A stretch of 64,000 nucleotides of DNA from Terriglobales bacterium (lineage in GTDB: Bacteria; Acidobacteriota; Terriglobia; Terriglobales; Acidobacteriaceae), in the NCBI GenBank assembly GCA_025936825.1, contig JAICSO010000001.1, positions 806,001-870,000 on the forward strand. Direction: 5' to 3'. Of the stretch, positions 1 through 64,000 are shown piece after piece. Below the pieces are notes generated by a model, which was given only the letters and a program-made list of their open reading frames with translations, was not told where the DNA came from and did no database searches. A program made the translations under genes and the position numbers. Positions within the stretch are counted from its first letter, which is position 1; every line of letters begins with the position of its first letter.

Positions 1-132
1 GCGCCTCTTGGTACCGGCATCGGAATCGCCAGCGGTTTAGCCATCATGCTGCTGTCGTTTGGGCCTAGCGTAGTGTTCCTCTACAAGCGGCGAATGGACG
101 GCCTGAAAGCCAAAGCTGCGGCTGCCGAGTAG
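1..132 (+). CDS. C-terminal end of a membrane protein (partial)
   Basis: The frame is open from the first base to a TAG at 130-132 and gives 43 residues. They contain a glycine/alanine-rich hydrophobic stretch (about residues 5-27) followed by a basic, alanine-rich tail, so the visible part looks like a last transmembrane helix with a cytoplasmic end. The N-terminal part lies outside the window and the family cannot be named. It lies 99 bases upstream of nuoB on the same strand, but nothing visible links it to complex I. Confidence 0.6.
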   Translation, partial: APLGTGIGIASGLAIMLLSFGPSVVFLYKRRMDGLKAKAAAAE

Positions 133-218
133 GCAGTCGGTGCGAGCCGATTTCGCTTGGCGGTTCCTGCATTGGTAGTTCCCGATCGCTGACTCCAACA
201 TCTTACGAAGCCGTGGTT

Positions 219-231
219 TAAAATACAGACG
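219..231 (+). promoter_or_regulatory. Candidate -10 box of nuoB, leaderless spacing
   Basis: TAAAAT at 219-224 matches the bacterial -10 consensus in five of six positions and ends only 7 nt before the nuoB ATG. Transcription would then start at or next to the start codon. No Shine-Dalgarno sequence precedes the ATG and no good -35 box is visible. This is an inference from spacing. Confidence 0.35.
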
Positions 232-795
232 ATGGCAAACGCACTGGATTTTGGCCCTTACGTAGACATCGAAAACGGCAAGCGCGTTGTGAGAGAGCTG
301 GAGTATGGCAATCCCACGCCTGAGGGCGTGGTGCTCACGACCGTGGACAACGTTGTCAACTGGATGCGCAAGAACTCGATTTGGCCGATGACGTTTGGTC
401 TCGCCTGTTGCGCGATTGAAATGATGTCGATGGGAGCGTCGCGGTTCGATATCGCCCGCTTTGGCGCCGAAGTTTTTCGGCCGTCACCGCGGCAATCAGA
501 CCTGATGATTATTGCCGGCCGTGTATCCAACAAAATGGCGCCAGTCATCCGCCAGTTGTGGGAACAGATGCCCGAACCGAAGTGGGTCATATCGATGGGC
601 GCGTGTGCGACCTCTGGCGGCGTCTTCAATAATTACGCTCTGGTTCAGAGCGTGAATCAGGTGATTCCAGTAGATATTTACGTTCCTGGGTGCCCGCCGC
701 GTCCGGAACAGTTGATTTATTCCATAACCCTCCTGCAGCAAAAAATCCAGGCCGAGCGTGGAACGATGAAGCGGGCGCTCAATATCGGTTCTTAG
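232..795 (+). CDS. nuoB: NADH-quinone oxidoreductase subunit B
   Basis: This is the complex I subunit that holds iron-sulfur cluster N2, the last electron carrier before quinone, at the cytoplasmic face of the inner membrane. The 187-residue length is usual. The four cluster ligands are visible: the adjacent Cys59-Cys60 in [10 protein letters not shown], Cys125 in MGACATSGG and Cys154 in VPGCPPRP. It stands alone here. The next gene downstream is on the other strand and a strong terminator follows at 820, so nuoA, nuoC and nuoD are not adjacent. It may be a separately encoded or second copy of the subunit. Family assignment is certain; membership in a complete complex I is inferred. Confidence 0.96.
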
Positions 796-819
796 GGATT
801 CTCGCAGGTGCGAAGCCAG

Positions 820-847
820 CCCACGGTACATCCGTGGGTTTTGTTTT
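820..847 (+). terminator. Rho-independent terminator after nuoB
   Basis: CCCACGG at 820-826 and CCGTGGG at 832-838 form a perfect 7-bp stem with a 5-nt loop. The T-rich run TTTTGTTTT follows at once. It ends the nuoB transcript. Its T-tract runs into the tandem duplication at the end of the convergent response-regulator gene. Confidence 0.85.
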
Positions 848-878
848 ATGCCCTCTTTTTGTTTTATGCCCTCTTTTT
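843..878. repeat. 18-bp perfect tandem duplication spanning a stop codon
   Basis: The unit GTTTTATGCCCTCTTTTT occurs at 843-860 and again at 861-878. On the minus strand it encodes the last codons of the response regulator plus its stop (N-K-K-R-A-stop), so the end of the gene including TAA is present twice in the same frame. Confidence 0.9.
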
Positions 879-1691
879 GTTGTTGGCGGGTTCCAGAAAG
901 GCGCTCATCGACTCCTCCAACAACTTCTGGATGGTCTGGTTGATCGTGATGATATCGGGAATCAAGTAGCTGATCTCTATTGAAAGCAGGTTGTCCTGCA
1001 TGCACTTGGCGATCACGTCATGCAGCAGTCTGGTTTCACGCAGTAGCAGCGGAATGGTGAAGCCCTGTTTGCGACGTATGATTCCATGGTCACGCGCCGC
1101 GCTCAATTCAATTTCTGGGATGTTCTTTCCACGAGAGATGCGGAGGGCTACGTCGAGTACCCGCGGAATGTGGTCGGTACGGGCTTCATCGCTGATGTCG
1201 ATCGCGCCCAGCATGGGATCGGTACGCGACTCATCCAGCCACGCTTCTGTGATTTGAGGGATGTGAGCCGCCACAATCTCCGTCAGCCGCTTGCTCTGAA
1301 CGTGCTGTTCCCGCTTAGGTTCAGCGAGTTTTGCGCGGATTTTGCCGGCGAGTGTCTCTGTGTCGGTTGGTTTCGTGATGTAGTCATCAACTTGGAGTCG
1401 AATCGCTTCCAGAGCGGTTTCGAAGGCAGGGTAGCCGGTGAGAATGAATGTGACGGCACGCGGTTGAGTGCGGCGCATGGCGCTAACTACCGTGAACCCG
1501 TCTCCCGCCTGTCCTACATTGAGGTCTGCAATCAGCACGTCGAATTTTTGTTCGCTGATCAGCTTTAACGCTTCAGGAACTGTAGCTGCGGGAGTCACCG
1601 AAAAGCCTTGGTCGTCGAGGTACATCCCGAGCGTAAGCCGGATGTTGGGTTCATCGTCGACGAAAAGGACTCTGGGGCGGTTTTCTGACAT
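864..1691 (-). CDS. Response regulator with RsbRD-like output domain
   Basis: The 275-residue protein starts with a receiver domain (about residues 6-125). It has the acidic pair Asp12-Asp13, phosphoacceptor Asp56 in LIADLN, Thr/Ser in FILTGY and the conserved Lys in ITKPTD. The C-terminal half (about 140-265) is helical and resembles the N-terminal sensory domain of RsbR-type stress regulators (RsbRD_N). It contains no DNA-binding motif, so output is probably through protein contacts. No histidine kinase is adjacent. The last codons and stop are tandemly duplicated. The receiver call is firm; the output-domain call is tentative. Confidence 0.85.
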   Translation of the reverse strand: MSENRPRVLFVDDEPNIRLTLGMYLDDQGFSVTPAATVPEALKLISEQKFDVLIADLNVGQAGDGFTVVSAMRRTQPRAVTFILTGYPAFETALEAIRLQVDDYITKPTDTETLAGKIRAKLAEPKREQHVQSKRLTEIVAAHIPQITEAWLDESRTDPMLGAIDISDEARTDHIPRVLDVALRISRGKNIPEIELSAARDHGIIRRKQGFTIPLLLRETRLLHDVIAKCMQDNLLSIEISYLIPDIITINQTIQKLLEESMSAFLEPANNKKRA

Positions 1692-1760
1692 ACCTGCCAG
1701 CCTGTGCTGTGGTGCTTGGATGCCGCGAATGCTCAGGTCGTGCGCTGGGCAGGGGTGTCA

Positions 1761-1766
1761 TATAAT
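1761..1766 (+). promoter_or_regulatory. Consensus -10 box upstream of the GHMP kinase
   Basis: A perfect TATAAT lies 29 nt before the ATG at 1796, between the divergent response regulator and the kinase. No convincing -35 hexamer is seen at 16-18 nt spacing. Confidence 0.45.
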
Positions 1767-1795
1767 TCCGCAATTCACGAGTTTTTGCCCAAAGA

Positions 1796-2836
1796 ATGAA
1801 CAAGACCAACCTCTCACCTTCAGGGCCGGCGATTGTGGCCAAAGCACCCTGCCGCGCCGACCTTGCCGGCGGCACCATTGACCTCTGGCCTTTGTACCTA
1901 TTCCATAGCGGCGCAATGACGCTGAATTTCGCGGTCAACATCCAGACCACCTGCCGGATTGTTCCGCTGAAGGGACGGGGTATTCACCTGCGGTCTTTGG
2001 ACATGAAGCGGGAGGAGCACTTCACCAGCTTTGACGACGTGCGAGCGGCAAAAAAGTTCCGCCTGCCGATCACCGGGCGGTTGTTGCAGTTCTTCGCGCC
2101 AAAGGAAGGGGCCCTGATTGAGACCGATTCCGAGTCTCCGGCCGGAGCTGGTATCTCGGGTTCCTCGGCGCTGATGATTGCGACCACCGCGGCGCTGGCG
2201 CGATTTACAAACCGCCACCTCACGCTGGAACAGATGCGGGTGATCGCGCAAAACGTAGAGGCGCAGATCATTGAGGTCCCGACGGGGTGCCAGGACTACT
2301 ATCCAGCGATGTACGGCGGAGTCAGCGCGATACGGCTCGACGCAGATGGAATTCACCGTGAAGCCGTACCGGTCCTGCCGGAGGAGATTGAATCGCGATT
2401 TGTGCTGGCTTACACCGGGGTGCCGAGAAGGTCCGGGATTAACAACTGGGAAGTCTTCAAGTCACACATCGACCGCGATAAGCGGGTGTTTCGCAACTTC
2501 GAACAGATCGCAAAAATTGCGCAGGAAATGCATCGTGCACTGGTAGGTGCTGATTGGGATGAGGTTGCGCGATTGCTTCGCGAGGAGTGGAAACTGCGAC
2601 GGACCAACGCTCCGGGTATCACAACGCCATTCATCGACAAATTGATTGCCGTCGCGGGCAAGAATGGCGGGCAGGCTGCGAAGGTTTGCGGCGCCGGCGG
2701 CGGTGGTTGCGTCATCTTCCTGGTGGAGAAAGGTTCTGTCAGTCGAGTTGCGACTGCCATTGGTGATGCCGGCGGCCGGGTGCTTCCGTTACAGGTTGCG
2801 CGCGATGGGTTGAGAGTTGCACCCATTGTTTCGTAG
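1796..2836 (+). CDS. GHMP family sugar kinase (heptose-7-phosphate/fucose kinase-like)
   Basis: The 346-residue cytoplasmic protein phosphorylates a small sugar or sugar phosphate with ATP. The GHMP signature is clear. The N-terminal substrate segment is APCRADLAGG. The ATP-binding loop is at residues 115-126 (PAGAGISGSSAL), with a catalytic-type Asp167 in PTGCQDYY. The C-terminal glycine motif is CGAGGGGC (298-305). These features are closest to D-glycero-D-manno-heptose 7-phosphate kinase and bacterial fucokinase-like proteins. No heptose or LPS genes are adjacent, so the substrate is open. It is transcribed divergently from the response regulator. Confidence 0.85.
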   Translation: MNKTNLSPSGPAIVAKAPCRADLAGGTIDLWPLYLFHSGAMTLNFAVNIQTTCRIVPLKGRGIHLRSLDMKREEHFTSFDDVRAAKKFRLPITGRLLQFFAPKEGALIETDSESPAGAGISGSSALMIATTAALARFTNRHLTLEQMRVIAQNVEAQIIEVPTGCQDYYPAMYGGVSAIRLDADGIHREAVPVLPEEIESRFVLAYTGVPRRSGINNWEVFKSHIDRDKRVFRNFEQIAKIAQEMHRALVGADWDEVARLLREEWKLRRTNAPGITTPFIDKLIAVAGKNGGQAAKVCGAGGGGCVIFLVEKGSVSRVATAIGDAGGRVLPLQVARDGLRVAPIVS

Positions 2837-2895
2837 TTTCTTTCACTGAATCAGTCTCACATTGACTACATTTTGCAATCGGGAGGATACCCCTC

Positions 2896-3393
2896 GTGCT
2901 AGCATCCTGTGCCATGACACACTCTTCTTTTCTGAAGGCGCTTGCGGTTGTATTGACTTTAACGCCGGCCCTTTTGGCTGCGGACCTGCCGAGTAAGAAA
3001 TATCTCGACCTTAAGACAATCAAGTCCCTGGTGGCCGCTGCAGAGGCAGAGGCGCAACGCCAGCACGTCAGCGTTACTCTGTGCATTGTCGATGAAAGCG
3101 GCAACCTTCTGTTCCTTCAGAAGGGCGACACTGCCCCGATAAACACCGTGACATGGTCTCAGCGAAAGGCGCGACACGCCGCGTTTTACAACGCGCCATC
3201 GAAGGATGCGGAGGATGCTGTAAAGAAGGGACACGTCGAGGCGCTCGCGTATCCGGAATTCTTCCCGAATCAGGGAGGTTTGCCGATCGTCGTTGAGGGC
3301 CAATTAGTCGGGGGTATGTCGGCGAGCGGAGCGAAATCGGAAATCGACGAAGCCGTTGTGAGAGCGGCGTTGGACAGCTTGAGTAAGAAATAA
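2896..3393 (+). CDS. Secreted GlcG/HbpS-like protein
   Basis: The 165-residue protein has a hydrophobic export signal ending near LLAADLP, followed by a single GlcG/HbpS (PF03928) domain. Family marks include the conserved ESGNLL-type segment and the glycine-rich end GGLPIVVEGQLVGGMSASG. Members bind heme or cobalamin-like ligands or accompany glycolate metabolism; a function cannot be chosen here. The GTG at 2896 is preferred because GGGAGG lies 9 nt upstream; the ATG at 2914 is the alternative and keeps the signal peptide. It follows the kinase by 59 bases and may be transcribed separately. Confidence 0.82.
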   Translation: MLASCAMTHSSFLKALAVVLTLTPALLAADLPSKKYLDLKTIKSLVAAAEAEAQRQHVSVTLCIVDESGNLLFLQKGDTAPINTVTWSQRKARHAAFYNAPSKDAEDAVKKGHVEALAYPEFFPNQGGLPIVVEGQLVGGMSASGAKSEIDEAVVRAALDSLSKK

Positions 3394-3433
3394 CTCGAGG
3401 CGTAGCCAATTCGGTTCTACAGCCACGAAGAGT

Positions 3434-3462
3434 TTGGATCTACAATCAGAGCAGGCTAGTAT
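3434..3462 (+). promoter_or_regulatory. Candidate sigma-70 promoter of the PilZ-RDD gene
   Basis: TTGGAT (3434-3439) and TAGTAT (3457-3462) are separated by 17 nt, and each matches four of six consensus positions. The ATG at 3469 begins 7 nt past the -10 box, where transcription would normally start, and no Shine-Dalgarno sequence is present. The message may therefore be leaderless. Confidence 0.45.
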
Positions 3463-3468
3463 CTCAGC

Positions 3469-4224
3469 ATGACGCCCTCAGCCGGCACTGCCGTGCAACC
3501 CAGTATTCACCCGCGGCGTCGCAGGCAACCCCGCTTCCCGCTGCATTCTCTCGCGTACGTCAGACTCCAGAATAACAACGGCGGCATTATCCGTGACGTG
3601 ACCGAATCCGGGATCGCGCTACAAGCGGTCTCTCCGCTGCAAGCGGGACAAGAGGTGGGTGTGCATTTTGACCTGTTTTCGCCACGGGTTCGGGTCGAAA
3701 GTCGCGCGCAGGTGGCGTGGGCAGATGAGAATGGCCAAGCGGGTGTCAGCTTTACCGACCTATCTCCACGAGTCCGACGCGCACTTCGTGACTGGATGCT
3801 GATTCAAATGTTTACGGCAGCGGCGGTTTCGGGTCGGGACTCAATCTTCGCACCGTTGGAATCGCAATTCGTGCTCTCGCCCGCAGCCAGGCCTGCGATT
3901 GCCGTTCCGCCCCTGGCGTCCGGATTTGGCGAAATCCGGTGGGGGATGTTTGACATTTCTACGCACACCTTCTCCATCTTGGTCGATACGGTAGTGCTGA
4001 TCTGCGCCATTTTGCTGTTCTCCATCAGCGCCATAGCCGTAATGGGGACGCTCCCACCTCTTCCCGTTGCGGCAACATTGCTGATGGCTTCTGCTGCAAT
4101 CTTTGTTGCGGTGTACCACCTCATCTTCTCCGAGTTCCTGTGCGGCCCAACCCCAGGCAAACGCCTTGCGGAAGTAGCGGCCGATGCCGAGCGAGGGGAT
4201 GTTTCTGTGGCGCGTTTCCGGTAG
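3469..4224 (+). CDS. PilZ domain fused to a two-helix RDD-like membrane domain
   Basis: The N-terminal half (about residues 16-115) is a PilZ domain, the cyclic-di-GMP receptor fold. Arg18-x3-Arg22 and the DVTESG motif (43-48, a DxTxxG form of DxSxxG) are both present. The C-terminal half has two long hydrophobic helices (about 172-196 and 200-222) and ends with GPTPGKRLAEV, which matches the GQTPGKR signature of RDD-family membrane proteins. The usual leading Arg of RDD is not seen. A membrane protein gated or positioned by c-di-GMP is a reasonable inference. The minor-pilin operon follows on the same strand 193 bases later. Confidence 0.8.
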   Translation: MTPSAGTAVQPSIHPRRRRQPRFPLHSLAYVRLQNNNGGIIRDVTESGIALQAVSPLQAGQEVGVHFDLFSPRVRVESRAQVAWADENGQAGVSFTDLSPRVRRALRDWMLIQMFTAAAVSGRDSIFAPLESQFVLSPAARPAIAVPPLASGFGEIRWGMFDISTHTFSILVDTVVLICAILLFSISAIAVMGTLPPLPVAATLLMASAAIFVAVYHLIFSEFLCGPTPGKRLAEVAADAERGDVSVARFR

Positions 4225-4235
4225 GCGAATCCAGG

Positions 4236-4258
4236 CCTAAGTCATTGAAACATTTAGG
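4236..4258 (+). terminator. Weak hairpin after the PilZ-RDD gene
   Basis: CCTAAGT at 4236-4242 pairs with ATTTAGG at 4252-4258 (one G-T pair) around a 9-nt loop, 12 nt past the stop codon. Only a short T/G-rich tail follows, so termination is possible but not strong. Confidence 0.35.
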
Positions 4259-4417
4259 TTGTTGAGCATCCAGATTGCCGTTTCCCTGCTTGGCAGAGGC
4301 CCCGGTAGTTACTGAGGGACATACACCTCGGCTACGTGAGTGAGATCTCCAGTTCTGCCTATCATGACTTAACCGATAAGGGACCAGAATCCTGCAGGGC
4401 AGGGTTCAGGAGATGTC

Positions 4418-5095
4418 GTGCATAGAGAGAACAAGACAAAAGCTGCGCGCACCGTGGCGATCCATTTGAATGGAGCCGACACGGATTCTGAACAACTCGG
4501 GTTCAGCTTGGTGGAACTACTGGTGGTCCTCGCCGTAATGCTTATTCTCGTTGCATTCGCGATTCCTATCGCCAGCACAACAGTCGACACCTTCCGGCTT
4601 CGCGGCTCGCTCGGGAGTACGTCGAACCTGCTACAGAGGTGCCGCATGCAGGCGGCCAGGCAAAATGTAACTCAGAGAATGCATTTCACTACCGATGCTG
4701 CCACGAATCGAGTGGTGGCATTTGTGACCCCGGCTAGCGATACGAACTCATCGACCACGCAACTAAAAACCGATCCCAATGTTGTTGAACAATATTGGTT
4801 TCCAAGTCAATTCTCGCTTTCGGGTGCGCCGTCGGGTACCCCGGCTGCGTTGACGGGCCAAGCTATGTGGAACACGTCGATAACTGTGACAAATGTCAAC
4901 AGAGACCTCTATTTCGACTCTCGTGGTTTGCCGTGCGACTACAACACGTCAACTTCTGCCTGCCCTGCAACGAATGGATTCGTGCAGTACTTCAATTACA
5001 CCAGCGGAAGAGGCACTCGATGGGCGGCGGTTAGCCTCTCTCCCGCTGGACGCATTCAGAGTTGGTTTTACGACGGTGGCAACTGGGGGAACTAG
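4418..5095 (+). CDS. Type IV minor pilin, FimT/GspH-like pseudopilin
   Basis: The 225-residue protein begins with a charged leader cut by prepilin peptidase at G-F in LGFSLVELLVVLAV (about residue 29). Glu+5 and the long N-terminal helix that packs in the pilus core follow. The C-terminal half is a small beta-rich pilin head with four Cys that may pair. The GTG at 4418 is chosen because CAGGAGA lies just upstream. It opens a four-gene operon whose members all have type-III/PilX-type N termini, the usual fimT-pilV-pilW-pilX set that primes type IV pilus assembly. Confidence 0.88.
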   Translation: MHRENKTKAARTVAIHLNGADTDSEQLGFSLVELLVVLAVMLILVAFAIPIASTTVDTFRLRGSLGSTSNLLQRCRMQAARQNVTQRMHFTTDAATNRVVAFVTPASDTNSSTTQLKTDPNVVEQYWFPSQFSLSGAPSGTPAALTGQAMWNTSITVTNVNRDLYFDSRGLPCDYNTSTSACPATNGFVQYFNYTSGRGTRWAAVSLSPAGRIQSWFYDGGNWGN

Positions 5096-5096
5096 C

Positions 5097-5684
5097 ATGC
5101 GAGGGAATGTTCTGCGCGCGAGGAAATTTGGCCAATCCGGCATGACGCTCATCGAACTGATGATTGCGACTGTCGTGTTGTTGGTCGGGATTCTCTCCGT
5201 TACAGGTCTGCTTGCCCTGGTGATTGGTAACAACGGGCGCAGCAAAGTGGATACGACCGCAACAATGCTCTCGCAGGCCGTGACCGAGCAGGTAAGCGCG
5301 GTACTCCAGGGCGGTGGACCCGCATCGATTCAGGATTGTGTCGGCAATGCCTGGACAATCGGGGTTGACTACACGACGGCGGCGGGGCCGCCGGGTTGGG
5401 GAGCAGCCGTGTCGGGCAGCAAAATCGATTTCACCCAAAGCAATCCCCCGGCGACCTCCCATATGGATTTTGTCGAGTGCTCGAAGCAGCCCAACGGTGT
5501 TGTCGTGAGAAACGTATATGACGTGCGATGGAATGTTCAACAAATGTCTCTGGGCGATACGTCAACGGAATATTTCAACGGGACGTTCTTGGTGACCGTC
5601 GGAGCCCGTCCGAAATATGGATTGCCGACGCAGTACAACTTCGCCTTGCCTGTGAATATGCAGGTGTACGTCGGGGGGTATTGA
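5097..5684 (+). CDS. Type IV minor pilin, PilV-like
   Basis: The 195-residue protein has the prepilin cleavage site before MTLIELMIATVVLLVGI, with Glu+5 and a 20-residue hydrophobic helix. The ATG at 5097 is preferred to the longer open frame starting at 4893. It follows the upstream stop by one base and has GGGGGA 6 nt before it, while the extra upstream residues overlap the previous gene. The head domain has two Cys (near DCVGN and ECSKQ) that could form a disulfide. Confidence 0.85.
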   Translation: MRGNVLRARKFGQSGMTLIELMIATVVLLVGILSVTGLLALVIGNNGRSKVDTTATMLSQAVTEQVSAVLQGGGPASIQDCVGNAWTIGVDYTTAAGPPGWGAAVSGSKIDFTQSNPPATSHMDFVECSKQPNGVVVRNVYDVRWNVQQMSLGDTSTEYFNGTFLVTVGARPKYGLPTQYNFALPVNMQVYVGGY

Positions 5685-5687
5685 TCC

Positions 5688-6536
5688 ATGATGCAGATGA
5701 TCAGAGGTGAACGTTCCTGGAAGACCTGTCGGAGCCGTAGAGCGGACTGTTCTGGAAAGCAGATGGGCTTCTCGTTAATGGAAATGCTGATTGTCGTGGC
5801 AATCGTCGGCGTCGTGATGGCCGGACTGTTCCGGATCATAGCGCTCATGCAACGCACCTCAACCAGTGAACAAGTTAAGTTGGATCTGACCCAGCAGGCA
5901 CGTGAATTCATCGATCAGCTTTCGCACGACTTGCGCAGCGCTGGGTATCCGAACGTCCGAAACATGAGCCAGGGATCCGTCGATGCCGCTGGAAACCTCC
6001 TCACTTATCCAGCCACACCAGAAAACGCTGTCGGCCTCATCTACGTCAACTACAACCAGCTTTGGTTTGCGGGTAACGTCGACGGCACGGCACAACTGGA
6101 TGGCAGCGGTAACCCGAACGGAACGGCGAACGTAAAGATTATCAAGTATGACTTGGTCCAAACAGGCACGAACTGCCCCTGCCTGCGCCGTTCCGAGTAC
6201 ATTCGCAGTTCATATCTTGACCCGGTCTCGGACGCACAGAACACGACAACGCCCGACCAGCTCGAGATACAAGGTGTCCAGAATGGTCATGGCTGGAATG
6301 ACGCGATCTTTACGGCCTACGATCCGACTACGCAATCGGCAATAACACAGGCCATCGACTTTACGAGCACCGCCTCCATCATCGCAAAAGTAAACTCGCT
6401 GCGGGTTGTGATGGCGGTCCAGTCGCCGTACAAAGACGGCACCGGAGCGTATCCAGTGACGCAAGTCGTTTCCACGATTGCGTTGAGCAATTGCTCGGAA
6501 GCGCACGGCAGTACGCGAAACAGCTTTAGTTGCTAA
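5688..6536 (+). CDS. Type IV minor pilin, PilW-like
   Basis: The 282-residue prepilin has leader residues ending at G before FSLMEMLIVVAIVGVVMAG. Its position third in the set, its length, and a long head with a CPC motif fit PilW-type minor pilins. It starts 3 bases after the PilV-like gene; a second in-frame ATG at 5691 is an equal candidate. It probably caps or initiates the pilus with its three neighbours. Confidence 0.84.
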   Translation: MMQMIRGERSWKTCRSRRADCSGKQMGFSLMEMLIVVAIVGVVMAGLFRIIALMQRTSTSEQVKLDLTQQAREFIDQLSHDLRSAGYPNVRNMSQGSVDAAGNLLTYPATPENAVGLIYVNYNQLWFAGNVDGTAQLDGSGNPNGTANVKIIKYDLVQTGTNCPCLRRSEYIRSSYLDPVSDAQNTTTPDQLEIQGVQNGHGWNDAIFTAYDPTTQSAITQAIDFTSTASIIAKVNSLRVVMAVQSPYKDGTGAYPVTQVVSTIALSNCSEAHGSTRNSFSC

Positions 6537-6546
6537 AAGGGGACTT

Positions 6547-9348
6547 ATGAGGACAACTACGCATAACCGTCGGGAACACGGGGTCGCGCTGTTGCTTACG
6601 ATCCTTGGCTTGCTGCTCTTGACAGCAGTGGCCGCGGCGATGCTGTTCTCTTCCAACACGGAAACCGCAATCGCGGTTAATTATCGCGACAAGCAGGTTG
6701 CAACTTACGCGGCACTCTCTGGATTACAGGAGGCCCGCGCCCGTTTGCACCCGCTCCGAGGTGATCTGAACGGATTCCCATTGCCACTCGGCACGGGAGC
6801 AGCAGGTCAGGGCCCCGCTCCCACCAATCTACCCGGACCCAGTAATGGACAAGTGCTGTATGTCATCAATCCCGATCCAAGCATGGGAGAAACTGCCGCG
6901 TCGATTGCACCTTGGAAAGCCAACATCTCAGCAGGCGTGCCCAATCCTTACTTTGACAAGGAGCTTTGCCAGGAGGGCAACATGTCAACCCTGGGGGTGA
7001 CCGTGAAACCTCCCGGATCGCCCTGCACTGCGGCGCCCTCGAACTCCTGCACCCTAGTGAGCGCAGGGAGTAGCGCGGCCAGCGGTGGTTGGTGTAGCTA
7101 CTACGACAATAGCGCAAGTTCCAATGCGACTTTTAATGGTTCGCCGTTAAGCTGGCAACTTAAAAACTCTAACGGAAACTTGATCCCCTTGCCGTATAAG
7201 TGGGTTCGGATAACGCTAAAGGCTGACAACAGCGCGCCCGTTTGGGTGCAAACTCCCGGAAGCCCTGCGACCGGTCTAAATCAGGTGTGCTGGGATAATA
7301 ACCCTAACCAGCAGATCCAGAGACCCTCTACTGCAGGAGTCAATTGCCTCGGGGCTAGCACCTATTCGGTGGGCGCCGTGTATGTCAATAATCCCGGCGC
7401 AGGGTATTCCACTTCGACGCCTCCGACGGTTACATTTCAAGGCGGAGGTGGAACCGGAGCGACCGCGACGCTGACGCTTGCGTCAAGCACTGGCGCGATC
7501 ACTTCAACAACCCAGAACGCGATGGGTTCGGGATACACCAGCCCACCATCCGTTTCGATCACGCCTGCCGGTGCCACCTTCCAGGCTTTAGTCAGCGGAT
7601 CGCCGGTGACGGCGTTGAGCATGGGGACAACCAACTATTGCTATCCCGTCGGGACCTCGAATCTGCAGGTGAGCTTCAATCCGAATCCGCCGCCAACACA
7701 GGGTGGAACCGCCACTGCCAGCGTAACCATGGGGTCGACACACACCTGCGTCGCGAGTGCGACCGCAACGGCGTCGTGCGGCAACAGCTTAAAAAACACG
7801 CTTTTGACGCTCTCCTATAGCGGATTTTCAGGCACAGTGACTACCAGCCCGTCTGGAAAGCTCAACGGCTCAACTGTCGCGGTCTCGAATGTCGGCAGTT
7901 TCGGAAGTGGCGTTCCTGCAAGCGCGTCAGTCACTTCCAGCCCCGCATGTTCGGGAGGAGTTACGGTCAACTTTACCGCCGGCATTCAGATCAGCAGCCT
8001 CGCGCTAACAAACGGCGGTGGCGAATACATCACAGCGCCGACGGCAAGCCTCAGCGGAACTTCGCCCAAAGCCCCGAACGCCGCGCAGCCGGCAGTCAAT
8101 GTCACCTGGTCCGCGGGTGCAAACAACGGAAAAGTAACGGCGGTCAATATTACTAATGGCGGCAGCGGCTACGCGGCTGGGAGCTATCCGCTGACATTGA
8201 GCGGTGGTGGGGGCAGCGGAGCTAGTTACACCGCAAGTTCTCTAGGAACCAACTCGTACGTGAGTGGCATAACAGTGGCCAGTGGCGGGTCAGGCTATGT
8301 TACACCTCCGCAGGTAATCATTAGCGGCGCACCTGGTTCGGGTGCAACCGCGACTGCAGCGCTCACGGGCGGCCAGCAACTCTATCTAGGCCCTGTCTAC
8401 ACGCTCACCTCGCTCGCGGTCACCAGGAATGGGGCGCGTGCCATGGCGCAAATGGAAGTGGGCGTCACACCTCCCACAAAATTTCAACTCGGTGGTGCGC
8501 TTACTATAGCTGGGTCAAACCCTGTTTTTTCGTCGCCACAATCGGCGGGGTTTGCTATCAACGGCACTGATCACGCCGGTTCTGGTCCTGAACCGCCGAC
8601 CTGCAACGGCACGCCTGGCGTGGCGCTCCCCTCGATCGGAGTTGCCGACAGCATCGCGCAGAGCTGCATTGCCAACGGTTTTTATCTCGATAGCAATAAC
8701 CAGCAACAGCCGTGCAATGGGGGCACTACGCAGAATCCATTGCCTAATACATCCGGGCTTGGGAAGCCGGACAATTACATCGGGGTATCCGGCACCGCAC
8801 CCGATGTTCAAGTGGTCCCCGGCGCGAACCCGGATCCTTCGCAACTTCAGCAAGTCGTTTTGGACATATACAACCAGGCGGGCACGAACCTGGTTGGTTC
8901 TCCGCTGCTTGGGGCGGGCGCCTGTACCAATACGGCTACGCATAGCTGTGGCAGTTTCACGCAGGCAAGTCTGCCGAGTAGCACGGCAACCAACCTTCAA
9001 ACCACGGTCGTGAATGGCGATTTGACCATCAGCGGCTCAACGAGCGGGTACGGTGTTCTGGTCGTCACCGGCAACCTGATATTCAACGGGAACTTCACCT
9101 GGCATGGTCTGGTGCTGGTGATTGGCACGGCAACAACCACCGAGAACGGCGGAGGCAACGGGCAGATTACCGGGTCATTCTATGTTGGGAACACAGCCGG
9201 AACTCCAGCTAATATGAACTGGAACGGTGGCGGTGGCAATGGTATTAATTACGACCACTGCTGGGCTGATGACCTGCTCAGTAGATTTCCACCCTCGACC
9301 AGCGACTCCCCATTGCAAGTGTTAAGCACTCGAATGCTGGAGTACTAG
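6547..9348 (+). CDS. Giant PilX-like minor pilin with glycine-rich beta repeats
   Basis: The first 70 residues are PilX-like: a short basic leader, then GVALLLTILGLLLLTAV and a coiled segment with ALSGLQEARARL. PilX proteins are usually about 150-400 residues; this one is 933. The extra length is Ser/Thr/Gly-rich and contains at least four related units of the form GxGY...PP.V...GGGGTGATAT (about residues 274-345 and 528-610). This suggests a repeated beta fold like those of adhesins. The C-terminal part (VVTGNLIFNGNFTWHGLVLVIG) resembles long PilX proteins of deltaproteobacteria and acidobacteria. AAGGGGA precedes the ATG. It may be a pilus-tip adhesin. No pilY1 is adjacent. Confidence 0.8.
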   Translation: MRTTTHNRREHGVALLLTILGLLLLTAVAAAMLFSSNTETAIAVNYRDKQVATYAALSGLQEARARLHPLRGDLNGFPLPLGTGAAGQGPAPTNLPGPSNGQVLYVINPDPSMGETAASIAPWKANISAGVPNPYFDKELCQEGNMSTLGVTVKPPGSPCTAAPSNSCTLVSAGSSAASGGWCSYYDNSASSNATFNGSPLSWQLKNSNGNLIPLPYKWVRITLKADNSAPVWVQTPGSPATGLNQVCWDNNPNQQIQRPSTAGVNCLGASTYSVGAVYVNNPGAGYSTSTPPTVTFQGGGGTGATATLTLASSTGAITSTTQNAMGSGYTSPPSVSITPAGATFQALVSGSPVTALSMGTTNYCYPVGTSNLQVSFNPNPPPTQGGTATASVTMGSTHTCVASATATASCGNSLKNTLLTLSYSGFSGTVTTSPSGKLNGSTVAVSNVGSFGSGVPASASVTSSPACSGGVTVNFTAGIQISSLALTNGGGEYITAPTASLSGTSPKAPNAAQPAVNVTWSAGANNGKVTAVNITNGGSGYAAGSYPLTLSGGGGSGASYTASSLGTNSYVSGITVASGGSGYVTPPQVIISGAPGSGATATAALTGGQQLYLGPVYTLTSLAVTRNGARAMAQMEVGVTPPTKFQLGGALTIAGSNPVFSSPQSAGFAINGTDHAGSGPEPPTCNGTPGVALPSIGVADSIAQSCIANGFYLDSNNQQQPCNGGTTQNPLPNTSGLGKPDNYIGVSGTAPDVQVVPGANPDPSQLQQVVLDIYNQAGTNLVGSPLLGAGACTNTATHSCGSFTQASLPSSTATNLQTTVVNGDLTISGSTSGYGVLVVTGNLIFNGNFTWHGLVLVIGTATTTENGGGNGQITGSFYVGNTAGTPANMNWNGGGGNGINYDHCWADDLLSRFPPSTSDSPLQVLSTRMLEY

Positions 9349-9368
9349 GATCCCTAAGCTCTTTGGGC

Positions 9369-9400
9369 GGGGCCGAGGGGCCCCCGTCCTCTTTCTTTTT
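9369..9400 (+). terminator. Rho-independent terminator of the pilin operon
   Basis: GGGGCC (9369-9374) and GGCCCC (9379-9384) form a 6-bp GC stem with a GAGG loop. A pyrimidine tract rich in T ends in TTTCTTTTT. It lies between the convergent pilin operon and hemD. Confidence 0.7.
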
Positions 9401-9405
9401 GAGCC

Positions 9406-10254
9406 TTATTCAACAATTTTTTTTGCACTATGTAGTCCCGCACTGCGTTCGGCGCATTCCTTCACCAGGAATCCCATCTTCGGGTGGGAAGGCTCGAGAT
9501 CCACAGTTATGCCTTGTTCGCGAAGCGCTGCCGAGGCGACTGGGCCGATTGAGGCAATGACTATGCGGTTCAAGCCAGCGATGACTTCCTGCCGGAGGTT
9601 TAGTTCTGTCGCGATTTTTAGCGCATGGGCGAGTTGAACGGAAGACGTGAACATCACGACATCAATATCACCAGCACAGACGGCACGCACCGCTTCCTTG
9701 AGCGGTCCGGTATCTTCGGGGAGTTCCCATCGATACACGTGCGCCGCGAAGACGGATGCTCCGCGCTTGCGCAAAGCCTCATACATCTCCGAACTGGGCG
9801 CGCCGTGTTCCTGGACGCCGATTCGCAAACCGCGCAACGGTATGGCCGCCGAATTCTGATCGAGCACCTGTATGATTTCTCGCCATGTATTCGGTTCGGG
9901 CGGTGTCAGCCAAACAGGAATGCCAAAGTCGCGCATTACCGCTGCGGGCTTTGCCCCACGAGCTACCACGCGAGTCTTTCGGAGTGCTGAAAGGAACTCC
10001 TCTCTCGGAACCACAGCGGCGGCCGCATCTATCAACGCGCGGGCACCCACGCCGGTCATGAAGATCATGACGCCGTATTCGCCCGCGAGAATGCCATGGA
10101 TAAGTTTCAGTTCTTCATCGTGAGGACCATCCGGGATCTCGCGCGTAGAAGGGGCGACCGTCGGCACTCCGCCATTGTTGACGATGAGTTGGGCAATTTC
10201 TTTGGCGCGCCGGCTCTCGAAAGAGAGTACACGCAGGCCGTTGAATCCGGACAC
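9406..10254 (-). CDS. hemD: Uroporphyrinogen-III synthase
   Basis: HemD closes and isomerises hydroxymethylbilane to uroporphyrinogen III, the branch point to heme, siroheme and cobalamin. The two-domain HemD pattern is present: an N-terminal LSFESRRAKEIAQLI start, the IFMTGVGARAL segment, a central RIGVQEHG and the C-terminal VMFTSSVQLAHAL, followed by IASIGPVASAALREQG. The frame is open to a TTG at 10281, but the GTG at 10254 has AGGAG about 7 nt upstream and gives a usual N terminus (282 residues). Other heme genes are absent nearby. Confidence 0.87.
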   Translation of the reverse strand: MSGFNGLRVLSFESRRAKEIAQLIVNNGGVPTVAPSTREIPDGPHDEELKLIHGILAGEYGVMIFMTGVGARALIDAAAAVVPREEFLSALRKTRVVARGAKPAAVMRDFGIPVWLTPPEPNTWREIIQVLDQNSAAIPLRGLRIGVQEHGAPSSEMYEALRKRGASVFAAHVYRWELPEDTGPLKEAVRAVCAGDIDVVMFTSSVQLAHALKIATELNLRQEVIAGLNRIVIASIGPVASAALREQGITVDLEPSHPKMGFLVKECAERSAGLHSAKKIVE

Positions 10255-10904
10255 GGGAAGCTCCTGCGAGGAGCATAGCAAAACCGCTACTGGCGTATGG
10301 GCTGTTGGGCCGCCGAAACATGCCGTCTTGGACGCAGTTACCTGCTCGGCTTAGACAACCTACCTGATAATCAACGACTAACTCTCCATAGACTTCTCCT
10401 CCATGAATTCGAAGCCGAACCAGCGTGTCCAGAGTTCGACTATCAGGCAATCAGGGCTTTCCCAATGCTGGTTGCTAGTCCAGTTCTGATGGATCCACGA
10501 CCAAAAACTGACACAACGGGAGGGAGGAATCCACGTACCGACATGGCGCTTCATTAACTTCTCTCCAAGTCACGTGATCCCCTGAGTTGGAATCATCTTA
10601 AATATCTAAAGAACGAACACAAGGCCACGAAAGTTGTATGTGTGGGAAGCTACGCCTCGCACCGTCAAAGCCCCACGCTATTGCCCTCCCAAGCACCTCA
10701 TCCTTTATCCCTAACAAAATCCGTGATATAACGCCCTAAGGCCGTTGAAACCCAGATTTGACGGCCTTAGCGGGGGCTGAAGGAGTAGAATCGCTGGGAA
10801 TTGGAGTGGATTGAATTATCGACGATGGGATCGTTGAAAGGCCCAGCAGTGGAGGGACTGTTCAATGACTCAGTGATCTTATGATTCAATCCTCAGGAGG
10901 GCCT
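10255..10904. other. Non-coding gap before the PilZ gene
   Basis: About 600 bases without a convincing gene. It contains the upstream region of hemD and a 10-bp perfect inverted repeat (10736-10770). Near its right end are scattered TTGAAT/GATTCAAT words of the same kind as the repeat at 11910. A plus-strand open frame at 10297-10557 has no recognisable protein features. Confidence 0.5.
10736..10770. repeat. 10-bp perfect inverted repeat (operator or hairpin)
   Basis: CTAAGGCCGT (10736-10745) and its exact complement ACGGCCTTAG (10761-10770) are separated by 15 nt. No T-tract follows. It lies about 135 bases upstream of the PilZ-NarL pair and could be a regulator site or an RNA stem in a long leader. 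Confidence 0.6.
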
Positions 10905-11210
10905 GTGTCCACCGAAGCGAGAACTGGAAAACGATTTCCGCTGGAACTGCCGATCAAGATCCATGGCGTCGACCAGGGAAGTACGACCGGGAACATGAGC
11001 GCCGCGGGCGTTTATATTCGCGGAAATCCGGCTTTGGAGATCGGATCGAGCGTTGAGTTTGAGATCGCATTGCCGCCGGAATTGACTGGAGGCAATGAGC
11101 ACGTGATCGTGCAATGCAAAGGCCGCGTCGTCCGCAAAGATGCCGAAGGCGATCAGCCTGCCGGCGTTGCTTGCGTAATTGATTCTTACGATTTTGTTCG
11201 CCAGCCGTAG
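10905..11210 (+). CDS. Single-domain PilZ protein
   Basis: The 101-residue protein is a stand-alone PilZ domain, expected to bind cyclic-di-GMP. Arg/Lys residues in ARTGKRFPLELP form the first motif, NMSAAGVYIRG is the [DN]xSxxG motif, and the strand ending in GRVVRKD follows. The GTG at 10905 is preferred because AGGAGG lies 4 nt before it; an ATG at 10881 is in frame but has no ribosome site. The NarL-type regulator begins 18 bases downstream, so the two are probably co-transcribed. Confidence 0.8.
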   Translation: MSTEARTGKRFPLELPIKIHGVDQGSTTGNMSAAGVYIRGNPALEIGSSVEFEIALPPELTGGNEHVIVQCKGRVVRKDAEGDQPAGVACVIDSYDFVRQP

Positions 11211-11228
11211 GCGCGAGGTGAATCGAAG

Positions 11229-11909
11229 ATGCTGAAACTTATTCTGGCCGACAATCAGGCAATTTTCCGGGCGGGTATCGCCAAAGTTCTGGCGGTGGAA
11301 GACGAGATGCGCATTGTGGCGCAGGCGCAGACACCCGAGCAGATGTTCATGGCGCTCGACAAGTTCCGCGCTGCGGTACTGGTGATCGCGGGCGGCTTCC
11401 ATGGCGACTTTGCTGGCGTGCTTAACGCCGCGAATAAAGTTCGCACCCGCGTGGTGGTCTTAGCCGATACTGGTGAGAGCGCGCAAAAATACATGGGCGC
11501 GGGAGCGCACGGCGTTGTATATCGCAACGTGACCAGTTCAGCTCTGGTCGATTGCGTACGCAAAGTCGCGCGTGGCGAGACCTGGATCCAGGACATCGCG
11601 GTTCCAAGCGAGCTCACTGAAAACGACATGGTGGGATTGCGCGTGCGCGATCGCCTCACCGCGAAAGAGCTTCGCATTGTTGCGCTCATTGTTCAGGGAT
11701 ACAAGAACAAGGAAATCGCGACTCAGCTGGGCACCACTGAGCAGGTGATCAAGAACTATCTGCGCAACGTGTATGACAAGATCGGCGTTTCCGACCGTCT
11801 TGAACTCGCGCTGTTCACGATTCATCACAGAATCCTGAACGAAGCCGCGGCAGCGACGGCCGCTGCGCATCAGCCGGCGCCTCCTCCGCCTGCGGGAGTG
11901 GCACCGTAA
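11229..11909 (+). CDS. NarL/LuxR-type regulator with pseudo-receiver domain
   Basis: The 226-residue protein has an N-terminal receiver fold (about 1-115) and a C-terminal LuxR-type helix-turn-helix (about 140-200, LTAKELRIVALIVQGYKNKEIA). The phosphoacceptor position carries Ala54 (VLVIAGGFHG) instead of Asp, so phosphorylation at that position is not possible. It may act constitutively or through its PilZ neighbour, which would tie it to cyclic-di-GMP; that link is inference. It ends in a proline-rich tail (HQPAPPPPAGVAP). Confidence 0.85.
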   Translation: MLKLILADNQAIFRAGIAKVLAVEDEMRIVAQAQTPEQMFMALDKFRAAVLVIAGGFHGDFAGVLNAANKVRTRVVVLADTGESAQKYMGAGAHGVVYRNVTSSALVDCVRKVARGETWIQDIAVPSELTENDMVGLRVRDRLTAKELRIVALIVQGYKNKEIATQLGTTEQVIKNYLRNVYDKIGVSDRLELALFTIHHRILNEAAAATAAAHQPAPPPPAGVAP

Positions 11910-12022
11910 ATTGAATCATTGAATCATTGAATCATTGAATCATTGAATCATTTGGAACACCTCCATATCCCTTCATTGAGATTGCACTGCGGGATATTCG
12001 CTCGGTGATTCAATGATTCAAT
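11910..12022. repeat. Five ATTGAATC direct repeats and their inverted partner
   Basis: ATTGAATC is repeated five times without interruption at 11910-11949. Two copies of its reverse complement GATTCAAT follow at 12007-12022. A transcript from either side could fold them into a 16-bp stem. The block lies between the convergent NarL-type and GAF-ANTAR genes, begins in the NarL stop codon and overlaps the 3' end of the GAF-ANTAR gene. It may work as a bidirectional terminator. Confidence 0.75.
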
Positions 12023-12731
12023 CTGCTTTCGACCCACTCTTCACTTCCTCGCTCAGTATGATCGCTTCCGCGATCTCCTTCATGGTCTTGCGTTTCTGGC
12101 GGCTCTGGCGCTGGATGCTGAGATATGCCTGCTCTTCCGTTAGGCCTAGGTCCCGCTGCAGAATCCCCTTGGCGCGCTCGACGATTTTGCGGGTTTCGAG
12201 CTGCTGAGACAGTTCCGTGTTCTGGCTCTCGAGCCGCGCGAGTTCAATCTCTGCGCCGGCAAGCGAGCCGACCGTCGCCAGCAGGCCGATCTCGCGCTCG
12301 GTGTAGACATGCGGGTCTCCGTGCTGCAGGTTCATAACGCCCACCAGCCTTCCCCGCGAAAACAGCGGAACCGACAAGAAAGCCTCGTAACGATCTTCCG
12401 GCAACTCATTGAAACGCTGAAACCGGGGATCTTTATACGCTTCTTTAAAGACCGCAACCGGCTCGCGGTGTTCGGCCACCCATCCCGTAATCCCTTGTCC
12501 AATGCGGAGTTTCAGCCGGTCCAGCAGTTCCTGATGCGGGTTTTTCGAAGCACGAAGAATGAGATCTTCGCCCGAAAGCACATAAATGAAGCAGGAATCG
12601 CACTTCACCAATTCGACCGCAAAATCCAACACGCGGTCGAGCGCCTGGTGGAAGCCATCAGCCGAAGCGATCCTGGTTACCGTGTGGTGAAGGACATTTA
12701 CTTGAGAATCTTCAACCATGGAAGCGGACAT
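12018..12731 (-). CDS. GAF-ANTAR transcription antiterminator
   Basis: The 237-residue protein joins a GAF sensor domain (about 15-165; IGQGITGWVAEHREPVAV, FLSVPLFSRGRLVGVMNLQH) to a C-terminal ANTAR RNA-binding domain (about 168-230; RKIVERAKGILQRDLGLTEEQAY). ANTAR proteins bind paired hexaloop RNA hairpins in leaders and prevent termination. No target leader was recognised in the window. It is convergent with the NarL-type regulator, and its last codons lie inside the GATTCAAT repeat. Confidence 0.88.
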   Translation of the reverse strand: MSASMVEDSQVNVLHHTVTRIASADGFHQALDRVLDFAVELVKCDSCFIYVLSGEDLILRASKNPHQELLDRLKLRIGQGITGWVAEHREPVAVFKEAYKDPRFQRFNELPEDRYEAFLSVPLFSRGRLVGVMNLQHGDPHVYTEREIGLLATVGSLAGAEIELARLESQNTELSQQLETRKIVERAKGILQRDLGLTEEQAYLSIQRQSRQKRKTMKEIAEAIILSEEVKSGSKAD

Positions 12732-13043
12732 GTCCTAACGCTATCGGGACGGAGCGGATGTGTCCAATTGCATCTTTTTATGGATGAAATAAGCGTTTTC
12801 TCAGATCGGAATTGAAGCCGGACGCGGACTTCGTGCATCCGCCTGAAACTTCATGGCAACTTACGGTGGTAATTGCGCCTGGTTACCAATATGTGCAGGG
12901 GTTTGCAGTTTTCCGCTTCTAGCGCAGTTCCAGAATGGACTGCAACTCTGTTCAAATTCAGCTACATAGCATGACCGGCGATGTTGGCGTTGAAGGTGCT
13001 TTTGTCTGGTTGCCAGTTGTGTAGCAGGCGAAGACAGGGGCGC
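12732..13043. other. Intergenic region between divergent genes
   Basis: About 310 bases holding the promoters of the GAF-ANTAR gene and the downstream membrane protein. No RNA motif, repeat or small gene was recognised. Plus-strand frames here are shadows or lack initiation signals. Confidence 0.4.
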
Positions 13044-13505
13044 ATGAACTACAACGTTGAGGCTGGATTTGGGAGAAAGTCGTATCGAGTACCGCGGCGT
13101 GCACTGATGGTCGCATTCGCGGTCGCATGGGGACTATTAAGCCTCTTGGTCGTTCTCCAAGACCATGCCATCGATGCGCAACGCGAGTTGATCCAGCTTT
13201 TGATGCAGGATTTGCATACCGCCCTGGTTACGTCTGTTTCGCACGGGAACACAGCGCCAGTGGTCGTGAAAACAGTTCAACTCCCGGACAACCAGGTTCA
13301 AAAGCAGTCAACTCCGTCTGTACAGGTTCCGTCGCACTCCAAGGTTCAACCGAAAGCAAAAGAATCTTCCCGCGTCCCGTCCTCCCAGGGAAAGGATGCA
13401 GTCTCAGGCCGGAACTCACGGCAAGCCAAAGAAAAGCTTCCCGTGAGGCCCCCGGCCGAGTACACCGATCCGTCGGACCAGCGGCGTGTGAGATTTTTAA
13501 TTTAA
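13044..13505 (+). CDS. Hypothetical single-pass membrane protein
   Basis: Family not recognised. From the ATG at 13044 (AGGGG just upstream; the frame is open back to 12981) it encodes 153 residues. They comprise a short basic N terminus, one transmembrane helix (about 22-41, ALMVAFAVAWGLLSLLVVL), a coiled segment (HAIDAQRELIQLLMQDLH) and a long Lys/Ser/Gln/Pro-rich tail of low complexity. The topology suggests an anchor with a periplasmic, flexible extension. The next small secreted protein starts 45 bases downstream and may share its transcript. Confidence 0.55.
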   Translation: MNYNVEAGFGRKSYRVPRRALMVAFAVAWGLLSLLVVLQDHAIDAQRELIQLLMQDLHTALVTSVSHGNTAPVVVKTVQLPDNQVQKQSTPSVQVPSHSKVQPKAKESSRVPSSQGKDAVSGRNSRQAKEKLPVRPPAEYTDPSDQRRVRFLI

Positions 13506-13550
13506 GTAATTGGCCGGGTTAGCGGCACAACACATTCTGAGGGTAGGTAG

Positions 13551-13811
13551 ATGAAAGCAATAGCGATCCTGATATTGGCGTCACTCCCGGTTCCCCAGAT
13601 TTCGCGTCCGGCAACCCAGCCGGAGCCGCACTTCGCGCAACAGCAGAGTGCGAAGGCGTCGAAAAAAGGCGGCAAGTGGTATTTGACCCGCACCGGGCAT
13701 GCGGCGTATTGCTACGGTCCCGTGATGACGTTGACTACCGTGAAGGGCGAAATTCAGCGGGTTGCCACGTTCTGCAAGGGAGAGAGCGTGGTGGTGCCGT
13801 TGAAAGACTAG
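13551..13811 (+). CDS. Small secreted protein of unknown function
   Basis: The 86-residue product has a short signal sequence (KAIAILILASLPVPQ) and a small globular end with two Cys (AAYCYGP and ATFCKGE) that may pair in the periplasm. A GGTAGG-type ribosome site precedes the ATG. Family not recognised. It is followed by a block of dispersed word repeats. Confidence 0.55.
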   Translation: MKAIAILILASLPVPQISRPATQPEPHFAQQQSAKASKKGGKWYLTRTGHAAYCYGPVMTLTTVKGEIQRVATFCKGESVVVPLKD

Positions 13812-13925
13812 GCTTCAGGTTTCAGGCGTTAGGCTTCAGGAAAACCTACGGCAAGTCGCACGTCTTGCGTCGCGCGTCGCACGCAAAGATCAAAACCAAA
13901 GTCCGACGACCGACGAAGCATAACC
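13812..13925. repeat. Intergenic word-repeat block
   Basis: Between two convergent genes lie CAGGTTTCAGG-type words followed by CGCACGTC/CGTCGCACG and GACGACCGACGA words. The same word families recur at 19108, 26851, 27526, 31675, 44725, 49151 and 49794. Confidence 0.7.
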
Positions 13926-13928
13926 CTC

Positions 13929-15008
13929 TCACATCACCATCCCACCCTCGCCCTTCAACTTCTCCGCCTGGAAATGCGTGACTAGCGCATCGATTAGCGG
14001 CTGGAGTTTGCCGTCCATGACTTCAGGCAGTTGATGAATGGTGAGACCGATGCGGTGATCGGTGACGCGGTTTTGCGGGAAGTTGTAGGTACGGATCTTT
14101 TCGCTGCGGTCACCGGAGCCGACCATGGATTTCCGCTCTTTCGCTAGTGCTTCCTGCTGCTTCTGCATCTCGATTTCATACAGACGCGAGCGGAGTACCC
14201 GCATACCCTTCTCGCGATTCTTGATCTGCGACTTCTCGTCCTGGCAACTCACGACCGTGTTGGTCGGAATATGCGTGATTCGCACCGCGGAGTACGTCGT
14301 ATTCACAGATTGTCCGCCCGGGCCCGACGAGCAAAACGTGTCGATGCGGAGGTCTTTGGCTTCGATCTTGATGTCGACATCTTCCGCTTCGGGGAGAACT
14401 GCGACAGTAACTGCCGAAGTGTGAACGCGTCCCTGTTGTTCGGTTGCAGGCACGCGCTGCACGCGATGCACGCCGCTCTCGTACTTCAGGCGTGAATAAA
14501 CGCCCTGGCCTTCGATGAGGGCGATGACTTCCTTCAGTCCGCCAACCGGAGAGTCCGAGGTGGAGAGCACCTCCACTTTCCAGCGCTGGGTTTCGGCAAA
14601 GCGGTCGTACATGCGAAACATCTCGGCAGCGAAGAGAGTGGCTTCGTCTCCACCTGTACCGGCGCGGATTTCCAGGATGACGTTCTTCTCGTCATTCGGA
14701 TCTTTAGGGATCAGCAGGACCTTGAGTTCGTCCTCAACGCCGCCGACGCGAGCTTCCAGCTTGTCGAGTTCTTCTTGCGCGTAGGCGCGCATCTCCAGAT
14801 CTTTCTCATCCGCAAGCAAGGCCCGGCTCTCCGCGATGCCCTTCTTCAGGTCCTTGTATTCACGGTACTTCTCGACGACGGCGGAGATCTCGCTGTGCGC
14901 TTTGGCAGTCTTCTGGTACTTGGACGAGTCGCCAATGATCTCCGGCGAGGCGAGCGCCTGCGTCAGTTCTTCGTAGCGGGCTTCGATTTGGTCGAGACGT
15001 TCAAACAT
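13929..15008 (-). CDS. prfA: Peptide chain release factor 1
   Basis: RF1 reads UAA and UAG in the ribosomal A site and triggers peptide release. The 359-residue length is standard. Codon-recognition tripeptide PAT (187-189) identifies RF1 rather than RF2. The catalytic GGQ (231-233, [10 protein letters not shown]) is the site methylated by PrmC. The gene lies 91 bases downstream of the DUF1385 gene on the same strand, a pairing seen in many bacteria. prmC is not adjacent here. Confidence 0.97.
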
Positions 15009-15099
15009 AGTGATCAGTGGCCGGTGGTTAGTGGCCAGTCGCTTTCTTCAATTTTGCTCTGAATTCGGGACGGAAGGAAAGGTTTTTGCGGCGGGGCCG

Positions 15100-16098
15100 C
15101 TAGGCAATTACTAGTTCGCCACCGCGTTCTTTCTCGAGGGCCATGGCTTCATCGAGGGCCGTAATAGCACAAACAGCTTGGTCGTCCGACGGTGGTCTGG
15201 TCGTTATCCTCTGGAGCCACAGTCCCGGCGCGGTCATTACGGCGAACAGAGATTTACGATGCTTTGCAGCAAACCGGATGATCTCGTACGACACACCGGT
15301 GATCACCGGTAACAACGCGACGCGGATCGCAAACCGCGCCCAGAACGTATGCACCGGGACGAGCATGTAGAACAGGATCGAGATGATCATCACCGTCATC
15401 AGGAAGCTGGTGCCGCAGCGTGGATGAAAGGTCGGGTACTTCTGCACCTCTCCCGTGGAGAGCGGATCGCCGTTCTCGAAGGCGAAAACCGTTTTGTGTT
15501 CGGCGCCGTGATACTCGTACACGCGGCGGATATCGGCCAGCAGGGAAGTGCCCCAAATAAACAAGAGGAACAACGCCAGGCGGATGATGCCATCTACCAG
15601 GTTGAACATGATCTGGCCGCCTAGTTCGGGATGCGACTTCTTCAACTCGGTCGTTACCAGCAGCGGCAGGTACTTATACATGAAGATGAAGAAGCCCACT
15701 GAGATCGCGATGTTCACCGCCGCAATCCATCCGCTGAGTTCGAACTTCTTCTCGGGGACGTTCCCCTGTTCATCTTTCTGAAGTTCTTCGAGTTGCACGT
15801 TCGCCGAGAAGCGAAGAGCCCGGAAGCCGAGCGTCATGGCGTGGCCAAGTGTCATTACCCCGCGAACGACCGGCCAGCCCATCCATTTATGTTTTTCCGA
15901 GAGGCGTTCCAATGGTTCGCTGTGACTGAGCAACTCGCCGGAAGGCTTGCGGCAGGTGATCGCCCATGCATGCGGGCTGCGCATCATCACGCCTTCAAGT
16001 ACGGCCTGGCCGCCGACAAGCGTCTCCTCGCCGCCTTCAAGAGCGGGCAGCAATTGAATCGAAACCAGGAAGCGCCACAATGTACGGAAAAACTTCAT
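15100..16098 (-). CDS. DUF1385 family integral membrane protein
   Basis: The 332-residue protein carries the family marks GGQAVLEGVMMRSP (about 28-41), the YEYHGAEHKTV motif in the middle and HPRCGTSFL. It has about four to five hydrophobic helices. Its biochemical role is unknown; the conserved His/Glu/Cys residues suggest metal binding. It is co-directional with prfA and probably forms an operon with it. The 91-base gap holds an AGTGGCCGGTGGTTAGTGGCCAGT word repeat. Confidence 0.88.
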   Translation of the reverse strand: MKFFRTLWRFLVSIQLLPALEGGEETLVGGQAVLEGVMMRSPHAWAITCRKPSGELLSHSEPLERLSEKHKWMGWPVVRGVMTLGHAMTLGFRALRFSANVQLEELQKDEQGNVPEKKFELSGWIAAVNIAISVGFFIFMYKYLPLLVTTELKKSHPELGGQIMFNLVDGIIRLALFLLFIWGTSLLADIRRVYEYHGAEHKTVFAFENGDPLSTGEVQKYPTFHPRCGTSFLMTVMIISILFYMLVPVHTFWARFAIRVALLPVITGVSYEIIRFAAKHRKSLFAVMTAPGLWLQRITTRPPSDDQAVCAITALDEAMALEKERGGELVIA

Positions 16099-16286
16099 AA
16101 AGATTGGATGACCCTCAGGCGAGTAATGTTCCAGGACTAGGTTAGCACAGGGTAGGCTCTGCTCCGGGAGCTAGAACTGCAAATGAATGAGCAACTTAGG
16201 CAGCAACCAGAACTGCATCTTCTTTTGCCTGCGAACGTCTAAACTACTCTGACCCGCGTACTGTCGCGGGGACTGGAGCGCAGCCG

Positions 16287-18158
16287 ATGTCGAGCATGAT
16301 TGGCGCCTGGCGTTCGTTTGGCCAGGACGCCTCCGTCGTAAAGCAGAAGGTGAAGCCGGGCACCACAAAGCGCACGCTTACGTTCGCGGCGCCATACCTC
16401 GGCTTGCTGTCGATCTACCTTCTTGTGGTCATCGTAGACGCCAGCATTGGCATTGTGAATCCACTGATTTACCGCCGGATCATCAACAACGGGATTCTTC
16501 AAGGCAATGCTTCGCTCATTGTTCATTTTGCAATCATTGTGGCTGTGCTGGGAATATTCGATGGCGCGCTGGGAATGACCCAGACTTATTTTTCATCGAG
16601 GATCGGCGCCGGAATCGTGCTCTCGCTGCGAACCAGACTGTTCGAACATATCCAGCAAATGCCGCTCGCATTCTTCACGCGGACGCAAACTGGCGCACTG
16701 GTCAGCAGGCTGAATAACGATGTCGGTGGCGCGAGAACCGCATTCACCGACATTCTTTCGAACGTCGTGGGAAACCTAATCACGGTAGTTCTGATTCTGG
16801 GCGCGATGTTCGTGCTCTCGTGGCGCATCACGCTCGCGGCGCTCATCCTGCTTCCGCTGTTCGTCCTGCCGGCCCGTTTCTGGGGACGCAAGCTGCAAGC
16901 CATCACGCGCGAGAGTTATGACCTCAGTTCTGCCATGAACAATCTGATGGTTGAGCGCTTCAACGTGGCGGGAGCGCTGCTGGCAAAGCTTTTTGGACGA
17001 CGCGAGGACGAGGGAAAGTCCTTCGAAGAGAAAGCTTCGCGTGTCTCCGATATCGGAGTGAAGCAGGCCCTGTATGGGCGCTTGTTTTTCACTGCCCTAA
17101 TCGTCACTGCAACTTGCGCCAGCGCGCTGGCGTATGGCTGGGGAGGAGTACTTGCCGTCAGGCGCGTCCTCGACGTCGGAACGGTGGTGGCACTTGTCGC
17201 CTATCTTGCACGGCTGTATGCACCACTCCTCGGACTCTCGAACGTGCAAGTCAGTGTTATGACCGCTTTAGTCTCGTTCGAGCGCGTCTTCGAGATTCTC
17301 GATCTCCCACCGATGATCCGGGAGAGAGCCGATGCGCAACCGATCCCGCCTGGTCCGGCAGAAATCGTGTTTGATCACGTCGCTTTTCGCTATCCCTCGC
17401 CGTCGGAAGTTTCTCTTGCCTCGCTGGAATCGATCGCGGTGCCGGACAAGCGCATTCAGAAAACGGTGCTGCAGGATGTCAGCTTTGAAGTTGAGCCGGG
17501 ACAATTGGTCGCGCTCGTCGGACCATCTGGCGCGGGTAAGACCACAATCACGCACCTGGTGCCGCGGCTTTACGATGTGCAAGCCGGGGCAATCAGCATC
17601 AATGGGCTGGATGTCCGCGACGCCAAACTCGATTCGCTGCGGGACAGGATTGGTGTAGTCACGCAGGATGCGCACCTTTTCCACGACACCATTCGCGCCA
17701 ACCTTGTCTACGCGAGGGCGGGCGCGACGGACGATCAAATCTGGGCCGCACTGCGCGACGCGCAGATTGCAGGACTGATCGAATCCTTGCCGGACAAACT
17801 CGAGACCCTGGTGGGTGAGCGAGGATACCGCTTCTCCGGAGGCGAGAAGCAGCGCATCGCGATTGCGAGGCTTCTGCTAAAAGCTCCGGACATCGTGATT
17901 CTCGACGAGGCCACGGCGCACCTCGACTCCGAATCAGAAGCCGCGATTCAGCGCGCGCTGGAAACTGCTCTTGCCGGTAGAACATCCATAGTGATTGCTC
18001 ACCGGCTGTCGACGATTCTCAAAGCTGACCAGATTCTGGTCGTGCAGAACGGAACTATCGTTCAGCGCGGGACGCACAACGAATTGCTGACGCAGTCGGG
18101 AATTTACTCGGAGCTGTATCACCGTCAACTGGCAATGCCGCGCGCCGCGGGAGAATGA
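16287..18158 (+). CDS. ABC exporter, fused permease and ATPase (MsbA/LmrA type)
   Basis: A half-transporter expected to dimerise in the inner membrane and export a lipid, drug or peptide. The six-helix permease spans about residues 35-330. The nucleotide-binding domain has Walker A GPSGAGKT (412-419), signature FSGGE (516-520), Walker B IVILDE (536-541) and the switch His in VIAHRL. There is an extra segment before Walker A (about 370-392) compared with compact family members. The substrate cannot be told. The DNA ligase gene begins 25 bases downstream, so they may share a transcript without sharing a function. Confidence 0.92.
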   Translation: MSSMIGAWRSFGQDASVVKQKVKPGTTKRTLTFAAPYLGLLSIYLLVVIVDASIGIVNPLIYRRIINNGILQGNASLIVHFAIIVAVLGIFDGALGMTQTYFSSRIGAGIVLSLRTRLFEHIQQMPLAFFTRTQTGALVSRLNNDVGGARTAFTDILSNVVGNLITVVLILGAMFVLSWRITLAALILLPLFVLPARFWGRKLQAITRESYDLSSAMNNLMVERFNVAGALLAKLFGRREDEGKSFEEKASRVSDIGVKQALYGRLFFTALIVTATCASALAYGWGGVLAVRRVLDVGTVVALVAYLARLYAPLLGLSNVQVSVMTALVSFERVFEILDLPPMIRERADAQPIPPGPAEIVFDHVAFRYPSPSEVSLASLESIAVPDKRIQKTVLQDVSFEVEPGQLVALVGPSGAGKTTITHLVPRLYDVQAGAISINGLDVRDAKLDSLRDRIGVVTQDAHLFHDTIRANLVYARAGATDDQIWAALRDAQIAGLIESLPDKLETLVGERGYRFSGGEKQRIAIARLLLKAPDIVILDEATAHLDSESEAAIQRALETALAGRTSIVIAHRLSTILKADQILVVQNGTIVQRGTHNELLTQSGIYSELYHRQLAMPRAAGE

Positions 18159-18183
18159 GCGCTGGAGGCGGCCTGGATTAATC

Positions 18184-20124
18184 GTGCGCACTTTCTCCGA
18201 AACCGCCGACCGCATCGCTACCACGACCAAGAAGCTGGAAAAGACAGCGATCCTGGCGGAGTACTTTCGGGCTGTCTCCGTGGAAAATGCGTCCGTCGCG
18301 GCGGTGTTCTTCTCGGGACGTCCGTTTCCCGTGTGGGAGGAGACCACCTTACAGGTGGGCGGCTCCATGCTGTGGCGGATTATTGCGGAGTTGGCGGGGA
18401 AGTCGGAGCACGCCCTCACCGAGGCATACCGCAAATACGGCGATCTCGGCGCAGTAGCGGAAGCGGTGCTTCCCCAACTCGAACCACGCAGCGGCATCCC
18501 TCGGCTTCCCAGCAAATCGCCAGCAGAGATCCAGCGCATTTTCCGCGAAATCTCCGCAGCAAGGCGCCCCGCGTTTAAGGCTGGAGCAGCGAAACAGCTT
18601 CTCGGAAGCGTTTCCCCGCTCGAGGCCAAGTACGTCATCAAGATCATGACTGGCAACCTGCGAATCGGGTTAAAAGAAAGCTTGGTCGAAGAAGCGATCG
18701 CAAAAGCATTTTCGCAACAGCATCCTGAAACCACGCTCAAGGCTGTCCAGCGCGCGAACATGCTCCTCGGTGATATCGGAGAAACGCTGAAGCTCGCGGC
18801 AGAAGGTCGACTGGCCGAGGCGAAAATGCGGTTGTTTCATCCGATTGGATTTATGCTGGCCAGCCCGGCGGAATCAGCAAGCGACGCACTCAGTTATTTC
18901 CAGAACGCCTGGGTCGAAGATAAGTACGATGGGATTCGCGCGCAGGCTCATTGCTCCGGAGACGATGTCCGATTCTTTTCGCGCACCCGCGACGAAATTA
19001 CGGAGTCATTCCCCGAGTTGCCAGATGCCCTGGCTGGATTACCGAGCGACGCGATCCTGGATGGGGAGATTCTGGCGTGGGATTACGCGGGCGAGGGAAA
19101 CGAACCGTCGTACGTCGTAGGTCGTACGTCGTATGAAAGCGAGTCGTCGGTCTTCGGCCGTCGGTCGTCGGCAGAAAATCCCGCCGCAGCAGGTCGGGCT
19201 CTTCCATTTAGTGCACTGCAGAAGCGCCTTGGACGGAAGATGGTGAACGACGATTTGATTCGTGAGGTGCCGGTCGCATATCTGGTCTTCGATGTCCTGT
19301 ACGCGAATGGCGAACTCGTCATTGATCGTCCGCTGCGAGAGCGAGCGAAGCTTCTGGCCGCCCTGCTGGCCCGGCGAAAGCCTCCTCACCACGGAGACAC
19401 GGAGGCACGGAGAAGAAAAACTAAAGGTGAGTTGCAAGGGCGGCTCGATTTCGGACTAGCTGACGACAACGAACTGATGGCCAATGACGGTTTACCAACG
19501 ACCAACGAGCAAGGACCAACGACGCCTCAGCCGACGACCGAAGACCGACAGCCGCCCACTGCCGTGATACGCGCGCCTGTATCCCAAGCCTCCTCGCCTG
19601 ATGAACTCAACGCGCTGTTCGATGCCGCTCAGGCCCGCGGCAACGAAGGGCTAATGATCAAGGATCCCGAGTCGGCGTATTCGCCGGGCCGGCGGGGCAA
19701 ATCGTGGCTGAAATTGAAACGAGAACTGGCGACGCTGGACGTCGTTGTTACGGCGGTGGAGTTTGGTCATGGCAAGCGCATCGGCGTACTGAGCGATTAC
19801 ACGTTCGCAGTCCGCGATAAGGACCAGTTGCTGAACGTTGGGAAAGCCTACTCCGGCTTGACCGATACCGAGATCGCCGAAATGACGAAGTGGTTTCTCG
19901 ATCACACCACCGAAGATCAAGGGTTCCGCCGCGTGGTCGAGCCTAAGATCGTGATCGAGGTGGCATTCAACAACGTGATGCAATCCGATCGTCACAACAG
20001 CGGGTATGCTCTGCGATTCCCGCGTATCGTGCGGCTTCGACCAGACAAACTCCCGGAGGAAGCAGACAGCCTGGAGAGAGTGAAGGAAGTTTACGAAAAG
20101 CAGAGCAAGAACTCGCAGCGCTGA
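18184..20124 (+). CDS. ATP-dependent DNA ligase with two in-frame repeat insertions
   Basis: This enzyme seals nicks by the ATP-dependent adenylation route and is additional to the NAD-dependent LigA expected in bacteria. It has the helical N-terminal domain (about 1-200), an adenylation domain with nucleophile Lys247 in DKYDGIR, the LDGEILAWD motif, GNEGLMIKD, and Lys in SWLKLK, then a C-terminal OB domain. Two low-complexity segments interrupt the adenylation domain at about residues 309-338 and 399-459. They coincide with dispersed DNA word repeats and sit between conserved blocks that read through normally once they are removed. The start is GTG. Catalytic residues are intact, so activity is likely. 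Confidence 0.92.
   Translation: MRTFSETADRIATTTKKLEKTAILAEYFRAVSVENASVAAVFFSGRPFPVWEETTLQVGGSMLWRIIAELAGKSEHALTEAYRKYGDLGAVAEAVLPQLEPRSGIPRLPSKSPAEIQRIFREISAARRPAFKAGAAKQLLGSVSPLEAKYVIKIMTGNLRIGLKESLVEEAIAKAFSQQHPETTLKAVQRANMLLGDIGETLKLAAEGRLAEAKMRLFHPIGFMLASPAESASDALSYFQNAWVEDKYDGIRAQAHCSGDDVRFFSRTRDEITESFPELPDALAGLPSDAILDGEILAWDYAGEGNEPSYVVGRTSYESESSVFGRRSSAENPAAAGRALPFSALQKRLGRKMVNDDLIREVPVAYLVFDVLYANGELVIDRPLRERAKLLAALLARRKPPHHGDTEARRRKTKGELQGRLDFGLADDNELMANDGLPTTNEQGPTTPQPTTEDRQPPTAVIRAPVSQASSPDELNALFDAAQARGNEGLMIKDPESAYSPGRRGKSWLKLKRELATLDVVVTAVEFGHGKRIGVLSDYTFAVRDKDQLLNVGKAYSGLTDTEIAEMTKWFLDHTTEDQGFRRVVEPKIVIEVAFNNVMQSDRHNSGYALRFPRIVRLRPDKLPEEADSLERVKEVYEKQSKNSQR
19108..19197. repeat. 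In-frame word-repeat insertion 1 in the ligase gene
   Basis: About 90 bases of GTCGTACGTCGTAGGTCG- and GTCGTCGGTCTTCGGCC-type words lie inside the ligase reading frame. They separate the AWDYAGEG segment from PFSALQKRLG, which are normally close together. Confidence 0.8.
19378..19560. repeat. In-frame word-repeat insertion 2 in the ligase gene
   Basis: About 183 bases combine a CACCACGGAGACACGGAGGC-type element with ACGACCAACGAGC / CCGACGACCGAAGACC words. The segment encodes a Pro/Thr/Gln-rich stretch between LLAALLAR and the conserved SPDELNALFD block. Confidence 0.8.
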
Positions 20125-20206
20125 TCCACATTATCTATCTCTTGCCTGCGACCAAGAGTTCCTCAATCGGTTGTCTCCATCGATTCCCGGTTTCTGGCGA
20201 TTGCTC

Positions 20207-20350
20207 CTATCGAAGCCAATTACCAGCTGCGTCTCGAATGCGGCGGCGGGTACGCTCAACCTGCATCTGGCCCTTTTGGATAAGGTTTTCCGCCTTGCTC
20301 ACCTTTGCGGCAAGCTCTTGGGGCGATACCTCATAGAAATCCTGTGCCAT
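20207..20350 (-). CDS. Small helical protein candidate, 47 residues
   Basis: In the 340-base gap after the ligase, the minus strand reads ATG to TAG for 47 codons. The product is highly charged and predicted helical (SPQELAAKVSKAENLIQKGQ, then RTRRRIRD). That composition is much more protein-like than random frames. No clear Shine-Dalgarno sequence was seen and the family is not recognised. Treat it as a candidate. Confidence 0.4.
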   Translation of the reverse strand: MAQDFYEVSPQELAAKVSKAENLIQKGQMQVERTRRRIRDAAGNWLR

Positions 20351-20467
20351 TCAAACAAAGGTAGGGCACCGTCTACTCGCAATCAGTCGGCAAGATGACG
20401 TTAAGCGCAGCTCGCGCCATTGTCAGCTACATGACGTTTATTGGCGTTTGAGTGAGGGGCGGTGCTC

Positions 20468-21217
20468 ATGCCCAAAGAACGCGCCCGTGAAAACCTGCTG
20501 CTGGCAGCTTTGCCGGACGCCGAACGAGAGCGGCTGGACCCATTTCTCCATCCGGTCCATATGGAAGTCGGTTTAATGATCACTACGCCGGACGAGCCCA
20601 TTAAGAATTTGTACTTCCCTCACGATGCGGTGACCTCGACCATCCAGGAAATGAGCGACGGATCGAGCATTGAAACCGGCCTGATGGGTGTCGAGGGACT
20701 AGCGGGGGTTCAAGTCTGGCTGCGACAGCGCAGTACGGTCGCGAAAACTTTTGTGCAGGTTGAAGGCCAAGGACATCGCATAAGCGTCGAAGATTTCGCT
20801 CGCGAGGTGCGAGACCGGGCCTCTCCGCTGAATGACCTCATTGCTGGGTACGTCCACGCCTTCCTGATCCTTACGTCGTTGACAGCTGCCTGCAACCGGC
20901 TGCACTCGATCGATGAGAGACTCTGCCGTTGGCTGCGGATGACTTACAACCGCGCAAGGAGGACGGAGTTTTCCATACGCCACGAGTTCCTGGCGCAAAT
21001 GCTTGGAGTGCACAGGCCAACTGTCTCCACGGCAGCCGGCATGCTGCAAGAAGCTGGATTAATCGGTTACCGCTATGGCAAGCTCAGCATCTTAAATCCT
21101 GAAGGTCTGGCCGATGGTGCCTGCGAGTGCTACCACGTCATGGAGGCGCAGTTTGAACGAATCTTCGACCAACCCTGGAGCACAAACCAGCGGGAGCCCA
21201 GCTTTGAGCCTCGATGA
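20468..21217 (+). CDS. Crp/Fnr family transcriptional regulator
   Basis: The 249-residue protein has an N-terminal cyclic-nucleotide-binding-like beta barrel (about 20-130) and a C-terminal winged helix (about 150-220). The recognition region is RHEFLAQMLGVHRPTVSTAAGML. The Fnr cysteine cluster and the Arg-Ser cAMP pocket motif are not evident, so the effector is unknown. The ATG at 20468 is favoured because GAGGGG lies at a normal distance; GTG at 20462 is possible. A small gene overlaps its 3' end. Confidence 0.87.
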   Translation: MPKERARENLLLAALPDAERERLDPFLHPVHMEVGLMITTPDEPIKNLYFPHDAVTSTIQEMSDGSSIETGLMGVEGLAGVQVWLRQRSTVAKTFVQVEGQGHRISVEDFAREVRDRASPLNDLIAGYVHAFLILTSLTAACNRLHSIDERLCRWLRMTYNRARRTEFSIRHEFLAQMLGVHRPTVSTAAGMLQEAGLIGYRYGKLSILNPEGLADGACECYHVMEAQFERIFDQPWSTNQREPSFEPR

Positions 21218-21479
21218 TGTCCGGAATCGACTTGATAGAACCGGCTTCTCTTTCCTCGTGAGCGACGTAGAACTTGCCCTCACTCTGACCCGAATTGCTC
21301 AAGACGCCGATACTGATTCTGACAAGCGGGCCCGCAATCAGCACAATGCCCGCCGTGCCTATGACACGGTCACCGGTCTGATGAGCCGGATGGCTCTTAC
21401 CGGCGAGGAAGAGCAAGAATTGACCGCGAAACTCGGACAGCTCAAGTCTGAGCTGCACTTGCTCGGCGAGCAATTCTGA
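21153..21479 (+). CDS. Small conserved-looking protein overlapping the Crp/Fnr gene
   Basis: Family not recognised. Downstream of a poorly structured start the product is a compact helical protein with LTLTRIAQDADTDSDKRARN, AYDTVTGLMSRM and an acidic coiled end (TGEEEQELTAKLGQLKSEL). The frame is open from 21114. The TTG at 21153 is proposed as the start because GGAGG lies 6 nt upstream; TTG at 21204 and ATG at 21114 are alternatives. The overlap with the regulator suggests translational coupling and a shared role. Confidence 0.55.
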   Translation: MNESSTNPGAQTSGSPALSLDDVRNRLDRTGFSFLVSDVELALTLTRIAQDADTDSDKRARNQHNARRAYDTVTGLMSRMALTGEEEQELTAKLGQLKSELHLLGEQF

Positions 21480-21555
21480 ATGTGCCTTCGTTGGACCTCT
21501 CCTTTACTGCCGCTCAATCGTGAGAGACTATCGTCACGCTTTCCGGAGGAGCATT

Positions 21556-22257
21556 GTGTCCGAGACATATTCCTATTCCGATATCGCCAAGATGATTGAT
21601 CACTCGCTGTTGAATCCGACGCTGACCGTGGATGAACTAGAAGCGGGGTGCAAGTTGGCCCGCGAGTATGACGTGGCCAGCGTGTGCATCATGCCGTACT
21701 ATGCGGCGCGGTGCGCGGACCTGCTGCGGGGATCGAGCGTGCAGCCGAGCACGACCATTGGCTTCCCCCATGGCGGGCACACTACGGATATCAAAATTGC
21801 AGAGGCCCAACGTGCGTTAAAGGATGGAGCAACCGAACTGGACGCTGTGATCAACATCAGCAAGGCGCGCAGTGGCGATTGGCAGTATGTGGCGGATGAA
21901 ATCAAGTCCCTGACGGCCCTTACTCACTCTCACGGGCAGAAAATCAAAATCATTTTTGAAAATGCGTACCTCGATGACGCGGCCAAGATTCGCTTATGCC
22001 AAATCTGCGGCGAGATCGGTGTCGATTGGGTGAAGACGTCCACCGGTTACGCGCCAAGTGGAGCAACGATCGAGGATCTCAAGCTGATGCGAAAGCATTC
22101 GCCGCCGCATGTCCAGGTAAAAGCCGCAGGTGGTGTCCGCGATCTCGATGCGCTGCTCGCGGTTCGCGCCATTGGGGTCACGCGGGTGGGCGCGTCTCGA
22201 ACCGCGCAGATGCTTGACGAATGCAATAAGAGGCTGGCTGGAGCTTTGGTCGGCTGA
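21556..22257 (+). CDS. deoC: Deoxyribose-phosphate aldolase
   Basis: DeoC splits 2-deoxyribose 5-phosphate into glyceraldehyde 3-phosphate and acetaldehyde during deoxynucleoside breakdown. From the GTG at 21556 (CGGAGGAGC just upstream) the product has 233 residues. Visible active-site residues are Asp96 in ELDAVINI, Schiff-base Lys160 in DWVKTSTGY and Lys189 in VKAAGGVRD, all in their normal spacing for the short class I form. No nucleoside phosphorylase gene is adjacent. Its TGA abuts the stop of the convergent HEAT-repeat gene, with no bases between. Confidence 0.95.
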   Translation: MSETYSYSDIAKMIDHSLLNPTLTVDELEAGCKLAREYDVASVCIMPYYAARCADLLRGSSVQPSTTIGFPHGGHTTDIKIAEAQRALKDGATELDAVINISKARSGDWQYVADEIKSLTALTHSHGQKIKIIFENAYLDDAAKIRLCQICGEIGVDWVKTSTGYAPSGATIEDLKLMRKHSPPHVQVKAAGGVRDLDALLAVRAIGVTRVGASRTAQMLDECNKRLAGALVG

Positions 22258-23160
22258 TCAGCCCTGGTTGGCGTACCAGTCGCGCCACTGCGCGGCATTG
22301 GTCCCAAAATGCTGTCCTGTAATGTCACCTAAGGCCTGAACGTCCCACGCGCGCTGTTGCGCGGTCAGCTGCGAATCATCCAGCCAGGAGATCAGGGTTT
22401 GAACAGCCGTCATACGCTGTTCCTTCGTGTAGATTCCTGACTCGGCGAGACCGCATGCCGCACGTTCTTGCACCATCGGAGAGGCATCGTTTCGAAAGCG
22501 GTCCAGCAGCATGGTGATGCTTTCATCAGTTCCTAACAACGCGAGTCCATTCACAGCCCATGCCCGGGTATTTGCGTCTGGATCAGTGAGGTAGCTTCCG
22601 AGAACCTTCGCCGCGTGTTCTGGATCGACGCCTCGATTCCCTAATGCACCCAGAAGCCACAATGCCCAAGCCCGTCGGCTGGCATCGCCGACGGAAGTCG
22701 TTAGGATTTGCAGTCCCTCTTGATTTTCAGGTATGCCGTTCAGCGCGAGTTCGACATCCAGGGCGGCTTGCCGGGAATGCATGTCGGGCAAGTTAATCGC
22801 CGTCGTGAGCAGTTGGTCGGAGCGATTGCTGACGTGAGTCTTGCCAAGCCAGTCAGGAGCTTTCTGCGAAATCTGGTCGGCTGCGGTCGCATCTCCGTTC
22901 ACAAGCGCCTGTAGCAGGTCTTCTGCTTGCGTTTGCATCATGGAGTCCACGGCGGCAGGTCTTGCCAGCACTGCCCTGTTGTGCTGCTTGAGATCCGCAA
23001 TGGTTATCGCGCCCACCACGCCGGCAACAATCGCCACGATCCTGATTGTGTAGGCGGTTGAGATCGGGCTTGGCGGCGGGTTTCTATGAATTGGCCCGTC
23101 AGACGGATTGTTGGCGAACTGGTAATTGTCGAGTTGCGGCTGAAGTGGGTCCGACGGCAT
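22258..23160 (-). CDS. Membrane-anchored HEAT-repeat protein
   Basis: The 300-residue protein has a proline-rich N terminus, one transmembrane helix (about 40-56, IRIVAIVAGVVGAITIA) and a C-terminal domain of helical repeats. Units such as SRRAWALWLLGALGNRG, NTRAWAVNGLALLGTD and PMVQERAACGLAESG follow the HEAT/PBS-lyase repeat pattern. It probably acts as a protein-binding scaffold outside the membrane. The gene is convergent with deoC, stop codon to stop codon at a TGATCA palindrome. Confidence 0.7.
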   Translation of the reverse strand: MPSDPLQPQLDNYQFANNPSDGPIHRNPPPSPISTAYTIRIVAIVAGVVGAITIADLKQHNRAVLARPAAVDSMMQTQAEDLLQALVNGDATAADQISQKAPDWLGKTHVSNRSDQLLTTAINLPDMHSRQAALDVELALNGIPENQEGLQILTTSVGDASRRAWALWLLGALGNRGVDPEHAAKVLGSYLTDPDANTRAWAVNGLALLGTDESITMLLDRFRNDASPMVQERAACGLAESGIYTKEQRMTAVQTLISWLDDSQLTAQQRAWDVQALGDITGQHFGTNAAQWRDWYANQG

Positions 23161-23233
23161 TCGGGCAGTCTAGCCGCCGAGCAAAGCTGCCCTCAAGTTA
23201 CCTAAGTCTTGGACGCGCCGTGCCAGCCGTTGC

Positions 23234-24805
23234 TCAGTGAATATTGTGGTAAACCGACGGCTTTCCGAAAAACTTGTCCGCCCATTCGATAAAGTACTTC
23301 ATGTTGGGGGCGTCGGTGTGGCCGCCATCGTGCTGCCGCCATCCCAGTTGGCCGTCGAGGATACTGGTGTTCACCGGCGGCATGTTGTCCGGCGTGTAAC
23401 CGTTCAGCGGGACGAGGCCTTTCGCACCGAGCAGAGGCCAGACAGGATTCGCCAACACTGTAGCCATGAAGCTGCCCTTATGGTCCAGCCATTTGGCGTC
23501 GCCTTTCTCCGGAACACCATAACTGATGAAGGTGAGTCGAGGCGCGGTCAATGCGATGAGTTCATTGGAATCCACCGGAATATCGGAAGCATTCTTAGTC
23601 GGGAATGTCGCGTCGGCTGCGCCATACTTCATGAAATTGCCTGCCATCCAGTGATATTCGCCACCAGCCAGGCTCTCGACAGCTTCGCCCCAATTGCGGC
23701 GGAGAAGCGTCGCTCCGCCTTTGCCGGAGGAGCCGACCAGCACTGCCGCAAATCGAGGATCGAAAGCGCTCGTGATCAGCGCAGCCTTGCCGTAACGGGA
23801 GACGCCGTCAATGCCAACCTGCTTCGCATTTACTGCGGAATCAGTCTCAAGGTAGTCGAGCGCGCGGCTTGCACCCCACGCCCAGGCGCGCAGCGCGCCC
23901 CATTGTTCCGGAGTCCGTGGCTGACCATGATTCGTTAGACCGATAATCCCGCGCGTTAATCCGGCACCATTGTCCGCTTGAACGGTGGTGGGGTCGAGCA
24001 GTGCGAAACCCCAGCCGTCGGCGACGAGTTCCCAAGCGTTCGGAGGATCGCCGTCCTCGTTCAACTCCGGTCGTTGGAAGAACGGCCGCGGTGTCTGCAG
24101 CGCGTATGCCGGATGTTGAGCGAACACTTCTTTTAGCGACGGGTCCTGTTGAATCAGCAGCGCTTTCATAGCAGCATTAATGCGCCCGAATTCTTCTTGC
24201 GATGGCTGATTTGGCGACGGAAAGGCGGCGGGCCCGAACATAATGAGCAGCGGCACCGGCCCCTTTGCGTTCATCGGCGTCACCACAATCATGCGGATGT
24301 TCACGTTTATGTCAGGGCAACCAGAGTTGTCGGGATGCCCGATGACTTCCTTCGCAACCACAGGAGTGAATCCGATGAATTCGTGATCCACGGTTGTCAC
24401 TGACCACGTCACTTTGGGGACATTCTTCGGTACGCGTCCATACACGCAACACTCGAAACCTTCCACGATTTCTGCGCGGCGCTTCTGCCACATCTCCGGC
24501 GTATTCACCTTCTGGCCGTTGTTCATGGTGAGCGCGTCGGGAACATTGGAGAACGGATTTGCCTTTGCCTCGTCGTAGTTGGCGTGGTTGGGAGCACGCT
24601 CGTCGCCGCTCGGCCCAGGACGCATGGAGCGAATGCCAAGCTGCTGCATCATGTTTTTCTGATCTTCCTCTGTGGTAAAAGTGTCCGGCTTGCATCCAGA
24701 ATTGCTGGCTGAGTTTGCCTGTGCCAGAGATCGCGCGGAGCTAGCGATAATGAAGGCTGCTGAAAAAAATACGGCCAAGTGCAAACGACGGCGCAAAATG
24801 ACCAT
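23234..24805 (-). CDS. Secreted glucuronoyl esterase-like hydrolase (CE15)
   Basis: CE15 enzymes cut the ester bond between lignin alcohols and 4-O-methyl-glucuronic acid of xylan. The 523-residue protein has an N-terminal signal peptide ending near SLAQA and an alpha/beta-hydrolase fold. The family serine motif is GVSRYGKAAL (nucleophile Ser336), and a histidine lies in QHDGGHTDAP (His492 or His496). An N-terminal extension (about 35-110) is longer than in fungal members, as is common in bacterial CE15. AGGAGACC precedes the ATG. It is apparently single-gene and suggests plant-polymer use in soil. Confidence 0.85.
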   Translation of the reverse strand: MVILRRRLHLAVFFSAAFIIASSARSLAQANSASNSGCKPDTFTTEEDQKNMMQQLGIRSMRPGPSGDERAPNHANYDEAKANPFSNVPDALTMNNGQKVNTPEMWQKRRAEIVEGFECCVYGRVPKNVPKVTWSVTTVDHEFIGFTPVVAKEVIGHPDNSGCPDINVNIRMIVVTPMNAKGPVPLLIMFGPAAFPSPNQPSQEEFGRINAAMKALLIQQDPSLKEVFAQHPAYALQTPRPFFQRPELNEDGDPPNAWELVADGWGFALLDPTTVQADNGAGLTRGIIGLTNHGQPRTPEQWGALRAWAWGASRALDYLETDSAVNAKQVGIDGVSRYGKAALITSAFDPRFAAVLVGSSGKGGATLLRRNWGEAVESLAGGEYHWMAGNFMKYGAADATFPTKNASDIPVDSNELIALTAPRLTFISYGVPEKGDAKWLDHKGSFMATVLANPVWPLLGAKGLVPLNGYTPDNMPPVNTSILDGQLGWRQHDGGHTDAPNMKYFIEWADKFFGKPSVYHNIH

Positions 24806-24942
24806 TTCGAGGTCTCCTGAGGTGCGCAGAACATCCTAAACGCATTTAGTTCGAGCCGCAAACTAAAGCAAGCGCAAGTTCATTTCAAAAGGAGAACGAC
24901 CGCGGAGAGAAACTGTGCGGTCGAAAAGACCGGGAGCGTTCC

Positions 24943-25356
24943 TTATTGGAGGTGTCCTGAGGGTTTGTTCGATTCGACCAGTTTCGCGGCCGCCACAACT
25001 GCCCTGACAACCGACTGTGGCGACTGAGTGATCTCGTAGACATCCTGCACGCCGCTGTTGATTGCGGATTGAAGAGTAAGCAGGTCGGCGCCAGGAACGA
25101 GAACTCCAATATAGGACCCGGGAAAGACCAGGTGCAGCACGCCGGCTAGCGGCCAGCCGTCACCGGCCTCGCTGAGTTGTGAAGATACGATTGCGATGTC
25201 GAAATAATGCTGCGTAATTGCCAATAAAGCGGTGGGCAGATCGCGGGCAACCACCGTCGTGACTCCGTTTTTCGAGAGCAGCGTCTGATATTGGGCGAGC
25301 ACCCGGAGCTCAGGATGCACGATCAGCGCGAACTTTGTACCTCGCCATCCACTCAT
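24943..25356 (-). CDS. Degenerate receiver-domain protein (Asp to Ser)
   Basis: The 137-residue protein folds like a receiver (strand FALIVHPE, later FDIAIVSSQ, then IGVLVPGA), but key residues are replaced. The acidic pair becomes His-Pro, and the phosphoacceptor position is Ser58. It cannot be phosphorylated in the usual way. The start at 25356 overlaps the stop of the upstream receiver gene as ATGA, so the two are translationally coupled. It may be a docking or antagonist partner of that regulator. Confidence 0.65.
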   Translation of the reverse strand: MSGWRGTKFALIVHPELRVLAQYQTLLSKNGVTTVVARDLPTALLAITQHYFDIAIVSSQLSEAGDGWPLAGVLHLVFPGSYIGVLVPGADLLTLQSAINSGVQDVYEITQSPQSVVRAVVAAAKLVESNKPSGHLQ

Positions 25357-25754
25357 GACTGCCACCGTCGCTCCGCGGTGTTGGCTACCACGAGCCGGTT
25401 CAGGACGCGCTTCAGCTCATCCACGTCCAGGGGCTTCAACGCGAAATAGTCAACCGGAACTCCCAAAGCTGCACGCGCATTCCCCGGACTGCCGTAGCCT
25501 GTAAAGATGACAATTACAGGGCGCGGTTTCAACTTAGATGCAGAGCGGGCGAGTTCGAGACCGATGTCTTCCTTCTCCATCCATAGATCCGTCAGGATGG
25601 CATCGAAGTTGCCGACTGCGACCATCAATTTTTCCGCTTCCGCAAAGCTACCCGCCGTGCTGATCTGGTACCCATCCTCTTCGAGGACCAGTTTTAAGGT
25701 GAGAAGGACGTTAGGTTCATCGTCCACGATCAGCAATGAAGGTTTGCGCACCAT
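25353..25754 (-). CDS. Single-domain response regulator (CheY-like)
   Basis: From the ATG at 25754 it encodes 133 residues, all receiver domain: acidic residues Asp11-Asp12, phosphoacceptor Asp56 in DAILTDLW, Thr in VIFTGYG and Lys in FALKPLD. The longer open frame to 25856 adds a non-conserved start without a ribosome site. It has no output domain and no kinase gene nearby. It is followed by a coupled degenerate receiver and lies divergent to another receiver protein 124 bases away. Confidence 0.82.
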   Translation of the reverse strand: MVRKPSLLIVDDEPNVLLTLKLVLEEDGYQISTAGSFAEAEKLMVAVGNFDAILTDLWMEKEDIGLELARSASKLKPRPVIVIFTGYGSPGNARAALGVPVDYFALKPLDVDELKRVLNRLVVANTAERRWQS

Positions 25755-25878
25755 CGTCAAAGCAGAAGAAACCCTGCATATTGTAACTGATTGAAGGCGG
25801 CGCCATTCAACCCCGTTCGGGTTTTGGGAATCTAACCTTTGACTCGTCGGACGCAAATAATCCTGGGAATCTTATTGA

Positions 25879-26301
25879 GTGCCCGAAAATCCCCGACCCA
25901 CTGTTTTAGTTGTCGACGATGAACCGTCCCTTGCCAGTACCTACCGTATGCTGCTAGAAGACCAGGGATATCGGGTGGCGACCTGTGATTCGTACGACTG
26001 CGGACGGAAACGCCTGGAGCAGCAGTCCTGGGACGCTACGCTCATCGAGATGGAGCTGGGTCCACACGGTCTTGGACTGAAGCTTGCCCAAGAAGCCAAG
26101 AAGCTGCAAAGCGCTCCTCTGGTCATCCTCTCCACGGGATACCCTACCGTGGAAGCTTTGCGCGAAGCCTTACAGCTTCGCGTGGACTACCTGCTCATGC
26201 GTCCTGCAGATGCCGAAGAGATGACACGGTTCCTGCAGCGGGAACTTGCGCGACGCGAAGCTCTGAAACAGCGGGAAGCTCTGCGTGAGGCAGAGTCCTG
26301 A
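25879..26301 (+). CDS. Receiver-domain protein with Asp to Glu acceptor
   Basis: The 140-residue receiver keeps the acidic pair Asp13-Asp14 and the Thr/Ser of ILSTGYP. Glu57 (TLIEMEL) stands at the phosphoacceptor position and Arg replaces the usual Lys (LLMRPAD). Asp-to-Glu changes often mimic phosphorylation in other receivers, so this protein may be locked in an active-like state; that is an inference. It ends in a charged coiled helix (RELARREALKQREALREAES). The start is GTG. The mutasome genes follow 160 bases downstream. Confidence 0.8.
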   Translation: MPENPRPTVLVVDDEPSLASTYRMLLEDQGYRVATCDSYDCGRKRLEQQSWDATLIEMELGPHGLGLKLAQEAKKLQSAPLVILSTGYPTVEALREALQLRVDYLLMRPADAEEMTRFLQRELARREALKQREALREAES

Positions 26302-26460
26302 CTTGGATAGGCTGCGGCAGAGTTTGTAGCGCAATTTCCTTCTTTCAAAGCTTGACAGAGCTCTCCTTCAGTAGCAGAATCGTAGGCGAAGAAAAGGCGA
26401 ATAAAGGCAAGTGCGCTCGTCGCCCCGGAATCCAGCCCTGTTCTTCCGCCGAGGTTCTGC

Positions 26461-27441
26461 ATGGCTTCCCCGTTGGTCAGTACCGTTGAATCGGCTTTTT
26501 TGCCGCAAGTGCTCGCAAAAAGAGCAGATGTGCTGAAGCATCTGGCCCAGTCGGAGCGCTATGGGAAGGTCTGCCCGGCGTCACGGCTGGAAGTGCGTCC
26601 CCGGCCGGAGATGCTCACGTCGGGGATCGCTGAACTGGATGCGATCAGTGGAGGGATTCCTTGTGGCTGTATGACGGTGCTCTGGGGAGGGGCTTCGTCC
26701 GGTAAAACCAGCGCTCTTTTGGCGGCTCTCGCGCGCAATACGCACGACGAAGGTACTTGCGTTCTCATTGACGCCAGCGACAGCTTTGATCCCAAATCGG
26801 CCGATGCTGCCGGAGTGAATCTGGGAAGGTTGCTGTGGGTGAGGTGCGGCGAAAAGCGGTCCTTGGTCCTTGGTCGTCGGTCGTTGGCAGTTGGTGTTCG
26901 GTCGTCGGCAGAGCACAGCGCTCTAAGAACTGACAGCCAAGAGCTAAGAGCCAAGAGCCAGGAGCCGAGAACCCAGAGCCTAGAGCCAAGAGCCAAGCGC
27001 GAACGAAGAACGACCAACGACCAACGACAGATTTCCCTACGGCATACGACCTACGACGTACGACGCAATACAGAAGCCGAATTTCGTCTTGAGCAGGTAC
27101 TCAAGTCCACCGATCTCATTCTGCAGAGCGGGGGCTTTGGCCTGGTCGCGCTGGATCTCGCGGGGATCCCTGAAAAATATGTACGGCGGATTCCGCTGGC
27201 TTCCTGGTTTCGATTCCAGCGTGCCGTGGAACACACGAAAACCGCGCTTCTTGTGATCAGCGAATTTGCCTGTGCGCAGAGTTGCGCGACGCTGGCATTC
27301 CAGTTGTCACTCGCCAGTTCTCAGTTGCCAGTTCAGTCTCAATCGACAACACATGCAGAGCTTCTACGGGAAGTTCGAATTGAGGCAGAAATGATGCGCT
27401 CGCGACTGGAGCGCAAGCCGATGCAATCGGTGCGTGCATAA
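26461..27441 (+). CDS. imuA: ImuA-like RecA-related protein with repeat insertion
   Basis: ImuA helps recruit the ImuB-DnaE2 mutasome for damage-induced mutagenesis. The 326-residue protein has a RecA-like ATPase core with TSGIAELDAISGGIPCG leading to Walker A GGASSGKT (76-83). The core resumes at EAEFRLEQVLKSTDLILQ and FGLVALDLAGI. Residues 131-204 (26851-27072) are a low-complexity Arg/Ser/Gln-rich segment made of dispersed DNA word repeats and keep the frame. It is the first gene of imuA-imuB-dnaE2. No LexA box was recognised upstream. Family call rests on the core motifs and on context. Confidence 0.85.
   Translation: MASPLVSTVESAFLPQVLAKRADVLKHLAQSERYGKVCPASRLEVRPRPEMLTSGIAELDAISGGIPCGCMTVLWGGASSGKTSALLAALARNTHDEGTCVLIDASDSFDPKSADAAGVNLGRLLWVRCGEKRSLVLGRRSLAVGVRSSAEHSALRTDSQELRAKSQEPRTQSLEPRAKRERRTTNDQRQISLRHTTYDVRRNTEAEFRLEQVLKSTDLILQSGGFGLVALDLAGIPEKYVRRIPLASWFRFQRAVEHTKTALLVISEFACAQSCATLAFQLSLASSQLPVQSQSTTHAELLREVRIEAEMMRSRLERKPMQSVRA
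26851..27072. repeat. In-frame word-repeat insertion in imuA
   Basis: This 222-base segment (74 codons) strings together four word families: GGTCCTTGGTCGTCGGTCG, AGAGCTAAGAGCCAAGAGCC, ACGACCAACGACC, and ACGACCTACGACGTACGACG. It separates LLWVRCG from EAEFRLEQ, which would be adjacent in a compact ImuA. Confidence 0.85.
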
Positions 27442-27525
27442 TTTGCGACGAAAACAGTTCGCGCGGGATGAAAGTTTGAGTTCGCTTTTCGTCGCCGACC
27501 GCGATTCCAGCTTTGCGGCTGTTGG

Positions 27526-27580
27526 GAGCCAACGACGAACAACCAACGACGAACGATCAACGACCAACAGCCAACGACGG
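27526..27580. repeat. Word-repeat tract just upstream of imuB
   Basis: About 55 bases of CAACGACGAACAACC / CCAACGACGAACG words end 4 nt before the imuB ATG at 27585. They replace any ribosome-binding sequence there. The tract has the same composition as the tracts inside imuA and dnaE2. Confidence 0.8.
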
Positions 27581-27584
27581 GTTT

Positions 27585-29120
27585 ATGCCTTTTGCCTGCA
27601 TCTTCGTGCCTGATTTTCCGGTGGAGGCGATTGTGCGCGCAGAACCCGATCTGCGATCGCAGGCGGTAGCTGTAATTCAAGGCAGGCCGCCGTTACAGAA
27701 AATTTGTGCTCTGAATGAAGAGGCCCGTCAGGCTGGCATTTCGACCGGCATGACCAGGCTGCAAGCCGAAGTTTGCGATGTCATCACATTGCGAGAGCGA
27801 TCACAGCTGCAAGAGTCTTCTGCGCATCAGGCACTGCTCGATTGTGCGCAGTCGTTTTCTCCGCGAGTGCAGGAGTGCGCGCCTGACACGCTATTGCTCG
27901 ATGTGTCTGGTCTGGAGAAACTCATCGGGCCACCTGCAAAAATCGGTCGCGAAATATTTCGTCGCGCCTGCGCCATGGGACTGGAAATGAACGTGGCTGT
28001 GGCTTCCACGATTGAAGCGGCGCAAATTGCGGCGCACGGTTTCAGCGGAGTGACGATTGTTCCGGAAGGGAAAGAAGCCGAGCTCCTGGGCAGCTTGCCA
28101 GTTGAAGTGCTGTTCTATGACGAAGAGGATCCGGATGACGCCGAAGAACTTCTGGAGACTTTTCATCGTTGGGGAATTCGCAAGCTTTGCGAACTGACTG
28201 CGCTTCCTGAAGTCGCATTGAGCGAGCGCCTGGGACAGCTTGGGCTGGAACTACAGAGGAGAGCGCGAGGAGTGAGTTCTTCCACACTCGTGCCATCCGA
28301 TCCGCCACTGGTTTTTGAAGAGGTGCAGGAACTCGAGTTTCCGTTGGTGTTGCTGGAACCCATGGCTTTCATTCTGAACCGCATGCTCGAGCATCTGTGT
28401 GCGCGGCTGGAAGGGCGTGCGCTGGCCGCGCAGGAGCTATGCCTGGAGTTGCAACTCGAAACCGGGTGTCGCGCGGCGGCCAATCAATCGCAAAATTCTT
28501 TTCAGCGCGTGATCAAACTGCCGGTTCCGTTGCTCGATCCAAAAACTTTTCTCAAGCTTTTGCAGTTGGATTTGAAGGCGCATCCTCCCGGGGCTCCAGT
28601 GAAGAAAGTTGCTCTGCGAATTGGGCCTGCGAAACCTCGTCCCGCACAAGATGGACTGTTTATGCCGGCTTCGCCGCAGCCGGAAAAGCTGGAGCTTACT
28701 TTGGCTAGACTGAGCGGCATTGTTGGCGAAGGGCGCGCTGCCTCGCCGGCTCTGCTCGATACGTACCGTCCTGAAGCATTCGAGATGCGGCACTTCACGC
28801 CGTCAGCTTCGAGGAATGAGAATGGTTCTGGAAAAGATCTGGTAACTGCACTGCGAATTTTTCGCCCGCCGGTTTGCGTGCAGGTGCAGCAGGCGAATGG
28901 CAAACTCCAGCACATTTCGGCGCAGAAGAATTCGAAGATTTCTGGTTCGGTGCTTTGGGCCGCAGGTCCGTGGAGATCTTCTGGAGATTGGTGGGACCAG
29001 GATCCGTGGGCGCGCGATGAATGGGACATCGCACTGGAAGAGAAGAGCAGCATCGTGCTTTATCGACTGATTCACGATCTGCTCAGCGGCAAGTGGATGG
29101 TGGAAGGGACATACGATTGA
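27585..29120 (+). CDS. imuB: ImuB-type Y-family polymerase homologue
   Basis: The 511-residue protein is a DinB-like protein of the ImuB class. It serves as the mutasome adaptor that links DnaE2 and the sliding clamp. The N-terminal palm starts FACIFVPDFPVEA. The thumb has an HhH-like region with ALPEVALSERLGQLG, and a long C-terminal extension is characteristic of ImuB. The catalytic SxDE motif reads LLDVSGLE, so a metal-binding Glu is missing, as expected for a non-catalytic ImuB. The open frame extends to 27513, but that stretch is repeat-derived; the ATG at 27585 starts the conserved protein. Confidence 0.88.
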   Translation: MPFACIFVPDFPVEAIVRAEPDLRSQAVAVIQGRPPLQKICALNEEARQAGISTGMTRLQAEVCDVITLRERSQLQESSAHQALLDCAQSFSPRVQECAPDTLLLDVSGLEKLIGPPAKIGREIFRRACAMGLEMNVAVASTIEAAQIAAHGFSGVTIVPEGKEAELLGSLPVEVLFYDEEDPDDAEELLETFHRWGIRKLCELTALPEVALSERLGQLGLELQRRARGVSSSTLVPSDPPLVFEEVQELEFPLVLLEPMAFILNRMLEHLCARLEGRALAAQELCLELQLETGCRAAANQSQNSFQRVIKLPVPLLDPKTFLKLLQLDLKAHPPGAPVKKVALRIGPAKPRPAQDGLFMPASPQPEKLELTLARLSGIVGEGRAASPALLDTYRPEAFEMRHFTPSASRNENGSGKDLVTALRIFRPPVCVQVQQANGKLQHISAQKNSKISGSVLWAAGPWRSSGDWWDQDPWARDEWDIALEEKSSIVLYRLIHDLLSGKWMVEGTYD

Positions 29121-29125
29121 AAACC

Positions 29126-29198
29126 AGCTCTTAGCTTTTAGCCTTTAGCTGTTAGCTGAAGGATTTGGCTAAAGGCTAAGAGCTAAAAGCTAAGAGCT
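29126..29198. repeat. 17-bp inverted repeat ending at the dnaE2 start codon
   Basis: AGCTCTTAGCTTTTAGC (29126-29142) is exactly complementary to GCTAAAAGCTAAGAGCT (29182-29198), with a 39-nt loop that itself holds related words. The right arm ends 4 nt before the TTG start and covers the ribosome-binding position, so folding of the message would hide the dnaE2 start. Confidence 0.85.
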
Positions 29199-29202
29199 GA
29201 TT

Positions 29203-32200
29203 TTGTACATCGAGCTTCATTCCCGCTCGGCATTCAGTTTCCTCGAAGGCTCGTCTGTGCCTGAGGACTTGATTGCCCGCTGTGCTGCGCTGGCTATGCC
29301 AGCGATGGCGCTGCTTGATCGCAACGGCGTGTATGGTGCGCCGCGGTTTCATATGGCCGCGAAGAAAGCGGGAATCAAGGCGCATATTGGGGCGGAAGTT
29401 ACATTGCAGATTTCAGATTTTAAATTGCAGATTAAAAAGGCAAAAATCAGCAATCTACAATCTGAAATCAGCAATCTTTCCCGTCTTCCGCTTCTTGTTT
29501 CTTCTCGCACCGGATATCAAAACCTATGTCGCCTCATCACCAAGATGAAGCTGCGCGCCTCTAAAGGGGAAGGCGCGGTTTATCCGGAGGAATTGCCGGA
29601 GTATGCAGAGGGATTAATTTGTCTGACTGGCAGGGATAACGGGCCGATTGCTTCTGCGTTCCGTCGCGGCGGAATTGAGGAAGCGCGCAGTGCTGTAGAG
29701 CTTTTGACGCACATCTTTGGCGCAAAGAATGTCTACATCGAACTGCAGCGGCATTTCCTGCGCGAACAGGAACTTTGTAATCGTGCAGCCATTGAAATTG
29801 CGCGCTCATTGCATCTGCCATTGCTGGCCACCAACGGCGTGCGCTATGCCAATAAAGAAGAACGCGAACTGTGTGATGTCTTTACCTCCATCGCAAATCA
29901 CTGCACGCTGCAGGATGCCGGACGCCTGCTGGCACTCAACTCGGAATGTCATGTGAAATCACCGACGGAGATGGCGGCGCTCTTCGCCGATGTGCCCGAA
30001 GCTATTTCCAACACCGTGGAACTTTCGTCCCGGCTTGAGTTCACGCTGGAGGATTTGGGATACGAGTTCCCCAAATATCCCGTGTCCGAAGGCGAGAACA
30101 TGATGTCATTCCTGCGGGAACGTACTCGTGAGGGCTTCCAATCGCGATATGGGCGTGCGAATGGCGATTTACGTGAGCGTGCACGGCAGCAAGTTGAGCG
30201 TGAACTGGCGCTCATCGAAAAGCTTGAGCTGCCCGGTTACTTCCTTATTGTTTGGGACTTGGTGCGGTACTGCCGCGAGCAGAAGATTCTTGTGCAAGGC
30301 CGCGGATCGGCTGCCAACAGCGCGGTTTGTTATTCGCTGGGCATAACCGCTGTCGATCCGGTTGGAATGGAGTTGCTCTTCGAGCGTTTTCTTTCCGAAG
30401 AGCGCGGCGAGTGGCCGGACATTGATCTAGACCTTCCCAGCGGGGACGATCGCGAATCAGTGATTCAGTACTTGTATCGTCGTTACGGTGAGCGCGGGGC
30501 GGCGATGACGGCGAACGTCATTACCTATCGCAGCCGCATGGCATCGCGCGAAATTGGCAAAGTGCTGGGTTTCGATCCCGAAACCCTGGACAAAGTTTCC
30601 GCCGCGGTCTCGCACTGGGAATACCGCGATGCGAACGACACATTTGATCACCGCTTTCACGATGCCGGTCTCGATCTGCGCCATCCGCGCATTCGCAAGT
30701 ATTTCGAACTGTGCGAGGCCATCCAGGACTTGCCTCGCCACCTCGGGCAGCATTCCGGCGGCATGGTGATTTGTCAAGGACAACTTGATTCAGTCGTGCC
30801 GCTCGAGCCTGCGTCCATGCCGGGGCGCGTGGTTGTGCAATGGGACAAAGAAGATTGCGCCGATCTGGGCATCGTGAAAGTGGATCTGCTCGGCCTCGGA
30901 ATGATGGCGGTGCTGAAAGATTCGCTCGCGCTGATTTGCGATCACTACGACGAGGAAGTCGATCTGGCGCACCTGCCGGCGAATGATCCCGATGTGTATT
31001 CCACGCTGCAGAAGGCGGACACGATCGGCATGTTCCAGATCGAGAGCCGGGCGCAAATGTCGTGCCTGCCGCGGCTTCGTCCGGCGAGCTTCTACGACAT
31101 CGTGGTGCAGGTTGCGATCATCCGTCCGGGGCCGATCGTGGGGCAGATGGTGAATCCATATTTGGAGCGGCGGCAGGGCAGGCAGGAAGTGACGTATGCG
31201 CATCCGTCGTTGGAGCCAGTGCTGCAGCGGACATTAGGCGTGCCGTTGTTCCAGGAGCAACTGCTTCGCATCGCCATGGTGGTGGCGGGATTTTCCGGCG
31301 GCGAGGCCGAGGAACTGCGTCGGGCAATGGGATTCAAGCGCTCTGAAAAGCGCATGCGCGAGATTGAGGCCAAGCTCCGCGCAGGCATGACGCGCAATGG
31401 AATTTCGCCGCAGGCGCAGGAAGATATCGTGCTGTCGATCACTTCGTTTGCGCTGTATGGATTCCCTGAGTCGCACGCCGCGAGTTTTGCGCTGATCGCA
31501 TATGCCAGTGCTTACCTGAAATCTCATTATCTTGCGGCGTTCACCGCTGCGCTGCTGAACAATCAGCCGATGGGCTTTTACAGTCCGGCAACCATTGTGA
31601 AAGATGCGCAGCGGCACGGCTTGCGCGTGCTGCCGGTGGATGTGACCAGGTCGGAGTGGAATTGTACGTTGGAGAGCCAGCCATCAGCCGTCAGCCGTCA
31701 GCCATCAGGAGTCGCACGTCGAGCGTCGCACGTCGCACGCGAAGTTGTCGTCGGTCGTCGGCTGCCGGTCGTCGGCCAAGACCAACCCGAGAAATCAGAA
31801 AACAAAGTCGCACGTCGAGCGTCGCACATCGCACGCGAAGCGGGGGTTTCTTCGCTACGAATGAGTTCTAGGATCGAGGGCCGACCATCGTTGGCAAACG
31901 AACACAGCTCCGAAGGAGCAAAAGAATACAGCCCGGGGCGTGAGCCCCGGGTAGAAGGGTTGAAGGAGGAAGCCCCGAAGGAGCGGCAGAAATCGCCGAG
32001 CGGGCACTTGGTCGAGACCGCTCATTTACAGACGACCGACGACCAACGACCGACGACCAGGCACGGCACCATCGCGCTTCGCCTCGGGTTGCGATATGTC
32101 AAAGGACTGCACGAAGAAGCTGGACAGGCGATCGTGCGCGAGCGCAGAAAAGCGCCGTTCGATTCCATCGATGACCTCGCGCGGCGCGTGCCGGAGTTGA

Positions 32201-32841
32201 ACAAGAAAGAATTGAACACGCTGGCGGAAATTGGGGCGTTGAACTCAGTTTCAAGTTTCGAGTTTCAAGTTTCGAAATCAAATACTCGAAACTCGGAACT
32301 GGAAACTCGAAACTCGTCTTTCCATCGCCGCGATGCGCTGTGGAGCGCGAGTGCGGCGGCGAACCGGTTCGGGCCGCTGCTGGAAGATATCGCGGAGCCT
32401 GACCACGCTTCTCCACTAAAGAAGATGACGGATGAAGAGCGCCTGGTCGCCGACTTTCGCGGGACAGGGCTTACGACCGGACCGCATCCCATGACGTATC
32501 ATCGGGCGCGCATGAACAAATTAGGCGTGCGGCGCGCGATCGATTTGGCAAAGCTGCCTGGCGGACGACCGATTTGCATAGCCGGTGGCGTGATTGCGCG
32601 CCAGCGTCCGGGCACGGCAAAGGGGTTTGTGTTTCTCAGCCTGGAAGATGAAACCGGAGTTGCGAACGCGATCATCAATCCCGATCTGTTTCAGAAAAAC
32701 CGGCTCTTGCTCGCAACCGAACAGTTCCTGCTGATCGAAGGAATTTTGCAGAACCAGGATGGAGTCATCTCGGTGAAGGCGGCCCGAGTTTCACCGCTGA
32801 AAATTACCCGCGCACAAACCGTCTCGCATGATTTTCATTGA
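29203..32841 (+). CDS. dnaE2: Error-prone DNA polymerase III alpha subunit DnaE2
   Basis: DnaE2 is the catalytic polymerase of the ImuA-ImuB-DnaE2 translesion system. The 1212-residue protein has an N-terminal PHP domain (YIELHSRSAFSFLEG), the polymerase core with WPDIDLDLPSGDD and QGRGSAANSAVCYSLG, the PGPIVGQMVNPYLERR block, and a C-terminal OB fold (GGVIARQRP). The start is TTG, which places the family-typical Tyr at position 2. Three low-complexity segments are inserted in frame: residues 70-92, 825-954 and 1015-1040. All coincide with dispersed DNA word repeats, and the conserved sequence continues on either side. Catalytic acidic residues look intact. Confidence 0.94.
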   Translation: MYIELHSRSAFSFLEGSSVPEDLIARCAALAMPAMALLDRNGVYGAPRFHMAAKKAGIKAHIGAEVTLQISDFKLQIKKAKISNLQSEISNLSRLPLLVSSRTGYQNLCRLITKMKLRASKGEGAVYPEELPEYAEGLICLTGRDNGPIASAFRRGGIEEARSAVELLTHIFGAKNVYIELQRHFLREQELCNRAAIEIARSLHLPLLATNGVRYANKEERELCDVFTSIANHCTLQDAGRLLALNSECHVKSPTEMAALFADVPEAISNTVELSSRLEFTLEDLGYEFPKYPVSEGENMMSFLRERTREGFQSRYGRANGDLRERARQQVERELALIEKLELPGYFLIVWDLVRYCREQKILVQGRGSAANSAVCYSLGITAVDPVGMELLFERFLSEERGEWPDIDLDLPSGDDRESVIQYLYRRYGERGAAMTANVITYRSRMASREIGKVLGFDPETLDKVSAAVSHWEYRDANDTFDHRFHDAGLDLRHPRIRKYFELCEAIQDLPRHLGQHSGGMVICQGQLDSVVPLEPASMPGRVVVQWDKEDCADLGIVKVDLLGLGMMAVLKDSLALICDHYDEEVDLAHLPANDPDVYSTLQKADTIGMFQIESRAQMSCLPRLRPASFYDIVVQVAIIRPGPIVGQMVNPYLERRQGRQEVTYAHPSLEPVLQRTLGVPLFQEQLLRIAMVVAGFSGGEAEELRRAMGFKRSEKRMREIEAKLRAGMTRNGISPQAQEDIVLSITSFALYGFPESHAASFALIAYASAYLKSHYLAAFTAALLNNQPMGFYSPATIVKDAQRHGLRVLPVDVTRSEWNCTLESQPSAVSRQPSGVARRASHVAREVVVGRRLPVVGQDQPEKSENKVARRASHIAREAGVSSLRMSSRIEGRPSLANEHSSEGAKEYSPGREPRVEGLKEEAPKERQKSPSGHLVETAHLQTTDDQRPTTRHGTIALRLGLRYVKGLHEEAGQAIVRERRKAPFDSIDDLARRVPELNKKELNTLAEIGALNSVSSFEFQVSKSNTRNSELETRNSSFHRRDALWSASAAANRFGPLLEDIAEPDHASPLKKMTDEERLVADFRGTGLTTGPHPMTYHRARMNKLGVRRAIDLAKLPGGRPICIAGGVIARQRPGTAKGFVFLSLEDETGVANAIINPDLFQKNRLLLATEQFLLIEGILQNQDGVISVKAARVSPLKITRAQTVSHDFH
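29410..29478. repeat. In-frame insertion 1 in dnaE2
   Basis: These 69 bases (23 codons) contain CAGATTTTAAATTGCAGATT- and CAATCTACAATCTGAAATC-type words. They are markedly AT-rich compared with the gene and separate IGAEVTLQ from RLPLLVSSRTGY. Confidence 0.8.
31675..32064. repeat. In-frame insertion 2 in dnaE2
   Basis: These 390 bases (130 codons) sit between SEWNCTLE and GTIALRLGLRYVKG. They are a mosaic of CAGCCGTCAGCCGTCAGCC words, GTCGCACGTCGAGCGTCGCACG words, GTCGTCGGTCGTCGGC words, CTCCGAAGGAGC and GCCCGGGGCGTGAGCCCCGGG palindromes, and ACGACCGACGACC words. Confidence 0.85.
32245..32322. repeat. In-frame insertion 3 in dnaE2
   Basis: These 78 bases (26 codons) are built from TTTCAAGTTTCGAGTTTC words and the near-complementary ACTCGAAACTCGGAACTGG words, so they could form a hairpin. 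They separate LAEIGALN from HRRDALW. Confidence 0.8.
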
Positions 32842-32918
32842 TTACATCTACCCTTGCGATGGAGCGCCAGCGGGTCAAGGCGTGTAATAAAAACATTTCA
32901 ACAGTTGAGATGAGGGCC

Positions 32919-33647
32919 TCACAGTTCTGCAATAACGCTCTTCCGGGTTGGATCGGTAACAGGGCCGGCTTTTAGGAGCGCCAACAGCTTATCCCCACCG
33001 TTGCTGCGGGCAAAATCCGCTTCATCCTCAGTGATTCCAATGAACTCTTGAAAATGAAAATGTCCCGAAGGTAGCTGTTGTCGCTCATTGAACCTCGGCG
33101 CTGGGACCAGCAAGACCCAATTCAGTTTCGAGGACGTGCCGTCGATTGGCGCACGCAACGGAATACGATCCCATGGCTGAACCAGTCCTTTGCCCTCGAA
33201 TCTTCCGACGTACAGGAGTATCTGGAAAGCCACCATTCGGCGTAACAGAAGCAGCGCCCACGTTGATTGCGATGGGCACTCCAGGATGAACTCACACCCT
33301 AAGCCAGAGGCCTCGTCTGGCTTGGGCGAATCCGCCTCCCAAGCATTTGAAAGTCCAGACGACACATAGAGCCAGGTCGCTCTAAGATCATTCGGTTTCG
33401 ATTCATATATTCCATAAGCAAGCCAGCGCGGATCGATGGATGTCTGGCGAAACTGCCCCGTGAAGAGGTCTGAGTCAAGCGGGTAGATTCCAGAGCCTAA
33501 ATCGCCGAACAATCGACGATAAATCTTCTCTTCGCGCCATGCCCACGCATTCTCAAACCACTCCTGCCAAATTTGACCTGCCATAAAGTTGTGAGCCCTT
33601 GCTGGAGTATCGTGATCGAGGAAGACTGTCGATACTAGCCATCGCAC
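32919..33647 (-). CDS. Suppressor-of-fused (SUFU) domain-like protein
   Basis: The 242-residue cytoplasmic protein resembles the bacterial SUFU family. Points of likeness are the IDPRWLAYGIYESKPND strand pair, WLYVSSGLSNAW, a LLLLRRMVAFQILLYVG helix and a C-terminal WVLLVPAPRF strand. Bacterial SUFU proteins often serve as immunity proteins in polymorphic toxin systems, but no toxin gene is adjacent. The assignment is by pattern only. It stands between dnaE2 and the TonB receptor with its own short spacers. Confidence 0.6.
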   Translation of the reverse strand: MRWLVSTVFLDHDTPARAHNFMAGQIWQEWFENAWAWREEKIYRRLFGDLGSGIYPLDSDLFTGQFRQTSIDPRWLAYGIYESKPNDLRATWLYVSSGLSNAWEADSPKPDEASGLGCEFILECPSQSTWALLLLRRMVAFQILLYVGRFEGKGLVQPWDRIPLRAPIDGTSSKLNWVLLVPAPRFNERQQLPSGHFHFQEFIGITEDEADFARSNGGDKLLALLKAGPVTDPTRKSVIAEL

Positions 33648-33709
33648 TCAAAATTTCTGTTCAGGGCCAAAACGCGAGATAGCGACGTCTAACCTGGATT
33701 CGCTCCCGA

Positions 33710-35587
33710 CTATCTCGCTCTCCAGAAAAAGTCTAGCCCAAACACCACGCTGCGGCCGGGCATAAACACGCCGGGAATTTCCTGGTACTGCGTGTCCGAA
33801 ATATTCGCGAATGCGAGGTGTGCAGCGACGTGGTTGAACTCGCGAACAATGGCTGCGTCCCAGAGCACGTATGGATCGGTTTGATAGCGGTCAATAACTC
33901 CCAGCCGGGTGCGTGCGATAAATCGGCCTGGGAGTTTCCCGTTCCAGGCGAGCACCGCATCGTGACTGGGATAGTCGAAGGCATATTTGGTTTGCAGCCC
34001 GGTTAGGGTTTTCTGCGCGCCATAAAGATAGGTGTAGGCGATCTCGACATGTTGCTCATGAGCGAGGCGGAGATCGACCGAGCCTTCGACGCCGGTGAAG
34101 TTCAGGTGCTGCAGGTTTTCCGCGTGATACACGTTGGGGATGGCGGGTGAGCAGGTTGCACCAGGAGGAAGTTGGTCGGCGGGAATGGACGTGCACACGC
34201 GCGTGACGTAGTCGATCACACTTCCATCGCGACGCTGGAAGAGTGTGAGTTCACTCTTCCAACGGCTGTTCGGAATCCACAGCAACCCACCTTCGTAATC
34301 CCAGGCCTGTTCCGGTCCGAGCAGCGGATTCCCGAAGTTTGCCGGATCGTGATACTCCCAATCGGTGTAGCTCGGCAAGCGGAACGCGCGGCTGACGCTG
34401 CCTTTCAACTTGAGAGTGCTGGTGAGCCATGCACCAGCTGCGAGCGTGGGATTAAACTCCCCGTGCGACGAACTGAAAATCTCCTCACGTGCCGCCGCAG
34501 AGAATGAAAAACGTTTCCATGCACGGACATCGTAGTCGACGTAAACGGCACCGCGGCTGCGATCGTGAATACCCAAATTGTTGCTGTCGATATTCTCGTG
34601 GATGCCTTCGGCTCCGAAGAAGAGTGTTGAGTTTTGCGAGATCTGTTCATGATGGCGAAGGTCCGTTTGCCAGCTTCGGTCAATGTGATTGTTCTCGTAG
34701 ATCGAGGGATTATTGCGAAACAATACGAACTCGTCGGTGTGGCGGCGAAAGGCGAAATCGAATTCGGTTTTGCTGCCGAGGTCCTGTTTGAAAGCCGCAA
34801 ACCACGACTTTGTGCGCTCCCAGGAATTGAACGGGCCGTAAAACTGGTCGGCACCGTAGGGCTTGTCGCCATAAGCAAACATCAGCAATGAGCGACCTAG
34901 TCCGGTCTCGAAACCTGTTCTCTCGAAAAATGTCGCGCTGCGATAGTCGCGATCGGGGCGGAAGCCGCTGGAGAAATCTCGTTCCGCATCAAGTTGGGTA
35001 TCGAACTTCTTCCACACTAGCGATGCCGAACCATACTGCTGATTCACACCGAAATTCCCAACGCCGGCACCGACGCGAATATCCGAATGCTCAGGCTTCG
35101 CGGTGATCACGTTGACGGATCCCGCCATCGCATCCGATCCATAGAGTGCCGAGCCGGCACCACGCATCACTTCAATGCGATCGACCGCAGTTGTAGGGAT
35201 GGGAAGATCCATGTCGTGATGGCCGGTTTGCACGTCATCCATGCGGAATCCGTCGAGCAGGACGAGAGTTTCGCCGAACCCTGATCCGCGGATCGACAGA
35301 TCCCCCTGAATGTTGTTCGTGCCCCGCTGTCGCAAATCGACCGAGGGAACAAGCTCCAGCAAATCAACCCAATTGGTATAGAGACCGGGCTGCGAATCGA
35401 TTCCGACCACGGTCACGGCGCGATCAATGTCGTTCTGCGGAGCGGGAGCGAATGTGCCGGTAACGACGACGGTCTCATTCACCGGCTTGATCTTCGATTT
35501 GTCCGCAGGCGCGGAATCCTCTTGGGCAACAGCCGCGATAGTTAGGCACAGAACAATTCCAAAACGGGAAAGCCGCAAACCTGGCAA
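33710..35587 (-). CDS. TonB-dependent outer-membrane receptor (BtuB-like)
   Basis: The 625-residue protein has a signal peptide (GIVLCLTIAAVAQ), a TonB-box-like ETVVVTGTF near residue 38 and a plug domain (about 55-165; SIRGSGFGETLVLLDGFRM, VMRGAGSALYGSDAMAGSVNVIT). A 22-strand-type barrel follows and ends in Arg preceded by aromatic residues (FGLDFFWRAR). Length and plug sequence are closest to vitamin B12/siderophore-class receptors. No cobalamin riboswitch is visible upstream, so the ligand is unknown. It starts with TTG at 35587, with GGAGG 5 nt before it; the nearby ATG is out of frame. Confidence 0.9.
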   Translation of the reverse strand: MPGLRLSRFGIVLCLTIAAVAQEDSAPADKSKIKPVNETVVVTGTFAPAPQNDIDRAVTVVGIDSQPGLYTNWVDLLELVPSVDLRQRGTNNIQGDLSIRGSGFGETLVLLDGFRMDDVQTGHHDMDLPIPTTAVDRIEVMRGAGSALYGSDAMAGSVNVITAKPEHSDIRVGAGVGNFGVNQQYGSASLVWKKFDTQLDAERDFSSGFRPDRDYRSATFFERTGFETGLGRSLLMFAYGDKPYGADQFYGPFNSWERTKSWFAAFKQDLGSKTEFDFAFRRHTDEFVLFRNNPSIYENNHIDRSWQTDLRHHEQISQNSTLFFGAEGIHENIDSNNLGIHDRSRGAVYVDYDVRAWKRFSFSAAAREEIFSSSHGEFNPTLAAGAWLTSTLKLKGSVSRAFRLPSYTDWEYHDPANFGNPLLGPEQAWDYEGGLLWIPNSRWKSELTLFQRRDGSVIDYVTRVCTSIPADQLPPGATCSPAIPNVYHAENLQHLNFTGVEGSVDLRLAHEQHVEIAYTYLYGAQKTLTGLQTKYAFDYPSHDAVLAWNGKLPGRFIARTRLGVIDRYQTDPYVLWDAAIVREFNHVAAHLAFANISDTQYQEIPGVFMPGRSVVFGLDFFWRAR

Positions 35588-35773
35588 TCATTCCTCCACA
35601 AAAAGGTTTTTGCAATCCAACATCCTAAGAGAAACTACTCAGATTGCATGCGGAATTTCTGCTGTATGCAAATGGAATTTTTTGTCCGGCAATTCACAAT
35701 TCCACAGGCGCTGCGGTTTATCATGAATACACACCCGCCACGAAGGATGTGCAGCCGTATGGTTGTTGCGTCA

Positions 35774-35785
35774 GTGTGGCCACAC
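35774..35785. promoter_or_regulatory. 12-bp perfect palindrome GTGTGGCCACAC
   Basis: The palindrome lies 27 bases before the DUF2934 start and about 185 bases upstream of the TonB receptor on the other strand, within their divergent promoter region. It is a plausible dimeric-regulator site. Confidence 0.45.
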
Positions 35786-35812
35786 CATTGACGAGAGTGA
35801 AGGAGTAGAAGC

Positions 35813-36076
35813 ATGGCAAAAGCAAGGACCCCCCGCGTACCGAAACCCAAGGCCGAGAAAGCTGAGACGAAAGTATTACAGATGCCGGAAACCGCTGCCG
35901 CCGCAAACGGCAACGGAAATAGCAATCATTCCGCGGTAGATGTTGAGTCGGAAATCCGCCGTCGCGCGTACGAACTGTACGAGAGCCGGGGATATGTCGA
36001 CGGCCAAGCCATTGAGGATTGGATCCAGGCCGAGCGTGAAGTACGCGCGCGCCAATCCCAGAAGCACAGCGCCTGA
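35813..36076 (+). CDS. DUF2934 protein
   Basis: The 87-residue protein has a basic, Pro/Lys-rich N terminus (about 1-40) and a C-terminal DUF2934 domain: EIRRRAYELYESRGYVDG followed by EDWIQAEREV. Function is unknown; the domain is frequent in acidobacteria and some proteobacteria. The basic tail suggests binding to nucleic acid or another acidic partner. A good ribosome site (GAAGGAG) precedes the ATG. Confidence 0.8.
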   Translation: MAKARTPRVPKPKAEKAETKVLQMPETAAAANGNGNSNHSAVDVESEIRRRAYELYESRGYVDGQAIEDWIQAEREVRARQSQKHSA

Positions 36077-36144
36077 TTGCATTTTCGCGGATGCGTGGGG
36101 CTGTTGCAGACCGCAGTCCCTCTGCGCCTTGGGAAGATCACGTT

Positions 36145-36174
36145 TTCATATACGGCGAGTTCATATACGGCGAG
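36145..36174. repeat. 15-bp perfect tandem duplication upstream of ccmF
   Basis: TTCATATACGGCGAG occurs at 36145-36159 and 36160-36174. A CCGCTG/CAGCGG hairpin follows at 36183-36196. Both lie in the promoter region of the cytochrome c maturation genes. Confidence 0.7.
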
Positions 36175-36265
36175 CGGAAGGTCCGCTGACCAGCGGGAGC
36201 CAGTTTATAACCTGCACTGTTGATTTGCTTGCCGCCCAGCCAGTCTGAAACAATAGACAATCACC

Positions 36266-38326
36266 ATGCCACAAATAGGCAGTTTTGTATTGCTGCTCGC
36301 CCTCGCGTTGAGTGGGTATTCGTTTCTGTTCGGCGCAGTAGCCCTGTTTCGAAGAGATTCACTCTCCGCCGTCATCACTGAAACTGCGCGTCGCGCGGGC
36401 ATTGCGAGCTTCGTCGCGGTGTTGATTGCGTCTGCAATTCTGGTCACGGCCGCGTTTCAGAATAACTTTTCGATCGCATACATCTACCATCACAGCAATA
36501 TTGACCTCCCGATCCCTTACAAGTTTGCGACCCTCTGGTCCGGACAAGAAGGGTCGCTGTTATTCTGGTCGCTGCTGCTGTCGGGGTACGGATTCGTTCT
36601 TCGCTTGCGTCACAAGACGGATGAGCGGCTGTTTGCGCATGCGTCGGTGATCATCGCTGCGGTTCAGGTCTTCTTTCTCCTCCTCTTAACCTTTGCAGCG
36701 CGACCATTCGCTACGACGCCGGGCGAGTTGCCACTCGACGGCGCGGGACTGAATCCACTGCTGCAGTATCCCGAGATGGTGATCCATCCCCCAATGCTGT
36801 ACCTCGGATACGTGGGCTTCACCGTGCCATTCGCCTTTGCGCTCGGCGCGCTCATCATGAAATATCCCGGCGACAAGTGGATCCACATCACCCGGCGTTG
36901 GACCATGGTGACCTGGGGATTGCTCTCCTGCGGAATTGCGCTGGGTGCCCACTGGGCCTACTACGTCCTGGGCTGGGGGGGATACTGGGGGTGGGACCCG
37001 GTCGAGGTCGCGTCGTTGTTGCCGTGGTTGACCGGTACTGCGTTTCTGCACTCAGTCATGATGCAGGAAAAACGCGGCATGCTGAAGACCTGGAACGTGT
37101 GGCTGATTTTCGTCACCTTCGGACTCTGCATTTTTGGAACGTTTCTGACGCGCAGCGGCGTAGTGAATTCGGTCCACGCATTTGCGCAGTCTTCGATCGG
37201 TACGTGGTTCGTCATATTTCTCGCGATCATCGCGGCGACTTGCATCTTCTTTTATGTCTACAACCGTTCGCACCTGCGAACCGAACATCACCTGGAATCG
37301 CTGGTCTCGCGGGAATCAAGCTTCCTTTTTAATAATGTCCTTTTCCTGCTGATCTGCTTTGTGGCGCTGTGGGGAACGTTGTTCCCGGTGCTTTCCGAGT
37401 GGATACAGGGGCACAAGATCACGGTCGGGCCGCCATTCTTTAACAGCGTGACGGTGCCGTTTGCGCTGCTGTTGCTGCTGCTGACAGCGGTCGGTCCGTT
37501 GCTCGCATGGCGCAAGACGTCCCTGGGAAGTCTGAAGAGAAATTTCCTGTGGCCGACGGTTGGGGCTATTGCTGTCGGTATCTTGCTCATTGCGACCCCG
37601 CCGTCCTGGGGTAGTGTGTTCGGGATGCGGCCGTGGACTGATGTTGCGTATTTTTATTCGCTCATCGCTGCGATGCTCGCGGCGCTCGTCATCTTTACGG
37701 TAGCCGCAGAATTCCTTCGCGGCGGGAGAGTCATCTCAGGCCATACCGGACGCGGCCTGGTTTCGTCGATGATGCTGCTTGGTCATCGCAATACGCGGCG
37801 CTACGGTGGCTATGTCGTCCATATTGGCATGGCACTCATTTTTATCGGGGTGCTAGGAACTCCGCTGAACCGGACCGCCGAGAAGGAAATGGGGTTCGGC
37901 GACAAGATCGACATAGGCCCGTACTCGCTGGTCTCGCGGTCGTTCACTCAGGATGAGACACCGAACTACAGCAGCAGCATCGCGATTCTGGATGTCTACC
38001 GGGGCGGCAAGTTGATTACGACGTTGTATCCCGAGAGCCGCTTCTTCACAGCGACGCAACAACCGCAGCATGTGCCGTCCGTTTACTCTCCGTTGCGTGA
38101 AGACCTCTACGTGGTCTTTGAAGGCCAAAACCAGGACACCGGGCGTCCGATCATCAAGGCGCACCTGAATCCGCTGGTCTCGTGGCTGTGGATCGGTGTC
38201 TTAGTGATGCTGTTCGGCACGGTGCTCGCGTTGTTCCCCAACGCGCCGGTTCCGGTTCGTGCAGTCGCGGCGGCGCCGGTTACTGCTGGATTTCATGCAC
38301 CAACGGCCCCGGTGGGAGCGGATTGA
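36266..38326 (+). CDS. ccmF: Cytochrome c heme lyase subunit CcmF
   Basis: CcmF takes heme from CcmE and, with CcmH, attaches it to apocytochrome c on the outer face of the inner membrane (System I). The 686-residue polytopic protein has the tryptophan-rich heme-handling WWD motif GWGGYWGWDPVEVASLL (about 236-252), conserved histidines on flanking loops (for example EMVIHPPMLYLGY), and more than ten hydrophobic helices. It overlaps ccmH by one base. ccmA-E are not in the window. Confidence 0.93.
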   Translation: MPQIGSFVLLLALALSGYSFLFGAVALFRRDSLSAVITETARRAGIASFVAVLIASAILVTAAFQNNFSIAYIYHHSNIDLPIPYKFATLWSGQEGSLLFWSLLLSGYGFVLRLRHKTDERLFAHASVIIAAVQVFFLLLLTFAARPFATTPGELPLDGAGLNPLLQYPEMVIHPPMLYLGYVGFTVPFAFALGALIMKYPGDKWIHITRRWTMVTWGLLSCGIALGAHWAYYVLGWGGYWGWDPVEVASLLPWLTGTAFLHSVMMQEKRGMLKTWNVWLIFVTFGLCIFGTFLTRSGVVNSVHAFAQSSIGTWFVIFLAIIAATCIFFYVYNRSHLRTEHHLESLVSRESSFLFNNVLFLLICFVALWGTLFPVLSEWIQGHKITVGPPFFNSVTVPFALLLLLLTAVGPLLAWRKTSLGSLKRNFLWPTVGAIAVGILLIATPPSWGSVFGMRPWTDVAYFYSLIAAMLAALVIFTVAAEFLRGGRVISGHTGRGLVSSMMLLGHRNTRRYGGYVVHIGMALIFIGVLGTPLNRTAEKEMGFGDKIDIGPYSLVSRSFTQDETPNYSSSIAILDVYRGGKLITTLYPESRFFTATQQPQHVPSVYSPLREDLYVVFEGQNQDTGRPIIKAHLNPLVSWLWIGVLVMLFGTVLALFPNAPVPVRAVAAAPVTAGFHAPTAPVGAD

Positions 38327-38802
38327 TGAGTCGCCTGAACCGCTTTCGCATTGTTGGAAGTTTGCTGTTGGGAGTGCTTCTGCTCATGGGCGCGAGTGAC
38401 AACTCTTCCCGCATCGATCGACTTGGCCACCAGATGATGTGCATGTGCAGTTGCAGCCAGATTTTGATGGAGTGCAACCACGTGGGCTGCACGTATTCCG
38501 ACACCATGCGCAACGAGTTGAATGCGGGGGTGGACGCAGGCAAGAGCGATAGCGAAGTCCTCGCAATGTTCGTCGAGAAATATGGAACGACCGTGCTCGC
38601 CGCGCCCACACACTCTGGTTTCGATCGCGTGGCATGGCTGCTTCCGTACATTGCCCTGATTGTGGGTCTAGGGGGCGTCGCGTTTGTGGTTCGCGCCTGG
38701 CACAAGCGTCGGGTTCCAGCGACTGTGGCTGCGACCTCGGGACTGAGCACTGCCGATCTGAGCCGCTTGCGCGAGCAAGCGCGCAAGGAGACTGATCTGT
38801 GA
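38326..38802 (+). CDS. ccmH: Cytochrome c maturation protein CcmH/CycL
   Basis: CcmH reduces the apocytochrome CxxCH thiols and works with CcmF. The 158-residue protein has an N-terminal membrane helix and a thiol site. The site reads MCMCSCSQ with more Cys at ECNHVGC, unlike the proteobacterial LRCxxCQ. The family helix GKSDSEVLAMFVEKYGTTVL and a second transmembrane helix (YIALIVGLGGVAFVV) follow. The ATG at 38326 overlaps the ccmF stop as TGATG. The extra cysteines may mark a divergent subfamily or bound metal. Confidence 0.87.
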   Translation: MSRLNRFRIVGSLLLGVLLLMGASDNSSRIDRLGHQMMCMCSCSQILMECNHVGCTYSDTMRNELNAGVDAGKSDSEVLAMFVEKYGTTVLAAPTHSGFDRVAWLLPYIALIVGLGGVAFVVRAWHKRRVPATVAATSGLSTADLSRLREQARKETDL

Positions 38803-39086
38803 TCCTTCTGGTTTGTGGACTGCTCACTGTGGCCGCACTGTTTTATGTCTTCTATATTCCGACGACACTGCAGCTCGGGCCCGAGCAGACGCGTGCGGCT
38901 TTTCTGCGCGAACGCAAAGACGCCGTGTACGAGAACCTGCGCGACCTCAATTTTGAATACAAGGCGGGCAAGGTTCCTGACGCCGATTACGCCACCATGA
39001 AGCAGTCGCTGGAAGACGAGGCTGCGGCGATCCTCGCCGAAATTGAGCAGCTCGAATCGCAAGGCGCGGCGTACCAGAAAGGATAA
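38799..39086 (+). CDS. CcmI-like small membrane protein
   Basis: The 95-residue protein has one N-terminal helix (LLVCGLLTVAALFYVFYI) and a coiled-coil region. ERKDAVYENLRDLNFEYKAGKVPDADYATMKQSLEDEAA matches the N-terminal part of CcmI, which handles apocytochrome. The TPR half of full-length CcmI is absent. The GTG at 38799 overlaps the ccmH stop by four bases, so translation is coupled. Confidence 0.78.
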   Translation: MILLVCGLLTVAALFYVFYIPTTLQLGPEQTRAAFLRERKDAVYENLRDLNFEYKAGKVPDADYATMKQSLEDEAAAILAEIEQLESQGAAYQKG

Positions 39087-39089
39087 TTT

Positions 39090-40394
39090 TTGAGCATCCG
39101 GTATCTTCGTCTCCGCAAGCTTTTGTTCATTGCGTTTCTCCTCGCCGCATCGACCGTGTTCTCATCCGCTACAACCCTCAGCGGCACGGTTACAAACGGC
39201 ACAACCGGCAAGCCTTCCGTGGGTGACCAAGTCGTTCTAATCAAGCTTTCATCCGGCATGGAAGAGGTCGGCCACGCGAAAACGGACTCGCAGGGCAAAT
39301 TCAGCTTCAACGTTGAAAACGGCAATTCGCCATACCTGGTGCGCGCCATCCACCAGGATGTCACTTATCACACGCCCGCGCCTCCGGGAACAGTCACCGT
39401 CGACCTCAAGGTTTACGATGTTGCGCCCAAACTCGACAGCGTCAACGTGGTTGCCGACATCATGTACGTGCAGGCGGGACAAGGAAGGCTGGGGATCACC
39501 CGTGTGTTCGCCGTCGACAATAGTTCGCAACCGCCGCGCACCGAGATGAATGAGTCGCCGTTTGAGTTCTATTTGCCGGACGGCGCCGAGATTGACGAAG
39601 CGCAGGCGCAAACCGCAGGCGGACAGCCGCTGGTCGTATCTCCAACCCCGCAGGCACAAAAGGGGCGGTACGGTTTCGATTTCCCGTTGCGTCCCGGCCA
39701 GACGCAGTTCCAGGTCACCTATCACCTGAACTATTCGGGCAAGGCGACACTCGATCCGAAGCTCATTTATCCGCTGGAGCACTTTGTCGTTATCCTGCCG
39801 AAGTCGATCACGTTTACTCCGTCGGAAACTGGCGTGTATCAGAACCAGCAGACGCCGAACCAGCCGGATGCACTCGCGGCCATCGTCAGCAACGCCAAGC
39901 CGGGACAGAAGCTGGCATTTCAGGTCTCCGGCGAAGGCATGCTGCAGCAGGCACAGGAGCAGCAGGGCGGCGGCGCTGGCAGCACGGCCGGCGATACGCG
40001 TCCGGGAGGCGGTCTGGGCGCGCCGATCGACGCACCCGATCCGCTGGATAAATATCGCGTTTATATCCTGATTGGCTTCGGAGCGATTCTTGTCGGAGGT
40101 GCGGTCTTCATCGTACTGCGGGCTCGTTCCGTGAAAGTGACCGGGGCAATGACTCCGTCCGGAGTTCCTGCAGAGCGTGCAAGCGCTCCGGCGGTTGCTT
40201 CAGTCGCAGCAGGTGCTTCACCGGCGGGCGCGACGAGCTTGGGCCACGGGTCCATGCTTATGCAGGGGCTCAAAGAAGAGCTGTTCCAGTTGGAACTCGA
40301 ACATAAGCAAGGAAAGATTTCCGACGAGGAATACGCGAAGACCAAGTCAGCGCTAGATCAAACGCTTGCGCGGGCGCTCAAGCGCAACGGTTAG
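39090..40394 (+). CDS. Envelope protein: Ig-like domain, membrane helix, SHOCT-like tail
   Basis: The 434-residue protein starts with TTG. It has a signal peptide (about 10-27), then a carboxypeptidase-regulatory-like beta domain (GTVTNGTTGKPSVGDQVVLI). A second beta-rich region, a Gly/Gln-rich linker and a membrane helix (about 326-345) follow. The cytoplasmic C terminus reads LKEELFQLELEHKQGKISDEEYAKTKSALD. That ending repeats the CcmI-like pattern of the preceding gene. Three bases separate it from that gene, so it belongs to the ccm operon and may assist cytochrome or heme handling; exact role unknown. Confidence 0.7.
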   Translation: MSIRYLRLRKLLFIAFLLAASTVFSSATTLSGTVTNGTTGKPSVGDQVVLIKLSSGMEEVGHAKTDSQGKFSFNVENGNSPYLVRAIHQDVTYHTPAPPGTVTVDLKVYDVAPKLDSVNVVADIMYVQAGQGRLGITRVFAVDNSSQPPRTEMNESPFEFYLPDGAEIDEAQAQTAGGQPLVVSPTPQAQKGRYGFDFPLRPGQTQFQVTYHLNYSGKATLDPKLIYPLEHFVVILPKSITFTPSETGVYQNQQTPNQPDALAAIVSNAKPGQKLAFQVSGEGMLQQAQEQQGGGAGSTAGDTRPGGGLGAPIDAPDPLDKYRVYILIGFGAILVGGAVFIVLRARSVKVTGAMTPSGVPAERASAPAVASVAAGASPAGATSLGHGSMLMQGLKEELFQLELEHKQGKISDEEYAKTKSALDQTLARALKRNG

Positions 40395-40398
40395 GGCT

Positions 40399-40438
40399 GC
40401 CGAGCTTTGCTCGGCCGGACGGGCAAGGGCGCCCGTCC
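40399..40438. repeat. Double palindromic element after the ccm operon
   Basis: Two strong hairpins lie side by side. GCCGAG/CTCGGC has a CTTTG loop (40399-40415); GGACGGGC/GCCCGTCC has a 6-nt loop (40417-40438). No T-tract follows. The arrangement resembles REP-type intergenic palindromes and may stabilise or end the upstream transcript. Confidence 0.65.
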
Positions 40439-40497
40439 CACATGGCCGTCGCGAATCATTTATTCTGTTTCCTCGATCTTCCCTCTGAGAAAACTCA

Positions 40498-41379
40498 ATG
40501 AAACTTATCCGCTTTGGTGATCCCGGCAAAGAACGTCCTGGCCTGCTTTTGAGTGATGGCGCGCGAATCGATGCCTCCGCCTTCGGTCCCGATTACAACG
40601 AAGCTTTTTTTGCGAGTGACGGGCTGGTCCGCCTACGCGATTGGGCCGCGAAGAATGCTGCATCTGCACCGCGAGTGAACGACAGCGTTCGCCTAGGGCC
40701 CCCGATCTGCCGTCCGAGCAAGATTATTTGCATTGGCCTGAACTTTCGCGACCACGCTGCGGAGACCGGTGCGAAGATCCCCACCGAGCCGGTCATCTTT
40801 TTCAAATCAACGACCGCTCTACAAGGCCCGAATGATTCGCTCATGATTCCCAAGGGCGCGGACAAAGTCGATTGGGAAGTAGAGTTCGCCATCATCATCG
40901 GCAAACGCGTGAACTACGTTGAGAAATCTGAAGCTCTGAACTATGTCGCCGGGTATGCTCTGCACAACGACTATTCCGAACGCGGCTTCCAGAAAGATCG
41001 CGGCGGCCAGTGGGTAAAAGGGAAGAGTTGCGACACGTTTGCGCCGTTGGGGCCTTTCCTTGCTACGCCGGACGAAATTGCCGACATCGGCAATCTGAAA
41101 ATGTGGCTCAAGGTCAATGGCGTAACTCGTCAGAACAGTTCCACCGCCAACATGATTTTTGACGCGGCCTTTCTTGTCTCGTATGTGAGCCAATTCATGA
41201 GCCTGCTGCCCGGCGATGTGATCAGCACCGGCACTCCCGCCGGCGTTGCCTTGGGCATGAAGACGCCGGAATATCTGAAGCCCGGCGATGTGGTGGAACT
41301 GGGAATTGACAGCCTCGGCCAGTCACGCCAGCAGGTGGTGGCGTTTTCAGAAGCCCACTACGCAGCCCTCGCCGGATAA
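40498..41379 (+). CDS. FAH-family hydrolase, likely 2,4-diketo-3-deoxy-L-fuconate hydrolase
   Basis: The 293-residue enzyme belongs to the fumarylacetoacetate hydrolase fold. Metal-binding acids appear in VDWEVEFAIIIGK, with conserved HNDYSERGFQ, a GKSCDTFAPLGPF loop and GDVISTGTPAGVALG. Given the operon, it should cleave 2,4-diketo-3-deoxy-L-fuconate to pyruvate and L-lactate, the last step of the non-phosphorylating L-fucose route. It is the first gene of a six-gene set on the plus strand; the lactonase begins 3 bases after it. Family is certain; substrate is inferred. Confidence 0.85.
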   Translation: MKLIRFGDPGKERPGLLLSDGARIDASAFGPDYNEAFFASDGLVRLRDWAAKNAASAPRVNDSVRLGPPICRPSKIICIGLNFRDHAAETGAKIPTEPVIFFKSTTALQGPNDSLMIPKGADKVDWEVEFAIIIGKRVNYVEKSEALNYVAGYALHNDYSERGFQKDRGGQWVKGKSCDTFAPLGPFLATPDEIADIGNLKMWLKVNGVTRQNSSTANMIFDAAFLVSYVSQFMSLLPGDVISTGTPAGVALGMKTPEYLKPGDVVELGIDSLGQSRQQVVAFSEAHYAALAG

Positions 41380-41382
41380 AAC

Positions 41383-42222
41383 ATGCGGATCGATGCTCAC
41401 CAGCATTTCTGGCGTTATAGCGCCGAAGAGTATGACTGGATCGACGATTCGATGGCGTCCTTGCGCCGCGACTTTCTTCCATTAGATCTGAAACCAGAAC
41501 TTGATGCGGCGGGGTTTGACGCTTGTATTGCAGTCCAGGCTCGGCAAACGCTGGGAGAAACACGGTGGCTGCTGGCGCTCGCGGACGAGAATCCGTTCAT
41601 TGCTGGCGTTATTGGCTGGGTGGATCTGCGGGCCGAAAGCGTCCGCGAACAGTTGGCCGAGCTTTCGGAAAATCCGAGGCTTCTGGGCGTACGGCACGTT
41701 GTCCAAGCCGAGCCGGACGACCGGTTTCTTTTGCGGCCGGATTTTCTGCGCGGAATCGCAGCGCTTCAGGAATTCGATCTCACCTACGACATCCTGATTT
41801 ATCCGCGTCACCTTCCCGTTGCGGTTGAGTTCGTATCGCGGTTCCCGCAGCAGCATTTCGTGCTCGATCATCTGGCCAAACCATTCATCAAGGCTCAGAC
41901 AATCGAGCCTTGGGCTTCGAACATTCGAGAATTGGCGAGGTTCCCCAACGTTTTCTGCAAAGTATCAGGCATGGTCACCGAGGCGGACTGGACGTCGTGG
42001 AAGCCTGAACACTTCCAGCCGTATCTCGAGACTGCATTGCAAGCTTTCGCGCCGGATCGCCTCATGATCGGTTCTGACTGGCCGGTGTGCAGAGTGGCGG
42101 GCTCGTACAGCAAAGTGATGTCACTGGTAATTGAATTTCTGGACCAGCACGCGCCTGATGCGCGAGAGAAACTTCTCGGCGGGAATGCGCAACGCGCTTA
42201 CCTGCGAGATGAAGCGCTTTAG
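41383..42222 (+). CDS. Amidohydrolase, likely L-fuconolactonase
   Basis: The 279-residue protein is a COG3618-type amidohydrolase. Marks are MRIDAHQHFWRY at the N terminus, GVRHVVQAEPDD, FVLDHLAKP in the middle and LMIGSDWPVC near the end, which supply the metal and acid residues. COG3618 lactonases hydrolyse L-fucono- and related sugar lactones. It should open L-fucono-1,5-lactone to L-fuconate. It is closely packed between the FAH hydrolase and the dehydratase. Confidence 0.87.
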   Translation: MRIDAHQHFWRYSAEEYDWIDDSMASLRRDFLPLDLKPELDAAGFDACIAVQARQTLGETRWLLALADENPFIAGVIGWVDLRAESVREQLAELSENPRLLGVRHVVQAEPDDRFLLRPDFLRGIAALQEFDLTYDILIYPRHLPVAVEFVSRFPQQHFVLDHLAKPFIKAQTIEPWASNIRELARFPNVFCKVSGMVTEADWTSWKPEHFQPYLETALQAFAPDRLMIGSDWPVCRVAGSYSKVMSLVIEFLDQHAPDAREKLLGGNAQRAYLRDEAL

Positions 42223-42277
42223 CGTTAAAGAAGCGGGTTTCCAGCAGCTATTGAACCGTTTAGAATCTTTCTTTCTC

Positions 42278-43921
42278 ATGCAGAAGGTGCTGCAACTCGA
42301 TTCGCGTGACAACGTTCTGATCGCGCTACAAGACTTGAAACAGGGCGAGACCGCCTCCCTCGATGGCGTGCAGGTCACGCTGGCGACAGATGTTCCTGCG
42401 AAGCAAAAATTCCCGACCAAGGATCTCGCGGTGGGCGATGAGGTCACGATGTATGGGGTTCTCGTCGGCAAAGCTTTCCGGCCTGTTCGCCGGGGGGAGT
42501 TGCTCAGCACCGCAAATCTGAGTCATGAAGCTGCGCCATATCGAGAGCGATCAGCCGAGTATCGCTGGAGTGTGCCCGATGTATCGCGATGGAAGGATAA
42601 GAAGTTTTTAGGCTATTCGCGCTACGACGGGCAGGCTGGCACTCGCAATTATTGGATCGTCGTCCCGCTTGTGTTCTGCGAAAACCGAAACATCCTCAAC
42701 CTGAAGCAGGCGCTCGAAGAGGAACTTGGGTTTGCGCGTCCGCAAGTCTATCGCCAGCAAGTTGCGGAACTGGCGAAGGCATACCGCGAAGCGAAGTCCT
42801 TGCCCGCCTCATCTGGAAGTCTGCCGGACCAGCAAGGCCGTACTTCCCACCGTCTTTTCCCGAATGTCGATGGAATCAAATTTCTGCTGCATGAAGGTGG
42901 TTGCGGCGGGACCAGGGAAGACGCCAACAATCTTTGCGGCTTGATTGCAGGCTACTTGCACCACCCAAATGTTGCCGGCGGAACCGTTCTCAGCCTTGGC
43001 TGCCAGAATGCGCAAGTCGACGTTCTCCGCAAGCAACTCACGCTGCGGGATCCCAATTTCAGTAAACCTCTCGTCGTTCTAGAGCAGCAGAAGAGCGGCT
43101 CCGAGTTCGCCATGCTGTCGGAAGCGGTTGAGCGCACTTTTGCGGGATTGGCTCAGGCGAACAAAGCCGAGCGCAGCCCTGCGGATATTTCGAAGCTCTG
43201 CATCGGGTTGAAGTGCGGAGGCTCTGACGGCTTTTCAGGACTCTCCGCGAACCCCGCGATCGGCCATACTTCTGATCTGCTGGTTGCGCTGGGAGCGCGC
43301 ACTTTGCTCTCGGAATTCCCGGAGCTCTGCGGAGTTGAGCAGAGTCTGATCGATCGCGCGGTATCATCCGAAGTTGCTGACCGCTTCATTTACCTGATGC
43401 GCGAATATGAGAAGCGCGCACACGCCGTTAAGGCCACGTTTGCGCTCAATCCCAGCCCAGGTAATATCCGGGACGGCCTGCTCACGGACGCGATGAAGTC
43501 TGCGGGGGCTGCGAAGAAAGGTGGGACGGCCCCGGTCTCCGGTGTGCTTGATTATCCGGAATATTCGACGCATGCAGGCCTCAACCTGCAGTGCACGCCG
43601 GGCAATGACGTCGAATGCGTAACCGCGCAAGTGGGCGCAGGGGCAAGCGTGGTGCTCTTCACCACCGGCCTCGGCACGCCCACCGGCAATCCCATCACTC
43701 CGGTGGTGAAGCTCTCGACCAACACGACGTTGGCTCAGCGCATGCCGGACATCATTGATTTCGACGCTGGCCCAATCATCACTGGGGCGACGAGCATTGA
43801 GGAAACGGGCGAGCAGATTCTCGATCTGGTGATTCAGGTGGCGAGCGGCGAGGTGCGCACCAAGGCCGAATCGAATAATCAGGAAGATTTTATTCCCTGG
43901 AAGCGAGGTGTCTCGCTTTAG
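42278..43921 (+). CDS. UxaA-family dehydratase, likely L-fuconate dehydratase
   Basis: The 547-residue protein has an N-terminal SAF domain (about 9-75) and the UxaA catalytic region with EGGCGGTREDANNLC, LSLGCQNAQ and IGLKCGGSDGFSG. Known members dehydrate altronate or galactarate; in this operon L-fuconate to 2-keto-3-deoxy-L-fuconate is expected. The best-known L-fuconate dehydratase is an enolase-superfamily enzyme, so this is a non-homologous replacement. Campylobacter jejuni also has UxaA-type genes in its fucose locus, there split in two. The ATG at 42278 starts the SAF domain; the open frame continues upstream into the lactonase gene but without homology. Confidence 0.86.
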   Translation: MQKVLQLDSRDNVLIALQDLKQGETASLDGVQVTLATDVPAKQKFPTKDLAVGDEVTMYGVLVGKAFRPVRRGELLSTANLSHEAAPYRERSAEYRWSVPDVSRWKDKKFLGYSRYDGQAGTRNYWIVVPLVFCENRNILNLKQALEEELGFARPQVYRQQVAELAKAYREAKSLPASSGSLPDQQGRTSHRLFPNVDGIKFLLHEGGCGGTREDANNLCGLIAGYLHHPNVAGGTVLSLGCQNAQVDVLRKQLTLRDPNFSKPLVVLEQQKSGSEFAMLSEAVERTFAGLAQANKAERSPADISKLCIGLKCGGSDGFSGLSANPAIGHTSDLLVALGARTLLSEFPELCGVEQSLIDRAVSSEVADRFIYLMREYEKRAHAVKATFALNPSPGNIRDGLLTDAMKSAGAAKKGGTAPVSGVLDYPEYSTHAGLNLQCTPGNDVECVTAQVGAGASVVLFTTGLGTPTGNPITPVVKLSTNTTLAQRMPDIIDFDAGPIITGATSIEETGEQILDLVIQVASGEVRTKAESNNQEDFIPWKRGVSL

Positions 43922-43932
43922 GGCGGGAAATC

Positions 43933-44721
43933 ATGCAGGCGAATATCGAATTCAGGCTCGATGGCAGGACTGCTGTGATCACGGGGGCTGGTAGCGGTAT
44001 TGGTCGCGCCATCGCCTTGAGGTTCGCGGCCAGCGGTGCTTCTGTTCACGTGCTCGATGTGAATCTGCCTCAAGCCGAGGCGGTTGCGAGTGAAATCAAG
44101 AAGTCAGGCGGCGATGCTACACCCTGGGGCTGCGATGTCAGCGACCACGCGCAAACCGCGGCCACATTTCAGAAGCTATTTGCGAGCGTACGACTGAACA
44201 TTCTCGTAAACAACGCCGGCATTTCGCAAATTGGCAAGGTTGAGAATACCTCCGAGGCCGACTTCGACCGCATTCTTCGCGTCAACGTGAAAGGGTATTA
44301 CAACTGCATTCACGCCAGCATTGCTCACATGAAGGCAAACGGCGGCGGGGTCATCCTGAACATGGCGTCGGTGGCGGGTTCCGCGGGACTGGCAGAACGC
44401 TTCGGGTACTCGACCAGTAAAGGTGCGGTGATTGCCATGACCTACTCGGTCGCGAAGGACTACGTCACGGATGGCATCCGCTGCAACTGCATTTCGCCGG
44501 CGCGAGTGCACACGCCGTTTGTCGATAGTTATCTCAGTAAGAATTACCCCGGTCGCGAGAAGGAGATGTACGACAAACTCGCTGGAACCCAGCCGATCGG
44601 ACGCATGGGCGAGCCAGACGAAATCGCATCATTGGCGCTGTACTTGTGTTCCGACGCGGCGGGATTCATCACTGGCACCAATTACCCGATCGATGGCGGC
44701 TTTCTGAATCTGCACGGATGA
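43933..44721 (+). CDS. SDR dehydrogenase, likely 2-keto-3-deoxy-L-fuconate dehydrogenase
   Basis: The 262-residue short-chain dehydrogenase has the dinucleotide motif TGAGSGIG (about 17-24), NNAG, catalytic Ser in NMASVAGSAG and the YSTSK active site. The end FITGTNYPIDGGFLNLHG is typical of sugar-acid SDRs. By position it should oxidise 2-keto-3-deoxy-L-fuconate at C4 to the diketo acid that the FAH hydrolase cleaves. It starts 11 bases after the dehydratase. Confidence 0.85.
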   Translation: MQANIEFRLDGRTAVITGAGSGIGRAIALRFAASGASVHVLDVNLPQAEAVASEIKKSGGDATPWGCDVSDHAQTAATFQKLFASVRLNILVNNAGISQIGKVENTSEADFDRILRVNVKGYYNCIHASIAHMKANGGGVILNMASVAGSAGLAERFGYSTSKGAVIAMTYSVAKDYVTDGIRCNCISPARVHTPFVDSYLSKNYPGREKEMYDKLAGTQPIGRMGEPDEIASLALYLCSDAAGFITGTNYPIDGGFLNLHG

Positions 44722-44724
44722 GAT

Positions 44725-44753
44725 TACGACGTACGATCGACGACGTACGACGA
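44725..44753. repeat. Word repeat inside the fucose operon
   Basis: The 47-base gap between the two dehydrogenase genes consists largely of TACGACGTACGATCGACGAC-type words, the family also found inside the ligase and imuA. Confidence 0.7.
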
Positions 44754-44765
44754 ACTGGCAACTAG

Positions 44766-45539
<774 letters not shown>

Positions 45540-45541
45540 CT

Positions 45542-45883
45542 ATGCCGAACACTCGCCGCTACTGCCTCACCCTCGATCTGAAGGATGATCCGAAACTCAT
45601 CGCGGAGTACCGCAAATATCACGAGAAAATCTGGCCCGAGATCACTCAGAGCATTAAGGACTCCGGCATCGAGGATATGGAAATCTATCTCCTCGGCACC
45701 CGCATGTTGATGATCATGGAAGTGAACGACAGCTTCTCATTCGACGCGAAAGCGGCTGCGGACAGTGCAAATCCTAAGGTCCAGGAATGGGAACAATTGA
45801 TGTGGAAATTTCAGAAAGCCTTGCCGGAAGCCAAACCCGGAGAAAAATGGCTGCGAATGGAACGGATCTTCAAGCTGGAATAG
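45542..45883 (+). CDS. L-rhamnose/L-fucose mutarotase (RhaM family)
   Basis: The 113-residue ferredoxin-fold protein has the RhaM marks: RYCLTLDLKDDPKLIAEYRKYHEKIWPEI with the active-site His, GIEDMEIYLLGTRML, and the end WLRMERIFKLE. It interconverts alpha and beta anomers, here supplying beta-L-fucose to the dehydrogenase. It is the last gene of the operon and is convergent with the next gene, 9 bases away. Confidence 0.88.
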   Translation: MPNTRRYCLTLDLKDDPKLIAEYRKYHEKIWPEITQSIKDSGIEDMEIYLLGTRMLMIMEVNDSFSFDAKAAADSANPKVQEWEQLMWKFQKALPEAKPGEKWLRMERIFKLE

Positions 45884-45892
45884 CGATGCGGC

Positions 45893-47554
45893 CTACTGCT
45901 GGTTCCTGATCTCAAGCTCTTTCATTAGCTGCTCTGCATTTTCCATGCGGGTGCGGAGCTTCTGCAAAGACTCTTTCATGGCGTTGATCTTCTCATTCAA
46001 GCCGCGTTGACCTGCCAAAGAAAGCACTGACGTGCTCTGATCAAACGCTGCATTGGAAGCGTCCAGCAGGAATCGCATCGAACTGGCGTGCGGTTTCCAC
46101 AAGTGCGCGGAGTTCTGTTTCTGGCGGAGCTCTTCCAGTTCCGTGCTCATGCGGGCGATCAGCGCAACAATTCGTGATAGAGCGCGAGCATATTCACCGC
46201 GAAAGCTTTTTTCGTCCCAGTACTCGGCGCCACAGGCATCAGCCTCCACGGGCGACAAAGTGAGGTTGAATGAGCGCATGGGTACGACTTGCCGCGACTT
46301 GGCTTCCGCAGCTTTTACGAATACGCGGATGGAGTCATCCACACTGCGCAGCTTGCCTTCCTCGAGTTGTGCGTCGTAAAGCTTCGCGGGCTCGGCGGCT
46401 GCAGCTTGTCCTCCAACGAATCCCCGTGCGGGTAATCCCTTAGGGGTTGCCGGTGCAGATGCCGCCGCTGACGGTGGCACATCAAACTTGGGCATCTGCG
46501 GAGCCGAATTCCCCAGAAAGCGTGGTGGAACCGGCGTGCGCTTAGGTTCATTGCGTTCTTCAAATTCTCCGGCCGGCGGCGACGCTAACCCGTGTTTATC
46601 TCTTGTGTGCTGTGCTGGCGCTACTTCCGCTGCATTTTCCTCACGTTTCTTGCCATGCGCAGCCTTGCCGGACTTCCGTTGATCGACCGCCTTCTTCACC
46701 TTTGAAACGCGCCGGAACTTCTCCTGGCCCGCGGCATAGTCGGCTTTGAGAATTTCGCCTTCCTCGATCATCGCCAGGTGTTGAACTGTGACCTTGCCTT
46801 CAACGGGGCTGGTGACGTCGCCACCTTCTTTATGGACTTCTTCAGCAAAGCTCTTCAATTGTTGTGTGGTCGCGCGGAATAGTTCTTCCAGCTTTTTCCC
46901 GATCGCCGCGTTATACGGGCCGATCGTTGCCAGTACGCCCGGATGATAGAAGCAGGTTCCGAATGCCTGCTTGAGGTCGCGGCCTTTCTGCACGACGCCG
47001 GCATCGGTGAGCGCCTCGAGAGTCGTGTAGCTGTCCAGTTCCTCGCGCAGTGAGTCGAACTCTCGCAGAATGGGAACGTACTCCTCGGGCATTTCCGGCG
47101 CTTCCGCATCAGCGAGGATTTCGATCAAGGCGATTTCGAAGGGCGGGATGGGGACGACCCCATCCAGCGTGTAGCCATGCCTCTCCCATTGTCCGGGAAC
47201 TCTCGGATTTCGGTACAGGAATGTGGCTACAAAATCTGCCTTATCGCGGTCCACATCGGTTGCGGCTCTCTTGCGCGCATAGTAGCGGAGCAGCGTCTCA
47301 GCGATTTCAGGATCAATCTCTGCGGTAAGCGAATGCCGCAACATCGACGGGGTGACCGCGAGGTCCAGCAGCTTCAGCCAGCCTCGTATTCGGGCAAGTG
47401 GATCCGGGAAATGGCGGTCCAGTTCCCCCAGAGAGATCAAATGCAGGTCGTTGGGCAGCGGAACCGGCTCTCGAACGGAGTCCTGCAACAGCTTCTGGTA
47501 GAAGCTATAAACAGTCTCAACGATGGCGAGTTCAAATTTTGAATCCTCAGCCAA
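45893..47554 (-). CDS. Uncharacterised 553-residue helical protein
   Basis: Family not recognised. The N-terminal third is helical and well structured (LHLISLGELDRHFPDPLARIRGWLKLLD, VATFLYRNPRVPGQW). A central linker (about 285-385) is Lys/Ala/Pro-rich and disordered. The C-terminal part (about 385-550) has a beta region and then a long coiled coil (KINAMKESLQKLRTRMENAEQLMKELEI). There is no signal or membrane segment, so it is probably cytoplasmic, perhaps a scaffold. It is divergent from the nadA riboswitch region. Confidence 0.7.
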   Translation of the reverse strand: MAEDSKFELAIVETVYSFYQKLLQDSVREPVPLPNDLHLISLGELDRHFPDPLARIRGWLKLLDLAVTPSMLRHSLTAEIDPEIAETLLRYYARKRAATDVDRDKADFVATFLYRNPRVPGQWERHGYTLDGVVPIPPFEIALIEILADAEAPEMPEEYVPILREFDSLREELDSYTTLEALTDAGVVQKGRDLKQAFGTCFYHPGVLATIGPYNAAIGKKLEELFRATTQQLKSFAEEVHKEGGDVTSPVEGKVTVQHLAMIEEGEILKADYAAGQEKFRRVSKVKKAVDQRKSGKAAHGKKREENAAEVAPAQHTRDKHGLASPPAGEFEERNEPKRTPVPPRFLGNSAPQMPKFDVPPSAAASAPATPKGLPARGFVGGQAAAAEPAKLYDAQLEEGKLRSVDDSIRVFVKAAEAKSRQVVPMRSFNLTLSPVEADACGAEYWDEKSFRGEYARALSRIVALIARMSTELEELRQKQNSAHLWKPHASSMRFLLDASNAAFDQSTSVLSLAGQRGLNEKINAMKESLQKLRTRMENAEQLMKELEIRNQQ

Positions 47555-47882
47555 TCTTCCTCGACCCCTTCAACTTGGAGGGACTTGCAGACGTATGAAA
47601 ATTCTATTGAAGCCGGTTCGGGAAAGGTGCAATTTCGGGTATGAGAGGCATTACCAAAGTGATGGCCTGTATGTTGAAACACCTGAATACTTTAGAAGTG
47701 TCCTGTGCAGGACGTTCCAGCCAGGTTTTTTGAAGGACGCGGGGGGAGGAAGTGCCTCAGTTGCACCTATCTCGCTGAAAGTGCACAATATTGTCTTGCT
47801 TGGAATGGCCGGGTGGGTTGAAAAGTTAAAGACGCCTTTGGCCGCTTGTGAGCATCGTAAGAGTAGTAAGGATTTGCTAGTT
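47555..47882. other. Divergent promoter region upstream of the nadA riboswitch
   Basis: About 330 bases between the helical-protein gene and the riboswitch. Plus-strand open frames run through it into the riboswitch aptamer, but none resembles a protein. Clear -35/-10 pairs were not resolved. It presumably holds the promoters of both flanking units. Confidence 0.4.
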
Positions 47883-48020
47883 GGCTTCAACATCCCCGCG
47901 GACTGGGCCGGATGACCGGCAGCGAGCCCGCTGGAGCCGCTGGAAGCTTTCAACATCCCCGTTTCGGATATGAGCGGAGTGGCAGGTGATTCCACCTGCA
48001 GCGAAGCGCTGTCCGGAGCT
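47883..48020 (+). ncRNA. NAD+-I riboswitch (nadA motif), two tandem domains
   Basis: Two similar half-domains precede nadA. Domain 1 (47883-47938) opens with GGCTTCAACATCCCCG, contains GGCAGCGA and closes with CTGGAGCC. Domain 2 (47945-48020) has TTCAACATCCCCG, a GCAGGTG/CACCTGC hairpin, GCAGCGAA and CCGGAGCT. Each is closed by a short stem (GGCT/AGCC and AGCT/AGCT). The pattern matches the NAD+-sensing nadA-motif RNA described from Acidobacteria, where a double domain is usual. The nadA ribosome site (GAAGG, 48021) directly abuts domain 2, so ligand binding could block translation. Confidence 0.92.
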
Positions 48021-48036
48021 GAAGGCGTGACAAAAA

Positions 48037-49149
48037 ATGGCGACCGCGACTGAAATTTGCAGTCTGGAAAACTATCTTGTTCTTCCCGACCGCAGCATGG
48101 ACGAACGCATTGCTGCGGCCAAAGATGCGCTGGGCACCGATCTGGTCGTCCTCGGCCACCACTACCAACGCGACGAAGTGATCCGCTTTGCCGATTTTCG
48201 CGGCGATTCCTACAAGCTTTCTCAGCAGGCGGCGCACGCTGGCGGTAAGTACATTGTTTTTTGTGGCGTGCACTTCATGGCCGAGAGCGCCGATATCCTG
48301 GCGCGACCGGGACAAGTCACCGTGCTTCCCGATCTCAATGCTGGTTGTTCCATGGCCGATATGGCGGAGATCACGCAGGTGGAAGACTGCTGGGAGCACC
48401 TGGTTCGCGCGGGCCTGACAAACGATGCCGGCGACGGCGTCACGCCCATCACCTACATGAATTCGACTGCCGCCATCAAAGCTTTTTGTGGCGAACGCGG
48501 CGGGGTGGTTTGCACTTCCTCGAATGCTGCGGGCGCATTCCACTGGGGATTCGCCAAAAATTCCAAGCTGCTTTTCCTTCCTGACCAACACCTGGGCCGC
48601 AATACCGGATACAAGCTCGGCATTCCGCTCGACGAGATGGTTGTGTGGAATCCCTATATGCTGAACGGCGGCATCGATCCCGAGCGGCTGAAGAAGGCGC
48701 GCGTGATCCTGTGGAAGGGACACTGCTCGGTACATCAGCGATTTTTGCCGGAGCATGTGGACAACGTGCGCGCGAAGTATCCCGGCATTCGCGTGATTGT
48801 GCATCCGGAGTGCCGCTGGGAAGTGTGCCAGAAGGCGGATGGCATAGGCTCGACCGAAGGCTTGCTGAAGATGATCCGTCAGGCGTCGGCAGGAACCTCG
48901 TTTGCGGTCGGCACCGAAATTCACCTGGTCAACCGCATGGGCAAGGAGTTCGCGGCGGAAGGGAAGAAAGTCATCACTCTGGACGACTCCGGCTGCCTGT
49001 GCACCACGATGTTCCGAATTTCCCCGCAACACCTGTGCTGGGCGCTGGAGAACCTGGTGGATGGCAACATCGTGAACCGGATCAAAGTTCGCGATGACGT
49101 GAAGCACTGGGCGCGCGTAGCGCTGGATCGAATGCTGGAGATCCAGTAG
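48037..49149 (+). CDS. nadA: Quinolinate synthase
   Basis: NadA condenses iminoaspartate with dihydroxyacetone phosphate to quinolinate, the precursor of NAD, using a 4Fe-4S cluster. The 370-residue protein has GHHYQRDEVI (about 40-49), LNAGCSMADMAE with a cluster Cys, HPECR and the end CLCTTMFRIS, with three conserved Cys in family positions. nadB and nadC are not adjacent. Control by the upstream NAD+ riboswitch gives feedback by the end product. Confidence 0.97.
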   Translation: MATATEICSLENYLVLPDRSMDERIAAAKDALGTDLVVLGHHYQRDEVIRFADFRGDSYKLSQQAAHAGGKYIVFCGVHFMAESADILARPGQVTVLPDLNAGCSMADMAEITQVEDCWEHLVRAGLTNDAGDGVTPITYMNSTAAIKAFCGERGGVVCTSSNAAGAFHWGFAKNSKLLFLPDQHLGRNTGYKLGIPLDEMVVWNPYMLNGGIDPERLKKARVILWKGHCSVHQRFLPEHVDNVRAKYPGIRVIVHPECRWEVCQKADGIGSTEGLLKMIRQASAGTSFAVGTEIHLVNRMGKEFAAEGKKVITLDDSGCLCTTMFRISPQHLCWALENLVDGNIVNRIKVRDDVKHWARVALDRMLEIQ

Positions 49150-49150
49150 G

Positions 49151-49216
49151 GTCGTCGGCTGTCGGTCGTCCGTCGTCGGCAAATCGTCGCACGTCGCACG
49201 TCGCACGTCGCACGGC
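49151..49216. repeat. Word-repeat block after nadA, with CGTCGCA x4
   Basis: GTCGTCGG/CTGTCGGTCGTCC words are followed by four perfect CGTCGCA units at 49185-49212. A reverse-complement-like GTGCGACGTGGGACGCACG stretch occurs at about 49278-49296. Confidence 0.75.
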
Positions 49217-49352
49217 ACACTCTCGTCTTGGTTCTAGGCAAGAGATCATTGCAACATTTGCACTCGAAGTCATCAGCGTGCGACGTGGGACGCACGACGG
49301 ATTTTCCCCAACGACCAAGGACCTAGAACGCGGTAAGATAGCTTCATACCCC

Positions 49353-49787
49353 ATGTCCTCCCGCACCTTCACCCTCGACGAAGCCCAAGATCTCCTGCCA
49401 GTGCTGGAATCTCTACTGCGAACGGCAATTGACGGCAAGAAAGTCATCGAATCGGTCGAAGCTGAGTTTCAGGCCTTGCAGCAGCAGATTCATCTGCGCG
49501 GAGGGATGTCGCTGAATGTGGTCCATTGGGCGGCGAAGAAGGCCCAACGCGACAAGGCATTGCAGCGCGTCAAAGACGCCATGGCCGAGATCGACGCTAT
49601 CGGTGTTCAGGTGAAAGACCTCGACATCGGCCTGCTGGATTTCCCCTGCGAAGTGGACGGCAACATCATCCTGCTGTGCTGGAAACTGGGAGAGAAATCG
49701 ATCACGCACTGGCACGGCGTCAGCGAAGGTTTTGCCGGGCGCAAGATGATTGACGAGCGGATTGCCAAGGCCAAGCGGACGCATTAG
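49353..49787 (+). CDS. DUF2203 protein
   Basis: The 144-residue protein has the family pattern. An N-terminal FTLDEAQDLLPVLESLL helix is followed by a coiled region. The C-terminal signature comprises GLLDFPCEVDGNIILLCWKLGE, then WHGVSEGFAGRKMID. Its role is unknown. The ATG at 49353 begins the conserved part; the frame extends upstream to 49278 but covers repeat-like sequence. Confidence 0.82.
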   Translation: MSSRTFTLDEAQDLLPVLESLLRTAIDGKKVIESVEAEFQALQQQIHLRGGMSLNVVHWAAKKAQRDKALQRVKDAMAEIDAIGVQVKDLDIGLLDFPCEVDGNIILLCWKLGEKSITHWHGVSEGFAGRKMIDERIAKAKRTH

Positions 49788-49793
49788 CGTTCT

Positions 49794-49842
49794 CAGGTTT
49801 CAGGTTTCAGGTTTCAGGTTTCAGGTTTCAGGTTTCAGGTTT
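49794..49842. repeat. CAGGTTT tandem repeat, seven copies
   Basis: Seven uninterrupted CAGGTTT units lie between DUF2203 and the next lipoprotein, followed by a partial unit and CAACAGCCAACAGC words. Variants occur at 13812 (TTCAGGTTTCAGG) and, inverted, near 62731 (CCTGAAGCCTGA). Confidence 0.9.
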
Positions 49843-50082
49843 CAGGCAACAGCCAACAGCTTACAACCTTGCCCTCTGAAGCACGGGCGGTCCCCTCATG
49901 TACCGCCTGCGAACTACATTTTCCTCTGCAAGTACTCGATCGACCTCCGTTCTACCCACAAGCAGGGCTGTGGCACACGTTGGTACAGTGTCCGATTGCC
50001 GGCGGATTTCCTCTGCTACAATTTTGTGAGCTGTTGGGTCTACGATCGTTGCAGATTCACCCTTCGTCGCGGGGTTTTCATT

Positions 50083-50727
50083 ATGCGTAATTTTGACCGG
50101 AAGTACTCGCTGATCGCCGCTTTCTCGGTGCTTCTGCTGCTCAGCGTCGGGGTTGGCTGTAAGGGATTTTTCGTAAACCCAACTCTTTCTTCCATAGCCA
50201 TCGGCCCGCAAGCTCAAACTATTACCACTCAGCAGACACTGCAAATGACAGCAACCGGCACCTATAGCGACGGTTCGACCCAGAATCTCACAGGCAAAGT
50301 AGTTTGGAGTTCTGGAACCACGTCTTGCGCGACCATCAACCAGAATGGGCTGGTGACACCAGTTAAAACTGTAACTGGAGTTTGTACGACGACTATTAGC
50401 GCTGCGGCCGGAACAGTGAGCGCGGCGACCACTACCGTTACCGTCAGTGAAGGAACGCCCACGTCGATTACGCTTACGGCGTCGACCACCACTCCTCAGC
50501 ACAACAGCACGGTCACATTTACTGCGAATGCAATTTTTCCAGGCAGCAGCACGCCACAAGACATTACGAGTTCGGTGACCTGGAATGTTTCCGACACAAC
50601 TAATCTGACCCTCACCAACGGCAGCGATACCGGAACTCTCTCTGCTGGTTCAGCTGGCTTGTCGATCAATGTCCAAGCGAGCTTCGCGGGTGTCGTTAGT
50701 AACGTCGTGACATTGAACGTGCAATAG
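50083..50727 (+). CDS. Lipoprotein with BIG2-like Ig domains
   Basis: From the ATG at 50083 the product has 214 residues: a signal sequence with a lipobox-like end (LLLLSVGVGC, Cys about residue 26), then two Thr/Ser-rich Ig-like domains. The first has LQMTATGTYSDGSTQNLTGKVVWSSG, which is the bacterial Ig-like group 2 pattern; the second has ITLTASTTTPQHNSTVTFTANA. It is likely anchored on the outer membrane and surface exposed. The open frame continues upstream to 49750 through the CAGGTTT repeat and is not used. Confidence 0.78.
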   Translation: MRNFDRKYSLIAAFSVLLLLSVGVGCKGFFVNPTLSSIAIGPQAQTITTQQTLQMTATGTYSDGSTQNLTGKVVWSSGTTSCATINQNGLVTPVKTVTGVCTTTISAAAGTVSAATTTVTVSEGTPTSITLTASTTTPQHNSTVTFTANAIFPGSSTPQDITSSVTWNVSDTTNLTLTNGSDTGTLSAGSAGLSINVQASFAGVVSNVVTLNVQ

Positions 50728-50912
50728 CGACATTACCCTGCTGCTCAGGGGAGTCACCGGGCAAGAACTCTGCTTTTTGCTCCAGGCCACCCCGGTGCGC
50801 GTCCGCATTCCACTTTCGAGCACCTCCTTTCGTACTCTATTGCCTTTCTTATTAAGCCTTTACAGTCCTTGGTAGCACGATCGCAAGCACTCCCTACTAC
50901 CTGAGGCTGTAG

Positions 50913-51746
50913 ATGAAGTACTCGGTCCTTCTCGTGCTTCTTGTATTCCTGGTCGGATGTGGTTCGCCGATTAATCCCGCAACGCCATCAAGCAATTCTT
51001 CATCGAGTTCTTCGAGCAGCTCTTCTTCTTCGTCATCTTCTTCATCGTCTTCTGGATCGCAGCAGGGCCAGAGCCCCGCAACCACGCCGCAGACCTATGA
51101 CATGTTGGCGTGGATGACGATGGATCCAACAATGGCGTCGACGCAGCACATGGCCGGCAACCACAATCCTATCTACACGACGGTGCAGCCGGACCGCTTC
51201 TTTTGGACGAAAACCGGCCAGGGATTCCCCTGGGACATTCAGCTCTACGACAACAATTACATTTACCTGTGGGTGACCGAGTTGAACTGGCAAAATCCGA
51301 ATACGTTCAAGGTGTTTCACGATCCGGCGCTCGGTGACTACAACCTGCCGCTCGTGCCGCGCTTTGCGCAGGGTGGCTTCCCAGGGTCGAAGGTGACAAT
51401 TCCGCCGTCAAATACGACTTACGAAACCCACTCGGACTGCAATACGTTTACGACGCAGAAGCTCGGCGGAGTCGTGAACACCGTGTGGGGGCCATACCAG
51501 GAGACGCTTGGCGGAGATCTGCCGGCCAACCTCGAAACGTTGGTGATCAGCTATCAGTACAGCTGCGATAGCCAGCTGCAGAACTGCAAAAACAAAGAAG
51601 AGTTCCACGTCGCCAAGCCCTATGGGTTAGTGAAGTGGCAGCACCAGTCGTTGCAGGCCGATGGGACCTACGCTCCGCCGGACAATGTCACCGTACTGAA
51701 CATGGTGAAGACCGGCCAGGTGCAACCGTACACGACGTGCTTCTGA
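50913..51746 (+). CDS. Lipoprotein with polyserine linker
   Basis: The 277-residue protein has a clean lipobox (VFLVGC, Cys16). A linker holds 19 consecutive Ser (about residues 29-47). An uncharacterised globular domain of about 210 residues follows, rich in Trp, Tyr and Asn, with several Cys (DCNTF, YSCDSQLQNC). Polyserine linkers join domains in secreted carbohydrate-active proteins of some bacteria. The serine codons are mixed, so the run is kept at protein level. The domain family is not recognised. Confidence 0.72.
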   Translation: MKYSVLLVLLVFLVGCGSPINPATPSSNSSSSSSSSSSSSSSSSSSSGSQQGQSPATTPQTYDMLAWMTMDPTMASTQHMAGNHNPIYTTVQPDRFFWTKTGQGFPWDIQLYDNNYIYLWVTELNWQNPNTFKVFHDPALGDYNLPLVPRFAQGGFPGSKVTIPPSNTTYETHSDCNTFTTQKLGGVVNTVWGPYQETLGGDLPANLETLVISYQYSCDSQLQNCKNKEEFHVAKPYGLVKWQHQSLQADGTYAPPDNVTVLNMVKTGQVQPYTTCF

Positions 51747-51778
51747 TTGCTGGCGCTGTGCTGTTCGAGAATCGCTGC

Positions 51779-51917
51779 AAAACCTTTACCACAGAGGACA
51801 CGAAGGTGCACGGACGAACGCCACAGAGGAAAGGCGGGAGAGCCGGCCCATAGACAAGACTTAAGCTCCTCTGTGTCTTCCTTCGTGAAACTTCGTGTCC
51901 TCTGGGGTGAAGGTTTT
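51779..51917. repeat. MITE-like element with 27-bp terminal inverted repeats
   Basis: The left end AAAACCTTTACCACAGAGG (continuing to 51805) is complementary over 27 bases, with 2 mismatches, to the right end at 51891-51917. The 139-base element carries no gene. Its first 23 bases recur exactly at 62550-62572, and related ends occur near 55545 and 59235. Confidence 0.8.
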
Positions 51918-51978
51918 TAGCTGTGTTCAGGTGGTAAATTTCTGGGCATCGAAAAGCTCCTTCCCGTAAAATAGACCG

Positions 51979-52179
51979 ATGCAGCTCCCCGTATTAGCCT
52001 TTTACGCCGGCCCTGACCAAGTCATGGGAGTGACCTCCGGAATTGCCGGAGCTATCGGCGTGCTTCTCATGTTCTGGAACAAGGTCGTGGGTGTGTTCAT
52101 GAAGATCGTGCACAAGGTGCGCGGCACCACGCCAGCGCCCACAACCGCCGCGAAAGAGAATCCGACTCCCCAGGCTTAA
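51979..52179 (+). CDS. Small membrane protein
   Basis: The 66-residue protein has one hydrophobic, Gly-rich helix (about 17-42, VTSGIAGAIGVLLMFWNKVVGVF) and a short basic, Pro/Thr-rich end. A TAAAAT box ends 6 nt before the ATG, so its message may be leaderless. It is followed after 3 bases by the first of two alkaline-phosphatase-superfamily genes and may anchor or assist them. Family not recognised. Confidence 0.6.
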   Translation: MQLPVLAFYAGPDQVMGVTSGIAGAIGVLLMFWNKVVGVFMKIVHKVRGTTPAPTTAAKENPTPQA

Positions 52180-52182
52180 CAT

Positions 52183-54075
52183 TTGCGCAAGAAAGCGATT
52201 GTCATAGGACTCGATGGGCTGGAACCCACCATCGTCGAGGCCATGCTGCAGCGCGGAGAACTTCCCAACCTGGAGCGCATTCGGCAGTCCGGCTCGTATT
52301 CGCGTCTGAGGACGACCTATCCAGCGCAGACTCCCGTGGCATGGTCTTCATTTGCCACCGGAACTAATCCCGGCGGCCACGGAATTTTCGATTTCATCTC
52401 GCGTGATCCGGCGACGTACTTGCCGGATGCCGCTTTATCCCGCTTTGAGCGACCGAAAAGCGCGTTTGCCCCACCGCGAGTGGTGAATCAGCGAAAGGGA
52501 ACACCGTTCTGGCAAACACTGTCGCAGGCGGGCGTGCCGAGCGTAGTGCTACGTTGTCCCTGTACATTTCCACCCGACGAGATCAATGGCAGGATAATCT
52601 CAGGCGTCGGGGTGCCTGATATCCGTGGCGCCCAGAACAAAGGCACCTTCTATACACAGGATCAGAGCGCAAAGGCGCAGGAAAGCGACCAGGTGGTCGT
52701 GCTTCCGGCAGGCGCGCAATTTAAAACCCACGTGATTGGTCCCAGGAATGCGAAACAGTCTCCAGCAAGCGATGCGACCTGCGAGATTCGAGTACAGGCG
52801 AATGCGAGTTCGCGATCGCTTGTGATCGAGACGGGCGGCACTCCGTCACGTGTTGAAGTCCCGGTGGGTGCATGGAGCGCGTGGGTGCGCTTCAAATTCA
52901 AGCTCTCCATGCTGCAGTCGGTCACGGGAATTGCGCGTGTCTACATCCGACAAATTGAGCCGCACATCGAATTCTATGTTTCAGCTGTGAATTTCGATCC
53001 GGCTGCGCCGCTGTTTCCGGTGTCTGCACCTCCGAACTATGCGAAGGATGCGGCCGCCCAGATCGGTCTGTTCTCCACGCTGGGAATGGCGGAAGACCAT
53101 AATGGCCTGAACAACGGGCGCTTTGATGAAAAGGCGTACCTCGATCAATGCGAACTGGTGATCCAGGAGCGCGAGCGGCTGATGCGATACGAACTCAGCC
53201 GATTCAGCGAAGGTTTCTTCTTCCTTCTTTATGACACACCGGACCGCGTCCAGCACATGCTCTGGCGGTTTCGCGATCCTGAACATCCGGGATACGAGCC
53301 GGATCTCGCGAGAGCATACTCCACGCTGATTGAACAGCACTATGCAAGATGTGACAAATTACTGGAACCTGTGTTCGATCACGTGGACGAAGACACACTG
53401 TTGATTGTGCTCTCCGATCATGGGTTCAATACTTTTCGCCGCGCGTTTGATACCAATACGTGGCTATGGCAGAACGGCTTGCTCGCGCTAAAGGACGGGA
53501 AGAAACCTTCCGAAGATTTGGGCGAGGGAGTGGCGACTGATTGGTCGCGAACTTATGCCTACGCGGTGGGACTCGGCGGGATTTATCTCAACTTCAAAGG
53601 GCGTGAACGCGAGGGAATTCTTGAGGAAGGCACCGAAGCTGAGCGTGTGCGGAATTCAATAGCGTCCAGTTTGTCAGGCCTGGTCGATTCCGCAACTCAA
53701 CGCGAGGCAATTCGCAACGTATCGCGGCGCGAGGACATTTACTCAGGTGCCTATGCGGCGAATGCTCCCGACCTTTTGGTGAATTTTCGCCCCGGGTTCC
53801 GCGTTTCGTGGCAGAGCGCGGTTGGGGGATTCGCGAATTCACTAATTGAAGACAACAAGCGGAAGTGGAGCGGAGATCACATCATTGATCCCGAGGCTGT
53901 GCCGGGAATTTTGTTTATGAATCGGAATCGAAATCGCCACCCTGTCGCAAAGAACGCGACAAGGATGGGGCAACCTCTCGACGGCATTCCTTCCATCATT
54001 GACCTTGCGCCCACAATCCTGAATCATCTAGGAGTTCCGGTTCCCGAAATCATGGAAGGCACTTCCTTATTCTGA
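52183..54075 (+). CDS. Type I phosphodiesterase/nucleotide pyrophosphatase-like enzyme 1
   Basis: The 630-residue protein is an alkaline-phosphatase-superfamily hydrolase. It has metal Asp11 in VIGLDGLEP, nucleophile Thr50 in PAQTPVAWSSF, and the second metal site LSDHGFNTFRRAF (about 411). A beta-rich insert lies at about 190-270. It has no signal peptide, so it may act in the cytoplasm or on a membrane-linked substrate such as phospholipid head groups. The start is TTG. It is one base from its paralogue. Confidence 0.82.
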   Translation: MRKKAIVIGLDGLEPTIVEAMLQRGELPNLERIRQSGSYSRLRTTYPAQTPVAWSSFATGTNPGGHGIFDFISRDPATYLPDAALSRFERPKSAFAPPRVVNQRKGTPFWQTLSQAGVPSVVLRCPCTFPPDEINGRIISGVGVPDIRGAQNKGTFYTQDQSAKAQESDQVVVLPAGAQFKTHVIGPRNAKQSPASDATCEIRVQANASSRSLVIETGGTPSRVEVPVGAWSAWVRFKFKLSMLQSVTGIARVYIRQIEPHIEFYVSAVNFDPAAPLFPVSAPPNYAKDAAAQIGLFSTLGMAEDHNGLNNGRFDEKAYLDQCELVIQERERLMRYELSRFSEGFFFLLYDTPDRVQHMLWRFRDPEHPGYEPDLARAYSTLIEQHYARCDKLLEPVFDHVDEDTLLIVLSDHGFNTFRRAFDTNTWLWQNGLLALKDGKKPSEDLGEGVATDWSRTYAYAVGLGGIYLNFKGREREGILEEGTEAERVRNSIASSLSGLVDSATQREAIRNVSRREDIYSGAYAANAPDLLVNFRPGFRVSWQSAVGGFANSLIEDNKRKWSGDHIIDPEAVPGILFMNRNRNRHPVAKNATRMGQPLDGIPSIIDLAPTILNHLGVPVPEIMEGTSLF

Positions 54076-54076
54076 A

Positions 54077-55540
54077 ATGAAAATCTGTGTTCTTGGACTC
54101 GACTGCGCCGCGCCGGAGATTGTCTTCGGCGACGAGCGGCTGGTGAACTTGCGCCGATTGATGGATGCGGGCACGTACGGCCGCCTGGAGAGCGTGTATC
54201 CGCCGATCACGGTTCCCGCATGGATGTGCATGTGCACCAGCCAGGACCCCGGTTCGCTCGGCGTGTACGGGTTCCGCAACCGCACCGACTATTCCTACGA
54301 CAAACTCGGGTTCGCGAACTCAGCCTCGATCAAGGCGCTTGCGATTTGGGACCAGCTCGCGCGCGAAGGGAAGCGGTCGATCATCATGGGCGTGCCGCCG
54401 AACTATCCTCCGCGGAAGATTAACGGAATCAGCATAGGGTGCTTTCTCACGCCTGACACAACCAAGAATGACTTCACCCATCCGCCGGCGTTCAAGGCGA
54501 AGATCAACGAACTTGTGGGCGAATATCCCGTGGACGTGAAGAACTTCCGCACGGACCGCAAGGATTGGCTCCGAGATGAAATCTTCAAGATGAGCGAGAA
54601 GCACTGGAAGGTGGTCCACTGGCTGTTGAAAGAGCAGGAGTGGGACTACTTTCATTACGTGGACATTGGCCTCGACCGCATGCACCATGGCTTCTGGAAT
54701 TATTTCGACGAGAAGCACGTGCTGTTCGAGCCGGGAAATCCGTATCAGAGCGCGATTCCTGACTACTACCTTTGGCTGGATGAACAGATTGGAAAGGCTC
54801 TTGAGTTGCTCGATGACGAGACCATTGTGCTTGTGGTCTCGGACCACGGCGCGCAGAGGCTTGACGGTGGGATCGCGATCAACGAGTGGCTGATTCGCGA
54901 AGGATTGTTATTCTTGAACGAGTATCCGCAAACTCTCACGCCATTTGACAAGCTCAGCGTCAATTGGAGCAAGACGCGTGTATGGAGTGAAGGCGGTTAT
55001 TACGCACGCGTCTTCTTCAATGTGCAGGGACGCGAGCCGCAGGGAGTGATTCCCGCGAGCGAGTGTGAGGCGTTCCAGGGCGAGATGCGGGCGAAGATTG
55101 AAGCGATGACAGACGACAAGGGCAATGCGCTGAAGTCGCTTGTGTTCAAGCCGAAGGACCTCTACGAAAATGTGCGCAACATCGCGCCGGACTTGATTGT
55201 CCATTTCGGCCGGTTGTATTGGCGCTCGATCGGAACCGTTGGCCATTCTGCGATCCACGTGCAAGAGAATGACACGGGCCCGGATGGCTGCAACCACGCT
55301 CAGTTCGGAACGTTTATTCTCGCCGCACCCAACCTTCCTTTGAGCGGAGAATACGAAGGCGCTCGCTTGCTGGACATCGCTCCGACGTTACTCGATCTCG
55401 GTGGCTACGAGATTCCCGAGACCATGCAAGGGAGATCGCTGGTAGCTGGGTTGGAAAAGAAATCGTCGGGCGGTGGTCCCAGCGACGCGGAAGGCGAAAA
55501 GACGATTCACGACCGGCTGGCCGGGCTGGGATACGTATGA
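54077..55540 (+). CDS. Type I phosphodiesterase/nucleotide pyrophosphatase-like enzyme 2
   Basis: The 487-residue paralogue of the preceding gene lacks its insert. It has metal Asp9 in VLGLDCAAP, nucleophile Thr45 in PPITVPAWMCM, and VVSDHGAQRLDGGI (about 253). A late VGHSAIHVQENDTGPDGCNHAQFG segment supplies further metal ligands. The tandem arrangement suggests two steps on related phosphoesters or glycan-linked phosphates. Substrate unknown. Confidence 0.82.
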   Translation: MKICVLGLDCAAPEIVFGDERLVNLRRLMDAGTYGRLESVYPPITVPAWMCMCTSQDPGSLGVYGFRNRTDYSYDKLGFANSASIKALAIWDQLAREGKRSIIMGVPPNYPPRKINGISIGCFLTPDTTKNDFTHPPAFKAKINELVGEYPVDVKNFRTDRKDWLRDEIFKMSEKHWKVVHWLLKEQEWDYFHYVDIGLDRMHHGFWNYFDEKHVLFEPGNPYQSAIPDYYLWLDEQIGKALELLDDETIVLVVSDHGAQRLDGGIAINEWLIREGLLFLNEYPQTLTPFDKLSVNWSKTRVWSEGGYYARVFFNVQGREPQGVIPASECEAFQGEMRAKIEAMTDDKGNALKSLVFKPKDLYENVRNIAPDLIVHFGRLYWRSIGTVGHSAIHVQENDTGPDGCNHAQFGTFILAAPNLPLSGEYEGARLLDIAPTLLDLGGYEIPETMQGRSLVAGLEKKSSGGGPSDAEGEKTIHDRLAGLGYV

Positions 55541-55544
55541 CGAC

Positions 55545-55693
55545 GACCTCTACCACAGAGGACACAGAGTCACACAGAGGAACGCCAGAGAGAAATGCCA
55601 CAGAAGAACGAAACGGCAGGATTTCCAGTAGTGCCTGTCTAAGCGCGGTTCCGCTATGTCTTCCTTTGTGGAACCTCGTGCCTTCTGTGGTTG
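55545..55693. repeat. CCACAGAGGACAC-family element with inverted ends
   Basis: The left end CCTCTACCACAGAGGACAC and the right end (complement of a CTCGTGCCTTCTGTGGTTGAGG stretch) are imperfect inverted repeats about 110 bases apart. No gene lies inside. It is the same family as 51779-51917. Confidence 0.65.
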
Positions 55694-55783
55694 AGGTTGG
55701 CCTTTTGGACGGTTCTGGCAGGGTCTTTGTTGGCACTTCTGTGGTGTACGCTGGCCATCTCACATTGGCTACAATGGCTGACT

Positions 55784-57289
55784 ATGCACAAGTTCTCGCT
55801 TGGCATTCTTTCCCTCTTCTTACTCTTACTAACTGCATGTGGTGGCGGTGGCAACTCCAACAATAACAATCCTCCTCCTCCTCCCCCAGTTACGATCACC
55901 GCAAATGTGACCGTCAGTAGCAGCACGGGCAGCACATTCGATTTAGCGATGTCCACGTCATTTCAACCCGCGGAGTGGGATTATCAGTTCTTTCAGAATG
56001 TTCCCTCTGCGCTCACGCCGTTGGAAAATTTAAATCCACATCACATCCGGATTCAGGGTGTATCTCAGGGAATCCCACAGACGTCAGCCACAACCTGGGA
56101 TTTCTCGAAGCTTGATGCCATTACGCAGCCCGTGCTTGGCGTGGGCGATCAAAGCCCGGAGTTTCAAATCGGCTGGGCACCGACTTTCATGTGGTCGAAT
56201 GGGAGTGCTGGCGGAACTTTGAATGTGAGCGCGTTTGCTACCTATGCTCAAAATCTCGTCCGTTACTACAACGCAGGAGGATTTACAGCGCCTGATGGGC
56301 CGCACGTATCGGCAGCTTATCCGAACCAAAAGATCACATGGTGGGGGATTCTGAACGAGCCCAGCATCAATCACATTACAGACGCCAACCAATATACGCA
56401 GATTTACAACCAGGTAGTACCCGCGATGCAGACCGTGGATCCGACCATAAAGTTCGTGGCCCTCGAACTATGCTGCGGAAGCGAAAGCTGGGCGGGAACT
56501 TTTGCGGCCAATGTGAGCGCACAAGTAGATGTCGTGGCGAGTCATTACTACTCAAGTTGCAACCAGAGGGATACGGACGCGCAGTTGATGGCCACGGTTC
56601 CAGGGTTTGCGTCCAGCGTCACAACAATCTACAACGGGCTCTCGACCAAGGCTGCCCTCTCGCATATCCCCGTTTGGATCACCGAAAACAACGTCAATGC
56701 CGACTTCAATGCCGGAAACAACATGAGTGCCTGTAATCCTGGGCAGACATTCGTCACCGACCAGCGCGGCACCAGCGCGTTCTTTGCCGCCTGGCGTCCC
56801 TACGTTTTTTCGCAGGTGGGGAAGGCGGGAGCGCACGCTCTCTATCACTGGGATTTTGACGCTGACCAGCAATACGGAGAAGTCGACTTTAGCACCGGCA
56901 ACAAGATGCTGAGCTACTGGGTGGACTACTGGCTTGGGCAGTACTTCCCCACTGGAAATGGCAATCCTCAGCAGTTTCTTCTCGATTCCACGAATTCAAA
57001 CAATGCCCAGGTAGAAGTATTGCCAGTGCTCAATGCCGATGGCAGTGTAGTCATTATGGTGTCGAACCATGCCGTGGCCTCTCCCTCGGACAACAATGGC
57101 GCGGGTCTGACTGCGAATATTCCCATTGATACCAGCGTACTGGGAACCTTCAGCAGCGCGAGCAAGTTGGTGATCGATTCAACGACGAGCGCGACCACTG
57201 GCCCGACGGCGACATCGATTACGGCGACATCGCCGATCAGTTTGACCATGAACGGTTATAGCGTCGCTTTTATCAAGCTTGTGCCATAA
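55784..57289 (+). CDS. Lipoprotein glycoside hydrolase (clan GH-A, GH39-like)
   Basis: From the ATG at 55784 the product has 501 residues: a lipobox LLLLTAC (Cys19), an Asn/Pro linker and a TIM-barrel domain. The acid/base region is WWGILNEPSINH (Asn-Glu-Pro, Glu about 192) and the candidate nucleophile is the Glu in IPVWITENNVN (about 301). This two-Glu arrangement is that of clan GH-A. A C-terminal beta domain follows. Substrate is open. A TACAAT box ends 8 nt before the ATG. The long open frame upstream (from 55691) is repeat-derived. Confidence 0.75.
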   Translation: MHKFSLGILSLFLLLLTACGGGGNSNNNNPPPPPPVTITANVTVSSSTGSTFDLAMSTSFQPAEWDYQFFQNVPSALTPLENLNPHHIRIQGVSQGIPQTSATTWDFSKLDAITQPVLGVGDQSPEFQIGWAPTFMWSNGSAGGTLNVSAFATYAQNLVRYYNAGGFTAPDGPHVSAAYPNQKITWWGILNEPSINHITDANQYTQIYNQVVPAMQTVDPTIKFVALELCCGSESWAGTFAANVSAQVDVVASHYYSSCNQRDTDAQLMATVPGFASSVTTIYNGLSTKAALSHIPVWITENNVNADFNAGNNMSACNPGQTFVTDQRGTSAFFAAWRPYVFSQVGKAGAHALYHWDFDADQQYGEVDFSTGNKMLSYWVDYWLGQYFPTGNGNPQQFLLDSTNSNNAQVEVLPVLNADGSVVIMVSNHAVASPSDNNGAGLTANIPIDTSVLGTFSSASKLVIDSTTSATTGPTATSITATSPISLTMNGYSVAFIKLVP

Positions 57290-57299
57290 GCGCTACGGG

Positions 57300-59099
57300 C
57301 TATTGTTTCTTCTTTTTCCCGAACAGGCCGCCGATGGCGTTCACTACGCCCTGCGCGTTTTGTCCGTTCGGGTTGTTACTGTTATTCCCCAGTTGTTTCC
57401 CGAGCACGCCACCGAGTTGCTTCCCAAGCTGTCCGCTCACCATTTCCTTCACATCCGGCATGAATTTGGGATCGGAAGCGGTACCGGTAATGAAGAATGG
57501 AATCGTGGTTCCGTTGCCGCTAAGTCCCGCCACCTTGGAGAGGCCACTTACGACCGCGCCATTCAGTGCGGCCGACATGTGGTAATCAAGAGCATTTTGC
57601 GGACTGACAGTTCCGGCTCCCGTGATCGTTCCGATTGCGGGGATAACCAGGTTCACGTTCTGCGTCTGAATGCCGCTGGGACTATAGTGCACGTCAGAGC
57701 TGAAATTCTGGATGGTGGTGTCCTGCCCAGTTTTTACGCCGCTCAGTGCAGAGATCGCAGACATCTTCGATCCCATGTCGAAGCCTGCCAGCTTGGTATT
57801 TGCCAGCTTCACTGGACCCGTAATGTTCATGGCGTTGACGGGGCCATTGATGTTCAGGTCTGCGGAAAGGGTGCCACCCTGCAAGGACGATCCTTTGGGA
57901 AGTTCAACTCCGAGGGCGGGAAGCAAGGTTTGGAGATCTTCGACCGGCATGTTGTCGGCATTCAGCTTCATATTCAGGGAAGGCTGGGTGCCGTGGAGAT
58001 CGAAAGTGCCGCTGAGTTTGGCGCTGGCTTTACCGACGGAAACATCGCCCTGGGTGAGTTGGCCGGTTTCTTTCTGGAGTGCGTAATTAGTGGCATATTT
58101 CAATGCCACCGGCTTCGGTGCGGGTGTGCCTTTGGGAGAAAGCTTCAGTCCCGTAGCCGTCGCGTCACCCATGCTGCGCGCTTGATTGCCGTCGGATTCC
58201 ACCGTACCCGCAAAGTTCACCGAGCCGGCGAATCCCGAAGACGGGTCGACGAAGCCCGATTTCGCCAGGTCTAGCTGGTTCACGGATATTTTTGCCTGCA
58301 ACGGGGTCAGCGAAGTGTCACTGCGGTTGATTGGCCCGCCGGTACCATCGAGCTTGGCATTGCCACCGCCAGGCAGATCGGCGGTCAGCGTAAATGGGAA
58401 TTGTGATGTAAACGAGAAATTTTTAACCGTGACGTCAACGTTGCGGTAAACACGGGCTTTGGAGGGCGCGTTCGTGTCGGCAACAGTGATTTGCCCGCTG
58501 CGGATGTTCAGAGCTCCAACCGAGAGGTTCTGTTCGAGTCCTTGCTCAGATTGCGACTGTCCTGAGGGCGAAGCCGCGGATTTTTGCGCAGACTGGGGTT
58601 GATTCTCCGTAGGGGTTGCGGGAGCCGGTTTTTGCTCGGCCTTCTTTTCCGGCGCTTTGGAGGTCTCGTTTGCCGGTGCAGGCGCGGGTTGCGTGTTGGT
58701 TTCGCCGGACTTGCTGCCCAAGGTCGAAAAATTCCATTTGCCTTGCGGCGTGCGCATGAGGCTCACCTGAGGTCGTGTCAGCGTGATATCGCGCACTTCG
58801 AGCGTCTTCGAAAAGATCAGCGGCATCAGGTTCACGCCGACATTCAGGGCATCCGCTTTCACAAAGGGCTGGTTGGAGAATGCCGGATCGTCCGCTATGG
58901 CAATGTTGTCGGCTGCCAGGCTGCCCGATATCAGCGAGAGCTTGAGGTTGCCAACCGTGACTTTGCGGCCAAGAGCGTTAGTGAGTTCAGCCTCAATCCG
59001 CGGACGGAACATGTTGACGTCGATTACGAACGGCAACGCGATGACGATGATGATGAGGATTGCGACAACGATGGCGATCCATTTGAGAACACGCTTCAT
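57300..59099 (-). CDS. AsmA family protein
   Basis: The 599-residue protein has an N-terminal membrane helix (IAIVVAILIIIVIALPFVI) and the AsmA start FRPRIEAELTNALGRKVTVGNLKLSLISG. A Pro/Ala/Gln-rich linker lies at about 135-190. The C-terminal AsmA-like beta region contains LSADLNINGPVNAMNITGPVKL. AsmA/TamB-like proteins form long grooves that move or organise lipids across the periplasm. GGAGGAGG provides the ribosome site, and a CCAACT/AGTTGG palindrome lies just before it (59116-59130). The gene is convergent with the glycoside hydrolase. Confidence 0.87.
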   Translation of the reverse strand: MKRVLKWIAIVVAILIIIVIALPFVIDVNMFRPRIEAELTNALGRKVTVGNLKLSLISGSLAADNIAIADDPAFSNQPFVKADALNVGVNLMPLIFSKTLEVRDITLTRPQVSLMRTPQGKWNFSTLGSKSGETNTQPAPAPANETSKAPEKKAEQKPAPATPTENQPQSAQKSAASPSGQSQSEQGLEQNLSVGALNIRSGQITVADTNAPSKARVYRNVDVTVKNFSFTSQFPFTLTADLPGGGNAKLDGTGGPINRSDTSLTPLQAKISVNQLDLAKSGFVDPSSGFAGSVNFAGTVESDGNQARSMGDATATGLKLSPKGTPAPKPVALKYATNYALQKETGQLTQGDVSVGKASAKLSGTFDLHGTQPSLNMKLNADNMPVEDLQTLLPALGVELPKGSSLQGGTLSADLNINGPVNAMNITGPVKLANTKLAGFDMGSKMSAISALSGVKTGQDTTIQNFSSDVHYSPSGIQTQNVNLVIPAIGTITGAGTVSPQNALDYHMSAALNGAVVSGLSKVAGLSGNGTTIPFFITGTASDPKFMPDVKEMVSGQLGKQLGGVLGKQLGNNSNNPNGQNAQGVVNAIGGLFGKKKKQ

Positions 59100-59405
59100 G
59101 GTCTTGAACCTCCTCCCAACTTGCAGTTGGATGACTCAACTCTGCATGAAGTGGGCTGGGAACCCGCGATAAGTCTAACAAAAATGTGGGTTAAAGAAGG
59201 TTCGGTTCCGCACTGCCCCGTTGAGGTCCGAGAAGATTGCTCTTGTTTGCCACGGAGAAAAGGCATTTTACTGCCGAGTACGCCGAGATCGCAGAGGGAA
59301 TTGGCGATCTGGTTTTCTTTGCGTGCTTTGCGATCTTTGCGGTTTAGGATTTCGAAATCGTTCTTCGCAAAGCATGCGAAGGTCGCCAACAAACCCCTTT
59401 ATCTT
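59100..59405. other. Gap between asmA and the PLP-enzyme gene, with repeat words
   Basis: About 306 bases. It holds the asmA leader palindrome, then a GCCACGGAGAAAAGGC / TTGCGTGCTTTGCGATCTTTGCGG word block (about 59248-59340) related to the dispersed CCACAGAGG family. No gene seen. Confidence 0.5.
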
Positions 59406-60608
59406 CTATCCCACCGCAACTTGGCGCGGCTCGCCGACGACTACCGAGAGCGCATGATCGAGGTCCGCGATCAGATCGTCCACATGCTCGACGCCAACAG
59501 ACAGGCGGATGAGTTGCTCCGTGACACCCATTTGTTTGCGATGTTCTGCGGAAATCATTGCATGGGATGTGAGTACGGGGATCGAAACCAGCGATTCCGC
59601 TCCTCCGAGGCTGGGGGCAAGGATGAACAGTCGCAAGGCTTCGCTGACGCGCTTGGCATCTTCGCCGGTCCCTTCAACCTCAAAGCTCAGCACTCCGCCG
59701 CCGCCTTCCATCTGGTCGATCGCAAGTGCGCGCTGAGGATGTCCTTTCAGAAACGGGTAGTTCACCGAGCGGACTTTCGGATGTGTAGAGAGGAACTCGG
59801 CGATACGTAGAGCACTTTCATTCTGGCGTTCGACCCGAACAGCGAGCGTCTTGATGCCTCGCAGTAGCATGAAGGCTGCGTGCGGGTCCATGACTCCGCC
59901 AAGAGTCGTGCGCGTGCCGCGGATCGTGTCGATCAGGTCTTTTCGGCCGGCGGCAACACCACAGATCAGGTCTGTATGGCCCCCGAAATACTTTGTGCCG
60001 GAGTGGAGGACCAAGTCGATTCCGTGTTCGATGGGCCGTTGATTGATCGGTGTGCCAAACGTGCCGTCGATGGCGCTGATCAAGCCATGGTCGCGAGCAA
60101 TGGCTGCGGTCTTACGGAGATCAACAACTCGGAGTGTGGGATTGGTGGGCGACTCAAGATATAACAATTTCGTATTCGGTCGGATCGCCCGAACGTGCTG
60201 GTCGTAATCCGTCGTGTTTACAAACGTGGTCTCGATACCCATCTTCGGCAGCCAGGACGATAAGAACTTTGTCACGCCCCCGTAAATGTCCCGCTGCGAG
60301 ACAATGTGGTCGCCGGCTTTGAGCAGCGCCATGAGCGAGGTGGTGATCGCATTCATCCCGGAAGCGAAGAGCAGAGCGGCGTCGGCGCCTTCGAGTTCGG
60401 CAATCCGCTTTTCCGCGGCGGTATGGGTGGGATTGCCGTACCGCGTATAGAACATGTCGGTGCTGGTCGCGCGTACCTGCTCATCGGAGTCGGTGACCTG
60501 GAAGGTAGAAGTCTGATAAATCGGCTCTTCCATCGGGCCGTTACGCTTGTCGAGGCTGGCGCCTCCGTGAATTGCTTCCGTTTCCGGACGAAAACGATGC
60601 TTTGCCAT
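59406..60608 (-). CDS. Cys/Met-metabolism PLP enzyme (cystathionine gamma-synthase/lyase type)
   Basis: The 400-residue enzyme belongs to the trans-sulfuration family. It has YTRYGNPTH, ASGMNAI, LESPTNPTLR, Schiff-base Lys206 in HSGTKYFGGH and LGGAESL. Such enzymes make or split cystathionine or add sulfide to activated homoserine. The ATG at 60608 is chosen for its CAGGAG site. It is divergent from the cupin-thrC-thrB group, so it may use homoserine made for the same branch. The exact reaction cannot be read from sequence. Confidence 0.88.
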   Translation of the reverse strand: MAKHRFRPETEAIHGGASLDKRNGPMEEPIYQTSTFQVTDSDEQVRATSTDMFYTRYGNPTHTAAEKRIAELEGADAALLFASGMNAITTSLMALLKAGDHIVSQRDIYGGVTKFLSSWLPKMGIETTFVNTTDYDQHVRAIRPNTKLLYLESPTNPTLRVVDLRKTAAIARDHGLISAIDGTFGTPINQRPIEHGIDLVLHSGTKYFGGHTDLICGVAAGRKDLIDTIRGTRTTLGGVMDPHAAFMLLRGIKTLAVRVERQNESALRIAEFLSTHPKVRSVNYPFLKGHPQRALAIDQMEGGGGVLSFEVEGTGEDAKRVSEALRLFILAPSLGGAESLVSIPVLTSHAMISAEHRKQMGVTEQLIRLSVGVEHVDDLIADLDHALSVVVGEPRQVAVG

Positions 60609-60688
60609 ACTGCACTCCTGGGTGATCATGAAATGGTAACGTTGGGGCTTGTGGCGAGCAAGCGGCGTTCAGAATGGAGGGAACATTG

Positions 60689-61108
60689 ATGAGCAAAGTG
60701 GTTAAGAAAGCTGCAAGCCGTAAACCTCGGAAATCGTCAAGGCCTTCTGGACGGGGCCCGGCGAAACACCATGTCTGGAGCAAGGTGGAACTCGAGACGC
60801 TAAATCCTCTTCTTCAGCGGCAGATGCTCACAGGAACGAATGTGATGCTGGCCCGGATACTGCTTAAGAAGGGCTGCATTGTTCCGCTGCATAGCCATCA
60901 CAACGAGCAACTCTCCTACGTAATCGAGGGCGCGCTGAGGTTCACGATTCACGGGAAGGACACGACTGTCAGCGCAGGAGAGGTGTTGACCATTCCTCCG
61001 AACGTCCCGCATCTCGTGAAAGCTCTTCGCGATTCCGTTACCCTCGACGTCTTCCATCCACCGCGCATGGACTGGATCAACAAGGCGGACGCTTACCTTC
61101 GTAAGTGA
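60689..61108 (+). CDS. Cupin-domain protein with basic N-terminal tail
   Basis: The 139-residue protein has a Lys/Arg-rich tail (about 1-28) and one cupin barrel. The metal motif is PLHSHHNEQLSYVIEG in motif 1, with GEVLTIPPNVPHLVKA in motif 2, giving a 3-His, 1-Glu type site. It may be a small dioxygenase, isomerase or sensor. The ATG at 60689 is chosen because GGAGGG lies 7 nt upstream (the frame opens at 60674). Confidence 0.78.
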   Translation: MSKVVKKAASRKPRKSSRPSGRGPAKHHVWSKVELETLNPLLQRQMLTGTNVMLARILLKKGCIVPLHSHHNEQLSYVIEGALRFTIHGKDTTVSAGEVLTIPPNVPHLVKALRDSVTLDVFHPPRMDWINKADAYLRK

Positions 61109-61180
61109 GAGAAGGTCCGAAAGCGTGGCCAGGTAAGGCGGATTCCTGGTCTCGCTCTGCTATTCTTATTGTTCCTGCAA

Positions 61181-62536
61181 ATGACTGAACAGGCGACTAA
61201 AACTGACGTCGGTGTGTCTCAAGTGAAGTGTATCGGCTGCGGCCGGACAGCTCTCCCCGACCGCTTTCGTTGCGAGACATGCCGCGACCTGCTCGAGATC
61301 ATCTACCCAGGATGGGAGCCCCAGGGCCCCTATGGCCTGAATGCTGCTTCTCTAAAGAAGCTTTGGCGGGACCGGAAATCATCCTTCGAACCGGCCGATC
61401 AGAGCGGAGTTTGGCGCTTTCGCGAGGTGCTGCCGGAGATTGCCGATGACAAGATCATCACCATTCGTGAAGGAAACACTCCGTTATATGAGTTGCCGCA
61501 CTGTGCCAAGAGTGCTGGGATCAAGTACCTCTATGCCAAGCATCAGGGCATGAATCCCACCGGCTCGTTCAAAGATACGGGGATGACTACCGCAGCCTCC
61601 TTCGCGAGGGCTGCTGGTTACAAGTGGGTGGCGTGCGCGTCGACTGGGAACACGTCGGCATCGATGGCAGCGTATGCGGCGCGCGGGGGATTGCGCTCGC
61701 TGGTTTTGATCCCGGACGGCAAGATTTCCTGGGGGAAGTTGTCGCAGTCGCTCGACTACGGTGCGATCACAGTCCAGCTAAAGACCGACTTTGACGGGTG
61801 CGTGCGCGTTCTCAACGAAGTGGTCGAGCGCATGCCGGTATATCTGCTGAATTCGGTGAACCCCTACCGGGTTGAAGGACAAAAGACTGTGGCATTCGAA
61901 CTCCTGGAGCAGCGCGGGTGGGAAGCGCCAGACCACATTATTGCTCCGGGGGGAAATCTCGCGAATTCTTCCGCGGTCGGCAAGGCGCTTCGCGAGATGA
62001 AGCAGCTGGGCTTCATTTCACGCGTGCCGAAAGTGTCGGTGATCCAGGCGGAAGGGGCGAATCCCCTGGTTCGGTCGGTGCGCGAGAACGGTGGAGAGAA
62101 ACTGATCGCGGTGCACGCTGAAACAATGGCGACTGCAATTCGCATCGGGAATCCGGCTTCATGGAAAAAAGCGCTGCGCGTGATCCGCGAGACTGGCGGC
62201 GAAGTCGAACAGGTCAGCGAAGTCGAGATCGCGCTGGCTAAGGCCGAGATAGGCGCTGAGGGCGTGGGCTGCGAACCCGCGTCGGCGGTGACGCTGGCGG
62301 GATTGAAGAAGCTGGTGAAACAGGGCTTCGTGAAGGCGAACGAAACCGTCGTGCTGGTGCTCACGGGGCACACGCTGAAAGATGCGGATTTCACGCTCAA
62401 GTTTCATCGAGGGGACTTGTTCGAGGGGACTCCGCACAAAGCAGAGAGCAATACTCTGAAGCCGTTGCAAAGGTCTCCGCTTGTGCTGGAGCCTAGGGTG
62501 GACGCGGTGATCGAGTTGTTGCAGTCGGCTGAGTAA
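61181..62536 (+). CDS. thrC: Threonine synthase
   Basis: ThrC converts O-phosphohomoserine to threonine with PLP. The 451-residue protein (from ATG 61181; TTG 61169 is an alternative) has an N-terminal zinc-ribbon of four Cys (CIGCGRTALPDRFRCETC), the PLP Lys in NPTGSFKDTGM (about 131), STGNTSASMAAYAARGG and a late SAVTLAGLKKL segment. It precedes thrB, the enzyme that makes its substrate. Confidence 0.93.
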   Translation: MTEQATKTDVGVSQVKCIGCGRTALPDRFRCETCRDLLEIIYPGWEPQGPYGLNAASLKKLWRDRKSSFEPADQSGVWRFREVLPEIADDKIITIREGNTPLYELPHCAKSAGIKYLYAKHQGMNPTGSFKDTGMTTAASFARAAGYKWVACASTGNTSASMAAYAARGGLRSLVLIPDGKISWGKLSQSLDYGAITVQLKTDFDGCVRVLNEVVERMPVYLLNSVNPYRVEGQKTVAFELLEQRGWEAPDHIIAPGGNLANSSAVGKALREMKQLGFISRVPKVSVIQAEGANPLVRSVRENGGEKLIAVHAETMATAIRIGNPASWKKALRVIRETGGEVEQVSEVEIALAKAEIGAEGVGCEPASAVTLAGLKKLVKQGFVKANETVVLVLTGHTLKDADFTLKFHRGDLFEGTPHKAESNTLKPLQRSPLVLEPRVDAVIELLQSAE

Positions 62537-62765
62537 GAAACGAAAGCCGAAAACCTTTACCACAGAGGACACCCATTCGACTTCCTCGCTGCGCTCAGGC
62601 GCTCAGGGCAGGCCGAGGTTCACAGAGGAACGCCACAGAGGGTTGTGCCGGAGCACTGGATTTCTGTTCTTTCAGAGTGACACGAAGTGACACGAAGTCG
62701 GGTTTTAACATTTGAAAGTTGATCCGAAGCCTGAGGCCTGAAGCCTGACCCCTGAAGCCGCGCTA
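62537..62765. repeat. Repeat-rich gap between thrC and thrB
   Basis: It holds AAAACCTTTACCACAGAGG and the next four bases (62550-62572) identical to the left end of the element at 51779. Then come a TCGCTGCGCTCAGGCGCTCAGG stretch, CACGAAGTGACACGAAGTC words and CCTGAGGCCTGAAGCCTGACC words. No gene seen. Confidence 0.8.
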
Positions 62766-63689
62766 ATGACTGAATTCACCCTCAGCCTGCCTGCCACTTC
62801 CGCCAATCTTGGCCCGGCGTTTGACGCCGCCGCATTGGCTCTCGGCCTCGATCTCCGGGTTCGCGCGACTCGGGCAAAGCGGTATTCGATCAATGCTACC
62901 GGTCATGATCCTGAGATCTGCGGCGCTGTTGAAAACCATCTGATCCTCAAAACGTACGAAGATGTCCTCGCCGCGGAGAAGAAATCTGCTCCGGCTCTCG
63001 CACTCAACATTCACAACGGCTTCCCAATTGGCAAAGGGATGGGTTCTTCCGCTGCGGCGCGTCTGGCGGGCATTGCGCTAGCGGTGCACTTCGGACGCCT
63101 GCGCTGGAACAGCGCGCACATTATCGGCGAAGCTTCCAAGCGAGAACATCACCCGGACAATGCAGCCGCCTGCTGGATGGGCGGCGTTACCGTGGCGCGT
63201 ATGTTCGGTGAGTCCGAGGCCCACGTTGCTCGGTTCGTGCCTAAGGGCAAGTGGCCCCTGATGCTGGCTATTCCCCAGGAACCGCTTTCGACAGAAAAGG
63301 CGCGCGAGGTTTTGCCTCGCGAATATTCTCGAGCGGACGCCGTAGCGAACATCCAGAACTCAATGCTCTTACTGGCCGCGCTATTTCAGGGAGACCAAAA
63401 GCTTCTCTCTTCTTCCCTGGAAGATCGGATTCACCAGCCGTATCGCGCCGAGTTGTGTCCCCTCCTCCCGGCACTGGACACGTTCGATCCGGAAGACGGA
63501 GTCCTGGGAGTTGCCCTGAGTGGGGCAGGACCCTCGGTACTGATGTTCCTGAATCCAAAGACTTCGATCGAGAAGACCAAAGCCCGGGTGGAATCACGTC
63601 TTAAGAATAGAGGATTGAAAGCTGAGCTGGTGCTGACTTCAATTGCCAAGCGGGGCGGGGAAGCGTCATTCCAGCGTAGGGCACGCTAA
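62766..63689 (+). CDS. thrB: Homoserine kinase
   Basis: ThrB phosphorylates homoserine with ATP. The 307-residue GHMP kinase has the start LPATSANLGPAFDAAALAL, the ATP loop FPIGKGMGSSAAAR (86-99), a SKREHHPDNAAACWMGG substrate segment and the C-terminal LSGAGPSVLMF motif. It lies downstream of thrC, separated by 229 bases of repeats, so a separate promoter is possible. It is convergent with zapA, 2 bases apart. Confidence 0.94.
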   Translation: MTEFTLSLPATSANLGPAFDAAALALGLDLRVRATRAKRYSINATGHDPEICGAVENHLILKTYEDVLAAEKKSAPALALNIHNGFPIGKGMGSSAAARLAGIALAVHFGRLRWNSAHIIGEASKREHHPDNAAACWMGGVTVARMFGESEAHVARFVPKGKWPLMLAIPQEPLSTEKAREVLPREYSRADAVANIQNSMLLLAALFQGDQKLLSSSLEDRIHQPYRAELCPLLPALDTFDPEDGVLGVALSGAGPSVLMFLNPKTSIEKTKARVESRLKNRGLKAELVLTSIAKRGGEASFQRRAR

Positions 63690-63691
63690 GT

Positions 63692-63997
63692 TTAGTGCCC
63701 GCGTCTGTCATCCAGAACTTCATCTAAAGCGCTCAGCAACTGCTTGGCACGGCGGCTGGAATCCGTGGTCCCGCCGTCCATCTTCTTACGAAGCAGGTGG
63801 TACTCGTCGGCAATATTGAGAGCAGCAAGAACGGCGAGCCGGGCGGTGTCCACCGTGTGCGTCTGGGACGAAACAGCGCGCATCTTGGTGTCGACGTACT
63901 CGGCCAGCTTCAGGATGTAGTCGGGATCGGTGCCGCGAAGATTGTAGCCCTGGTCAAAAATCTCGACACGAACGCTGCCGTTCGAGGCATCCTGCAC
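63692..63997 (-). CDS. zapA: Cell division protein ZapA-like
   Basis: ZapA binds and bundles FtsZ at the division ring. The 101-residue protein has the family N-terminal segment VEIFDQGYNLRGTDPDYILKLAEYVDTKMRAV and a C-terminal coiled coil. The GTG at 63997 is the first in-frame start in the window. The ATG at 63999 is out of frame, and the true start may lie beyond the window edge. Its 3' end meets thrB almost directly. Confidence 0.85.
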   Translation of the reverse strand: MQDASNGSVRVEIFDQGYNLRGTDPDYILKLAEYVDTKMRAVSSQTHTVDTARLAVLAALNIADEYHLLRKKMDGGTTDSSRRAKQLLSALDEVLDDRRGH

Positions 63998-64000
63998 ATG

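Follow-up and report, generated by a model that had tools for sequence, protein, structure and literature searches.

Heptamer hairpins and an Acido-Lenti-1 element in frame in three loops of the error-prone polymerase gene dnaE2 of a member of the Acidobacteriaceae

REPs with GTAG or CGTC ends were described in frame within genes, many of them genes of DNA synthesis and repair with DnaE2 named among them, and both a location in loops and a mutator role were proposed for these intragenic REPs (PMC3733652). The Rickettsia palindromic elements, in the account of PMC10969869, are likewise palindromic DNA in frame in coding genes and form families of about 150 bp with a conserved peptide. A strong bias towards 7-nt units was described for the TAACTGA heptanucleotide repeats of Beggiatoaceae and Cyanobacteria (PMC4679880) and for the degenerate 7-nt words of Xanthomonas and Nostoc (PMC4692102), which by these accounts are mainly intergenic and have one main word. 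Acido-Lenti-1 (RF01687) was listed as a probable RNA (PMC2864571), and about 600 hairpins in Solibacter were reported for TnpA-Y1 class 3 (PMC6006769).

In our study, a window of 64,000 nucleotides (the whole stretch of DNA that was analysed) from a Terriglobales bacterium of the Acidobacteriaceae, a soil bacterium, was found to contain a repeat-laden dnaE2 gene. The inserts of this gene are mostly heptamer hairpins, whereas the intragenic REPs as described end in GTAG or CGTC; the REP-like part is Acido-Lenti-1, and three sites were refilled with changing words across the family. A conserved element of about 150 bp with its peptide, by which the Rickettsia elements are described and here set apart, was not found in these inserts, which contain degenerate 7-nt units and varying peptides. 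In contrast to the published heptanucleotide repeats, many words per genome, hairpin pairs and in-frame sites were present. Acido-Lenti-1 was here found in high copy, beside Y1 genes and antisense within coding sequence. For other bacteria, REPs within DnaE2 have been published before (PMC3733652); the reuse of three sites, the heptamer hairpins and the link between Acido-Lenti-1 and a transposase are new. A search of the available literature for heptanucleotide or heptamer repeats in Acidobacteria found no relevant report.

The dnaE2 gene and its three additional segments

The dnaE2 gene (error-prone polymerase, ImuC) occupies 29203–32841 on the plus strand as one open ORF of 1212 amino acids with a TTG start. 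Its product scored 1194 bits with NCBIfam PRK05672 (cut-off 939) and RecA-like and IMS-domain ORFs were present upstream, as expected of DnaE2 (ImuC). The initial annotation had noted three in-frame segments of 23, 130 and 26 codons; in an alignment of 106 dnaE2 proteins, our own included, from which the limits were read, they were confirmed as 25, 132 and 27 amino acids between conserved anchors (S1, S2 and S3, respectively).

S1 (29407–29481, plus strand, amino acids 69–93) lies in a loop of the PHP domain and is a heptamer-like (ATTNCAG) hairpin. It is AT-rich, as annotated, and forms an inverted repeat (I2) with 31-nt arms, 87% complementary; folded as single-stranded DNA it gave a z of -6.2, and equal folding was found in 0 of 200 shuffles. 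The array caller required at least 16/21 matches at lag 7 (17/21 and 18/21 for some stricter counts) and therefore missed S1, which scored 15/21; S1 was identified instead from its hairpin and from copies dispersed in the own genome (54 matches at E ≤1, self and partial matches included). S3 (32245–32325, plus strand, amino acids 1015–1041), located after the HhH motif, is an AGTTTCR heptamer hairpin and inverted repeat (I5) with 22-nt arms, 91% complementary, a z of -4.3 as single-stranded DNA and dispersed copies in the own genome. The copies of S1 and S3 have words in common and differ in their loops, and the insert peptides vary.

S2 (31675–32070, plus strand, amino acids 825–956) is situated at the boundary between the polymerase core and the HhH region. 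The annotation of a GC-rich mosaic with palindromes held, and the mosaic was resolved into heptamer arrays nested around RF01687. Arrays of AGCCATC and GTCGCAC were found at 31678–31744, the latter again at 31806–31840; the two copies of the 35-nt GTCGCAC stretch are 97% alike and lie 96 nt apart. The outer arms (GTCGTCG/CGACGAC; inverted repeat I3), of which the left one, GTCGTCGG, is at 31747–31773 and the right one at 32031–32057, are 85% complementary with 257 nt between them and enclose Acido-Lenti-1. The hairpins of this element, at 31906–31951 on the minus strand, scored 53.0 bits with the RF01687 covariance model, above the gathering score of 37 (E 4e-10), followed by a third hairpin at about 31971–31991. 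The stretch from S2 to S3 had 62 matches in the own genome at E ≤0.01, self and partial matches included. Matches of the hairpins to microRNA families of Rfam scored below gathering and were dismissed as chance. The annotation had also assigned the segments to three repeat families; the words do differ, but S1 and S3 belong to one kind together with parts of S2, the GC-rich middle of S2 (Acido-Lenti-1) is of another, and S2 alone contains several nested elements.

The heptamer arrays are not confined to dnaE2. In 464 kb of the own genome 33 arrays of period 7 were called, against 0–5 for each of the periods 4–6 and 8–12, an excess that characterises them as heptanucleotide arrays; at 18/21 there were 14, and none in a first-order Markov control. 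Inverted arms exceeding every one of five shuffles were found in 33 of 55 array inserts and not in the other 22. All 39 hairpins examined for inverted duplication of their arms were best in register, a result that we rejected since the register had been preselected as best; permuting the order of units in 28 of the 39 revealed no signal (mean rank 0.45 against an expected 0.5), and inverted duplication is therefore not claimed. No purging of stop codons from in-gene words was detected, 52 of 85 in-gene arrays and 32 of 60 flank arrays being stop-free (p 0.39). Across sites in 19 genomes the mean distance between words was 2.29, compared with 2.57 after shuffling (32 of 500 as low), which is suggestive only of a genome-specific vocabulary.

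Acido-Lenti-1 and the Y1 transposases

The own genome contained 106 matches to RF01687. Among 11 aligned copies, two-sided changes that keep pairing were found in 5 of 19 pairs, and in some copies, as judged by eye, GTAG was present after the central hairpin and not before it. RF01687 adjoined one subfamily of IS200-type Y1 transposases at 16 of 20 loci (31 matches), leaving four without, and was found at 0 of 20 loci of a second Y1 subfamily; without seven loci noticed beforehand the contrast was 9 of 13 against 0 of 20 (p 2e-5). With its many copies and its place next to Y1 (HUH) genes, the hairpin element has the arrangement of a REP/RAYT system. A weak control, a scan of 140 kb of the own genome, contained no RF01687, where only about two were expected; two known copies (locus L121) lie outside the scanned part. 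One genome (G011) had 46 RF01687 matches, and a high-scoring Y1 gene was not found in it. Heptamer counts correlated weakly with Y1 counts over 37 genomes (Spearman 0.40, p 0.015, kinship uncorrected).

The transposases contained the Y---Q--HH motif of TnpA-Y1 subclass 1.2 at 19 of the 20 loci; none was found in L237. Members of this subclass are described as coming mostly from Cyanobacteria and Bacteroidetes and as generally lacking terminal structures (PMC6006769), whereas here hairpins adjoin the genes; the words "acido-lenti" and "rfam" are absent from the main text of that paper. Two proteins from the 20 loci scored 21.7 and 39.3 bits with NF047646, the NCBIfam model of REP-associated tyrosine transposases (cut-off 80), and both passed transpos_IS200 (57.4 and 76.6 bits, cut-off 55). 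From its place beside IS200-type Y1 transposase genes, Acido-Lenti-1 appears to behave like REP-type mobile DNA, and transposition would be the process behind it.

Arrays in the operon, in loops and among relatives

Further arrays were found upstream of dnaE2. A hairpin of AGCTNNN words (29120–29204, plus strand; inverted repeat I1, z -7.7) occupies the whole gap between imuB and dnaE2 and reaches the dnaE2 start codon. Arrays were called at 26855–27072 on the plus strand within an imuA-like ORF (26461–27441; Pfam RecA; NCBIfam ImuA E 2.9e-7 and 30.6 bits, under the cut-off of 150), and at 27529–27575 on the plus strand at the 5' end of the imuB ORF (27513–29120). The latter probably precedes the true start, an ATG being present at 27585 and Pfam IMS beginning at amino acid 30. 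The arrays in imuA and in the gap, absent from the initial annotation, are of the same kind as those of dnaE2.

Over the 101 loci in which the end of the dnaE2 ORF lies inside the locus, 82 arrays were found within dnaE2 (331 kb of gene) and 54 in the 3 kb upstream (235 kb), whereas none was found from +500 to +4000 nt downstream (220 kb) or from -4000 to -3000 (55 kb). In a 300-kb sample of genome G018, one of five picked with dnaE2 arrays in view, all six arrays lay in the operon region. The imuA-imuB-dnaE2 operon is thus an unusual hot spot for palindromic elements, and dnaE2 is, as annotated, a target with far more arrays than its surroundings. The preference is not universal, since the dnaE2 genes of G028, G030 and G012 (L113, L110 and L108) were array-free despite 55, 24 and 6 AGTTTC-array matches, respectively; in the search of relatives 14 of 30 dnaE2 genes had no array.

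Within dnaE2, 79 of 92 arrays (cut-off 17/21) were located at S1–S3. The three longest segments with pLDDT below 50 in the AlphaFold model, amino acids 74–89, 830–953 and 1019–1039, are at the same three places. In the same 20 genomes arrays were carried by 14 dnaE2 genes and by no DnaE1 gene (p 3e-6), and in the same 21 genomes by 11 dnaE2 and two ATP-dependent ligase genes (discordant 9 to 0). Other repair genes as equal targets were rejected, the ligase having arrays in just 2 of 24 loci.

The three places were reused among relatives. The initial annotation had named an identical length and sequence in every relative as the outcome that would speak against it; instead 33 different lengths were found at S1 (106 rows), 44 at S2 (100 rows) and 36 at S3 (101 rows), with median loops of about 15, 9 and 9 codons, respectively. 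At a cut-off of 16/21, arrays were carried by 11 of 106, 28 of 100 and 23 of 101 rows, and the core-protein tree called for no fewer than 10, 15 and 15 events of gain or loss, respectively. The consensus word changed nine times among the 11 carriers at S1, 23 times among the 28 at S2 and 15 times among the 23 at S3; many of these changes are between words differing by one or two bases. S3 is shared with a congener (G004, L091), identical in length and hairpin, and the 5'-terminal AGCCATC array of S2 is present in another (G007, L090), whereas S1 is unlike its counterpart in each of four congeners compared (L090, L091, L092, L095), so the insertions are of different ages. The annotated independent hits are in this way borne out as several separate insertions by the relatives, not by the different words, which by themselves are no proof. 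Outside the family, a second, divergent DnaE-type polymerase of G055 (35–37% identical) contained a AGTTTCGA array at amino acid 67, the place of S1.

Explanations and meaning

DnaE2 is in general a dispensable, stress-induced polymerase. We consider it probable, at about 0.7, that two unrelated kinds of dispersed palindromes were repeatedly inserted in frame into three unstructured DnaE2 loops within a hot-spot operon. The first kind would be hairpins of degenerate 7-nt words (S1, S3, outer S2, the imuB-dnaE2 gap and imuA), which may spread within a genome, as we guess, by replication slippage and hairpin copying and would turn over quickly between species. The second kind would be REP-type elements, Acido-Lenti-1 in Rfam, one of which lies inside the S2 heptamer palindrome and which may be moved as single-stranded DNA by the adjoining small IS200-type Y1 transposases. 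Selection would retain in-frame versions in loops off the catalytic core, and the cost would be low because the loop insertions are kept in frame and the polymerase, here presumably as elsewhere, is dispensable and stress-induced.

The initial annotation called the gene tolerant or attractive. If tolerance were everything, elements would land at random and survive in dnaE2 only because the gene is dispensable and its loops are floppy; DnaE1, of the same fold and essential, had none in 20 genomes, S1–S3 are all low-confidence loops, and sampled arrays outside the operon were mostly in short or no open frames. Yet the array-free, unannotated 220 kb downstream must include some dispensable genes and gaps, of 21 genomes only two had arrays in the ligase, also a repair gene, and 11 had them in dnaE2, all six arrays of the G018 sample fell in the operon region, and loops of about 15, 9 and 9 codons are a small target. 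Tolerance is needed, but because the arrays concentrate around imuA-imuB-dnaE2 with none downstream, and from the ligase contrast, it looks too weak alone, and we regard this account as possible though rather unlikely; the preference beyond tolerance may stem from insertion bias or from selection. It is improbable that the operon is a contingency locus in which gain or loss of a unit shifts the frame and toggles induced mutagenesis, even though seven is indivisible by three, arrays are present in imuA, at imuB and in dnaE2, and the frame of L054 is broken at the S2 repeat. Almost every dnaE2 row is in frame, degenerate units are expected to reduce slippage, Acido-Lenti-1 is no slipping repeat, and the frame breaks are possibly assembly errors since L054 is a MAG and L090, the other broken row, has a run of N at the break.

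The segments might instead be functional protein modules, such as interaction linkers, with the peptide under selection, as the frame and the three places shared by many species would allow; the peptides of congeners vary in sequence and length and are predicted to be disordered, which makes this very improbable. Least credible of all is that DnaE2 itself makes the arrays by slippage in error-prone synthesis, a notion that the arrays within its own operon would suit; G035 had 29 AGTTTC-array matches, and the one polymerase gene matched in it was of DnaE1 type, although a gene may have been missed, the genome being 96% complete.

Returning to the repeated in-frame insertion of two palindrome kinds, a bolder form of it, which we hold to be doubtful, is that palindromic elements are actively targeted to the mutasome operon of these Acidobacteriota, or positively selected there, and that mobile hairpins and frame-shifting heptamers thereby tune or switch the induced mutation rate, with Acido-Lenti-1 as the mobile partner DNA of a single-strand transposase subclass and not an RNA gene. 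The locus offers a natural replicated experiment, in which one polymerase fold has had the same three loops refilled while the replicative sister stayed array-free in 20 genomes. The speculation, in print since 2013, that genes controlling the rate of mutation are preferred by mobile palindromes, or are where selection favours these, can thereby be tested directly. A family listed as RNA is, moreover, likely to be mobile DNA, for which a candidate enzyme is now named.

Three added segments of dnaE2

In the window (G000:C140:806001-870000), the dnaE2 gene (29203-32841) of this 6.54 Mb genome was found to be a single open frame of 1212 amino acids, which matched the error-prone polymerase profile with 1194 bits. 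The initial annotation had claimed three repeat families within this one gene, and three added segments were borne out by the protein alignment, where S1 (29407-29481, aa 69-93), S2 (31675-32070, aa 825-956) and S3 (32245-32325, aa 1015-1041) were each long segments beyond the dnaE2 of relatives. In array-free relatives, the typical lengths were 5 aa at S1 (22 in an Acidobacteriaceae clade), 2-8 aa at S2 and 6-9 aa at S3. In the structure model (aa 13-1212, 43 sequences, mean pLDDT 75.8, pTM 0.75), the three longest stretches with an AlphaFold-type confidence of pLDDT <50 were aa 74-89, 830-953, and 1019-1039, inside S1, S2 and S3, respectively. By alignment to solved Pol III alpha, S1 was placed in the N-terminal (PHP) part and S2 directly after the polymerase core. 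The gap between imuB and dnaE2 (29120-29204) was filled by a strong heptamer hairpin ending at the dnaE2 start codon, and array density peaked in the 500 nt before dnaE2 (0.49 per kb, 101 rows); translation control by this hairpin is possible.

The sites were compared in 106 distinct dnaE2 proteins, our own among them, drawn from 110 loci (the best 80 of 578 genome_contigs candidates, and the 30 top-ranking matches obtained when 61 genomes were searched). Among named loci, those whose dnaE2 was closest were Acidobacteriota records, for the most part MAGs. Period-7 arrays (16 of 21 matches at lag 7) were present at S1 in 11/106 rows, at S2 in 28/100 and at S3 in 23/101, with 12, 25, and 18 consensus words, respectively, some of them one base apart. 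When mapped on a FastTree phylogeny built from 1010 columns, with the inserts left out, the minimum number of presence changes was 10 for S1 and 15 each for S2 and S3. At the 17/21 cut, 79 of the 92 in-gene arrays were at S1-S3; among the other 13, eight were at the first or last residue, two were in cut-off rows, one was in the frame-broken L054 near S1, and two (loci L068 and L075) were in a fourth loop at about aa 1061-1070. The pattern is real and well replicated.

The segments had also been taken for independent hits, and dating by relatives upheld this. S3 was equal in length and hairpin to that of the congener G004 and the 5' AGCCATC array of S2 was also found in G007; S1 was unlike that of all four congeners read. 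The dnaE2 of another congener, G006 (L095), was array-free at all three sites, and this genome gave no Y1, RF01687 or AGTTTC-array match. At S1, the related dnaE2 genes of L009, L011, L103, and L104 contained a common non-heptamer insert family with GGGATTCCTCGCTCCGCTCGGAATGACAA or near variants. The dnaE2 of L015, on a contig titled Acidimicrobiia, grouped among Acidobacteriota in the tree; the contig was probably binned wrongly. In L068, the open frame continued from dnaE2 across a heptamer array (aa 882 of that row), where dnaE2 similarity stopped, directly into a glycyl-tRNA synthetase-like sequence; either the DNA was rearranged at this repeat or the MAG was joined wrongly there.

Make-up of the repeats

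In 464 kb of the own genome, 33 period-7 arrays were found versus 0 to 5 for each other period from 4 to 12, and a first-order Markov control at a stricter cut gave no period-7 array. Period 7 is the feature common to the dnaE2 segments; the heptamer words varied (ATTNCAG, AGTTTCR, AGCCATC, GTCGCAC, AACGACC, AGCTNNN). Many heptamer arrays were opposed, foldable pairs, the three heptamer hairpins folded having z of -4.3 to -7.7, and inverted arms exceeded shuffles in 33 of 55 array inserts of dnaE2 genes. In the copies of S1 and S3 read elsewhere in the own genome, the words were kept and the loops were different. S2 was nested, with outer GTCGTCG/CGACGAC arms, a 35-nt GTCGCAC stretch present twice and a central Acido-Lenti-1 element (Rfam), whose stretch folded with z -4.0. 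The 11 own-genome Acido-Lenti-1 copies, including that of S2, aligned as three short hairpins, with pair-keeping changes on both sides at 5 of 19 pairs.

Repeats were also seen in other genes. In the own genome, an AGTTTC hairpin lay in frame, from about 1537 to 1640, within the tRNA-guanine transglycosylase gene (L212:947-2158), and GTCGTGC heptamers formed an array (10579-10611) close to the 3' end of a class II ribonucleotide reductase ORF (L121:10438-13515, minus strand). The window's least degenerate array, a perfect run of 7.7 TCAGGTT units (49793-49846), is at the 5' end of an ORF with a Big_2 domain and is a candidate for length variation. Two further perfect tandem repeats were 11910-11952 (ATTGAATC x5.4, not period 7) and 839-881 (18-nt unit x2.4).

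Acido-Lenti-1 and Y1 transposases

Acido-Lenti-1 (RF01687) had at least 106 matches in the own genome and was above cut-off in 17 of 37 genomes and in 0 of 14 control genomes; scoring stopped at 122 candidates per genome, and large counts may therefore be underestimates. Since the listed copies adjoin Y1_Tnp genes, two sets of 20 Y1 loci were compared, namely one group of mostly high-scoring loci and 20 low-scoring loci. The first set contained 31 RF01687 copies (Rfam) in 16/20 loci (all except L231, L236, L238, and L241) and the second none in 20 (p 1.5e-7). Seven first-set loci had been noticed beforehand (L224, L225, L227, L229, L230, L232, and L239), L225 being included for that reason despite a low-scoring, split Y1 match; without these seven, the counts were 9/13 versus 0/20 (p 2e-5). 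A scan of 140 kb of the own genome (7 of 20 stretches) gave no RF01687 match where about 2 were expected, two known copies lying in an unscanned stretch. The nearest copies bracketed the Y1 gene in opposite orientation at nine loci (L225, L227, L230, L232, L233, L235, L240, L242, and L243). The Y---Q--HH motif was found in 19/20 of the first set; in the second, 13/20 had a Y--NP frame (some off-centre) and seven had neither. When genomes were split at a best Y1 E-value of 1e-19, a dividing line of our choosing, RF01687 was present in 12/12 above and 6/25 below (p 1e-5), and within the family in 12/12 versus 5/11 (p 0.005). The own-genome Y1 (C140:950662-951004) had S2-like hairpins on both sides and looks broken, because its two profile pieces are in different frames. 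The two proteins tested with NCBIfam were IS200-type and under the REP-transposase cut-off, so the findings support Acido-Lenti-1 and Y1 working in the manner of a REP system but do not support Y1 as a canonical RAYT.

Tolerance and preference for dnaE2

The initial annotation had called dnaE2 a tolerant or attractive target. Tolerance is needed, and its sufficiency is probably lacking, as judged from DnaE1, a ligase and positional counts. DnaE1, which is essential and has the same fold, contained no arrays in 70 kb from 20 of the genomes, of which 14 had arrays in dnaE2. The ATP-dependent ligase, a second repair gene, had arrays in 2 of the 24 loci compared, our own and those of relatives together; where both genes were present (21 genomes), 11 had arrays in dnaE2 and 2 in the ligase, with discordant cases 9 to 0. 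Within the own ligase ORF (18184-20124), heptamer arrays were in frame at two places, 19103-19174 and 19492-19524. Along the locus (101 rows with the ORF ending within it, L054 and L090 kept), 82 arrays were found in 331 kb of dnaE2, 54 in 235 kb of the upstream 3 kb and 6 within the 500 nt that follow the gene (49 kb in total), with none in 220 kb farther downstream or 55 kb farther upstream. The upstream 3 kb corresponds to imuA-imuB, as verified for the window and assumed for relatives. In 1.624 Mb from five genomes, chosen with dnaE2 arrays in view, the operon region contained 31 of 64 arrays.

A general preference for dnaE2 is not uniform among genomes. AGTTTCN x3 matches lay within dnaE2 in 1 of 1 in G004, 4 of 5 in G018, 4 of 23 in G032, 2 of 36 in G000 (own genome), 0 of 38 in G025 and 0 of 2 in G003. 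Against such a preference, G028, G030, and G012 had 55, 24, and 6 matches, yet their dnaE2 was array-free, as were internally 14 of the 30 dnaE2 genes from the search of relatives. Outside the family, G055 was found to have a second DnaE-type polymerase (L342, G055:C6:56500-62500), divergent and below the cut-off of replicative and error-prone models alike. At the place of S1 (aa 67) it contained an array of AGTTTCGA, followed by another array at aa 134, and a further one was immediately upstream of the gene. Tolerance is thus needed and probably insufficient, with insertion bias or selection as candidates for the rest.

In a 2013 report (PMC3733652), REPs were described in frame within DnaE2 and other repair genes, and the same loop and mutator ideas were already given. 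The classic example of palindromes inserted in frame is that of the RPEs (PMC10969869). Other phyla also have heptamer arrays, for the most part between genes, and polymerase slippage has been proposed as their origin (PMC4679880, PMC4692102); high-copy hairpins with Y1 proteins are known in Solibacter (PMC6006769). Searches of the literature within reach, with supplements and most subscription papers outside it, gave nothing on heptamer hairpins in Acidobacteriota, three reused dnaE2 sites or Acido-Lenti-1 as a transposase partner. The cause of mobile palindromes gathering in mutation-rate genes is a testable question.
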